Both the position numbers and the translations under genes were made by a program. This document shows positions 1 through 64,000 of a stretch of 64,000 nucleotides of DNA, in pieces; the stretch's first letter is position 1; each line of letters opens with the position of its first letter. Under the pieces are notes generated by a model. That model had not been told where the DNA came from, did not search any database, and saw only the letters and a program-made list of their open reading frames with translations. Source of the DNA: Geosiphon pyriformis (lineage: Eukaryota; Glomeromycota; Glomeromycetes; Archaeosporales; Geosiphonaceae); NCBI GenBank assembly GCA_016748015.1, contig JAAOMT010000097.1, positions 124,001 through 188,000 of the forward strand. The letters run 5' to 3'.

Positions 1-3000
1 ACAGTCTGTAGTTCAGTTAAAATAGAGAACAGAAGCCCAGTTATCTTAACCCCAATACTCATGTTTGCAGCCAGAAAGTACACAGCTGCCCCACCTACCA
101 TCTTAATAGAACCAGCATTTTTCAAAGACCTATTTGTGTAGATTTTAATGCAATTAGACCATATCTTTAACAAACTATTACGAACAAAAGAGAATTTTTC
201 AGAATCTAAAACATCTAGCATATTTTTCCCAAAGTCAGCATTAGCTTTGACCTTTAAAGAAACAAAAATGTTCATGAAATCAGATGTCAATCTAAACCAG
301 TAAGGCACAAGGTTTTTTAAATCTAACTGCTTCCAATGCTGAAATTTTTTCCAGTTTATTACCTTTCTCTTCTTGTCAAGAAGTCTGTTACCAAATGCAA
401 CACCAAACCACTTCAACAAAAAAACAGATTTGTAGTACAAAAACTAACCCAAAATACCAGACATTGGAAAAATACCAGACCCATGAAAGGCACAAAGCAG
501 ATTGTTTGCCAGTGACAACTCATTCACCAAAAAAATTTTCACCACTTCTGCCAAAAAATTATTCACAAGACTAACACATAACCTAACAAAAAATTGTAAG
601 AGATTTAGAAGAAACCAACCCAAAACTTGTAAATTCAAGAATCTATGATCAAACAAACATCTAAGAATACCATAGCCATTGACAAATAAAATTAGAGAAG
701 CCAGCTTTCTTTCAGACTGCATCTGTTCAAAAGGCTTTAAACCATACAAAAATAGATAATACAAGACTTTACTGGGGAAGTTACATAGTAAACTAGCCTT
801 GGCTTTAAGACTTTTCTTAATTATCATGTCCCACTTATAACATACATCCAAAGAAACAAAACTAAACTATGTGCAATAGCTAATAATTGGTTGCAAAACT
901 GCCAAAACTAAGTAACAAAATTGTTTATCTGTAATGGCTTTTCTTAACACCACATTAGAAAAAAACCTGACATCCACATAAGTTTGAGCCAAACTGGACT
1001 TAGAGAGATTTTTAGTTGATAAAAAGATACCCAGATATCAGTGTGACTCACTCTTTTTGGCAATTGAGATTGGCAAGCCATTAATTAACAGTAAAGTATT
1101 CTTAACATCTTGATTGATGGGAATAACCACTGTCTTATCATTATTTATTGAAATATCATTGACCTTAAAAAACTCACTAGCAATATTCAAAATATACTGT
1201 GTGGAAGCCTGACAGCTCCTAATTCAAATTGTATTATCTACAAAGGCACCAGCAGCCAAGAAAAAAGTTTTCCTTCCAACTGTCTCAATCCTGTCAAACT
1301 TCGCCATAAATCTAGTATCTATTCTGTATTCACACAAGTACTCATGTTTCTTCACTTCACACAAAAGCAGATCATAAAAAATTCTCCACAGGAACAGAAA
1401 AAAGACCTCTCTTTGATCCAACCTATCATGTACCCTATAGCTTTCTGAGAGCCCAAAGTCAGTTATCATCTTGTTAATCCTATCTTCATAAATATTGCCA
1501 AAAAACTGGATAAACTGATCACACATTTTGATGCAACACAAGCTTGCCCTCAAATGATGCCAGCCTACTAAGTTATAAACTTTATGCATATCCTATAGTA
1601 CCAGCCAAAGTTCTCTATTTTTTTCTAGGGCATCTTCAATAATGGATTCAATTGCAAAAATAGGAGACTGGATAGAAATACCCTTTAATACCGAAAAATT
1701 ATTATTATAGAGAATACCAAATTTGCTACAAACCAAAGATATCTGGTCAGAAAGAATCTTAAATAAAATTTTACATGTAATATTGACTAATATGATAGGC
1801 CTAGTATTTGTCAAAACACTATTCCATTTATAAGACTTTAGGATTATTGAAATCCATGCTCTCTTCTAGGCAGCTGAAACCATGCCCAAACTCAAACACA
1901 AATTCAGTAGCCTCAAAAGGCAGACCAATATCTTTTTACCACAATGTTTCTAAAGTTTATTAGGTATTTCAGACAATCCAGCCACTTTATTATTTGGCAA
2001 GCCATCAATAACCAAAGACAGTTCTGCCATACTAATCTTTTTTATTACACTAGAGAAGACATTATTATCTATATAATTCAGAGACATATATTAATAAAGC
2101 CACAGATTAGGCATCTTTGGAAGCATTAATTGCTTTCTCATCCATCCTTTCATAATTTTATCATCTTAAACTTTACCTTCTTAGGCTCCACCACTATCAC
2201 ATCATCTACCACCAAATGATCCAAAACAACCTTGCAAAATGGGCATTTCAAAATGCTTTTATTATTCATCCCTTATCAGAACAGAAATTTTTCATATGCC
2301 AGTCAATAGTCTTCCTAATATTAGCATTTTTTACTACTTTTGATTCAAAATACTTGGACTTCTGATATTTTTTCCTCACTACTAACAAATGTTTAACCAA
2401 ATTTATTAAATTTATATCATCTAAAACCATATCAGTAACCTTAGACACTTCAATATCATCAATAGATATCCAAACTCCAATAAGATGATCAAAGTTTGAG
2501 AGGTCACCAGAATTCCAGGATTTTACAATTTTAGCAATGAGCAACTTCAGCTTATAAAATTTTAAAAATTGCTTGTTCTTAGAACAATTATATTCACTAT
2601 ACCAGCTCTTAAAAAACATCTCAGTAGTAGTCTGTATCATGACTTCTTCTAATGCTTTCCACATTATATCTAAGTTACCATTGATTTTAGCAACCCTAAA
2701 CATGTAAGATCTGGTTAACAACTTGGTAGAAGAACAATTCTTAAAATGCAACCACTGAACTTTGTCCACATTTTCCAACTTGAACTTCTATCAGTCTCAG
2801 TTGGCCTGCTTATGAGCATTAATAAGATGGGCATCTAGAAGTTCACCCAAACCAATAGAAACTAAAATTAATTTATGATATGTATCAAAAAATTCTAACA
2901 CATTATTAATGATATACAATGCAATTGTAGACATCAGATGCTCACTTACAAAAATAAAATCTATCACTTTCTCAATCCTTCTAGAATTGCTTTAAGTTAG

Positions 3001-3540
3001 AGCTTTGGCCAACAAATGTTCATTGAAAGTATTAACCAGGCCCAAATCCAAGCAGAACTTGAAATTAACACTCTTCTTTGATCTATTTTTATTAAAATCA
3101 CCACCTAAGACCACAAAAGAGCTAGAACTAACTGCTATAGAGATCATAGAGTTGACATCAGCAGCTTGAGTAAAACAAATACTAATAGATACACCAGCAT
3201 AGAGACCCAAAATAGTAACTGAAAGCTTGTTTTTAAACAAAAGATGCACAAAAATCAACCAACCAGGAATCTTTTCAACTTTAGATACATGACAAGCCAA
3301 AAAAATGTCCATGATTATGGCAACCCCAGCATCAAGAAAACTCACATCCAAACCAGAAGTAAAAACCCAAACTTCATTAAACCTATTCATAATCTACAGT
3401 CTAACACTAGATTTTAATTTTGTTTCTATAACAATTGAAACCATATTTTCTGATTTCTTATGCCAACAAACAATGTCTTTCTGCTTGGCAAAAACATTGA
3501 TACTCTTAATATTGCATGTAGCAAATTTCTAGATCAAATC
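1..3540 (-). pseudogene. LINE copy A ORF2 (endonuclease and reverse transcriptase) remnant
   Basis: 2992-3390 holds the APE-type endonuclease motif VVLGGDFN and the AGVAIIMD segment found in copy C. 2266-2778 matches the linker. 1593-1814 and 1224-1589 match reverse transcriptase blocks (SPIFAIES, ALEKNRELWLVL, then FLAAGAFVDNTI, where the second catalytic aspartate of FVDD has become asparagine). 444-851 matches the C-terminal RT/thumb part (FEQMQSE against FEQIQAE in copy C). RNase H lies beyond the left edge. Several stops and frameshifts make it a pseudogene. Confidence 0.8.
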
Positions 3541-3545
3541 TATTA

Positions 3546-4993
3546 TTAAGAAAAAAGAGGTGCCAAGGGATTCAAATCAGCACACAAATAATCCAATTTC
3601 AACAAAACAAAACCAACAGAAGTTTCAAGAGCCACCAATTTCAATTTCAGACTGCCCACTTTAATGGTAAAAATTTTTGAACTGCTTAGACTCAGAGTTG
3701 AAAACATATTCACTACAACTGAGGAGGAAGTTATAGGGAACATTTGTGAAATATCTAAAATCATATTCAAATCTAAATCTGAACTTAAAAGCACAACTAC
3801 AGCAGAAGAAAAAAGTAGAGAAACAGATGCCAGAGGCACTAGATCAACCAAATTCAGCTTCCTCACAATGTCCAAAACTTGATCTGCCAAAAGCTTCAAA
3901 GAATGTTTCAGCAAGACCAGATAATCATTAATAGAGGAAACATTTTGAACAACCAGTTTGCTCCTCTTATTGCTTAAGACACTATGAACAGAAGAACCAA
4001 ACCCAGAACCAAAGATGAAATAAGAACCACCAGAAAAAAAGGCAAGTAAAACTACTTGCACCCAAGATTTGCCACCAAAAGCTACAGAATAGGAGATAGA
4101 AACACTTTTTTTTGTATACAATTTTGCCAGCTGAAGGTGACATTTATCTAAAATGCTTTTTTTAACAAACTTTAAAGACTTAGAAGTGGTCATCATTGGT
4201 ACATTACACTCCAAAACAGAATGACCAAAATGTCTATACCTCTTATAATAAACCAAATCCAATCTAGCCCAAAAAAGTTTAATACCACCAAATATTGGCT
4301 CAGTGTGATATGCAGACTCCAAATCTTCCTCAGATCCAAAACCAATCACAGCACAGCAAATCCAGTTACCAGAATTTAATGAATAATTAATTACACAGGT
4401 TTTCCCACCAGTCCTATCCAAAAGAATGCCCAAATCATGAGCAGTTGTTCCCACCAACAAAGTAAATAGCAAAGCTCTGAACTGATCTCTTGATGTCTAT
4501 GTATTGCAATCTTCTATAGTTATAGTTACACACACTAAATTTTTACCAATTAAGAAGAATCATTTTGCAGCCAACCGTTCAACCTAATCTGATTTGGCAA
4601 ACTCCACTACAGTCTTCAACCACATTCCAATTAGCTGAACTTTGATCGACTTAATATTACCAAATTTGAATACTACAGTAACAATTATTTCTTTTGGCAT
4701 GTCCATGAGAATTTTTTTGATAATCACAGTCTGATTTAAAATTGTTCTTTGTTTTTTGACATTAATATTTACAATAATTCCATTTTTTTTGGCCAATAAA
4801 GTAGTCTTCATCATGCTGATCTCTGATGTAAAGATAGATCTAATAATCTCTTAAATTTTGAAAGAGTAGTGGTCTCCCCAAAACCATTGACTAATGAAAA
4901 AAATTTTCTAATCAACTGAGTTTTTGCCATTGCTGATTTCTCTTTTATAGCTGAAAGATTAATATTCAAAGCAAACAACTTTTTAATTGACAC
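3546..4993 (-). pseudogene. LINE copy A ORF1 (gag-like) remnant
   Basis: Two main pieces are visible. 4811-4993 carries FALNINL and NGFGETTTLSKF, matching FALNLDL and NGFGGVSTLSKF of copy C ORF1. 3546-4472 carries the middle and C-terminal part (TAHDLGI, GGKTCVI, then a GHSVLEC zinc-knuckle tail). 4584-4814 lies between them and matches the RNA-binding-like segment ending VVEFAKSD. The pieces are separated by stops and frame changes, so no protein can be made. Confidence 0.75.
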
Positions 4994-5560
4994 TTCTATA
5001 GGAGTTTTGATGATTTTTGAGTCAATTCACTTTTTGTTAAGAAAGATAGGCAAGCAAGAAGAGAGAACAACTTCATTATCATCTATACAAAAATTGGGAA
5101 AACTGAGCAGAAAACCAAAAACAGCACCAGTGTTGACTTGTTTTGTCTTGAGTATAGTAGCAGCTGAGCTCAAAAGAGACCCATTATTTATACCAGCCAT
5201 GCTAATATCTTTATTATCACCAAATAGACTCTTCACATTAAAATATATATTATTATCAGGTCCTGATTTATTTAAGAAGATATCTCTTTCATCATCAAAA
5301 TGTTTAACATTACTAAGAATAACTTTTTTCTTTTAAGAAAAAAAACCACCAGCAGAACCATAAAAAGCACTTTTGGATGCCTTTTTTTTAGACTAATGTT
5401 ACTTGTAGTAGTTTCTAAATTCACGAAAAATGGGTTATTATTAGGTAAAAAAATATTAATATAAACTAACAAGAAAAAAAAACAAAAAAACTTCTTTTTC
5501 AGAAAATGTGCTTTTTGAGGATTTTTGAAGGTAAGAGAAAAAGAAGTTTTTTTCTTATTT

Positions 5561-6861
5561 AATTAATTTTGGTAAAAAAAAAATATTATTCAAATTTTTT
5601 TAAAATACATAACACAAAATTAGTTAATTTTTTAAAAAAATATTATATTTAATAAAAAACTTTTAAATCTTAAAATATTTATTACAAAGTTATTTTTTGG
5701 TTTATTTAAATTATTTTTTAAGTTTTTTATTATATTTAAAATTTTAGTTATTTGGTTTATTAATTTAGTGTATTAAGTTAAAATTGCTGTTTTTTTGTTT
5801 TATGTTATTAAAAATAAATTTAGTTTTAATTAAATATTTTAGAAATTAAGCTGTTAAAATTAATTTAATAAATAAATTATAATTAAGTTTGTTAATATTT
5901 TAATTGTTTAAATTTTTGCTTTTGTTAAGAACAAATCTATTTTAATAATAAAATAAAATAAAATTGCTTTTTTTTGGGTTTTTAAATTATGAATTTGGTT
6001 AAAATTTCAAGTTTTTTGTAAAATTTTTTTGGTATTATTAAGAATAAACTAGATAATTTATATTTAAATAATAACATAAAAAATAATATTAGTTTTTTTT
6101 GAGTAATAATTTATTGGTTTGTTTGTAAATTTTGAAAGACATAACAAAAAAAATACAATTTGGTTAAATAAATTTATCAAAAACAATAGATTTAAATTTT
6201 GTTATAAATAAAATAAATATTAAAAGTTTGTTTATAGTATCTAATATAATGTAGTTTTATATTAGTTTAGGTAATTGGTTATACATAAAAAGCACACATA
6301 TATAGATTATAATTAGATTATACTTGTTAATATTTAATAATAATATAACTACTTTGTTTTATTGTTTTATTATTAAATTGTAATAATTCTGGTTTTTTTG
6401 TCTTTTTAAACAAAATTTATTGGATAATTCATGAAACCAATTCACTATAATGAAAATACATTATAAAGAAAGTACTGCGTATATGTTTTTACAATAAATG
6501 TGAATTACACACTTTTTATATATAAGTAATTATCATCTTTGAAAGACCAAAATCTTTAAATACATAAAATTATTTTTAGAAATATAATTTTTATTAAATC
6601 CTTTTTTGGATTTTTCAAACCTAGGCGACGATTGAAACGGCCAAAGAAACAAGGAACAATGAAACGACTTACCTTTTTAATCGAGGACAAAAAAGGTAAG
6701 TATTTTTATTACTACATAGGGATAATCTAATTGTCACATGATGGCAGTCATATCTAATTTTTTTAAAAATTTTTGGATCGACTCTCGCAAGCCCGGCCTC
6801 TCGTTACTACTAAAATTGTCGTGAGCAGAGTCGAACGGTTTTTGGGAAAAACTTGGGAATC
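5561..6861. other. AT-rich spacer between LINE copy A and importin gene
   Basis: 5561-6600 is almost pure A/T with long T and A runs, and I see no coding potential in it. From about 6610 the composition changes and the 5' leader of the importin gene probably begins. A short ATG reading frame at 6660-6698 ends at a GTAAGT-like donor and could be a 5' UTR exon or an upstream ORF; this is only a possibility. Confidence 0.6.
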
Positions 6862-9800
6862 ATGGATACCCACGCTGTCTATCAACTATTTAATGCCTCT
6901 TATCACCCTGACCGTAATATACAGAAACAAGCCGAACTACAAATAAAGCAGGCAAGTTGAATTGATTTTTCCATTCAAGTCATTCTGTAATCGTTATTTT
7001 TACAAGATTTCCTCTTGATCAGATCGAAGGCCTTCCTGGTTTCATTTCTGCTCTTTTACAAATAGTTGGGTCTGAAATATCGGAACTTGGTGTGCGGCAA
7101 GCTGGTATGACTAGTTTTAAGCTTCGTACCTTTATCAACAACCAAATCATTTGCGCGAGAAGGTTTTTTACTTGCAGTAAAAATTCTCGTGATCTTTCAA
7201 TCCTTTTTTCAAGCTTAGAAGCAAAATGGAATTTTTGTTCATTCATTTTTTTTTCAAGGTTTGAGGATCAATGGCATCATTTTGCTTTCTGAAACGAAGG
7301 ATATTCCTTAACATATATGATTCCTGAAATGAATTTATTTTTGAGATGAATTAATTTACTCAACCTTTTATATATTCCAAGAATCTTATTTGATATATAT
7401 ATATTTCATTTCTTTCTAGTTGCTATATACCTCAAGAATCGTATTCGAAAAGCATGGCGCATCGATGAAGACATTCCATTATCTGTAGCTGCTCCTATCA
7501 CCGATGAAGATCGAGAAGTTTTCAAAGTCTCAATAATACAAATACTTGTAACCGCGCCAAATGCTGTCAGGTGAATATATGAAAGCTATTTGGATGGATA
7601 CCGTGATTTTCGATTCTAATTTTAAATATTGTTCAGGCTACAATTACTTGACTCTTTGAACAAAGTATTAACCTACGACTATCCGAATCATTGGCCAGAC
7701 TTCATGAATCAGATTCATTCTCTTCTTTCTTCCAATGATACTCGAGTTGTATATGTTGGTCTCCTGTGTCTTCACGAAGTGGTTAAAGTATATCAGTAAG
7801 TAGTACCCGTTGAATTTTTTTCACACAATTATATTTCACCCTTACTAAGCTTTTTTTATTTAGATGGAAGTCTTCTGAATTACGCGAACCTCTTATTGAT
7901 ATTGTAAAAAGTACATTTCCCGCTATTTTACAAATTGGTCAAAATCTTGTCAACGAAAACAGCGTTGATGCAGCAGAAATGCTAAAAACTCTTCTTAAAT
8001 CTTATAGCTCTGTCATTCAAGTAAGTATATTTACTTATTATTTTTTGAAAATTGGAATATTACCCAAAAAGCTATTTAATACTAATTTATTGACAACTAT
8101 TAAGTACGAATTAATACTACCTCTTCAAGATAATTCCTCCTTGATACCTTGGGGAACCTTGTTATTACAAATAGTGGCAAAACCTTTAGCGGATGATTCC
8201 ATGCCGGTCGATTTAGAAGAACGTGAATCTCATCCACTATGGAAAGCAAAAAAGTGGTCATATCGAATTTTAAACCGCTTATTCGGCAGATATGGCAATC
8301 CTGCGCAACTTTCCGGTTCTCCAAATCAATATTTAACTTTCGCAGAAAACTTTATTGAAAATTTTGCTCCTCAAATTCTTCGTGAATATCTGCATCAAAC
8401 AGAATTATGGATTCAAAAGAAGCAATGGCTGAGCAATAAGGTTTTATATTTTTTGTCGGACTTTTATAAAGATGCGTAAGTCTCTTCTTATTAGCATGTA
8501 AGAAATTTATACTTAATCGTGATCTGACTATATATATCTTTTTTAGCATCACTCACAAAATCACGTGGCAAATCTTCAAGTCCCATAGTGCAACAATAGT
8601 TTCTGACTTCATTTTCCCTCAACTATGTTTTTCTGATCAAGATCAAGAGTTGTGGGAGGAGGATCCTGTAGAATATGTCCATAAGAAAGTCGATCCTTTA
8701 GAAGATTTTACATCCCCAGCCATCGTTGCCATTACTTTTCTCATGGACCTGGCTAAATATAGAAAAAAATATACCTTTGCGACAACTCTAAGCCTTATCA
8801 ATAATATTTTAAACACATATCTTGAAGCTCCCCCTGAAGCCAAAAATCCTCGAGCCAAAGACGGGGCGTTGCGTATGATCGGGTGTCTTTCCAATTTGGT
8901 TTTGCACAAAAAATCCAATGTCGGCCATTTGATGGAATCCTTTTTCACCACCCACGTATTTCCTGAATTTCGAAGCGAATATCCATTTTTGAGGGCTAGG
9001 GTAAATTAAGGAGGCCCTGATTTTGTTGCATTGAAAACTTTAGAAACTCATTACGGAGCAAATCATCTTCTTAGGCGTGTGACATGCTTATCAAATTTTC
9101 AGATTTGGATTTTCAAAAGGTGAATCTTGGTATCGCGTTCCAAGGAATCACGGAATGCATGGGAGATTCCGAATTACCTGTTAAAGTTCAGGCTGCCTTG
9201 GCTTTGCAAAGTTTAATTCGTCATGACATAGGTAAATAAGAGTTTTCCATTTTAATCATTTAACACCGTTTTCATGGAAACATTTAAAAACTCGCTATTC
9301 TCTATAACCAATTTAGTCAAAGATGCTTTGATTCCCAACTTGCAAGTTGTGATGCAAGGTGAACTGTTTCTTCGATACCTACTCTTCTTTTTTCGCCATT
9401 GTTCTTTTTAACATATTTACTTTCTTCTTATAGAATTACTTAATCTCACCAATCAGATCGACGTGGATACTCTTGTTACAGTTATGGAGGAGTTTGTGGA
9501 AGTTTTCTCCGAAGAATTAAGTCCTTTCGCTGTCCAGCTTTGCATTCAGATGGTATACTATCCCGTTTTAATATTCTTTAGATTCATGCATGGCAGAACT
9601 TCTTTTTTTGATTTTTGAAAAATACAGCGAGAAACCTTTCTACGGCTCATGCAAGATTTGGAAGAATCACATGCTCACATTACAAAGGAAAACTATTCAA
9701 GCTCGGGAGAGATGGATGAAGTGAGTGATAAAACTATGGCGGCCACGGGTGTGTTGAAGACCATTAGCACTCTTATGCTAAGCTTAGAAACCACACCTGA

Positions 9801-11743
9801 GACATTTGCTGAATTGGAAAAAGCTCTGTTACCTGTCATTACATATACCTTAGAAAATAGCATTATCGGTAAGGGCCATATTTTACTTTTCGATAAGAAC
9901 TTTTTTGTCAAAAACTTAAACCACAACTTTTAATAAAATATTTTTGTAACCATATTAGATCTTTACGATGAAGTTTTCGACATCATTGATAGCTGTACGT
10001 TCTCGACAAAAAATGTTTCACCCATCATGTGGAGTGTTTTTGAACCAATATACAAAACCTTCAAAGATTCTGGTCAAGATTACATTGAGGGTAGGATTGA
10101 GAAATTTGTTTTTAGCTCATGAAATTTTAGAAGCTCAGTTTCCATGCTTTAATTACTAAAGAAGCGCTTATTTATATATTAAGAGATGCTTCCAGCGCTT
10201 GATAATTATATCTCATATGGCAAGGACGTGTTTGTACAAAATCATAACTTACAGGGCATGATTTATGACATGATCGAAACGGTACCTTTTAAATTTCTGA
10301 TCTCTTAAGGAAATGCAGTACAATCCAAATTTTCACGTTAGCCTCATTAATCCTCTTTACAGGTTATGAAAAGTGACAGATTAATTGAAAATGACCGTGT
10401 GTGTGCATGTAAATTAATCGAATCTGTGTTGTTAAATTGCCGTGGTCACGTTGATAAGGTATTTATATGATTTCTATATTCCTATCAGCTCAAATAATCA
10501 TTTATTTCATTTCAGTATATCGAGCCATTTCTTGGATTGGTATTTGGATATTTGGGTCGAATAGAAGAGATTACCAGTTCTGAATTTAAAATTTATTGTA
10601 TCGAGACGGTATATTACAATTCTGTTTTGCTTGCAACTTTTGAATATTTAAAATATCTTCCAAACATTGTTTTACCGCTAAATCTGTTTATCGAATTTTG
10701 AGGTCGTCAACGCTTTATTTTATAACCCAATGCAAACCCTTCGGATTCTCGAAGAACGTGGACTCACTCAAGGATTTTTTACAATTTGGTTTAATAATCT
10801 CGAAAAGTTTTCTCGGGTTCATGACAAAAAGTTGGTGATTGTGGCACTTTGTTCTCTACTTGAAATTCCTCTTGAACAATTGCCACCTACTTTGCAAAAT
10901 GGCTGGCCCCAAATGTTTGACGGAATATTGAATACTTTCAAAACATTGCCTAAAGCTGAAGCAGGTAAGCAGGAGGACATTATATTCTCGGGTTCGAATG
11001 GATTCATAATCTTTTATTATTTGTTGTTTTTAATGACCAATAGCTCGCCAACAAATAAAGAAATTCTACGAAGGCATCGAGAGCGACGACGATACAGGGG
11101 AAGAATCCAAGGAATTTGATTTAAGTCAAGACGATGGAAAAAATATAAATAAAGATGAAGAAGATTATGATGAAGTTGAGGGTAAGACGCCTTACCCTAT
11201 TCCCTATACTGATTTTATTAGAATATTAATCGCTTTATTTTTCTTAAATAGAAATTGACGATGATGAAAATGTCACAGACGAGGATGCTGAATATCTAGA
11301 ATTTCTTGCCAAAGAGGTTTTTTTGGGAATTTGAATATTTATTTGGAATTTATTGTGTCAAAGGCTATAATTCTCCTAACTGCTGTCGAAACAGGCTGCA
11401 AAATACTCACCAGATTCGGATCTGAAAGATGAAGATGAAGATATGGAGGAGGAAGCTTTATTTGAATCTCCTTTGGATGATATAGACGTTTATATTAGAT
11501 TCCAAGAAATATTGTTAGGTATGGATAAGTATTTATTTCCATGAAGATAAAAGACGCAGGAAATATTGAAACTGAAATTTTTTTATTTTAGGCTTACAAC
11601 AACATAACCCAAATTCCTATGCACACCTCACTAAAAATCTCAACCTTGAGAAATCCAATTTCATCTCGACCATTTTTTCAATAGCCGATGAACATCGAAA
11701 GGCTCAACAGGAACTGATAAATCAAGCCAATTTTGAAGACTAA
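6862..11743 (+). CDS. NMD5: Importin-7/8 type karyopherin (Nmd5/Sxm1)
   Basis: This is an importin-beta family nuclear transport receptor that carries cargo such as ribosomal and other nuclear proteins through the pore with RanGTP. The ATG at 6862 begins MDTHAVYQLF, the usual importin-7/8 start, followed by QIEGLPGFIS and the importin-beta N region. The body has HEAT-repeat helices with family hallmarks: YELILPLQ, DPVEYVHKKVDPLEDFTSP, RAKDGALRMIG. The C-terminal region has the acidic stretch typical of this class (ESDDDTGEE, EIDDDENVTDEDAEYLEFLAKE), ending at the TAA at 11741. I read about 17 short introns. The first runs 6952-7022 and begins with GC rather than GT. The total is roughly 1,000 residues, the normal length. 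Some inner exon borders were placed by eye. Confidence 0.93.
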
Positions 11744-12992
11744 CCTTGAACTTGGTTTTTGATTTAAAAACTCTTATATTACTACTTTAATTCTTTTGTT
11801 TATCACACGGTAACAAATTTACAAAAGGCATCTTACCCTATAATGTTTAGTTGGGGAAGAAGCTGGTAAATACAGTGTGATACCAAAAAAATGGATATTT
11901 TTGTTTTTATATAATAAATAATTATTTAAACAAGTTAAATATATTTTTTAATAATAAATAAATAAGATTACTTTTTAAACTCTTCTAATAATCTTCCAAT
12001 AATAGAAAAACCGATTAACAATTTGATTGAACCCCATTTTTATGATAATAATGATTATACACAAAAACCCAAAATATTACTAGTAGTTTTAAACAACATA
12101 TTTTACCAAGCCGTAAAATATACATTGTCAATCGATATACCAAAATTAATAAAAAGTTACTTTTGTATTAAACTTTTACCATTTTTACCAATTTATAATA
12201 CTAATATTAATTATTACCATTACTAAATTCTTATGTATTTTATGATTTTATTACATATTTTATGTTCTGTTTCTTTTTTTTAACAAAAGCAACATTAACA
12301 ATTATATCTTTCTTATCTTGTTTTTTTTAATGTTACAGATGTGTTTTTCTTTTTTTTTCTTTTTATTGCTTAGAAATAAAAACTTATATCTATTGTTTTG
12401 GTATTTAGATTATAATTGTTTACTAATATTGATTTTGTTGTCATTATCTTAACAACACAAAAACCATCATAATACACACATAAAATAATTTATTGTTTAA
12501 TTCTATGGCCAATATAGTTAAAAATATTATTATAATTAACACAAATCTTAATTATTAACAGTAAAAAAAAACAAACAAACAAATAATAAAAAGTATAAAG
12601 TTGAAACAAGTCTTTTTTTTATATTTAAAAGAAGCAAAAAGTAGAAAGAATAATAATTTTATATTATATTTATTATTATAGAATTATATATAATATAATA
12701 ATAAAAAACTATGTTTTAAACAAAAAAAAAGCCATAAACATTTTTAGAATTTGTTAAAAAAACACATTACAATAATATAGTTTTATATAAAAAAAATTAT
12801 TTAAGTTTAAAAATTTGTTATTTGTTAAAACATTAAAGCATAAAAGCTTAAACAATTTACTTAGTATTGTATCTGATTTTAATTATAAAAACAATTATAA
12901 TAAAAAATTATAATTTAAGAGCAAAACTGCAAAAATATTTTGTTGTTTTATAAACATAAATTTTATTTATAGAAGCAATTATTTAATAATTA
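11744..12992. other. AT-rich spacer after importin gene
   Basis: After the importin 3' UTR, the DNA is low-complexity A/T with T and A runs. I see no gene, RNA or recognisable transposon until the poly-T tract of LINE copy B. Confidence 0.6.
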
Positions 12993-13001
12993 ATTTAGTT
13001 A
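12993..13001. repeat. Target-site duplication, left copy (LINE B)
   Basis: ATTTAGTTA directly left of the poly-T tract that is the poly-A tail of LINE copy B. The same nine bases stand at 13727-13735, right at the other end of the element. Confidence 0.75.
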
Positions 13002-13726
13002 TTTTTTTTTTTTTTTTTTTACATTTTAACAAGTGAAATCCAAATGCTACCTAGTACTATACATCATGTAAATGATCTAAACTAAGTACGAATTATGTAT
13101 TTTTTACATGTGACCAGTCACTCAAGCTGATCAAAACAACACTAGACACCTATATGAACAGAAACCATATCATCTACACCAGAAAAAAACAGACAAGATT
13201 TACAAAACCCAAAGCTAATACCAAAGGTATCAGTAATACCTAATAACTTAACCACACCAGCCGAAAGTAACTTAGAGGGGCCTATAACAGAAAAAGGGAG
13301 AGAACCATCATGCAGAATTAAACTATTTCTCTTCATAAGAGACCTGTGTTTGGCATGAACCAGCCAAACCTTCTCCCAAAAAGCAAGACAAAATTTACAC
13401 ACAAAATTCATGACGGTCAGAGCTGTCACTTTGGAATTCTTAAAAACAGTAACTGATTCATAGTATCAATTATTAAAAACAAAATTTTTACACAGAGCCA
13501 TGCCAATTGCAGTACCAGAAACACAATTTGACAACAACTGTGAGACACATGAAAAAGAATGAGAAAAACCAGTGTGAGTCTCCCAAGCAGATACATGAAC
13601 ATCAACCAACTGAGTGCAGACAGAAGCATCAGATGGGCAAGAAAACACATGGTCAGAGATCTCAATATCATCACAATAAAGACATATTATGTTGGGATAG
13701 CACCTATCATACAAACATTTGTGCAC
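13002..13726 (-). mobile_element. LINE copy B, 5'-truncated 3' end fragment
   Basis: About 725 bp on the minus strand. It starts at the plus-strand left end with a T run (13002-13020, the poly-A tail) followed by sequence closely matching the 3' UTR of copy C (compare 13021-13080 with 13924-13985). Coding remnants at 13142-13726 match the C-terminal part of ORF2 after RNase H, including the zinc-finger-like CLYCDDIEISDHVFSC. Homology to copy C stops abruptly near 13726, where the target-site duplication begins. This is a typical 5'-truncated product of target-primed reverse transcription. Confidence 0.88.
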
Positions 13727-13735
13727 ATTTAGTTA
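13727..13735. repeat. Target-site duplication, right copy (LINE B)
   Basis: Second copy of ATTTAGTTA, at the truncated 5' end of LINE copy B; a tenth base (T) also matches. Confidence 0.75.
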
Positions 13736-14045
13736 TAAATATAAAAATAATAAAATAATAAAATAAATAATTATAAATTTAACCAATAACTATAAAAGTT
13801 TTAAAAACAAATACTTGATTTTTAATATTAAAATTCCAAACAAAAAAAAACAAAAAAAACAATAAAATTTGGTTTTTAACAATTAATATTAATATTATTC
13901 TATTTTTTTTTTTTTTTTTTTTTACATTTTTAACAAATGAGGTCCAAACGTGACCTAGTGCTATACATCATACAAATGATCTAAATTAAATGCGAATCAT
14001 GCGCTTTCTATACGTGACCAGCCACTTGGGCCAGTCAGAACTACA

Positions 14046-17000
14046 CTATACATCTATATGCACAAAAACTGGATCTCCAATATCTGAAAAAAATGGACAA
14101 AACTTACAAAGCCTGAAACCAACTCCAAAAGCCTCAGCCACCCCCAGCAATCTGATCACACCAGCCGAAAACACCATAGGCAAACCAGAAACTGAAGCAG
14201 GAGCAGAGCCATCACGCGGAATCAAACTGTGCTTTTCCATAAACGCTCGGTGTCTGGCCCGAACTAACCAAACATCATCCCGAAATGCTAGACAAAACTC
14301 ACACACAAAGCTCACAATCCTCTTAGCACCCTCCTTAGAATCTTTAAAGACCGAGACAGACTCACAAAACCATTCATCGAAAACAAAGCCCTTACACAGA
14401 GCAACACCAACTCCAACCTCAGAAACACAAGAAGCCAAGGCCTGTAAGACACATGAAGAAGAGCGAGAAAGACCAGAAAGAGCCTCTTAAGCTGAAGCAT
14501 GTGTGCCTAACAAACGAGCATGGCCAATGGCATTCTGAGGACACGAAAAGACATGATCCGAGGTCTTAATGTCACCACAAAACAGACAGACCACACTGGA
14601 GTATCTCCTATTATATAAACGCTTGTGCACAGCAACAGAAAGCCGATGATGAAGAGCCTTCATAAAGTAAGTATGACAGCCTGCCATGCGCATACTGGTA
14701 AAACTAGATGCCAAGTGAGAATCAGGGTGCCACACTATAGAAGACTTAGACCAATTGATATCAGCATACAAACTAACATCCACAACACGAGAACCCACTC
14801 CAATCTCCCAACGAGCTCAATGAACTAACTGGAAAACATCACGAACAAAGTGTCTAGAATTACCAGAAACTGCCGTACTATCAGCACATAGAAAATGTTC
14901 ACTGACTAAATGAGGTAGGTGCCAAGCAGAGAGAGCAGCACTTTTGGCAAGCGCATCAGCATGTTCATTGCCTGAGACACCTGAATGATCTTTCACCTTA
15001 ACCCAATTCACATCCAAATTCTTTTGATGAATGATGGTGGCAATGTGACAATGCTCGATCCAACAGTGGTTCCTGAAATCCAGACAAACCAGCAAAGACT
15101 TTGACCTACATGCATCCAAAGCAGTCTGGCTATTTGAGAACAAGTCAATCAAACGAGAAAAAAGAACACACTCAAGGGCCAAAGCTATGGCTTGCAGTTC
15201 TGTTAGAGTAGAAGAAACCAAACCAGACACCCCAACACCCAAACCCAAGTTAATGTCCTCAAAAAAAATGGCAGCACCTGCTCTCATGTCAACAGTGCCC
15301 AGACCAGAAAGAGATCCATCTGTATACAGAGAAAAGCGGGCAGCATCAATGGTCGGCAAAGTGTCATGAATCACACCAAAATCATGAGAAAGACAAACAT
15401 CAGACACAGCATGACCATCCACCAAAGAAGAACTTGAGGAGAGAGGCACAATGCTACCAAGAAAGCGAACAGAAAGTTTAAACCAGAAAGGGACTGGACC
15501 ATGAGAGTCCAGCCTCTTCTAACACTTGAAAGTCCCCCAACTGAAAACATCACCATTATGGTCATGAAGCTGTTTCACAAAAGCAATTCCATAACGCCTA
15601 AGCGAAGAGATGCACTTGAAAAAACAGGATTCACCAAGAACCAAAGACATAGGAGTACTATACTGACGACGAAAAGCACAAGCTAGAGGGCCACCCAAAG
15701 ACAAATCACACCCAGAAAAAATGCAAATCACACCCGCCAAAAAATTATCCGAGGGACTGATACCAACACGAACCGGAAACAACAAGGGATGACGAGGATG
15801 CCAGCTGAGAACCTGGAGGTCATAAAACTTATAAGAAAACAAGTAACCCAAGACACCAGTAGAATTTGCAAAAGCAATAACGGAGGCCGATTTACTCTCA
15901 GCCTGGATCTGTTCGAAAGTTTTTAAATTGTACAAAGAGGGGTGATGAAGTGCATTACTGGGAAAATCATGTGGCAATCCAGACTTGGACTTTAAGACCT
16001 TGCATACTAAAGCATCCCATTTACTACAAACACCAACAGAAACAAAACTGAACTGAGTCCTGTAGCTGATGATAGGGAAAAGAACTGCAGACACCAAATA
16101 TGCACACTGTTTGTCTGAAATCACTTTTCTCAAAACAAAATTCACAAAAAACTGTACATCAGCTTGAGGTTTAGCCAAGCTAGGCTTTAAAAGACTCTTA
16201 AAAGACAAAAAAATACCCAAATAGTGATGAGATTCCCCTCTCTTGGCAATGGAAATAAGCGCATCACTGATAGTTAAATAAGGATCCAGCACCTGGCAAT
16301 TGATGGAGATGGTCACCGTTTTGTCATTGTTTACAGAAATATTGTTAAATCTAAAAAACTCATTAACAACATCAAGAATGCATTGTGTAGCAGCCTGGCT
16401 GCTACCAACCCAAATAGTATCATCAACAAAAGTGCCAGCAGCAAGAAATGAAGACAGCCCAGCTTGAGGATCCATCTGGCCAGTTCTTGATATGAAATGA
16501 GAATTCAACCTGTAGCTATACACACTATCCTGTCTCTTGACCTTACACAAAAGTGAATCATAAAAAATACGTCAGAGAAGAGGTGAAAAAACTTCTCCCT
16601 GATCCAGCCCATCATGGACACAATACCCATCAGTCAAGCCAAAGTCAGTCATCACTCTGTTGACGCGACCATTGTGAATACTGCCAAAAAATCTAATAAA
16701 CCTGTCACACATTTTGATCCTGACTAGACTCCTCCTAAGATGTTTCCAACCAACTGAGTCATAAGCCTTGCGCATGTCCTGTAAAACCAGCCAAAGTTCA
16801 CGGTTCTTTTCCAAGGCATCCTCAACCACAGAACCGATAGCAAAAATGGGAGATTACATTGTCGTACCCTTCAAAACTGAAAAATTGTCCCTACGAAGAA
16901 CATTAAAAGTGCTGCAAGCCAGAGAGATTCTATCTGAAAAGATCTTGGAGAGAATCTTGCAGGCCATTTTAATTAAAGCTATAGGATGGGTGTTTGTGAG

Positions 17001-18722
17001 AACTCCCTCCCATTCATATGGTTTAGGAATCATCGAAACCCAAGCTTCTCTCCAAGGCCCAGGGACCGACTCGCCAACCAAACAGAAATTCAAGAACACC
17101 AAAAGCATATCCAAAACAGATTTGTCACAATGTTTCCATAATTTGTTGGAGATACCAGAAAGACCAGCCGCTTTTCCATCAAAAAAATCCTTGACAACAG
17201 CTGACAACTCATCAAAACTAATCAAACACATGACATCAGAGAAAGCACCATCAAACACGTAATCCAGAGGCCGATATTGACAAACCCAATCCTCAGACAA
17301 GTCAGACACCACCTCACGTTTTCTGGTCCATCCCTCCATAATTTTGTCCACCTTAGACTTAACCAAAACAGGCTCTAAAATCAACTCATCTTCTACAACC
17401 AAATGATCCAGGACCACCTTGCGAAAAGGATGCTCCAAAACACTCCTAATGGTGTGACCCTTGTTCAGCTCAAAACTCTCTATCCTCTTACCAATAGCCT
17501 GCTTGATTGAGGATTCTTCGGCGTGCTTGGATTCCACTAATTTGAATGAGTGGTATGATTTTCTTGCTTTGGCCAGCGCAGAACGAATAAGATCAAAATT
17601 AGAATCTGAAAGAAACAGAGACTTAACCACTGATGCACCAGGGGAGTTGAATCTGTGCCACACCTCCAACAAAGAAGCAAAACCATCACTAGAAGCCAAA
17701 TACGAAGTCTTGACCAACTTAGAAACCAGCAGCTCCAGCTTGTGAAACCTAGAAAAAGTCTTGGTAAACACACCATCAAAACCTTTGAACCATTTTTTCT
17801 TAAATGTACCACCTGCTGAAAGAACCATAATCTTGCGAAAAATGTCCCACATAGTATCCATATCTGAAAATCTTACTGCCACACCAAAAGCATCTGAGAA
17901 CATAGAAACATTAGCAGCTGAGGCATCCTTGAACTCCAACCACTTAGCTTTATTGGCACTTTTGACATCAAACTTCCAACGGTCTTTATTCGCTTGCTTG
18001 CAAAGAGAATTCAAATGTGTATCCAAGAGCCTGCCCAAACCCAAATCCACTGAAACAGCTTGATGGTCTGTGTCAAAATGCTCACTGACATTCAAAACTT
18101 CATGACGCACTATTGCATTGACAAGACTTGAGGAGACAAACACGTAATCAATTGTTTTCTTAACACCCCTAAAATTTTCCCAAGTGGGCATTTTTGCAGC
18201 CAGGCTACCAACTAAAGAATTGACCAGACCCAAATCAAAGCATCTTTTGAAACTTGCACTTTTATGAGAGCCGTCTTCATTAAAATCGCCACCGAGAATG
18301 ATGAAAGAAGATTTGTTGACAGCTTTCACAATAAGAGAATTGATTTCACCAGCCTGAGAGAACTGAACCACCGAAGAAGCACCAGCATAAAGCCCCAAAA
18401 TTGACACAGAAAGTTTACCCTTGAAAAGTAATTTAATGGAAAGGAGCCGACCAGGCACCTCAAAAATCTTGCACACATGATGAGCCAAAGAAACGTCCAT
18501 GATAACAGCAACACCCACACCTAAGTGACCAGAGTTCAAACCAGAAGAGAACACTTAGACACCATCAAACTTGTCTGCAATCCATGGACGAACCTTACTT
18601 TTTAATTTCGTTTCAGTAATGATAGAGACCAAATTGTTCATTTCCTTATGCCACCTAATAATGTCCTCTTGCTTAGCGAGATTGTTCATGTCCCTGATAT
18701 TGCACGTAGTAACTTTCCAGAC
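14046..18722 (-). pseudogene. LINE copy C ORF2 (endonuclease, reverse transcriptase, RNase H)
   Basis: All ORF2 pieces (18722-18558, 18554-16854, 16829-16572, 16550-15519, 15449-14817, 14798-14487, 14438-14046) are in the same frame; only stop codons separate them. The endonuclease shows the start-like IRDMNNLAKQ, the catalytic ETKL, GGDFN, TIDYVFVS and TDHQAV. The reverse transcriptase shows MRKAYDSVGW and the active-site FVDD. RNase H shows LYTDGS, TELQAIALALE and NEHADALAK. A C-terminal finger CLFCGDIKTSDHVFSC follows. The active-site residues are present, so the copy was disabled by nonsense changes, most of them explainable as C-to-T or G-to-A. Confidence 0.85.
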
Positions 18723-18730
18723 TAAACTGC

Positions 18731-20524
18731 TCATTGAGTGAGGGGTAGAGACACCAAAAGCGCACCTATACTATCCATTTTGGCCAAAAGGCCCAGAACC
18801 GTCTCCATTAGACACTTCATGCTGTCTTCCAGCTTAGACACTAAAGACACATCAAAAGACACCACTCCCGCGACATTCCCACCACTAGTGGACACACCTG
18901 AACCCTCACTCATCACTACATCTGCCCCTTAATCCTGTAATGAAAAAGTTACCAACAGCTGACATCCAGGGCTAGGCTGGGGAACCATTGGCCCAAGTGC
19001 ATCCAACCTCTTAGCCAGCTTACCAACTTGCTCCGCGAGGCTGGCGAGACTGCGCTCAAGAGCAGTGAACCTATCATTGACTTCCATCACAACCGGTTGG
19101 AACGGCTTCATCTCCGAAGAGGAGCCATTATTCACCACAACGTTCTGACCAGAAAGGGGGAGCGAAAAGCACCCGCGAGCAACCTTTGCCCAAGAGAGAC
19201 CACCAAAAGAGACCAGATGGGCAACTGGAGCCAAGTGTTTGGCATAGATGATTGCTAGCCTGCTTTTATCTGTATCCGAAAAAACTCTACACAGCAAACT
19301 ACCAGAAGATAATTTCCTACCAACTGCACAACCCAATGACGTGTGACCCAATTTCTCACACTTGGTGTATTTAGCAGAAATGAGACGAGACCAGTGGAGA
19401 TTGGTGTTCCTGAGTACTGGTGTGGTTTCCACAGCAGCATCCAATGATTCAGCAGAGTCGAAACAAACAACAGCACATCTGGCCTGAGCATACGTAACAG
19501 AATGATGATCAATGACGCATGTTTTCCCACCCACAGATCTAACAAAGTCCCAGATATCATGAGCAGTGGTCCCTATCGGCAATGTGTAAAGCAGTGCTCT
19601 ATGTTGGTCTCTTACATCCCACACTTCCTTGTCTGAATCAGCCCTAGCCATACATACAGCATTTTTCCCGATTAAGATGGACCACTCAGCTGTGACCAAA
19701 TCAGCCTGATCCGATCATTCGAATTCCACCATTGCCTTCTGCCACAGCCCGATTAACTGCATCTTGATTGCCTTAATAACTCCAAATTCAGATAGCGCAG
19801 TGCACACAGCCTCAACCGATGTTCCAATTGGAATTTCTTTCATGACCACAGCCCAATCTGAGTGACCAGCTGATCTTTTAAGATTGGTGTTTACCATAAT
19901 ATTTGCACCAGTAGCCTTTTCAGTGGCTTTCATTAGATCTGATTCGGAAGTGAATGTTGCTCTGATGATCCCTAAGAATTTTGAGAGGGTAGACACCCCC
20001 CCAAAACCATTAATTCCAGAAAATAAACTCCTGATCTTCTTGAGCTTTTCCTGGGCCGAATTTCCTTCTACTGCTTTCAGATCCAAATTCAAAGCAAATG
20101 ACTTTCTAATCGAAACATTGACCAGGTTCTTAAGAGGAGGGGGAAGCACCAGAGGGGCATCCAGAAGAACATCATCATTATCATTGTTATCCAAGAAGTC
20201 GATCTTTCCCAAAGGTTTTCTCAATGCTTTCCTAGTTGTCAACCGCAAACCTTTCGGCATTTGATTCAAATCTCTACCAACGAGTGCACCATCTTCACCA
20301 TAATCGAAACTTGTCTCCTCAACAAGACATTTCTCTTCCATATCAACACTGTCAGATTCTGTGGTATTACCAGTCTTCAAACCCCATGAATGACCACTTT
20401 GCACCTTAGCAGAACCCTCTTCAGCATCAGCATTGTCCTCAAGAACACCACCTCTTCTCTTTTTTCTTGACAGAACAGTCTTGAAACCACCCTCAGAGCC
20501 AGAACTTTTAACCATCTGTTTCAT
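18731..20524 (-). pseudogene. LINE copy C ORF1 (gag-like RNA-binding protein)
   Basis: One reading frame of about 597 codons from the ATG at 20524 (MKQMVKSS), interrupted in frame by stops at 19715-19717 and 18929-18931. An N-terminal lysine/acid-rich part is followed by a structured segment (FALNLDL, INGFGGVSTLSKF), a second block (TAHDIWDFVRSVGGKTCVID) and a zinc knuckle read as YTKCEKLGHTSLGC. In the last, the first cysteine of CX2CX4HX4C is tyrosine. A C-terminal coiled-coil-like stretch (ALERSLASLAEQVGKLAKRL) follows. ORF1 proteins of this kind bind element RNA to form the transposition particle. The final part (MSEGSG on) may belong to ORF1 or to the region between the ORFs. Confidence 0.75.
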
Positions 20525-20675
20525 AACAGCAATACTAGAGCCAACAACAGCCTCATAATCAAGCAGAAATAGTTTGGATTTATCATACTGAATGGTAAAA
20601 AACTTCTTCCAAAAAACTTTTGACTCTTTTTTTTAGAATTTATGGAGGAACGAGAGAAAGAAGTTTTTTTCCTAT

Positions 20676-21836
20676 TTTTTAATATAAGTTAAATAAAAAA
20701 AATCTAAAAATAGAAGATTAATTTCAAAATAATTTAAAAATAATAATATAAACATATTTATAATTTAAGAAAAATTTTTATTAAAAGTTAAAAAATATAT
20801 AAAATAAGTATATACAAATTTAAAATATATACAAACAAAATTTATAATTAATATAAATAAATTTTTTTCAAGTTTTTTTATTGTTATAAATATAACTTAA
20901 ATATTAATAAAAATATTAAAAATACATAATAACTAAATACTTTACTAAATTTTATTATTAATAACATATCTGTATTTTTTTAAAAAAAAATAAAATAAGA
21001 TTTATTATAACTTTTATTATAAAAATATATATAGTTAATATTAACAATAATAATAATAATAATATTAATAATAATAACAATAATAATAATAATAACAATA
21101 ATAATAATAATAACAATATTAAAATAAAATTAGCAAATACTTAAAACATATAATTAAATAAGTATTTTAGATTTTTTTTAGATTTTGCTAAATAAAACTG
21201 TTTTTTAAATAATAAATTAACTTGATTAGTAATAATCAATATTGCATATTATTTTATAACTTAATTTATTTAAGTACAACAATTTTATTTGTAATTTTAT
21301 TCTAAAAAAATTTAAAATTATACATAATTTAAATTTAAATTTACTTTTTGTACATATTATATATATTAAATCAAAATAATGTTTTTGTTAATTAATTTTT
21401 TTTAAATTTTAATATGTATTTTTAACTTTTACAAATTTTAAGAATTTTTAAATTAATTTAAGTATTTAAATATTTATGTTAATTTATATTGTATAAATTG
21501 TAAACAACAAATATTATTTGTTTTTAATATTAACAATCTTGAAATTATTATTTAATATATGATTTATTATATAAGATTAAACCTAATATTAAGAAAGCAA
21601 TTTTATTTTTATAGTATATTATATACAAAATTTTTATAATTTGTTTATTATGAAATTTTTTACATATGAATTTTTATTAAACAGAGTTTTGCAATAGAAA
21701 ATTTAGCATTTATGTCATATTTGCTTTATATGAAAACTTGTTTATTTGTTATGTCTCAGAATTTACATTTTAAATTCAAAAATTTAAGCGTTTTGATTTT
21801 TAACTTATATATAATACGGGAAAAATTAAATATCAA
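20676..21836. repeat. AT-rich low-complexity DNA with an ATA/ATC-type microsatellite
   Basis: Almost pure A/T. An imperfect (AAT)n tract interrupted by single C bases lies at about 21046-21120. I see no gene or recognisable element between the LINE 5' end and the 5S rRNA gene. Confidence 0.6.
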
Positions 21837-21954
21837 AATTACGGCACTCTGTATTCCCGCGTGGTCCCCCACCGCAGTACTGACAGAGCCATCAGTGGCT
21901 TAACTTCGGAGATCGGACGGGTTCCGGTGCTTTTCACTGTGTATGGCCGTAATT
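21837..21954 (-). rRNA. 5S ribosomal RNA
   Basis: Read on the minus strand this is a complete 5S rRNA of about 118 nt. It starts TTACGGCCATAC and ends GTGCCGTAA; these two ends pair to form helix I. It holds the near-universal CCCGTCCGATCTCCGAAGTT and the internal control box GTCAGTACTGCGGTGGGGG. TTTT follows directly, the usual RNA polymerase III stop. A TATA-like TATAG lies about 30 bp upstream. The gene stands alone, which fits dispersed 5S genes rather than a tandem array. Confidence 0.96.
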
Positions 21955-22226
21955 AAAATTTTCTCAACACATTGCTATACAAAGAGTAGAATTTTTTTTT
22001 GAAACAAAATTCAGATTCTTTTACTAATTCCCAAACTCTATTGACCTGAATTCTGAATTTCAAAAGATGGGTAAACCAAAAAGTATGTCCAAGTTCCTTC
22101 TTTCAGTTCACTAATTTCAAGTAAACCTGAAATTTTTTAACTGGCAAAAAAACAGAACGTTGTGACTTCCTTCCACACGAAATGCAAATAGACGAGAAAA
22201 AAAAACAACCTCTTCTTTCGAGACGC

Positions 22227-22663
22227 ATGGAGATTGATGCATGGTCTCTTCCAAGTAAATAACAATAAAAAATAAAGTTCATAAAAATATCGCTTGCCGA
22301 TTCCTTATTACTGTTAGGAGTATATCATTATCGTAGAAAATCCTTTGTTTCCCTCTCTTTGACTAACACTTTTGAAACCAAACTTTATTGCGAGACATAG
22401 CAAAACAAAACATTACAATACCACAACCACCAAAACTGAATCCTCCGGTCCAGACCCAACTTCGTACAAAACAAGGCGCCCAAAGCATTTTACATAAAAC
22501 TATTAAAAAGAAGCCCGGGAAAAAAGTCAAAACCAAAGAAAAGAAGCGACAGAATGTACTCTTGCAGAAAGCATTAGCGCGTATGGATAAGGAAGAGACA
22601 AAATTGGATATCAAAATGGAGAAGGTGGTGAAACAAAAACAACGAAAGTTACTCTGGGAATGA
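22227..22663 (+). CDS. Small lysine-rich protein, unrecognised
   Basis: The two-exon model is built from splice signals: exon 1 22227-22254 (ATG, 28 nt), intron 22255-22400 with a CTAAC branch-point-like motif at 22363, and exon 2 22401-22663. The phases match and give a 96-residue protein starting MEIDAW. It is strongly basic, with KKKPGKKVKTKEKKR in the middle and a helical charged C-terminus (ARMDKEETKLDIKMEKV). The composition suggests a nuclear or nucleolar protein, perhaps a ribosome-assembly factor of the Alb1/Slx9 size class, but I do not recognise the family. The reading frame of exon 2 has no ATG of its own upstream of the charged region, which supports the short first exon. Confidence 0.6.
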
Positions 22664-22798
22664 GCAAATCATCCTTGTCAAATTAGAATTACATGCGAAA
22701 ATTATATTACTTATGTTTAACTTATTATAATAGAAATCCCAAATCTAAATTTATGGAATCTCGGGAGAAAATGAGGCAATATTCTAGATATGGAATAT

Positions 22799-25700
22799 TT
22801 AATGCATTGATTTTGTGCGTTTTCTTTCCTTCTTTTCTTTGGCATCATTTTGATTAGCACGTTCACTTGAAGCTGCCCTCAATTTTAAGAGCACTAAACA
22901 TGAAAAAATCATAGATTTCTGTTAGCGAAAGAAGCCAAGAGTTAAATTACATTAAATGTACCTGACCAATTTACCTCGATCTAGAGCCAGCTCAATTATA
23001 CACCGATTCTTTATCAGTGCCAAAACGGGCCAAGTCGACTGCTCGCCCTTCAGAATCCAGTAATCTAATGCTCCCGTTGTTGGATTAGAGAAAAGTTCTT
23101 TAAAGTCCTAGATTTCACGAATGATGAATCATTAAAAGGGATGTCGAATTAACCCAAAATTCGAAATATTTTGAGCTACCTTGAATGAGACATGTGGGAC
23201 AATAGTCACGTGCCCAGAGACTTTGTCATCTACCATTCCACGAAGTATTCGTGGAATTAATCTCATATGTTCCAGCTATAAGAAAACATAGAATGAAACC
23301 TGTGAAATTTTAACAACTATACAACAATACAAGAGAGTGATTCGAATTCAAACCTGTAAGATTCGATGACGGAATTCAGATGAAATAAAATGGCCACATT
23401 TATACAAAATGGTTCCTGTTTGTGACATTGGCTCTTTTGGCAAGAATGGCACGATATATGGGTTTGCTTGAGATACAATAAAGTGATTAACATTAAAGAG
23501 CTCCGTAATTTTCTGAAATGGGGATTCACTATAGAACGAACGAAATTTGTAACATGAGGTTAGAAACTGGTAAGGAAGGTTCGAAAAGTACAGATTGCAA
23601 GTTAATCTTACCTTTCTGAAGGGGCAGAGTCGATCCATTTTTTCCATTTTACATCTGAAGAATAGATGTTAATTTATTAGAATCTCATATGCTAGTAAGT
23701 TCCATGATCTTTTGATTATAATTGAATTTGAATGACTAAAACACTTTAATACCAGAAGGGGCCCATGGAACAATTGCTCCAGTCTTATCCTTTGCCAGAA
23801 GCTCAACACTATTATAAAGACCCATCATAGCAGCTGAGGCAAGAGCAGCACTTCGTATTAACTAACTCAATTAAAAAGTTAGTTCGTGAAATTGTTAAAT
23901 GGAAAATTTATGATTTTTTTCATTGTTTCAAGACCTACAACATTAGGCGCTGTCAAATAATTTAATAGTTGAGGAACTTCGAATTTCCTGGTCGAAGAGA
24001 CCGTGATATTGAGGATTCGCTTTGTTTTTACAAAAGCTTCCTAAGGAATTTCAAGAAATTCAGTATTCAATTTTGGGGTGAAAAAAGACTCAAAACACAA
24101 AAGTGATGGTCACATACTTCAAAGGTTAGATCCTCCACGTTACTCCGAACACATTCTTCCAAAACTCTAACATCCATAAGATAGCCTGTGACAACCAGTA
24201 TAAATTAAATTTCCGATTCAATAAATCAGATAATTGAAATTTTTCGCTAATATGTATTTACCATGTTTTAAAAAACGTATTATCTTTCGTTGAATGTTGC
24301 CTTTTTGACCAACTTTGCTGAAGGCCCCCAGGTCAATACCACCAGGCTCAAAAATTTTCTGTAGATAAAATAGAAAACCAAAATCAATCATGTCACTGAA
24401 TCAAAATGAATTCGAAAATAATTTTGATACCGACCGGTAATTCTTCATCAGTGTGAATACAGATTAGAGCGGCGATTAATGCCCCGATCGCAGTTCCACT
24501 AATAATTCTTGGTAACAGTCCATTCTCTTTCAGTGCCTTACAAACTCCCAAATGGTAAAGACCTGGAAAATTCAATAATTATTTAGAGTAAATTAAGAGG
24601 AAAATGGTTAAATTGAAAAATGAACTTCACCTACCAAATGTGGCACCACCATAAAGTACCAAAGCAGTACAGCCAAAACTTTGTCTTGTATCATTAAAGA
24701 ATTCAATTTTGGATTGAAGAGTTAAATCGTTGAAATCTGTGCACGCAATACATTCAAGCTGATCCACGACTTCCTGCGTGTAATCTTCAATCAGCTTTTT
24801 AGTTCTGCAAGAAAATCTTTTGAAATCAATTATGATATTCGAATCTAAATAGAAAAAAAAAGATTTCATTACTCAAAAATAATCACCCCAAATATGACCG
24901 CTCGAATAATTTCGGATCATTTAATCCGCCCAGATTCCGTAATAAACCTAGAGAGAAATGAATTTCTTGAAATTAGAAATTCATAAAAAGAATTACTCGT
25001 TTTTCATGAATTTACTAACCTGACCTTAGCAAGTAGATCATGGCACAAACATCGTTTTTCTCTCTTGCTTGTTTGAGATGTTCCAGCCTATGCTTGATGA
25101 AAGCACTATCGTAAAAAGGTGATTCAGGTTTTTCTTTCCATGCATCGTTTCCTTTGATTTCAAAAATAAGGAACATGATTAAACCTTAAAATCAAGATTT
25201 AAAAATAGGAAAAAAAACATTTGCAAATCATCGGTTTACCTAAGAGTCTACGACCAAAAATTAAAAATAAGGCTTATAAAATTAGCATATTTCTAATTTG
25301 ACTCGAATCCCTTTCCTCGAAATATTTGAGATTTACAAAATGATCAACAATAAAAATAAAAACTCACAAATCCAATTCATGAGCTTTTCTCGCCCATTCT
25401 TCATAGGTATTTGCATGCCATAAATCAAGCCGTACTTGTTGAGCCAGGGTTCTCGAATGTCTAAGTTTATTAGATATCGTCTAAAAAAACAAAATATTAT
25501 TCCACAAAATCATGATAAATTTCCTGAAATCAGATAATTTGAATACACTTACCCGCCATACAGACACCACAAATCGGACCACGAAATAGAAAAAAGCAGT
25601 AGCGAAATATCCCAAAGCTCGGGTGACAAACGACTTTCAACAAAGGATTAGATAAAAAAGGTATAAAATTAATTTTAGAATTTTCTCAAGTTCCCTTGTC

Positions 25701-25930
25701 ATCTTAAAGACTTGATAAATAGAAATATTTTTATGAAAATACCCTGAAAAAGATTAGATACAAGAAAAATATAAGTTTCACTTTCCCATTGTGATAATTT
25801 CAAATCAGAGAAAGAAAAGTTTTTATGAAAAAAAAAGGTTACAAACCACAAACATAATAGTATAGAAGGGGGGATTTCTTGTATTTCTTGACAGGCTTTT
25901 TACACTCAAAACTTTTTCAAAATAATTAAC
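22799..25930 (-). CDS. Patatin-like lipase homologue (Tgl3/4/5, SDP1 type), active-site serine missing
   Basis: This gene on the minus strand has about ten exons. Family features in order: a hydrophobic N-terminal segment (ALGYFATAFFYFVVRF, near 25600), TYEEWARKAHELD, DAWKEKPESPFYD, YLLRSGLLRNLGGLND, the oxyanion-hole loop GGATFG, LYHLGVCKALKENGLLPRI, KRILNITVSST, LLNYLTAPNV, WID and ELFNVNHFIVSQANPYIVPFL. The C-terminus is basic and ends at the stop at 22799-22801. These are triacylglycerol lipases of lipid droplets. The nucleophile elbow, normally GXSXG, reads GTAIG here, and WIDG reads WIDS. A catalytic role is therefore doubtful; it may be a pseudoenzyme or a decaying paralogue. The first exon is not settled. 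Confidence 0.82.
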
Positions 25931-26892
25931 TGCCGCAAAGTCTTTTCTCCTGCTAACCAACTCTTTATGTAATATTTGCTGACATGATTGTTCGTTAAAT
26001 AGGTAAAAGATCAATTTGGTATGATCACATGGAATAATGCATTGTATGGTTTAGATTTACCATTTACAAACAATGCATGTCAAAAATAAATTAAAAACTT
26101 GTTTTGGGCCGGCGAAAGATGGATTGACATGAGGGGTTGGTCACAATGAAATTTAACGTTGGAAATTAGAAGTATGTTGAATCATTGCTTGGTTCATTGT
26201 GGTCAATTCCTTGGGGTTAGTTGGTTGGTTGATTGATTGATTAATTTCAATCAATTAATTTCAACCCTTTCCTAGAAAAATTTTAGCCTTCTCTCCTTTT
26301 CTTTAAAATTCAAAAAGTCTAAAATAAAAATGATATTCAATATAAAACTTATGCTAATTATTATTAAATATAGCTCTTAGATATTCAAATGTCTAAAATT
26401 TTAAATATGAAAATTTAAATAAAAAATGGTTTAAAATTAGGATTTTTTTTAAATCCAATGAATAAATTTTGCCTTTCAGTAAAATCTCTTGTTATCACTC
26501 ATTTTTTCTAACTTTTGTCTGAAACCGTTCTTTCATTAAAAGAGGCTGTTTCTGGCTTCATTTCATCTTTTTCTTTTTCTTGAGTTGAGTAATTAGATGA
26601 GACTTAAGATATTTAAAGTTTAAATTAATTTTTAACTTTTTAGTTTTCGATCGTTTCTAATCATTTTCGTTTAAAAAAAAATTTTCAACATCAGGTAACA
26701 TATTATTACCAAAGGAAACTTTGGGAAATATTTGAGACAAGAACTGAAAATATATATTCTTAGGATATTGTTTGGAAGTTTTTTGATCACAATTTATAAT
26801 AAATAACGGATGATGAGAACTTTCAAAGTAATCATTGTGCTTATTGTACAGTTCCAACTTACTTAATTTTTAAACCAAATAAAAAATTCTAA
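25931..26892. other. Spacer upstream of lipase homologue
   Basis: The 5' flank of the minus-strand lipase gene. A GATT-rich imperfect inverted repeat lies at about 26222-26270. I see no gene here. Confidence 0.4.
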
Positions 26893-27760
26893 TTATTACT
26901 TTGTCACCCTCTATTTGACTCTAATACTGCTTCAATCCTCCTTGGCATTGAGGTAATAACTTCTTCGAGAACATAGGTATCAAATTTCTCTCATTCCTCC
27001 TTTAGGGCAATTTAAAGACTTCATATTTTTGGATATTATCCTTCAACACCTTTAATTGCTTTCTGAAATGGAGACAAATTGGGTTTTAAGATTTCAAGGT
27101 AAGTACTTACATTTATTTTTTTACCATTTCTTTGGTATTTATCACAAAATACTAATGGTCCTTTTAATCCTCCCGCGAAACACCTTTAAACTATTATGAA
27201 TTTTAGTCCACTTTTGAAAGTAAGGATTAAGCAATTAGCATTAAATTTTTTTTCCAGTGTGCCGCCAAACTCTTGACCATCGCGATTGGTTCCTAATTTA
27301 CATACCCGTCTCATTAAAGAAGATAACTTTTGCCCAATTATATTTTTTTTTTCCTAAAACGAGTATAAGTATGTGTTTCTGAGATATAAGATTTTTTAGC
27401 TGCTATATGTGACTGAAATCCGGAGTTATAGAGTACATTTGGGGGTAGTTGACATACCGCATTTTAGACCTAAATTATTGACAATTTCATTATGGTGGAT
27501 GTCGTTTTTCTTTGGCTTTACACACTAGAAAATCTTTTTCATGGTTAGTAAGAATTTGTGGTCTTCCAAAATGTGATAAGTTTTTACTTTTTCCTGTTCT
27601 TTTGATACTTGTCAATAAAGCGCCGTATTGTTGTGCAATCACATCCAAGCATTTTTGCAATTTTTGCGAGATTTATGGTTTTCATGTATGCAAGAATCTT
27701 CCCTTTGTCCATTTTTCTTTCCAGATTGAGAGAATAATAATTATCGATATTTTTCACTGC
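26893..27760 (-). pseudogene. Tc1/mariner transposase fossil
   Basis: Broken transposase pieces run in order on the minus strand. An N-terminal helix-turn-helix lies near 27600-27690 (INLAKIAKMLGCD, TTIRRFIDKY). A second HTH with the GRPQILTN motif sits near 27510-27575. The catalytic core lies near 27250-27330 (KVIFFNETG, where family members have a DE-type aspartate region, then GTNRDGQEFGG in another frame). The C-terminal SMPRRIEAVLESNRG lies near 26905-26960, a very characteristic Tc1 ending. Stops and frameshifts separate them. I could not define terminal inverted repeats. Confidence 0.75.
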
Positions 27761-29532
27761 AAAAAAAAAAAGCTAAAGTTCTTGAACTCCAAATAAAGCG
27801 AGTAAAAAGTTCATTTAGGGTAAATTCTATTATTATAGGCATTTTCTTGTATTGAGTTATGCTCCACAATGCATTAAATGTTGATACCACCAAAAATTCC
27901 CCGTCTATAAACTCGAATGAGTGGCTCAAAATGTCGTCAAATATTTTTCTTAAGAATTCATTATCTACCTTTTTTTACTCTTCCCAAATTCCTGCAGAAA
28001 TCCAAAGAAAAACAGTGTATCGATAATTTACTTACAAATATTTATAAAAGTTTTTTAAAAAACCCTTTTTTTTTTTTACCCAACAATATTATAATGTTGG
28101 AGAGTCGTAAAAAGTAGAAATTTTGATATCTTGATTTTTTTTTTTAAAGGAGATTACACATGCAATTTGATATCTTGATTTTTTTAAAGGTGGTTACCCA
28201 TGCAAATCGAGAAAAAAAAAAGAAAAAGAGAATCAACATAAATTTTCTTCCAAAAATATATTCTAAAGTGTATTATGATTTTAATAAAAAAATAAATTGA
28301 ATTTATCTTTCTTTGAATTCAAAATTTTAATGCATATGATGGCTAAACCTTATCATCAGATTGAACTTATAATTGTAATTTTTGATTAAAATTTATATAA
28401 AGAAATACAACCGCCCGTTAAAAAGATCCGTATTCTAAACGCAATACAGAAACTTTCAAGTTCCGTACTTGGGGTATACAGTATATACTTAAATCCCTAA
28501 TCGGTAGGATTGGAAAAAAATCCTATGATTAGACCACTTATTTATTGTCTTAAATGTTTTTTTACCCAAGAAAATCTTATAAATCCTTGCATAATTTATC
28601 GAAAATACTTTTAATCCCTTTAGAATTATGATTAATTAGGGAAATACGACTGAATCATAATCTATAATGTATCTCAATCAATCCCTTACATTTTCCATCT
28701 GCTAAGGGATCATAATGCATAATACGCATGATAATGAATCCTTGCTCAGACAGTTGATTGAAAATTTGATAAAGAAAGGCCCTATTTCGAAACTTATTTC
28801 CTCTTCACAAACTCCCCTTTTTAAATTCTAAAGTTAATTGGTTCTTCTTGTTTGTTCAATTTTTAATAAAACCCTTGCCCCAGTAAAAATATTCTATTTT
28901 TGTAAAAAAAGGGAAAGCAAAAAACGTGAGAAATAAAAAAATATATAACCTGTTTATTTCATTATTAGGTTTATTATTATTAAATTTAGGTACCATTATG
29001 CCCACGTTAGACTGTCACGTTCCGGATCCTACAGATTGCTTGAATCTCTTTTCGTCTAGGGTTTTAATTCGCATGCTTCGGAAGAACTTCCTGTCAATTG
29101 TGTTTTTTTTTAAACCTTGATTCATTTACCGTGGTACTAATGACGATTATGATAAGTCTTGGATGACACTACCAAGAAAGGAAAATAACCTACCGAGAAA
29201 ACAAAAGAGCTGCAGCAGTTTCAAAAACAAAAAGAAATGCATGCATCATGCAGTAGGATGCAGATTAACAACACTTGCACCAATTTTGAAGTAGAATGAA
29301 TAAAGTTTTGATTAGTTAAGAAGAAGAAGACTGAACTTAAGAAGTCCAGTTGCTTCCCAGCATTGATGAAATCATTATTTAAGCAGGATCATTGAAAACT
29401 TTCCCATCAACCTTTCCTTCCCATCTTTTTTAATCTCTTTATAATTTCGTCTTGACTCTTTTAAGAGAAAAGAACAATATTAAATACACGCACGCGTTAA
29501 TTTCCTTTATTACTGATATCAATTTAAAAATA
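27761..29532. other. Spacer upstream of MATA-HMG gene
   Basis: No convincing gene. An imperfect tandem duplication of about 43 bp lies at 28121-28206. A less AT-rich stretch at 28410-28760 could be a non-autonomous element, but I saw no clear terminal repeats. A pyrimidine-rich stretch at 29400-29450 precedes the MATA-HMG start and may be its promoter or 5' UTR. Confidence 0.45.
28121..28206. repeat. Imperfect tandem duplication, two units
   Basis: Unit 1 is 28121-28164 and unit 2 is 28165-28206. Both contain TTTGATATCTTGATTTTTT, a T run of different length, AAAGG and a conserved TTAC...CATGCAA end. Confidence 0.7.
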
Positions 29533-30861
29533 ATGCCAAAAATCAAATCTGAAAAAAGGGAATTCAATAATTTCGTTTCTATGCCATTGGTATTTCTTCA
29601 ACCGGCTCCAATCCCGGCGGTAGATCCAACTTCATCCATGATCTCGACTAGAAATAATGACTTAAACTCATCAACCGCAGCGCTAACTGATTCAAATGGT
29701 GTTTTCATTCATCAACAAGACCGTCTAAGCTCAGAAGATATAATGCTACTTCAGGATCCACCTTACAAACTTACCCTCCCGATTAACGAATTATTGGCAC
29801 CCGCTAAAAGAACGCGTAAAATCAACAAGAAATTGGCACAAACTGGAGGCCTGACCGAGGAAGATGAGAAACCACCTCGACCACAAAATGGTTGGGTAAT
29901 CTTTCGTAAAGATTATGAGGCAAAATTACGTGAATTGAATCCGGAAGAGACTTACAAAATTCAAGATATCTCTAAAACAGCTGGTCCTGTTTGGAGAGAT
30001 CAATCCGAAAAAGTTAAAAAATATTTCGAGGTGTTACAACGCGTCGCTCTAGAAAAACACAAGGCAATGTATCCAAATTACAAATATATGCCGAAAAAGA
30101 AGGATCAATCAGCCAACACAACATCCGTGACAGCACCAAAAAATGAAAAGAATTGGGTTTTTCGTGAAATGGCAAATCGTCAACCACCATATCTTTATGA
30201 ACACACAAGTGGTGAAGAATGTCGAATGCAAATCAATCCGGATACACCAACACCTTCATCTTTGGTAAATTCACCACGCGAATATTCTTCATCTGGAACT
30301 TTTTCTCCGACACCACCAAACTCCCCGGCTGAAGATCCATTTGATATTTATAACGCGTCAAATAATTGTCATGCTCCCTCGTTTTACTTTGAAGACTACC
30401 ATTATGCTACCTCTGCCAACACTAGTATCCCGACATCAAATCAATCAACCGCTTCTGTTAGCTGTACACCATCACCTAACTATTATTCAGCAATACCTTC
30501 GACAAACATATTTCCTCCCATTTCGAATTTGTTGCCTTCTTATTTAAATAATCAAAATACCACGGTTCCTTCTTCATTTGATTCTTCATTCAATTCCGGG
30601 ATCAATGAAAAATTTACAGATTGTTCGCTCAGCATACTTGCCAATGGCCTTGGAATTAACTTGAATCCGATGAGTTCGACATCTTTATTTCAAGGTTCTA
30701 CCATGACAACACTTTCTGGCGACTCGAACACACAATGTTTTGACGCTACCTCGCCATCGAATTCCTTCAAATTGGAGGAAATTCCATTGGATCGGTACGA
30801 CTTTTCAAGTGTCTCTCAACAATTCAATGAGGTTAATTTCACTGCCACTACCACCACTACC

Positions 30862-30892
<31 letters not shown>

Positions 30893-31611
30893 TAAATTCC
30901 AACAATGGAAACACTACGATCTTTGATAATGGTAACAATCATCAAGAAAATTTCACACCCAATATGGTTAATGTCGATGGAATGGCCCTTAATTACCAAT
31001 CTGGGAAAAACTATAACGAAACTTTGGAAACATTTGGAGGTGATATCTCTATGCTTTTCAACCAACAATCGAGTGGGAATTTCAATTTCTCCAACTCCGA
31101 ACCTTATAAGGGGAATAAATTTACAGATAATTTCAGTAGCATAAAGCTTTCAGATGATTTTGTATTTCAAGAAGATTTCACGGATGGCGATTGCATTGGG
31201 GTTGATGGGATGAATTCAAACGACCTCTTTTGTCATCTTCAACAACAGCCCCTTGATTTGAATCTTCATCAGGAATCACCAAAGATTGAATCTGGCAGAA
31301 TAGCTAGTACATTTAGTCCTGAAAATGTGACAATTCCGAGCCCAACTAAACTTGAATTTCCATTCGCAACTATTGTGACCGTGACCACCACAACTACAAA
31401 TGCTTCATTTACTGTTAAAGATAAACATAAGGAAATTTCATCATGTATACCTGATAGTTGCTCGACAACTCCTTTTGTTCCTCCCCATCTTCCCGAATTT
31501 TTAATGAACAATTATGATACAACCTTTGCTGCTGGAAATTTCTCTGGCGTTTCGTTTGAAGAGTTATTTGGTGAAAATTGTGACTTGCCGTCACCACCTT
31601 TTTCTTTCTAA
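29533..31611 (+). CDS. MATA-HMG box transcription factor
   Basis: An intronless gene of 692 codons. The ATG at 29533 (MPKIKSEKRE) is the first ATG in a frame that is open further upstream without one. The HMG box covers about residues 114-185 (RPQNGWVIFRKDYE, IQDISKTAGPVWRDQSEKVKKYFEV, HKAMYPNYKYMPKKK), preceded by basic KRTRKINKK. This is the MATA_HMG type, related to fungal mating-type HMG proteins that bind bent AT-rich DNA in the nucleus. The C-terminal 500 residues are low-complexity, rich in Ser, Thr, Asn and Pro, with a poly-Asn run near 443-453 and a final aromatic/acidic part ending LPSPPFSF, which could activate transcription. Glomeromycotina carry large MATA-HMG families, so mating function cannot be assumed. 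Confidence 0.9.
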
Positions 31612-32424
31612 TAGTTTTTATTATGGTTTTTTTATTGATTAAGAAAGCCAATATATATATATATATATATATCTCTTTTTTTTTTTTTTTATGGAAAATG
31701 AGAAACAATCTAAATTCACCATTAAAAAGCTAGAACAGCATTTTAACTTTTTAGAATTTTAATTATTATGCCCATAAGCTTCTCTCAAGCGTCCACCATT
31801 TCACTGAAATCATTTTCATATTCTCAAACACTTTATCTTGATTTTTACTGAACTTTCCTAACGTTTTCCAATGTCTACATAAAAAACTTTAAATCTAAGC
31901 TATATTTGCATGTCCCCCGGAAATCTAAGATATTTCTCAAACCCACAACTTTTATGGCAAACACGTCTTTTCCATAGACACCTTTGGTTCACTCAACCCA
32001 ATTTACTCAAATATGCCACTAATCATTTCCAAATGATCAAATTCCAGAATTCAAAACCATTTCAAAAAATTACAAAATTACAAATAGAAACAAGCTTCTC
32101 ATTATTTCTCTCTTTCTCATCATAAAAAAAAAAAAAAAAATAGAAATACAAAATATTCAATAAAAATAAAAGCATATTAATAAATATATTAATAAAATAA
32201 AAATGTTCAGTTGGTGAAATTAAAAGATATTGTAACTTTATTGAATCAAATTTTGAATAATTTTTTTTTCAATAACGAAAACTTTGAATATAATTAAAAA
32301 ATCGAGTTTTTGAAATTCAAAACTTGATTTTTTTTTTTTTTTTTGGTGATTTAAGATAGATGATTATAAAAAAATTCAGGTATGTTGATTTATTTTTATA
32401 AAATGGTTTAAATTAATTAATTAA

Positions 32425-32455
<31 letters not shown>

Positions 32456-33272
32456 AAAACCATTATTATCTCCCACACAGATTACAAATATGTTTACAAT
32501 GTAAAAGAAACAAAAAAAAAAAAAAAAACATTGAAACTTCCCAGTTATTTTTTTTTACATACATTACATTCCTGAAATTCGATCTTCTAATTATGATCAA
32601 AGAACGAAAGAAGCAAAACTTTTTAAAATGAAAAAAAGGTAAAATAAAAAAAGTCTTGATCAAAAATAGTAAAATTAAATCCTAATTAAAAAAGAAAGAT
32701 TAGAATTTTTTTTTTTTTACGACTTAAAAATTTTTTTTTGTTGATCTATTTATCTCTTAAATATCTTAATATTTGGTAACTTTTACGTGCCTCTCTCCAA
32801 AGTTTTAGAAATCCAAATTAAATTTGTTCTATATCTTTATATTAAATTGTCCTTCCCCCAGATTTTATCAAGAATTATTTAATTATTTCGCTCAGACTAA
32901 GACGAAGAAAGTAAAAACTAGATGGTTAGAAACATTGGTGTATCTCACTTTTTTTTTCAATCGTCAATATCATTATGTCAATTATTCAAAGATTTTCCCT
33001 AACATTTCCGAGTGATATCAATCGTTTAGCCTTTTTCATTTCAACTTGACCTATTATTTTTAACTCTCATTTTATCAGATTTTTCATTTTTATTGAAAAT
33101 TAAAGAGACAATTCGGTAAATTAAAACTCTTTTTTAATTTGTTTCATGTTCCCATGACTCGGAAATAATTTGATATTCACACTTTTTAACACAAACTTTT
33201 TGGCTGAAATTCTTTTTTTGATTTCTTACCATTTGGGTTTTTTTTTCCAAACTCCATATACTTGTTTCAAAA
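31612..33272. repeat. AT-rich spacer with microsatellites
   Basis: MATA-HMG 3' UTR followed by low-complexity DNA: a (TA)n tract at 31651-31672 and an (AAAT)n tract at 32422-32456, with several A and T runs. I see no gene. Confidence 0.6.
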
Positions 33273-34160
33273 ATGAGACAAGAAAACGAGGGAAATGAAC
33301 AACAACCTTTAATAGTAAATTTGCCCAAAGACATCCCACCTTCACAAGGTTTTATTCAGGCACCGATAGGCTACACCTTTTTGAATTTACAATTTGTGGC
33401 ATATTGGGTGGCCACTGCTGGCTCTTTATTTTTCACCGGTACCATTTGGTATGTGAACTTACAAGGTGAATACAACCATTTCATATGGCATCCAATTTTG
33501 ATGTCAGCTTCAGTGTTTCTTTTAACACAAGGTAAAACGAGAACCTTTTTTTCTTTTTCTTTTGCGTTTTCGTTTTCGTTTTTTTTTTGCCAATCATTTT
33601 TATCTCTAAACTTTTCAAAGGTGTACTTGTACTTCAACAAACGAGCAGACCACGAGAAAAGAAGAGAGGTCTCAACTTTCACCTTGTTCTTCAATATCTC
33701 TCGGTCATAACAGCCTTTATTGGATTTCTGGTAGCATTTTATCATAGGACAATTAATAAAAAACAGCACTGTAAGTATTTCTTCAGTTACTTCTTTTATG
33801 TTGACTAAATTTTCTTGAAGGCTCATCAGAAATAAATCCGAAAAAATAGTCAAGTCAACTCATAGTTTGCTAGGATTAGCAGCATTATGGCTAATATTTA
33901 TGCAAATAATGTTCGGAGTGGCCATAGTCAATATTACAAGACTTTTTGGGGGACTGGTGGAAGCTAAAAAAATGTACAAGTATCATCGCATGACCGGTTA
34001 TCTTTTCCTAATTACGGCTTGGCTAGCTATGATCAGCGGAACGCAAGTGGGTCGAACGAAACGTGAATTTCAATACGAATGGGTTTGGCTCTTGCTCTCT
34101 TGCGTTACCATTTTCGCTCTAGTTCGTCGAGTGGTTATACGAAAAATGGGTTTTTTTTAA
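33273..34160 (+). CDS. Cytochrome b561-family transmembrane electron transporter
   Basis: Three exons (33273-33531, 33621-33770, 33850-34160) whose phases join to 239 residues. Cytochrome b561 proteins move electrons across a membrane, often from ascorbate, to reduce iron or monodehydroascorbate. The four core histidines expected for two b hemes are visible in HPILMSAS, FHLVLQYLS, HSLLGLAALW and YHRMTGYLF. I count about six hydrophobic helices, after a short soluble N-terminus (QENEGNEQQ) and the first helix at FVAYWVATAGSLFFTG. The length and helix pattern fit the family. The actual donor and the membrane it works in cannot be read from the sequence. Confidence 0.88.
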
Positions 34161-35276
34161 TCTGATATCCCACAGTCGATCGAATCAACAAATTACCCAA
34201 TATTCTGGTTTGGATCTGATAAATTTGATTACCCTCATTTATTCCAAAAGTGGTGTTTATGCACGATTTCTTCCTTTCGTAATAGTATTTGACAGGTAAA
34301 TTGTGTATCATTGGATTGGTTTAAAAGAATAACATTTTTTGAGCTTTTGAAAATTTATTAATTTTTAAAATAATTATAATTGCAATTACAATTTTATACT
34401 GTTACTTAATAAAAATTCTTATAATGATAAATATTTTATATACAAATGAAAATAATTGATGCTATTTTTATAAAAAAATATGTTATATTTTTTAACACAT
34501 GTTTTTTTGAAATGAATTCTTTGATTAAATGTAATTTTATTTAAATTAAATCAATCATCTGGAAAATAAAAATGATGAAATTTATTGTTTTTATGAAAAG
34601 ATTGTGTGAACCCATTTGATATCAAGATATTTCCTGGTGAAAATTACTCGGCTGTAAATAATAGACTTGTTAGTTAAATATTGTTACAAAGATTGGGGAG
34701 TTGATATGATTCGGCACTATCAAAAAAGATAAACAAAAAGGCGGGATAAAATTGTGAAAATATTTCGTATTAAAATTATTAGTTTAAAAAGATTTTTTAT
34801 AATGCATAGTGACGTACGCTATCCAAGTGTTTGGAACTTGAAAATTTACCCGTTACTAAAAAAAGTTTAGAAAGTATTTCAATCTCATAGATATCGAAAT
34901 AAAAATATAACTATTTTTAAGTTGCCTTATTTGATTAATAAAAATAATTATGAAAAGGAACATAAAAAAAGTTTTTTTTTTTTTTTAACCAAAATTATTT
35001 CCGTTTTTTACACATGGTGTGAATTATTTTTATATTGAAAATAGAGCATCAGATTTTTTAAATCCATTTATTTGGAGAAACAGAAAATCATATATGTTTA
35101 AAAAAAGAAAAAAAAAAAGATTCTAAATTTTTTCTTAAAATCAAAAAAAAATTTTTATTGTCAAAAATAAATAAAATCTTAAATTTATAATTATGTGAAA
35201 TTTAATTATCATAAAATTATTAATTATTATAAAATTATTAATTATTTTTATTTTTTATTATTAAAAAAATTTAATT

Positions 35277-35312
<36 letters not shown>

Positions 35313-36028
35313 GTTTATATTTATTTCTAAATTGTTATTTATCAAAAATATTTGAAATAATAATACATATTAACTATAAAAATTGTTTTTATTAAAAATT
35401 ATTTTTATTGTTATATCAAAAATATTATTCATTTGATTTTTTTTATAAAAAATAAATTCTTATTTTTAATATATACATAAACATAATAATTTTAATAATT
35501 TTATTTTTAAACTACATTTTTTTATTTTTTTTTTATTTTTGATTATAAAAATAATTTTTAATTTTTTAATTTTTTAATTTTAAAAATTTTTATATGATAT
35601 ATTTATTAGTTTCTTGATAAGTGTAAAATCGTATTATGTAAAAAAAAAATTTAAATAAATAAATAAATGTTAATTTATTTTTCATCATATTATTTTATAT
35701 AAAATTTTTTAGTTTTTATATATAGAAAACTTTATAACTTATGTTTACTTTTTAATTTTATTCAAAAAAAAAATCAAATACATTATTACAAAACTACGCC
35801 TAAAAAATCAATAATGCATGTGCCCATTACTTCTAATATGGCTAATCCATAATAATCATTATTAATTAGTAACATTTATATATAAAATGATCAACCTGAA
35901 CTGGTACCATTATCAGTATCACGCTAATTAGTAAAACGCGATCGCTCAAGTTTTTCTCACGGTTGCCTTCCATTCTAGTATCCCGATTTTTGAGCCTTTT
36001 TTCCTATTAAACTCTTCTATCGAACAGA
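34161..36028. repeat. AT-rich spacer with a (TA)n tract
   Basis: Very AT-rich. A (TA)n microsatellite lies at 35279-35309. No coding sequence seen. The last 150 bp, less AT-rich, probably hold the promoter of the next gene. Confidence 0.6.
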
Positions 36029-36802
36029 ATGCCTTCTCTCCCTTTCACTACACTCACCGTCATGACCACAATTACCACCGTGCCTTGGCACTTGACCCTC
36101 TTAATTACAATAATTGATTTTCCGATTGTAATAGGATACTTTTTTATGGTAGCAAATATACTCTTTGATACACTGACCCGTCCTACCTCTTTCCCCACTA
36201 GCACTAGACCTTTAAACGGACCAACTTCTACAACCCCACTTCTTTCTCCTCCTTCCACGAGTGCTGATTTATCTTATATCGAGTCCAACAGTTTTCGAAT
36301 ACTTGTTATAGGCTGGTGTTTAGCTTTCTTAGCTCCTCTGCTTGGATATATAGATTTCGCACAATTACCATGGGATATTAGAGGTTTCTTGGGATGGTCT
36401 GGGATATTTGTAATATTAATAGGACTTTCTTTTTGCGTCTACTCTAAAAAAGCTAAAGCACGGTTCACACGAACCGGAGTGTTGACGAATGATGAGTTAA
36501 TAGTAACTCAAGGTGCGTATAAGTCGTAAAGATGATGACGAAATGATAGAAAAAATAATATCCAATTCTTCTTTGGGATTCTAGGCCCTTACCGGCCTGG
36601 CTACCTGGGCCAGATGCTAGCGTGGACAGGATTCGCAATAAGTTCTGGTAACTTGATAGTAATCTCAGCGATAGTTATGATCATATGGATTGTGTACTGG
36701 TATCGGATGCATGCGGAAGAAACATTGTTAATGCACAGTTTCGGTGAAGATTATCTTGAATATCGGCGAACCGTTAAAAAATTAATCCCTTATATTTGCT
36801 AG
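36029..36802 (+). CDS. Integral membrane methyltransferase-like protein (ICMT/PEMT superfamily)
   Basis: Two exons, 36029-36512 and 36585-36802, give 233 residues. There are about five hydrophobic helices, the first after MPSLPFTT and the last at LIVISAIVMIIWIVYWY. A Ser/Thr/Pro-rich loop (RPTSFPTSTRPLNGPTS) separates helices one and two from the rest. The C-terminal signature AEETLLMHSFGEDYLEYRRTVKKLIPY is the classic end of isoprenylcysteine methyltransferase and phospholipid methyltransferase relatives, which use S-adenosylmethionine in the ER membrane. The preceding signature, usually RHPxYxG, reads GPYRPGYLG here and lacks the histidine. The substrate cannot be told. Confidence 0.75.
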
Positions 36803-37140
36803 AATTGCCGCCGGGCATTTATTGCAAGATGACATATGGACATCGCAATTTCCTATATAGAGTAATTGGCTAGATGACCCAAATATAATTATAATAACTT
36901 AATATCTTCTCTTAATATTTTCTCGTTTTTACGTTTGTACCAGCACATAGAATAGAAACAGATGTTGATTCTTCAATACATTTGATAGCTGATATGTAGG
37001 CCACCTTTTTCAACAGTCTAGGATTAATAATTGTTTCCTCCTATCACTTTTTTAATATAGTATCTTTCAGAGAAGCCATTTGATGTATAATAGATTGCAA
37101 ATGTCATTTCTACCTAAGGATTAAGCTATCTGTAATAAAT
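36803..37140. terminator. Shared 3' intergenic region
   Basis: Convergent genes end on both sides: the methyltransferase-like gene from the left and RAE1 from the right. The 338 bp must hold both 3' UTRs; no further structure is evident. Confidence 0.4.
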
Positions 37141-38780
37141 CTATCTTTTTTTAGCAGGTCGCGGTTTGACATCTTCCTCTTTTACAGAGTGCAAATATAC
37201 AGCATCCTTGGTTTGCTGTGTTTGATATGTTGGTTGTTGATATCCCTGTTTGAAGAACATTGGTTCAATAGCTTGATTTGAAGTTAAGTATTTAGAATAA
37301 ACTTTATCAAATATAAACCGACTCACCTTACTCCAATCGTAACCAGCACCATAGGCAAAGATGGTACCGTTACGATTAAATGTCGTGGCGACAATAGGTA
37401 CGTTGATTGTGCTAAATCCTTTAAGTCGTTGTTTAGAATCTTTATCCCAAAAATTAAAGGTTCCATCACTACCAGCTGTTGAAAAAGTGCCGTGTAATGG
37501 ATGAAAAGATATGGCATTTACGGCGTATACGTTCACATTATTTTCACGATGACATTTAAACGAAAAGCTTGCACTAGTATGTAAAATAGTAGTAAGTTAT
37601 GATTTGTTTGAACTATATATTATAATATAATAAATTCCTTTGGATTCTTACGTGCTTTCCTTTTCATCAAGATATTGTATCCCAACTCTCCCTTCAATGC
37701 TACCTATGGCATAGCCTGTTCCATTGATGAAACAAGCCACCGTACGGGTTTGCCATTTTAAAGGACTTTGTGCAGTCTGTTTTTCCGGAAATAGATTATA
37801 TTAAGAGTATATCATGAAAAGATCGTATAAATATATATATTCTACTAAGAGATTGACAAACCTTATATACTTGAGAGGGATTTAACATGTTATAAACGAC
37901 AACGTGTCTTTCTGCGGTAGCAACTACCATTAATGGAAATACCAAATCCATAGCATAGCATCTCTCTGGAAGATTAACACTCAATACGGGTGTTGACATC
38001 CGCATATCCCAATACTCGACATTTGTCGTAAAATAAAAGTTAGATAAATAAAAAAAATCATATCATACCTGAAAAAAAACTTTAAATTTACCTTTACAGT
38101 CTTATCCCAGCTTCCCGTTGCAACAACTGGGGATGTTCCACTGTCTACCCACTTAATACACTTTATAGGAGCATCATGTTGAGCTATTTGTGCTGCAGTT
38201 CCTGTGGTTACGTCAAACATTCGACCAGCCTTGTCTGCACCACCCGACAATATTTTAGTGCCATCCTTCCGAGAAAAAACATTTGGTTTATGCCTTAAGA
38301 AAACTTGAGGAAGTGGTATTTTTCCAGAAAGAGCAAAATTAAATCGGACTCAATACTTTGCTCCATGTGCAACACAAAGCCGGGGCCTCATGGGGGTACA
38401 AAGCCTTGCCAAGAGCTGAGCCTGTGGTCGAGTTCACCTCGTAAATTCTAACCTGGAGAAACAGACAGTTGGAGTTTCAGAATTATTAATTTTATACATC
38501 GAATCTATGAATTGATGAAACAAATATTTTTTCCCTTTCCTGATTGTCCCAAGAGGACACTGCCAAATAATCAGCAACAGGTGAAAATGCTAACTGCGAG
38601 ATCCCGTCAGTTGGCGGATTTGGCAACTGGTCCAATGTGAAATATCAGTAAGCTTATAAAAAGTAACAGACAGGAAAAAAATGCAAAAAAAAAATTAGGC
38701 CTACCACATAATCTTTAGGAGCTTCCGTGTTGCTAACAATATTAGGTCTGTTGAACGCCAGTTTGTTAAGTTTCTTTTTG
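37141..38780 (-). CDS. RAE1: mRNA export factor Rae1/Gle2 (WD40)
   Basis: A nuclear-pore-associated WD40 beta-propeller that works with Nup98-type nucleoporins in mRNA export. On the minus strand I read: [13 protein letters not shown] and LAVSSWDNQ (blade 1), VRIYEV, then [81 protein letters not shown], the FKCHR segment, [27 protein letters not shown] and GYDWSK. The tail [14 protein letters not shown] ends at the TAG at 37141-37143. All are Rae1 hallmarks. About seven introns. The first coding exon lies beyond about 38760 and I could not fix its ATG, so the 5' end is approximate. Confidence 0.88.
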
Positions 38781-39320
38781 ATATAGAAGAATAAGAAAAA
38801 GGTTGAAGAGTTAACTTGTAAAGAGGGATGTCAAGTTTTCAAGTTGTTCTCCACCATAAAATAGAAAAGCACACGAACTTAGGGCCCCAATCAGTCTTGA
38901 TTTGAGGTACAAATCAAATAACACAGACTGCTTTGAAGTAAATTCAAGGACTCATGTTTTTTAAAAGTTACGAGAAAAAGGGCTTTACCCAAAATAAGTT
39001 AGTGGAAATAAGCTGGTAAATCATATCCTGAAACAACAAAATATACTGTTTTAATTGAAATTTATAAAGTAAAAATAAAAATAAAAATCCTTTTAAAAAA
39101 TGTATTAATCAATTTTGTTAAAACAAAAAAATTATATATTTTAGCAAAATTTTAAGCTTATACTTCAATATTTTTATAAATTGTTAAAATTAAGTTTGAA
39201 AATTTATTCGGAGTTGAATTTAGTATAGACTAAATGGGTCGCGTCAATAGTTGATTATATACTCATTATTGTGAATAATAATCACTCATTTGTCTACACC
39301 TTAAATCACCAAACACAAAA
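38781..39320. promoter_or_regulatory. Divergent intergenic region, RAE1 and the gene at 39321
   Basis: The two genes point away from each other, so this region must carry both promoters, and also the unplaced first exon of RAE1. No specific sites recognised. Confidence 0.4.
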
Positions 39321-40573
39321 ATGAATTGCTTGCCTTGGAGTTTAGAATATTTAGCTCAACAAGAAAAAGATTCTCAGTCAACCGTAATTGAAGGTACGTC
39401 TTTTTTTACATGCGCACAGGCTTAGTTCCTCCGCAAACTGCCAAAGTTGCCTACCTTACTGAAAACTGCTCGTTTTTACTTCTGAACGTTTGATTGAGTG
39501 CGCCCAACAGCCGTTACCAAACTTTACACTGTAAAATATAAGATAGCACAAGAAGAGCTTGACCAATGTGAATCCTGTGCACCTTTAAGACGGGTTCTAG
39601 ATTCAGAAAAAGAAAGTTGTTCGAAAGAGAGTTTGTCTATGCTAGCTCTAAAGTTAATTGAACTTGAGAAAATCCGAGAAAAAATAGTTAGGAAATGTCT
39701 CGTGCGGCTCATCGCCAAGAAAGACCAAACCGTGTTACGAGCTCAAAGGGATAACAAACCCATGGAAAGACTGTTTGAATATATTCTGATTGCATTGAAA
39801 CGAGAGGCCAGTAGAATTATAAAATTTTGTTCTTTTTTGCGAAAAGGTTCCTATCGTGAAATTACGATAAAGTTTTTTAGCCAGCCATGGTGGTCTTTGA
39901 TAAATGTTTTGCATGGCCTCCGTTTTATGTTGTAAATTGAATTAACCTGTTTTCTCCCTATGTCCCTCCGTAGATCTTAAAAGCAGTGCTATCAGTTTTG
40001 GTTTAACTGTAGTTTTTATTTTGAAAATGTTGAATTAACTTTCAACTTTGGTTCAATCACATTTTAAAATAACTGATATTCTTTCTTCTTCAAAACAGAT
40101 TTTATTCAAAGAAATTCAAGAATCTCAGTCGGATATCGTTGACTGGGTCGCCGCTTTAAACAAACTATTCCCAGAAATAAAAGATAGTGAAGCTGAGAAA
40201 GACAAAGACAGAAAAAAGTATCCCTTTCACTTTTCCTCTCGTCATTTTCCATCACAACGCCCTATCTTGGTTAAACTATTAGTCCAAGTCTTAAAATATA
40301 CAAATGGGAATGAGGAATCCGTCAGGTGATTTCAAGAAACTTTAAATTTTAACCACCATTTAGAAATCCCTCTTACCACATCCAGTATATTACAGTGTTT
40401 TTGGATTCCAAGAATTTTCTGATGCCCTTTCGCTAATTTCATGGGAACGAATTCGCGATATGTTGAATGAGTATTTGAATAATTTTCACTACCATATGAA
40501 AGAAATGTCCGATTTAATTTCTGAACAAAGTCATCAAAATGAGGTCGTACAGTCGATGAAAAATAATTTCTAG
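39321..40573 (+). CDS. Unrecognised helical protein, four or more exons
   Basis: Exon 1 begins at the ATG at 39321 (MNCLPWSLEYLAQQEKDS) and ends at a GTACGT donor near 39394. Exon 2 starts at 39511 (VTKLYTVKYKIAQEELDQCE). Exon 3 is 40099-40325 (ILFKEIQESQSDIVDWVAALN). Exon 4 is 40396-40573 (VFGFQEFSDALSLISWERIRD, ending KNNF and TAG). The predicted chain is mostly charged helices without a membrane segment or known motif. I do not recognise it. The end of exon 2 (before about 39940) is unclear because no good phase-matched donor was found, so the gene may contain an extra intron or a lesion there. Confidence 0.55.
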
Positions 40574-40804
40574 ATATCAGCCCTTGCTTTGACAGATGAT
40601 TAAAATGCATATCAAAAGTTATTACTGGGCAACAAAATTGAAGTTTAAAAAGGAATAATTAATTTTCGTGATAATTTAGTTACTGTAAAATTTACAAGAG
40701 ATTTAATCTTCGAAAATATTAGTTGCTTAGAGTTAAAATTGTCTAATATTTTACATTGCAATAAATAGCTTTTATTAGGCATTAAACACGGAAATCCTGA
40801 ACTT

Positions 40805-42935
40805 TTATGAGCTAGCAGCCTGATTCGCTGAAGTTGTGGTTACTTGATTTACGTTATCTTTATTGGCTTCCTTGAGTAAAAAAGATATCCACATATCCGA
40901 AAACGACTGTACAAGGCGAAAAATCAGTTTAAAGTAAAATAATGAATGCAAGTTCATTCTCTTAATACTAACCTCTCGGGGTGCTTCCTCAGTCACGGGT
41001 AGCAATAGACTATTACTCCTGGGCACCTCCTCAGATTTCCGAATTAGGGGTCTTTCTGATGTCGGTGTCCATAATCCTGACACCCATCCACTCGGCCGAT
41101 CATCAAGACCCGAACGTGGTATTGCAGATCTTCGAATTAAACCTACCTGTTCTTTTTGTTCATCAGTCCATTGCAGCATGCTCGACATCAGTTGCAATAT
41201 TTCAAAACGTTTGCTATCACCTCTTGGCGTGTTAAAAAATGCTATTAAAAGATTGGTAATTAAACGCCTGGGAAATTCCAAGATTGTTAATATATTAACT
41301 ATCGCACTCAATTTCAAAGGGTTCAAATGCTTCAGCCGTGAGTCACCAAATCTGACTTACTTGTCAACATTGTGGTCACTGCTTTCTTCACGCATTCGAC
41401 GCATGGCTTCCGTTAAATGCTCGTTTAATATGACAGCTAAAAAGAAATTTTAAAATTAAAAATCCTGTTAAATTATTCTTAAATATTTATATATTACCTT
41501 CATGACGTAGCTTGCCAATCAGCAGGTTCTTTTCTTTGATCTCTCTTTCATACTGTTGGGTCTTGCTATATTCCCCTTTGATTTGTGATAATTGGCTCTG
41601 TAAAAAAAGGAATATCAGTTTGATCTAGCAGAATGTCGGCTTAATATGTTACAAAAGCGCTCTTTATCTGACCTCTGCAAGAATGGCCCTTTCTTTAAAT
41701 TCTGATAATTCGCTGGTCGCGATGGCAAGCCTTCTTTGTATTCCTTCGACAGCCTCACGAATCTCAGATTCCTTAGCTTTATCAATAAATAGTAATTGAA
41801 TTTATTTCAAAGTTCTCTTTCGTTTAAAATCTTGGGTAACTATTTACCAGCTTGAAATTCCTCCAAAACAGTTTGTAAATTTGATAAACTCTCTGATTCA
41901 GTCTCCTTTTCCGTATTTAATATTTCTTTCTCGTTTCGTAATATTTCTATATCTCTTTCCAAATGTTTTATGTGTGAACTCATCTCATCTTTGTAACCCT
42001 TTTCCTGCATTGCCGTCATTTCCCAATCCCTTCGTTCGCCTTCAACACGCTCTAATTTAATTTGTAACTCCTTTAGTGCAGTATCCCTCTCGGCTATCTC
42101 ATGAGCGGAATGTTGTTGGATTTTGAAAACTTGTGTTCGCATATGTTCTAATTCTTGAACCAATTTTTCATTTTCATTACGATGAGTACTAGCATCGAAT
42201 TTTAACTGCGAAATTGAGTTGTTGAGTTCTTGATTTTGTTGATTAAGGCCTGCAATTTGTTGTCGGGCTTGTTTGAGTTCTTCCTAATCGAAAACCAAAT
42301 GAATAATCAGCGATAAAAGGAAAATAAGAGAGATCAGGAAAATATTCAAGGTATTAAAACAGAGGGATTGTACCCTCTTGATTTACCATATCTCCTTTTA
42401 GCTTATCTTCTAAGGAGGTTTTCACTGTGGCTAACTTTGCCAACAGGCTTTGATGCTGTGCTTCCAAATGAGTCTTTTGCCCTCGCGTTTGCTCCAGTTG
42501 GGTGACCAAGAAATCTCTTTCCTTAGAGAGTTTTTCATTATCATTTTCAAATTGCTGCAACTTCAGCTCAAGTTGACTGTAAGTCTCACTGTCGAGCCTC
42601 TTTTCCTCATGCGCCTGCTCAAGTTGCGCACACAAGTTTTCTTGCTTTTTTACTAACAAAGCTTTCTCAGCTTCCAAGTGTTGTTGATGAGCTCGAAGTT
42701 CTTCCAGTGTTTCATCTTTTTGGTTCCTAGCTATATTTTGCTTTTCCAAAGTTTGTAGCTGCTCCAGTAACGAGTCTCTTTCATTCGACAATTCATTATT
42801 TTCATTTTGTACTTTAGCAAGTTCAGTGCGTAAATAGCTGAGTGCTTGTAAAATTGCTTGTTGATCAACGACTAGCTGCTTATTTGTTTCTACACCGTTC
42901 CCGAGAGGTGACGAAGATGTTTGCAAATCTGACAT
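40805..42935 (-). CDS. RUD3: Golgin Rud3/GMAP-210-like, coiled coil with GRAB domain
   Basis: The ATG at 42935 (MSDLQTSSSPLGNG) opens a long heptad-rich coiled coil (LEQLQTLEKQN, LKLQQFENDNEKLSKERDFLVTQLEQ, HIKHLERDIEILRNEKEILN). Near the C-terminus stands a GRAB domain, the GRIP-related Arf-binding module (VDKRLITNLLIAFFNTPRGD, KRFEILQLMSSMLQWTDEQKEQVG). Golgins of this class tether vesicles at the cis-Golgi and bind Arf1 through this domain. A tail rich in Ser, Arg and Pro follows, ending at the TAA at 40805. Seven or so introns. Length and domain order agree with the fungal Rud3 family. Confidence 0.9.
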
Positions 42936-43241
42936 GACCGTTCAAACGGTTATGTTGTAGGCTGAATTTTCGCAATAATACAAGGAAATGGTCTGTAATA
43001 AAGCATGAGTTTCTGTTTGTGACCACATGTGCAGTGAGCTCCGAAGATAGTGCAGCGCTGCAGAAGAATCTTAAGCTTATAGATTAAGGGCAAAAATTTC
43101 AACAAGTCATTTTGATAAATTTTTATTTCCCTAATTTGGCAATTTTGATTATCGGGATTTAAATTTGCGGCATCAAAGATTTTCAATCAATTTGACTTTC
43201 TCTATTTCCAAAGGTTTAGAGCCTCACCCATTAACACTGTG
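42936..43241. promoter_or_regulatory. Bidirectional promoter region RUD3 / ERG6
   Basis: 306 bp between two start codons that point apart; it must hold both promoters. No individual sites can be named with confidence. Confidence 0.55.
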
Positions 43242-45048
43242 ATGTCAATAGAAAGAAGACCTATTCAGGAGACTTATGTTAAAGATGCGGCCTTTTCCGA
43301 CATTTTACATGGAAAAGAAATCATCGAATCTGACGGTAGTTTTTTCACAAAAGTCACTTCAAAGGACAAAGCTGCACACGAAGCAGTGGTAAAAAATTAT
43401 TTGAGTTTTTGGGAGGGGAAGGAACCGGAGAATGAGACAAGTGAGGACATCAAAGCGCGTCAAGAAAACTATACGTCTCTAACCAATTCTTATTATAACA
43501 TTGCTACTGACTTTTACGAGGTATTAGTATAAAAATTTGGTTTATTGTGTTTTTTAAATGTCCCAATCATACAAGCTGTTTATTAGAATAAGCTTTTTAA
43601 CAATTTGGGGACTTTTAATAATTCCAATCTAATATGAGAGAAGTGTCACTTGATTATTTGTAAATATTCAGAATTTCAAACCTTAATTGGTCGTTCGGAA
43701 CCGTTCAATTTTTCTAATTTTTCAATATTTTATGTAATAATCAAATGGTACTTCTCGTACGATCAAAATTGAAAAATTCTGATGTATTTGAAATTCAGAA
43801 CATAAATTTCTGTTTATTCGGATGATTTGGAAAGAAACAATTAAATAAAATCCTTCCCCGTTCAATTTTTCAATTGAATAGCTTTTTGGTTAAAATTGGT
43901 TATGTGCTTTTCAATACCTTAATAGTATGGTTGGGGAACCTCATTTCACTTTTGCCGTTTCTACCCCAACGAAAGCTTTGAACACGCCATTTCACGACAC
44001 GAGCATTACTTGGCTATGCAATTAAATGTGAAACCTGGTATGAACATACTAGATATCGGCTGTGGCGTTGGTATGTATGAGAAAAGAAAAGTAAACTAAT
44101 ATCCATATCATTTAGCCTACTGACCCTTTTTTACCAACCTAAAATCGACCAAAAAATAGGTGGGCCAGCACGGGAGATTTGTCATTTCACGGGTGCCCAT
44201 ATCACTGGATTAAATAATAACGATTATCAAATCCAACGCGCCAAGGAGTATTCAAAAAAGATTGGGCTGGAGTCAAAAACTGATTTTGTAAAGGGTAATT
44301 TCATGGATATCCCTTTCGAGAATAACAGTTTCGATGCAGTATACGCAATCGAAGCCACTTGTCACGCACCAAAACTCGAGGATGTATACGGAGAAGCATA
44401 TCGTGTGCTTAAACCTGGTGGCATCTTTGCTATTTATGAATGGTGTACTACTGAAAATTATGACTCAAAAAATCCAGAGCATCAAAGAATTTCACGTGGA
44501 ATCGAGGTGAAACTACTAAGAAAATCTTTTTATTGTCATTGAATAATTTTTCTGAAGATTGATATTTTCAAAGGTGGGTGATGGGATACCAAAACTGTTT
44601 AGTACTTCAGTTGCTGAAAAAGAATTTCGAAGCGTTGGATTTGAAGTTCAACTTGCCATCGACTTAGCAGTCAACGATGATAAATCTACCTGGTATCATC
44701 CCTTGGAAGGTGATTATCGTAAAGTTCAATCACTTTGGGATTGCTTTACAGTCTTCCGAATGACACGTATGGGAAAATATTTCACTCGTGCAGTGGTAAG
44801 TCTAAAACATAAAAGTGAAATTAGCCAAAAAATTGTTTCAAAATAATTGATTTATTACCTTTTTTTATAAAATGAAGGTCGGTTGTTTGGAAAAGCTCGG
44901 CATTGCCCCAGCTGGTTCTATAAAAACTCAAAAGGTTCTAGAAACCGCCCAAGATAGTATTATTCAAGGTGGACGGTTAGGGCTCTTCACACCTATGTTT
45001 TTGCTCGTTGGCAAAAAGCCTACTTCAAAAGAGCAAACAAAATTTTAA
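43242..45048 (+). CDS. ERG6: Sterol C-24 methyltransferase (Erg6)
   Basis: Transfers a methyl group from S-adenosylmethionine to C-24 of the sterol side chain, the step that sets fungal and plant sterols apart from cholesterol. Five exons (43242-43520, 43926-44070, 44160-44506, 44574-44795, 44878-45048) join in frame to 387 residues, the usual length. Visible motifs: [22 protein letters not shown], the SAM-binding motif [41 protein letters not shown] and the family ending [13 protein letters not shown]. The ATG at 43242 follows an in-frame GTG, so ATG is taken as the start. It shares its promoter region with RUD3. Confidence 0.95.
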
Positions 45049-45121
45049 AATACATTTTAAGAACTGCTAATTATAAATTTTGGAATTTTATTTTACCTAT
45101 TCATTTAGTTTCATTTTTAAT

Positions 45122-46898
45122 TTAATTTGCATGCAGTTTACCAAATTTTTTTGGTGGGAGATTGAATTCAGTTGCTAGGGATTCAATATCCTCTGTAGTG
45201 GTGATAGACTTAACATGATCAAGCGGATACTCTTTCCTAAGTAGGTTAGCAAGTACCCTCCCAGGTCCAAAAGCAATAAAGTGATGGATATCACGATCCT
45301 TGCAATACTTTACACTCCTGTGCCATTGTACAGTTGCTGTAACCTGGGCAGCCAGTAAAGAAGGTATATCCTGGACAGATTTTATCTAGTAAACCAAAAC
45401 AATTAGTCAATAAATTCCCCTGTGATATAAACTTCCATAATAAATATCAATTTACCGGCTTTGCAGTCACATTAGATATTATGTCGACAACCGGAGGCTG
45501 AAATTCAATATCCTGAAAAGCCGCGAGTAGTTCAACCGATACAGGTCGCATTAAAACGCAATGAAATGGAGCACTATAAAAATTTTCACAAATTACTCTC
45601 ATGAAAGAGATCTTGATGTCGCAGGAAATAAAAAAATAACCACGTACGATACAGGAAGATCGACTGCACGCGCAGCAATTTTTTTTGATTGTAAAATGCG
45701 TGATGCGTGATCTACTCCATAACTCGTACCACTGATAACAACCTAAATATAGGGATATGAGAATTTGACAATGAAAATTTCCGATTGCTTAGGGAATGTT
45801 TTAATCACACACCTGGAAAGACTGGACCAGAAAAGATTGTAGATTAAGTGGCTTGAAATATTGAAAAGTTGATAAAATCATTTTAAAATTTACTCACGCT
45901 ATTTATGTTCGCCAGCTCAACAAGTTCACCTTCGGGCAGACCAGCGCGAATTTCCTCGATGGATTCTTCAAGTGCTGTAAGGTTGTTTCCTTTTACAACG
46001 AGCGCAGCGATAGCAGTTTTCACTCCACATTGTGAAACTGTTTTTGACATGGCCTCCCCACGCAATCTCTGTGCAACAACTTTTGAATAATTATTTGAAG
46101 CTAATGTTATTCTGCTTTGTAAAAAAATAACTCACGACTAGTTTTACGGCGTCATATAATTTTAGTGAATTTGTTGCGACAAGAGCCGTATATTCTCCCA
46201 TGGAATGACCAAGCACATAGGTACACGCAGAAGAAACATCGAATCCACACTCTTCCTAAATTGTAGATAACAGCAATGTGTGAAATGATGCTGAGATCGT
46301 CAAAATCATAAAATTTACTCACCTCTAAAACTCGCAAAATTGCAACAGATACAGTTAAAATTGCAGGTTGAGCGTTCTCAGTAAGAGTGAGCTTTCGCTA
46401 TAAATTCGCGCTTTAAAAATATGGCTAATTTCAGCGACAAAATACAAAAAAATTACATACTTGCTGACCGTTAAACATTAAATCTTTCAATTCACCACCT
46501 AAGGCTTCGTCGGCTTCGTCGACAACCTTACGCGCCGAAGGAAAACTCGCATAGAGATCTTTGCCCATGCCTACATATTGAGCACCTTGTCCTATATAAA
46601 AATATTGGCAGAGTTTTTTGAAGACAAGGGGCTTAAGGAACAAAGGTTAGATAGACGTATAAAAAGAATGCGAAAATAAAAGTTCATAGTACCAGGAAAC
46701 AGTATAGCAGAGTGTGCTTTTTCTATTCCAGCAGTACTCTAAGTTCAGAAGATTCGGTTTTATAATTATTGTTGCAATATAATCAAAAGAACTCTATGCT
46801 CTTACCATCCAAGTTCGAAAAGAAGTTTTTTTCAAAAGAGGTCCGCTTAAGTTGAAAGAACGAGCAAGTGTAAAGCTTTTGATAAATGTGAAAAGCAT
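45122..46898 (-). CDS. MCT1: Mitochondrial malonyl-CoA:ACP transacylase
   Basis: Moves malonyl from CoA to acyl carrier protein in type II mitochondrial fatty acid synthesis, which also feeds lipoate supply. The first exon at 46898 gives a basic, hydroxylated, acid-free N-terminus (MLFTFIKSFTLARSFNLSG), as for a mitochondrial presequence. The acyltransferase follows: AILFPGQGAQYVGMG, NAQPAILTVSVAILRVLE, the nucleophile elbow LGHSMGEYTALV, QLRGEAM-like RLRGEAMSKT, VVISGT, the catalytic-histidine segment APFHC, ISNVTAKPI and FGPGRVL. Seven or so exons. It ends at the TAA at 45122, only 73 bp from the end of the convergent ERG6 gene. Confidence 0.92.
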
Positions 46899-47442
46899 CG
46901 TTTAATTGAAGTGAATACAAAGCAGCCTGGGAAGCTTAAAAAAAGGTTTCTAATAGATCGCCAACCTGCTGACCGAAAAAGGCTCTTTCACAGAAATTTA
47001 ACGATCGTCACAAACAGAAAATAATTTCACTCTTAAAATTTGATTCCTTACATCCGTTTATTATTTTAATGTACAGGGGTGATGGATCATGAAGAATTGG
47101 AAGAAAAAATATTCTCAGTGCAATATAGAAACAGTTTATATGTCGAGATGTTCAGCTGCTAAATATCAAATGATAAAAATAACTTTTTTTATCAGTTTAA
47201 TTTTAATATCCTTCTATTGCATAACCTTGAACTGAAATAAAATGTCCTTGGGAGAGAATAACAATAACGGCATCTCTTTAAGCTTGATAACAATTTATGT
47301 CTGTTTTTCCACCGAGATATCAAACCAGAAATTTCGTCTATAGTTAGAACCCCACATAGGAAAGGATACAATTTTGATGATAAAAACTCGGCGATTGTGA
47401 CGATTGGGATCGAGGTTAGGTTATTATTGGCCTTACCTTATA

Positions 47443-48072
47443 TCACGAATTATCAGAGGTCACCGTGGGGATTTCTCCACCTTCTGCTGATGCGGCGGCA
47501 TTTTCAGTAATTTCCGCCTCATGAACTAGCGAACTTTCTTTGACAGGTGACGAGTTGTGAGCTTGTGTGGCAATTGGATTTGTATGGGGAATGGTTTCAG
47601 GAGAAGGGTGTTCAGAGCCCACTGGAACCTGGGTTTTTCCCGCTTTTGAAAGAGCATAATCTCCAGAATCAAAATATTTTCGTTCCTTAAAAGAAAAGAA
47701 AGCAGTTACAATCATATAGATTAATAGTGGGAAAGAAAATAAGAAAACGTCGGTTGAAAGGTGAATTTCTCGACTTAAAAGCTAATTAGGTAGATAGCCG
47801 ATTGATCAACTAAATCAAATATCCTCAAAATTACAAGAGTTAAAGATTTTATTCAAGGCTGACAAGTTGACAAATATATACCTTCAAATTTCGATTTATT
47901 ATATCCTTTCCCGCTGGGAGTCGCCCATAAAGATTGAAGAGCTTTTTCTCTTCTTCGGTTAATTTCTAAGGAGAAAAAGCTATTATAAAGCAATCCATTT
48001 CTATTTTTCGAGAAAAAGTTTACTAAAAACACTCACCGCTAAGTCAACCTTATTTTGTTTTGCAGGCACCAT
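47443..48072 (-). CDS. IGO1: Igo1/endosulfine family protein (PP2A-B55 inhibitor)
   Basis: Exons 48037-48072, 47882-47965 and 47443-47685 join to 120 residues. The endosulfine core is plain: LTEEEKKLFNLYGRLPAGKD followed by RKYFDSGDYALSKAG. The serine in FDSGDY is the site phosphorylated by Greatwall/Rim15 kinases in this family; the phosphoprotein then inhibits PP2A-B55, controlling mitotic entry or, in yeast, entry into quiescence on nutrient stress. The C-terminal tail is Ser/Thr/Glu-rich and probably disordered. The start is the only ATG upstream of the conserved core with a matching donor. Confidence 0.93.
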
Positions 48073-49912
48073 AGTAAACTATTGAAAAATAATAGTATTT
48101 AATCTTTGGTTTTTAAACGAAGGATAAACTAGTCAAAGAATGAAGACTGTGGAAAAATAATATCCAGGTAAAAAACCTCTTGGAAAGTGGTTCTTGCTAG
48201 CTATATTCGATACTAAGACCATTTGTGGCCACTTGTGTTCCCACCTTTGCCAATTTTGAGAAATTTCACCCGTCATCTAGAAAGTTTAACAATCTTTGGG
48301 ATATCCAACTTAACTTCTTTTGTTCTTGCAGTCTGCAATGATAATCATTGATTGTTCCAAAGATCACTTAGCTGCAGTGTTCATATTCTCACGTGTTGAT
48401 CTCAGCCTTATTTCCGACTGGGTACGCAATAATTGTAAGCAAAAAAGGTACCATAATTAAAGTTGAACAGTAGTTTATACAAGTATATATAAAGCAATAG
48501 AGGTTACCATTAATTGCCTCAAATTAATGAGTAAGGATAATATAGGATTTGGGTGATTCCAGTCCATTCAGTAGCTATTGCTCTGAAGTAATCACCAAAT
48601 ATTTGGAGGAATATAGATCGGTCTCGTGGAGTTCGTTTACACTACTTCTGTAAACTTGTTCTCCAGTGTTGCTGGTCTTCCTTTTACACTCCGTGGTTTA
48701 ATTTAGAACCTTTATCAGTTTTTGTATTATCTAAGTTGATGTTCTATGAAATGACCTAAGTAGCGAATTATCTGAATTTTTAACAACCGAGTATTCCCAA
48801 ACGGTTTCTTTTGTTACTAGGAAAAAGGAAACACTGAACTTGAACTCCAATTTTCGGCCTTTGTCGATCTGCAATTTTAGAATTGACAATGGGAATTTAT
48901 GTAGTTTTAATTAAATTACAAATTGAATTACAATGAAAGTGAAAGAACTATAAATTATTTTGTGATTGAATGCCATGTTTGAGAACAATTTTATAAATGG
49001 GAGTTTTCTTAAAACTGAACATTATTTTGCATTCCTTTCAAGCTATGGTAGCTACTGAATCGAACTCAATTGGCTTGCATTTAAATGAAAAATATTCAAT
49101 TTAGCAAGAAAATAAAAGTGGAAGTCTTATTTCCAATTCGATTCTTCATATCACCGAGAGATCTTAGCAGACTAACGAAAGATGGTAGTCTTTAATATCG
49201 AGATATTGATACCGAGTTCTTCAACTTAATTATATACATTTACCAAAACCATATCGATCGAGATAAAGTTCCATCTAAAATTTATGAAATTTGCCTTATT
49301 CAAATTGAGTTATCAGTCGTAATAGGATAGCGCATCATAAAAGATATAAAGCTTTGTTTGACAACCCGAAAGGATTAACGATGACGATCTCAACTTGGGC
49401 GGCTACGATTGGTCCGAGAATGATGTGATTTTAGCTTCGTACTCCTTACAAACTCGAAAAAGTTTCTAATATACCTTAGAATAGTCAAAACGACATTTTT
49501 TGGTATTTTCGGGATTTTCTTTCCTGCGAATTCCAGTTGTCTGAGTTTTATTCCCGCTCTGCAAACCCGACTGACTGGGTGTTTCTGTCTTGAGATGCTT
49601 AGGGGTAATTTAAAAGCATCTATCCCAATTGGTTTGGGATGTCAAATAGGTGTCAAAGCGACATGACACATCTTTATCCTAAGTGTCGCCCACTGGCAGA
49701 GCACTTGGAGAAGTTTCCTTCCCCAAATATAGGATAAAGAAAGGGAAATGCGGAATGCTCAGGGTAATTCTCCAGGGCAGAAAATCTTTGGAGTAGTCAT
49801 CTCTTTAAAGAAAACAAAGATCAATAGAGAATTCCTTTCCTTGAGAAAACCATTAACTATAGTTAATTGAAAAATTGTTACTTACACCTCCAAAAGTTTA
49901 TAATGAAAATCG
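48073..49912. other. Long spacer without recognised genes
   Basis: About 1.8 kb of moderate AT content, less AT-rich than the transposon half. I see no coding run of real length, no tRNA and no transposon. A more GC-rich stretch at 49540-49760 contains small inverted repeats; its role is unknown. Confidence 0.5.
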
Positions 49913-52092
49913 TCATTGATCAAACATGCTCTCAAAAAAATCATCCTCAGTCATTGAGGGGCAAAAGCCGGACTGAAAACTTTGTCCCTCATTAGTAAAT
50001 GTCTCAAGACTCGCATCCTTTGGCAAATTATGTGTTCCAAAACGCTCAGAGGCTACCACACCGTGATATAAAGGAGATTGTCTTATTAAAGTTTTGTTGA
50101 ACTGACCATCTTGATGATTAAAAATGGCTTCGAACTCATCAGAATTTGTCCATTGATCCTCATCTTCCTTATCAGGAACCGTTTGACATGACGAAGGTGT
50201 AATATCTTGAACTTCATATATTAAGCCACTGTGCTTATTTGAATCGGCTTTAAATTGTCTTTCATCACCAAAGCCAAGTTTATAATGGGAATCCATCTCG
50301 TCCATCTCTTCCCAGAAATTTTTATCATGCTCTAAATCTGAATCGTTATTTCCTGCGAAACAATTAATATAATCCATGTATTCTAAATCTCCTCTTTTAT
50401 CCGCCATTTCAAAGATTTCTTCATCATGATCTACTGTTGTATTTGAGTCGAATAATTCATTTGTAGAGTCGTCAAAACGTTGAATCCCTGGTATATCTTC
50501 CGGATAAAAAAAGCTGATTGGAGATGGGTTTAAATTCTGGGCAGCCTTCTTAGGATTTTGTGGCGATGCCTTTAAAGATTCGCTGTCGTCAAACTTGCAG
50601 TTCTGAAATTCATCCTCGCTTGAAGACTATAGATGTTTGAAAATTATCTGAATAAGACGATTCTTTCAAAAAAAAATATGAAGTTTAATACCTCTTGAAA
50701 TAATATTGCCGGTATTTTGAGATTTTTGGCAGCAGCATATAAGCCATCAGCAAGAATTATCTTTGTCTGTTGTTGCGAGCTGACCAAATTTTCTTCGTGA
50801 GGTATCGGAAAATTTAAATCAACCCTCTTTCGAATCCGCTGAAAAGCATAGGAATCATCATAAATGCTATGAAAATAAAATATATTGCATTTTTATTTTT
50901 TTCACGTTACCTCTAGATATTGATCTGCCTTATATTGAAAATCTTCATTAACACTTGTACAAATTATCCGCGTCAAAGAATTCGAAATGTTTTGAACGTA
51001 TTGTGTAATAGTTTCAAGCTTCTGCAAATTTGGTAAGAAATAATGAGAAAATTTGACAGTAAAAGACAAAATCATTGCAATGATAAATTTATATTACAGT
51101 TTGATAATCTGGAGAAAAAATTAAAGGATATCTTTCAACCAACAAATTTCGCATAATACTTCGAAAAGCCGTATCAATCGCACATATTTCGAATGAAGCT
51201 GTCTCCTTACTATTCCTCATTAACTCGTGGCGCAGCGATGCTACGTGTGTAAAATTTTGCTTGTCAAGCATAATAGAAAACGCTTTTGGTTGAAGAAATA
51301 CACGAATGCTGCAGAAAAGGATATCTATTGCAACCCAATTGAAAACAAAGGTCAATTTATTTAAGTTCCCGAAAGGTCTTCGATCGGATGAGTATGGTAA
51401 GGAACAATTACCAGACGCGTGTATCCAGTATTCTATGAAATAAATACTGAGTTGTTATTTGACGGCTAGATGTTGAATTTGAGACGAGATTGATAGGGTG
51501 AACAATGTTTCACCTACCTTTATTAAATTGTCGTGATGGTTCAGCAACGGATAACATGGTGGAGAACCCAAATTTCCGCCATATCTTATGAAAATTAAAA
51601 TTTCATCAATCCATTCCTTGATTCTATAATAAATCTTCCAAATATTCAACGTATATTTACCTCTGGTCGGCAAAGTCGTTTTAAAATGATGTGTTCTCTT
51701 TTAGAGCTCAAACTATACAATTTACCGTCAATTCTATTTACAAAGTGATTATATACAAAAAGACTGGCTAAGGAAGATCATATTTCAAAGATCCCGTAGA
51801 CTTTCTTTTAAGCTCTAAAGACGAAAGAGGATATATTAAGACGAAGTTTCCCGTCGTATAGAACAACGTCCATTTTATTCATGTCGTCTTCACTCAGTTC
51901 GCGCATGTTTGGGAGTAACTGCACGTTATACTCGACTTGTTGGAGGCAACTCACTTTCAGTATGTGAAAGCTTGGATTCGAGTTGGTTGCTACCCCAATT
52001 TTCAAGATCTCGGGTGTTAAAGAAATAGAGGACGAGCGTTCAACTATATGGTTTGGAAGCGTTTGAGTAGAGACGCTTCTATTAAGCAACAT
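49913..52092 (-). CDS. Unrecognised protein with acidic C-terminus, multi-exon
   Basis: The start is taken at the ATG at 52092 (MLLNRSVSTQTLPNH), the stop at 49913. Readable exons in order: EILKIGVATNSNPSFHILK with LLPNMRELSEDDMNK; DGKLYSLSSKREHIILKRL; WIDEILIFIRYGGNLGSPP with CYPLLNHHDNLIK; FTHVASLRHELMRNSKETAS; SLTRIICTSVNEDFQ; RKRVDLNFPIPHEE; IILADGLYAAAKNLKIPAIL; then a long last exon from about 50626. The last 240 residues are rich in Asp, Glu, Ser and Asn with FF/FD aromatic-acid pairs (DDFFESMFDQ at the end), like a transcriptional activation or protein-docking tail. I do not recognise the family, and several intron borders are uncertain. Confidence 0.6.
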
Positions 52093-53926
52093 GACTACCG
52101 TGTCAAAAGGAAGAATAACGCATCAACATATTTTTAAACAACAGATCACTTCTGCATGATTGTGACGTCATAGCGGTGACACAAAAAAATGCGTTCCCGA
52201 GACCTCTGAATTTTTTTCTAATATGAATTGAGACAATTGTTTTTTCTAATTTTATTAGGCACCAACTATGCCAGAGAAAGCATGTCGGAAGTTGGTAATG
52301 ACGAGTGGGTATGTGAAGAACAGCCCGCTTCGGTAGTTCGGTTTGCTTTGTTCAATAAGATGCTTTGCTTTTCTCTTGTTCGCTAGATGATAATTCCAAA
52401 AAAGAAAAGTTTTTGCAACATAATTCAGCAAGAAGCTGTTACCTAAATGCTAGTCTGTCCTGATCCTACCACACTTGAGTTCTTTTAGGAGTATATTGCC
52501 AACACATCGAGTCTACAAATATTGGAACATACTTATGATCAAATATTTCGAAATAAATTAAAGAAAATGAAAAAAAAACAATGAATCTATATAATTGAAT
52601 GAGATTCTTTCTAACTCTCTGCTCCCTTTTGATAAGAAGCAAGGGATGCTTGCCATTAATTGCAAGCTGATTTACAACTCACTAAGAACTGGCACATCTG
52701 AGGCAGCTGATTTATGATTTTAGATGAGTACATTTATTTTTAGGGTTATTAGAATACCGAAATTTTACTGCTGGATCTGAAGGGTATTTAAAAGTCTTAA
52801 GAAGAGTTGAATTTTTACTCCTTTTACTTTGATTCGATCTCGCCAAGAAGGTTAAATAAAAGTTAAAATCTTAAAATTTTAGACGTCATCTGGGATAAAA
52901 TGTTATCCACAATCGGGCGCACCGTCACTTTTCAAAAATTTATTGAAAATAAAATTTTATAATTATAAAAGTTTAGACAATTGCAAAAATAATTAATAAA
53001 AAACAAAATAATTTTAAAACAATTGTACCATTTTTAAATATACATTTAAAATTTGTTTTATTTCAGATTTTAAAATTCACATTATTAACAATTAATTGAA
53101 ATTATTTATTGTAAAAAAAGGTTATTTTGTAATTATATAATTAATAAAAATATTAAAAAACCAATTTTGCAGCAATAAATTTTATATAAAAACTATTTAT
53201 AAAACATTTAACTAAATTTGTAATATTAATGTCTTAAAATTATAAATTTATTATCAAGAACAATAAAAAAAAATTAAATTTTAAATTTTTAAATTTTAAA
53301 CAAATAATTTTAATAAATAATATTATTTATATATAATATATTTATTATTGTGTAAATTTTATTTTTTAAACATAATACTAATAATTAATTTGTAAAAGCT
53401 AAATTATTTATTATAAATTTTTAAATTTATGCAATTTTTTTTATTTTTTTTTATTTGCTTTTATAAAATATGATTCTATTATTATTTATTTGAATTTTTT
53501 GACTTTGACAATATAAATTTATGTTAACTAATTAAAAACTAAATAAATTTTTTTGTTGCTTTTTTGATAAATAATAACAGCAAATACTTATTTACATATT
53601 TTATATATAAATCTTGCTTATTTTATTTTTTAATTTGTTGTATAATTCTTTAACTGTTTTATTCCAATATAACATATTTGTAGTAACAATATTTTATTTA
53701 ATGCATTTATGTTAATAATTTATTTAAATCCCCAAGTGATTTTTTATTTCCACCAAACATTCGGTAAGTTTTTCTAGTAACATATGTACAATTATTTATG
53801 GGTTTAATAGTGAGGATATGGCATAAATTGATTGGCTAAAGTGAAGATCTACAATGTCGGAGATTGAGATCACATGACCTAACACTATTTGTAGGGTGTC
53901 TGCGAGAACTCGTTCGCGTCATAGCC
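52093..53926. other. AT-rich spacer
   Basis: Mostly A/T low-complexity DNA, extreme at 52920-53750. A short, less AT-rich stretch at 52255-52335 follows a perfect acceptor-like TTTTATTAG and could be an exon or a gene remnant (it reads NYARESMSEVGNDEW), but nothing joins to it. The last 100 bp are UCHL5 5' flank. Confidence 0.5.
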
Positions 53927-55941
53927 ATGTCTTCTAGAACCCAAGAGTCAAAGCTTCAAGACCACTTGCAAGGTGGACCTTGGTGTCTTATCGAGTCAGA
54001 CCCAAGTAAGTTCACCACCTTACTTTTTGGGCTTTACAATAGGTAAAAAAAGTGTCCGAAAAGAAAATAATAGTCATCAATAGTCCTTTAATGCATTTAT
54101 AATTCTCTGTTTACAAAGCGGTATTCAGTTCCTTGGTAAGGGGTCTTGGGGTCAAAGGTGGTGAAGTCATTGATGTCTATTGGGACCTTGATGATAAAGA
54201 ATCTTGGGAACGTGAAGGGTAATTTATTTTGCCAATGAGGTTCACTTTTTTCGGTTTTTTTGGAGGGAACCCAATACTATTATTATTTTTCCTTCTATGG
54301 ATAGAGAGGTATATGGTCTAATTTTTCTCTTTAAGGTTAGTATGGAAATTGATAAGAGCGGGGAGGAATTTGACGATGATGAAGAATTGTTGCAAGTCTA
54401 CTTTGCTAATCAGGTATATTTTCGTGTTTCGATGTTGATTTTGCAATTCCAATCTTTTTTATTCAACTAATAGAATATCTTAATTCTGATAGGTGATTGA
54501 CAACGCCTGTGCCACACAGGCTGTTCTCAATATCGTCTTAAACTGTGATCGTCTTGATATAGGCCCTGAGCTCGAGAATTTTAAGGATTTCACCAGAGAG
54601 TTTAAGCCTCCGGTATACATTTAACCTTGAGTAGTGTTGAGATATCAAGTTTGAAATATTTTCTAACTTTCTTATTGATACAGCTCAAAGGTCTAGCGAT
54701 GACAAACACAGCCAGCTTCCGTAATAATCACAATCGTTTTGTGAGGTATTTGCCCGATCATGTCATCCATCTAAAATTAGATTTTGTCGATCTACATCAA
54801 AAACTCTCTTTTGATGCTCCTAAAAAGGTTTGCAGAAGATTTGCAAATAATAGAACAACAGAAAGCGAAAGAGTTGGAAAACGACGATTATGAAGATGAA
54901 GAACCCGTTTATCATTACATAGGCTATGTACCATTCAAAGGAAACGTCTACGAGCTCGACGGGCTCGCTCGCAATCCGCGCAAGCTTGGTAGCCACCCTT
55001 AATCTACTTTCTTCGATATCATTATTAAAAAGACCCAGACTGATTGATTGTAATTTTCAAGGGGCAATTGAGGGGAACGATTGGATTGAAGTTGCTCGAT
55101 CTTCTGTTAGTGAACGGATGCATAAGTAAATGAGTCTCAAAATTATATAATAATTTCACTTTTCTTTAGAGTTTAACTTGATCCTCACCTTTAATATTTA
55201 CCAGGTTTAATGATTCTGGGATTGCGTACAGCTTGATGGCGATCATTAAAGATCGGGAAATGTTACATGAAGAAAAAGCAAAAGATAAAGAGATTGAAAA
55301 AAAAGCGATTGAAAAGCGACTTCAAGAACTGGATAAGAATTGGTCAAAAAATAATGAGATAAATAAAGTATGTGATTTGATATTGCGATTTTCTTTTAGT
55401 TCAATTGCGTACATTTAAATTGAAAATACGTATTTATAGGGAACAAATGAGGACAATGAAAATGATGCTGGTCAAAGTTATGGGTCAGAAACTAACCGAA
55501 AAATAGAGGTTGTCCAAAAAATTCAAGATATAGAGTTAATAAGCGAAGTGGGTGAACTTTTAGAACGGCATAAAAATCTTATTCAAGAAATCAGACTAGA
55601 GCTTGAACAGGCAGAAAAGGAACGAGAAAACAAGATTAATGCTGAGGTACTGCTCGCTGATCAATCTTTCTCGGTTATCAATGGAGGAATTGAAAAATAC
55701 ATTTACACTCTATAGGCCGACAATGTTCGACGAAAGCACGACTATGTGCCTTTCTTGACAGAGTTTATAAAAATATTAGATGAACGGGGTGAACTCGAAG
55801 ATATTCTTGATGATTTGGCTTCCCAGGTAAAATAAACATGCGAATCTTCAAGATTTTTCGAACTTTAGAATTCGGGAGTATAAAACTAATAATTTCGACG
55901 CTATTTAGCCTATGGAAGCCGAAGAGTATGAGTATGACTAA
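53927..55941 (+). CDS. UCHL5: Ubiquitin C-terminal hydrolase UCHL5/UCH37-type
   Basis: A deubiquitinase that in animals and fission yeast trims ubiquitin at the proteasome. The peptidase C12 domain starts WCLIESDP, has [23 protein letters not shown], the catalytic cysteine in [22 protein letters not shown]-like [19 protein letters not shown], the catalytic histidine in VYHYIGYVP and aspartate in YELDGL, then [14 protein letters not shown] long charged coiled coil follows ([22 protein letters not shown]) and the C-terminal UCH37-like domain part [21 protein letters not shown], the region that docks on Rpn13. Eight or so introns; the crossover-loop intron is placed so that HNRFVR joins FAEDLQ. 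Confidence 0.93.
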
Positions 55942-56149
55942 TTAATTCTAAGGGAAATGTAAATGTTGGTTCACACTGTAAATATTTAACTTCATCATAG
56001 ATTCTAACGATTATAAGAGTTAAAATTATATTTCATAGTTTTGACTTCACAAGAAACATAACAATTAGAGAAACTTTGAGATTCGCTTTTTACCATGCGT
56101 CGCTTTGTGAGGTCTGAATTTTTCATTAGTCGGAATCTTCAAATTGCGG

Positions 56150-56375
56150 ATAGATTGTAACAGGTCAATGATAGGCCATACTAAGGATTGCTATGTAACA
56201 CCTATTATTTCCCGTAGGGTCAAGGCTCTATCAAGCAATGGCCGGAGAAGATCCCCCGAGGCCATCTTCGTCTCTATTACAATCCCACAATTCCGGCAAT
56301 TGTACATTTTGGACCCTATGATTCTTTGGATGTTGCCACATTGACTACAAGTCTAACAATATACCTTTTGTTTTT
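56150..56375 (-). pseudogene. Remnant of a TnpB/Fanzor-like zinc-ribbon (IS605/IS607 OrfB type)
   Basis: On the minus strand TCSQCGNI, then KMYNCRNCGIVI, forms a CX2C...CX2C zinc ribbon with the spacing of OrfB/TnpB C-termini. Directly after it, in a shifted frame, comes RDEDG followed by pieces that resemble the conserved end of these proteins (arginine-glycine-isoleucine-phenylalanine then an alanine-rich end, and RALT). Single-base indels break the frame and no RuvC core lies upstream, so it is a short fossil. Confidence 0.5.
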
Positions 56376-57631
56376 CATATTTATTGTATTATATATTTTA
56401 TTCTTTTGATTGTAAGATCACATGTGTTCTTGTGTGGATTGGGCCCTTGTTATTTTTTCGATGTGAAAGGCCATAGTACATGTTTATCCTTACAAACAAA
56501 GAATGAAAAATCCTATAAAAATGATATAAAACAATTGTATCGATGTGCATATATATATATATATTCCTGGAGTGTGAAGGCAAGATAAATAGAAGTGATT
56601 CCAAGGTAATTCGGTAAAAATTCTGAGACTGAAAAGAAAGATTCTATGTGGATGCACCTTGTTGTCACTGTGCATTACGTTTAATAACTTTTTTCGCGCA
56701 ACCAATGCTTGATCAATCGCTTCGTCCGTGATGTTGGCAGGAGCTGAGCCTAAGCAACTTCTTAAGAGCATGCCAAGAGAGAGACCATGGCTCTGGAAAA
56801 TTTTCTTTCACCCCAAATAGCTGAAACATCATCAAAAAAAAGACATTTTTGTTGAAACGTCATAGGTTTTAACCATCCTCTTTGCGTGGCCATCTTGTAT
56901 CATAATGATGCGACGCCTTTTGCTCCATGTCACCACAATATTAAATGGAAATCTCCCCAGACCTATCCATTGCTACAATAGCTGCTTCTGAGAGTGGTCG
57001 AGATAAATTTTGACTAGCGTGCGGTTGAGGATGCCTTCCGTCTTCTGGCGTTTGCCACGGGCTGCTGTTGCCTTCCCTTGTGCTTTTTTGTTCTTGCGTT
57101 CTCTTCAGTAGCAAGAAGCTCTTCCCTGAATGCGGCAATTGAAGACTGTGTTGACGGCAAGAATATCTTGAAGAATTGTGCCCTTCAAAGGTTGCATCAC
57201 CGAAGAGGACTACAAGTTTTGCGGAATGGAGGGGGAAAATATATTGGAAAAGGTCAAAGGTAAAGTGGGAGAGTCAAGCACAGTGGGTAATGGCAACCTC
57301 CAAGACAGCACCATGGTTTGATCGTTCCCAGTAGGGTTTTAAACCCTTAGCGCTTGAAGTTGACGCCAGAACCGATATTCCTGATGAACTCACTTGTGGC
57401 GAAAAGTTGTTCTTGTCGCTTAAGAACCTCTTTTTGCTTTGCACTAGAGACATGAACAGAGGTAGCATTTTGAGAAGTCAGCTCCCGATTTTGATTATTG
57501 ATAACATAGTAGGCAAATCTTTTTATGATGTCATCAGATCCCGAGGAGATCAATAGATGATGCTCTTTAAGATTTGAGATCTATCTCATGAATAGCTCTT
57601 CTTTTCACCAACTAATCAAAAGATTACAATC
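56376..57631 (-). other. Unassigned stretch with short minus-strand coding-like pieces
   Basis: Two pieces look protein-like but I cannot name them or join them. 56490-56771 reads GMLLRSCLGSAPANITDEA and ARKKLLNVMHSDNK. 57347-57557 reads DDIIKRFAYYVINNQNREL and EVLKRQEQLFATSEFIRNI, ending GVNFKR and a stop. Between them lies a Gln/Ser/Pro-rich frame (57138-56941). They may be exons of one unknown gene or remnants. The right end abuts the VMA1 start. Confidence 0.35.
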
Positions 57632-60781
<3,150 letters not shown>

Positions 60782-61064
60782 ATATGATTTTATATGGATT
60801 ATTAAATGCTCGATTTGAAAATTTGGACAATTTTGGAAACAGGGTATTGGAGCGGTAATTTATTCGTATTTATCGTGTCTTTTTAAGGAACTTACAAGAA
60901 AATTAATAAAATTAGCAACTTACAAATCAACATGAATTATTCCATTATTTTATATATTTATTTTTTCTTAATTACTCTGCCAAAATTCATCTAAACTGTC
61001 TTCCCGTTCAAGACGCCCCAATAACTGGTCAGGAGGTACAATCACTATTCAAAACATATTGTCT

Positions 61065-61557
61065 TTAATCATTATCAATAGAGACTCCCTTAGCACGTAA
61101 TTCCGTTTTTGCCTCTTGTATTTGCTAGATTGGCAAGAGAAAATACTTGATTTTAAAATCATAAACAATATTGGAACTGTCACCTTTTAAATTGTTTGTG
61201 AGGCAGAATTTTTATACCTCCATCAGTTCAAAATAGGCATCATCACAATCACGAAACTTGAAGATATGGTATCCAATATTTCCTAAGGAATATGCACCAA
61301 AAGAAACCAGAGACCACCATGGCAGCTTTTACCAAATCAGATAAACCGAGTTTTATTTGAGTTTATTATTTTGGAGAACCAAAATTTGTCGTCTTTTAGG
61401 CAACATCTAGAAAGGAACTCGTGGAGAAAAAAATACATACCACTGGTAATATCTTTTCTTGAAATATAGCAGGCGTTGGAACGAATTTGAACAGGAGAAG
61501 AAAGTATATGACTGATGTGATACTAAGGAAAGTTGCGGTTTCTATGGCTCGTGTCAT
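61065..61557 (-). CDS. DPM3: Dolichol-phosphate mannose synthase subunit 3
   Basis: Exons 61441-61557, 61218-61325 and 61065-61124 join to 94 residues, the usual size. Dpm3 is the small ER membrane subunit that anchors the catalytic Dpm1, which makes the mannose donor for N-glycans, O-mannose and GPI anchors. Two membrane segments are visible (FLSITSVIYFLLLF and WWSLVSFGAYSLGNIGY), followed by the soluble coiled-coil end with the signature FKFRDCDDAYFELMEQIQEA and AKTELRAKGV. The presence of Dpm3 implies the human-type rather than the single-subunit baker's-yeast-type enzyme. Confidence 0.92.
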
Positions 61558-61903
61558 TCTACGTTATATTTTTTATTTTGAAAAGAAACAAGTATGCTTT
61601 GATGTTTAACCGTTTTTATAACAATGGAAGTTCCCGATGTGTAGTTTATTCCGCAGTTTTCATGAATTTAAAGTTTTCTTAAAGCAATTATAACTACCAT
61701 TTTGAGTCCTATGGATGTAACCTAATCTCTTATTAAGAATACTCTTTAAGGTTTGAATCGATAATCTGCCGGGGCCATTTATTTTAATAGTGTTAGCATT
61801 GAACAAGTTAGTGTCTAATAAAAATGTAAATACCAACCTTTTAATTGTAATTTAGATAGAATCACAAAAAATCGAAAATATCGTCAAACTAAAGAAGTCA
61901 GTT

Positions 61904-62500
61904 TCAATGCCAAAATCCAGCTCTTTCGTTAGGCTCTCTGACGGGCCATGTTATCCAATTCCACTTGACTCCTCCACGAATTTTTTTTGGTTTACCCCCA
62001 TCGACAGGCACACCTAAGAAATTAAACGAATAGAAATTTTTGTTTTCTTGAAATTTGGAAAAGTTCCTTTAAGAGATTTTCGCTTACCATTCCAATATTT
62101 TATACCCCATGCTTTTCCGTGGTTTATAGTCTGTTAAGGAATCGGATGATAATATATGCGCAATAACTATAAAATATAGATCAAAGAGGAAGTGAATAGG
62201 ACTAACCTTTTTCTTGAATCTAATTTTTGTTACTTCAATATATTCCCGTCGGAAACCCTTAGCCATCCACTTGGTAGGCAGCTGTATTGATTCAAAGCAA
62301 AAGTTGCGGGTTAAGAATTCTCGACCTCGAGTTACGCTATCAAGTCCACGATTCACAGTAACATTCACACCAACCACTTTTTGTCCGATACCAAAATAAG
62401 GGAAGACATTTAACAATTGATATAAATTTTTACCCCTTTGTGACTCTACAACGACGGGAAGTTCAGAACTGTATATCAATTTCCTTGCTATGCTCGTCAT
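61904..62500 (-). CDS. MRPS34: Mitochondrial ribosomal protein mS34 (MRPS34)
   Basis: Exons 62207-62500, 62089-62131 and 61904-62013 join in frame to 148 residues. The signature of the family is HGKAWGI followed closely by a Lys/Gly-rich part (VPVDGGKPKKIRGGVK). The N-terminal half holds NLYQLLNVFPYFGIGQKV, matching the LLxLLGRLPxFGxG element of mS34. mS34 is a small-subunit protein of the mitochondrial ribosome. The basic composition (many Lys and Arg) and the length agree. It is transcribed in the same direction as DPM3. Confidence 0.8.
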
Positions 62501-62964
62501 GAATGACCTTTAATTGAGACCTCACAATTTTCTAAGATAACCTATCCAGGATTTACAATAATTATATACATATTTGCCACTTTATTATTGTAAATACAGA
62601 AAAATTATGGGATGAGGAAATTTTCAAAATAAATACAATAATAAAAAACACAACAAAAATGCCAAAAATATATTTAACAATAAATATATCACTTTATTTA
62701 TTTTTATTTAAGAAAATATTTTAACTATATACGTAATTTAAAATATTTTATTATATATAAAAAATAAGGTTATAATATTTTTTGCTAAATTTGGTTATAA
62801 GTATTAAAATTGGTAAAACACAAAAATTCAAAATCTGAATGCAAACTTTATTTAGAATATTTAATTCAGAATTGAAATTGCCATAAAATTTCTCAATCTG
62901 AATCCAACTTTTAATTTATCAAAAATCCAAACAAACAAATTCTTGGCTTTCCTCAGTTTGAGTC
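62501..62964. promoter_or_regulatory. Divergent intergenic region MRPS34 / RBM48
   Basis: AT-rich, 464 bp between two start codons pointing apart, so it holds both promoters. No specific site recognised. Confidence 0.45.
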
Positions 62965-64000
62965 ATGGAAGGGAACTATTTCAACCGTATGTGTCCTAAA
63001 ATAACTTATTCCAATAAGATTGATGGTTGAAATAATACTTATTTTTTCTTTTTGGGTGTTTAGCTCCCGCAGAAAATCGCCCCAAATATAGAGCTGGTCG
63101 CAAGCCTACTGCTGTTAAAGTTTACACAATTAACCAGGAGTCTAGGTGTTCACTCAACTTTTCTTACAGTATAGGTTTATAATATGAAATATTTAAATTG
63201 TTCCCTCCATTAGATATTTGGTCGTTGAAAACGTTCCCAGCATTGGCTTAAAAAAAGAGCTTATTGAATTATGTGCACTATATGGAACTGTGGAAGAGTA
63301 AGTGCGTGATTAGCCAAATTATCTTAATTAATACTCAAATATGGTTTTGATTATTCAAGGTATAGACACTTGGATGATTATCCATGCGAAGAATTCACCG
63401 AGGTTTACTGGGTAAAGTTTCAATCTCTGGCTGAATCTAGGTGATATATTTTTCAAATCTTTAATTTTCACAAGTTATACTTTCTACTGGCAAGATTGAT
63501 CTAATATAGTGATCATGGAACCTTTTTGTGTAAGGGTAGCAAAGCGAAAAGTAGACGATCATATATTTTTTAGTTCCCCTCTCAGAGTTCGCTATGCACC
63601 CGAATATGAAACGGTACAAGACACTCGAGATAAGCTGTTTGAAAGACGTCAGGTGGTTGCAATAAAAACTGGAGAACATAAACCTCAACAACTGGGTGAG
63701 TAAAATTCGATTTTGTAGATTTTATCAAAAAGAGATGAGATTTGCTAATTTTCTTATCTAGAAACGAATTCTTCAAGGGGTTCATTCACAACCTATGCCC
63801 CGCCTCTTCCGTTGAGTCTTCCTAGCTCAACCAATTATTCACAATCAAATCTCTCTTTGAATTATTCAACGACTTACATGCCTCCTCAACATTCCACGTA
63901 TACGATATATCAAACGTTAGTGACTTTAATCAAAGAATAGCTATATTTGCTTTTTATTTTCTCATCTGTTCTTATAAATTGAAATATGGCAAATATTCAG
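62965..64000 (+). CDS. RBM48: RBM48-like RNA-binding protein (partial, runs off window)
   Basis: RBM48 works with ARMC7 in the minor (U12) spliceosome. The first exon starts at 62965 (MEGNYFN) and splices in phase to PAENRPKYRAGRKPTAVKVYTINQESRYL, the family start. The RRM follows: LVVENVPSIGLKKELIELCALYG, VEEYRHLDDYPCEEFTEVYWVKF, then FFSSPLRVRYAPEYETVQDTRDKL and ERRQVV, both typical of RBM48. The tail is Ser/Thr/Pro/Tyr-rich (TTYAPPLPLSLP). The 3' end is beyond the window. Confidence 0.9.

Follow-up and report, generated by a model that had tools for sequence, protein, structure and literature searches.

The locus and its gene model

The window, that is, the whole stretch of 64,000 nucleotides of DNA that was analysed, carries on its minus strand a gene that belongs by homology to the DUF3336-patatin (Tgl/SDP1) family, hereafter called the window copy. 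Its modelled coding region and a candidate for its first exon are as follows.

22799..25633, minus strand: Tgl/SDP1-type DUF3336-patatin gene (window copy), 16 coding exons, 536 amino acids plus stop
25842..25855, minus strand: candidate first coding exon of the window copy (ATG TTT GTG ...), donor at 25846 or 25842

The 16 spliced exons, which include a micro-exon of 8 nt (25247-25240, minus strand), form one open frame ending in TAA, and every intron is of the GT-AG type. The reading frame is thus preserved, as the initial annotation had claimed, and a search for frame-breaking lesions, which it had named as evidence against its interpretation, revealed no stop, frameshift or non-GT-AG site in any of the 16 exons. 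Two Pfam domains match far above the cut-off, PF11815 (DUF3336; 1.7e-41) at residues 40-172 and PF01734 (patatin; 1.5e-20) at residues 180-341, which bears out the earlier assignment to the Tgl-type patatin lipases. The order of DUF3336 followed by patatin is the arrangement found in yeast Tgl3/4/5 and plant SDP1. Compared by domain content, these proteins share both Pfam domains with the window copy, in that order, as well as an N-terminal hydrophobic segment. The window copy has lost the GXSXG nucleophile and the DG motif, which every intact family member examined possesses.

The hydrophobic segment of the window copy, ALGYFATAFFYFVVRFVVSVW, is encoded by the first conserved exon. Because an in-frame stop precedes this exon, a short upstream exon with an ATG must exist, and by hand inspection no short upstream open reading frame other than the candidate listed above combines an ATG with a GT donor usable in phase 0 or 1. 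The gene had initially been drawn up to 25930; coding evidence begins at 25633, and the extension to 25930 is unsupported as coding. Among solved structures, only remote patatins match the window copy (PlpD, 1.7e-5), and none was found for DUF3336.

Other features lie in the neighbourhood. A run of open frames resembling a non-LTR retrotransposon (14817-20632, minus strand), with a weak endonuclease-reverse transcriptase match and an RNase H match of 7e-11, begins some 2 kb away from the lipase gene on its downstream side. An open frame of 725 amino acids (29434-31611, plus strand) contains an HMG box (PF00505, 1.2e-12) and may encode a transcription factor. A methyltransferase gene (43149-44542, plus strand; Methyltransf_11, 3.4e-19) resembles, by eye, a sterol C-24 methyltransferase.

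Active-site motifs of the window copy

The patatin mechanism uses a serine nucleophile together with an aspartate (PMC12871566). The segments of the window copy that correspond to the active site are listed here in the order of transcription.

24635..24804, minus strand: oxyanion-motif exon, GGATFG retained, its last residues crossing into the next exon
24435..24562, minus strand: nucleophile-elbow exon, reading GLYHLGVCKALKENGLLPRIISGTAIGALIAALICIHTDEELP
24483..24497, minus strand: GTAIG in place of GXSXG, Ala213 being GCG at 24491-24489
23753..23861, minus strand: exon reading LIRSAALASAAMMGLYNSVELLAKDKTGAIVPWAPS, invariant Pro of the SAxAASCxxP segment replaced by Met333
23612..23654, minus strand: WIDS exon, with a short in-frame insertion KWKKW
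23354..23528, minus strand: exon reading SESPFQKITELFNVNHFIVSQANPYIVPFL..., ENDLP segment reading ESESP, downstream FNVNHFIVSQ block preserved

The replacement of the elbow serine by alanine, the central observation of the initial annotation, is confirmed at the codon level, and the context of the elbow reads I-S-G-T-A-I-G-A. The elbow had been described as lying in one continuous exon flanked by family sequence; this holds for the elbow itself, which is contained in the exon at 24562-24435, but not for the oxyanion motif, which is in the preceding exon. The glycine-rich loop GGATFG of that motif is present and split over two exons. Also as described earlier, WIDG reads WIDS (23637-23626, minus strand) with the aspartate kept: the Asp codon is GAC at 23631-23629, and the following Gly has become Ser (TCT, 23628-23626).

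Three active-site changes go beyond the earlier description. The family-invariant serine of LSGG, just before GGATFG, is Tyr183 (TAT, 24653-24651), giving LYGG; ENDLP has become ESESP; and the invariant Pro has become Met. The serine loss is therefore not isolated, since the LSGG, ENDLP, WIDG and Pro positions are altered as well, in other exons, and the W.DG...DLP motif of catalytic lipases is replaced by WIDS...ESESP. Near the elbow the window copy has Ser210 and Thr212, but as both residues are also present in Ser-bearing relatives, no new nucleophile is evident. With the serine gone and the Asp-Gly turn and neighbouring positions altered, hydrolysis through the patatin dyad is very unlikely in the predicted protein.

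Conservation in bacterial relatives

The bacterial DUF3336-patatins used for comparison came from one order of Gammaproteobacteria and comprised the best matches, 20 of those next in rank and 20 of the most divergent. They gave 72 rows, 71 of which are intact, the remaining one (L028) breaking off in the nucleophile region. All 71 intact bacterial proteins have Ser at the nucleophile position, as do both paralogues from the fungal genome itself (C270 and C366, described below), which excludes chance as an explanation. No natural loss of the nucleophile serine was found among these 71 sampled members of the one order. Neither the Asp, nor the Gly after it (the DG motif), nor the Ser of LSGG varies in any of the 72 bacterial rows or in the two paralogues. 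At the four invariant positions (nucleophile Ser, Asp, Gly and LSGG Ser), the window copy thus differs at three. Some of the bacterial proteins (L072, L073 and L075, and L074, L076, L079, L084 and L085) have an altered oxyanion loop (LSGSGSLF or MSSGGMLM-like) with GXSXG and DG intact, the reverse of the pattern in the window copy.

Relatives in the same genome

The genome search covered an assembly of 124.7 Mb in 406 contigs and found three DUF3336 genes, namely, the window copy and the following two.

C270:681158-684052: 606 amino acids, GASSG and WIDGSVENDLP, intact as modelled from sequence
C366:1649362-1646767: 731 amino acids, GTSAG and KDGSLRTDIP, intact as modelled from sequence

Sequence identity of the window copy is 44% with C270 and 32% with C366. 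The window copy has nine intron positions in common with C270, in the same phase, and none with C366. In the tree it groups with C270 (SH-aLRT 90; tree path 2.4 changes per column), although this placement is not certain because the branches are long. Together these results indicate that the window copy is an old, intron-bearing duplicate rather than a retrocopy. C270, the 44% identical sister, has an intact elbow and an intact WIDGSVENDLP segment and is presumably catalytic.

No tandem catalytic copy of the window gene was found in the window or in the genome, and no second elbow exon was found across the whole window. At the DNA level the assembly contains one copy of the window gene, and a search of the whole assembly detected the elbow-encoding DNA at this locus only. 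No relatives of the window copy were found in viral contigs. A further patatin gene, resembling neuropathy target esterase, lies at G000:C360:10769-11339 and has an intact elbow, GTSIG.

Acyl transfer as a possible retained activity

The main rival to a non-catalytic role is that lipase activity has been lost and acylation of lysophospholipids kept, perhaps without need of the GXSXG serine. It holds this rank because yeast Tgl3, Tgl4 and Tgl5 also acylate lysophospholipids, an HX4D motif having been noted in Tgl5 (PMC7613133, PMC12014800). Two HX4D matches in the window protein, HGYLMD and HVSFKD, align with HGVLFD and HISYAD of C270. The His of both matches is, however, conserved neither in the bacteria nor in C366, chance alone should yield HX4D matches at this protein length, and the motif has little predictive value because Tgl4 acylates without it. 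We therefore rejected HX4D as proof of an acyltransferase, and consider retained acyl transfer unlikely overall.

Decay or maintenance

Somewhat less likely still is that the window copy is a relict that has recently lost catalysis and is decaying but not yet broken. Its branch is 1.7 times as long as that of its catalytic sister C270 (1.53 vs 0.91), which fits relaxed constraint, several normally invariant residues are replaced, and the first conserved exon is without a clear start codon. Against this stand 16 exons free of stops, frameshifts and broken splice sites, and indels relative to C270 that are all in frame.

The distribution of the replacements also bears on this question. In 31 bacteria and the two paralogues, C270 and C366, 52 columns are fixed; the window copy has a different residue at seven of them (LSGG Ser to Tyr, nucleophile Ser to Ala, Pro to Met, DG Gly to Ser, NDLP Asp to Glu, and two others). 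Departures number 5/17 in the catalytic segments and 2/35 elsewhere (Fisher p = 0.03); the Pro loop joined the catalytic set after it had been seen to differ, and without it the counts are 4/14 and 3/38 (p = 0.07). The clustering of changes in catalytic segments is accordingly suggestive, not strong. Among 80 bacteria-invariant columns the window copy keeps 60, a level comparable with the 64 of C270 and the 57 of C366.

A simple neutral model was maximised over the divergence since the loss, with the requirement of no lesion, at least five motif replacements and at most two replacements elsewhere. The maximum joint probability was 2e-4 when stops alone were considered and 3e-6 when indels and splice sites were considered as well, so that these motif changes, together with an open frame and the retention of nearly all other invariant columns, have a probability of at most 2e-4 under decay. 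The model assumes that the motif changes postdate the loss of catalysis. It also relies on the motif set used above, which was partly defined after the fact, and is for these reasons an argument rather than a proof. It points to purifying selection on the window copy after the serine was lost. The predicted protein has lost catalytic residues and kept its frame and fold residues, the combination that marks a maintained pseudoenzyme. The preference of the initial annotation for a maintained pseudoenzyme over a fresh pseudogene is supported by the lack of lesions and the poor fit of the neutral model, and the likeliest reading of the window copy is that of a paralogue which is maintained but hydrolytically dead.

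Less probable readings: residual hydrolysis or sequence error

On an improbable reading, the window copy would still hydrolyse weakly with its altered active site, as has been claimed for the plant pPLAIII patatins. These proteins have GXGXG in place of GXSXG and are reported to be acyl hydrolases (PMC4253999, PMC7284883). They are like the window copy in the natural replacement of the box serine, but differ from it in having Gly rather than Ala, in belonging to a different subfamily and in their reported activity. The retained oxyanion loop and Asp of the window copy would suit such a hydrolase; the joint change of five catalytic-segment positions and the lack of any evident new nucleophile argue against it. 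Finally, a base-calling or assembly error confined to one codon is highly improbable, as is rescue through an alternative exon: although a single base separates Ser TCG from Ala GCG, the WIDG, LSGG, ENDLP and Pro positions are altered in other exons, so that a single-base error is rejected as the whole explanation, and there is neither a second elbow exon in the window nor a second copy in the assembly.

A possible role as partner of an active lipase

Since the rest of the window protein is intact, a helper or regulator role is probable, and by analogy with Yarrowia Tgl3 our best guess is a regulator or scaffold of an active Tgl lipase. We give an even chance to the full proposal that an old, intact Tgl paralogue has lost lipase catalysis and now acts as a non-catalytic partner of an active lipase. 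An old duplicate of a lipid-droplet triacylglycerol lipase of the DUF3336-patatin (Tgl3/4/5-SDP1) type would have lost serine-hydrolase catalysis. The sequence itself shows the replaced catalytic residues beside a preserved DUF3336 domain, N-terminal hydrophobic helix and set of oxyanion glycines, and the invariant positions of the fold are mostly unchanged. The product would still fold and bind the droplet or ER surface or triacylglycerol, and might serve as an activator, a stabiliser or a substrate-sequestering scaffold of the active lipase. The two Ser-bearing paralogues in the same genome are possible partners, the likeliest being the sister C270 (GASSG/WIDG) or else C366 (GTSAG/KDG). In a fungus living on host-derived lipid, such a partner would tune the release of stored fatty acids.

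A similar case has been described in Yarrowia lipolytica, whose Tgl3, according to later papers, is not a typical serine hydrolase and is a positive regulator of Tgl4 (PMC7873097, PMC7762315, PMC12014800); one paper states the roles of Tgl3 and Tgl4 in reverse (PMC10995274). Compared by description, this Tgl-family protein is like the window copy in not being a typical serine hydrolase. Natural loss of the patatin serine has precedents, in pPLAIII with its GXGXG and, by description, in Yarrowia Tgl3. Few patatin proteins without the serine are listed so far, and the window copy is a further case, defined by its sequence.

Lipid-metabolism context

Arbuscular mycorrhizal fungi take up plant fatty acids and store them as triacylglycerol, and little is known about the control of storage and release. 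If a dead lipase is maintained alongside two paralogues that bear the Ser, this would indicate control of lipolysis at the protein level, and the window copy offers a concrete gene for tests of such control. We regard as doubtful the broader idea that in an arbuscular mycorrhizal fungus an ancient duplicate of a triacylglycerol lipase became a non-catalytic protein dedicated to regulating the lipid-droplet lipases, conserved across Glomeromycotina and tied to dependence on host fatty acids. Passages found in a survey of lipid genes in Mucoromycota name TGL1-4 but no dead TGL paralogue.

A search of the assembly gave no match to the helical domain of the FAS-I beta subunit, a result that does not prove absence, and it did find acetyl-CoA carboxylase; the corresponding search for the FAS-I alpha domain was without a positive control. 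The missing beta-domain match is consistent with the report that Glomeromycotina are without FAS-I (PMC10629195), and together with the assembly size of 124.7 Mb it makes an arbuscular mycorrhizal origin of the DNA no more than plausible. On two contigs, at G000:C255:1244-2698 and G000:C365:222664-224118, there are carboxyl-transferase exons whose scores and spacing are identical, which suggests a duplicated stretch of assembly or a recent copy.
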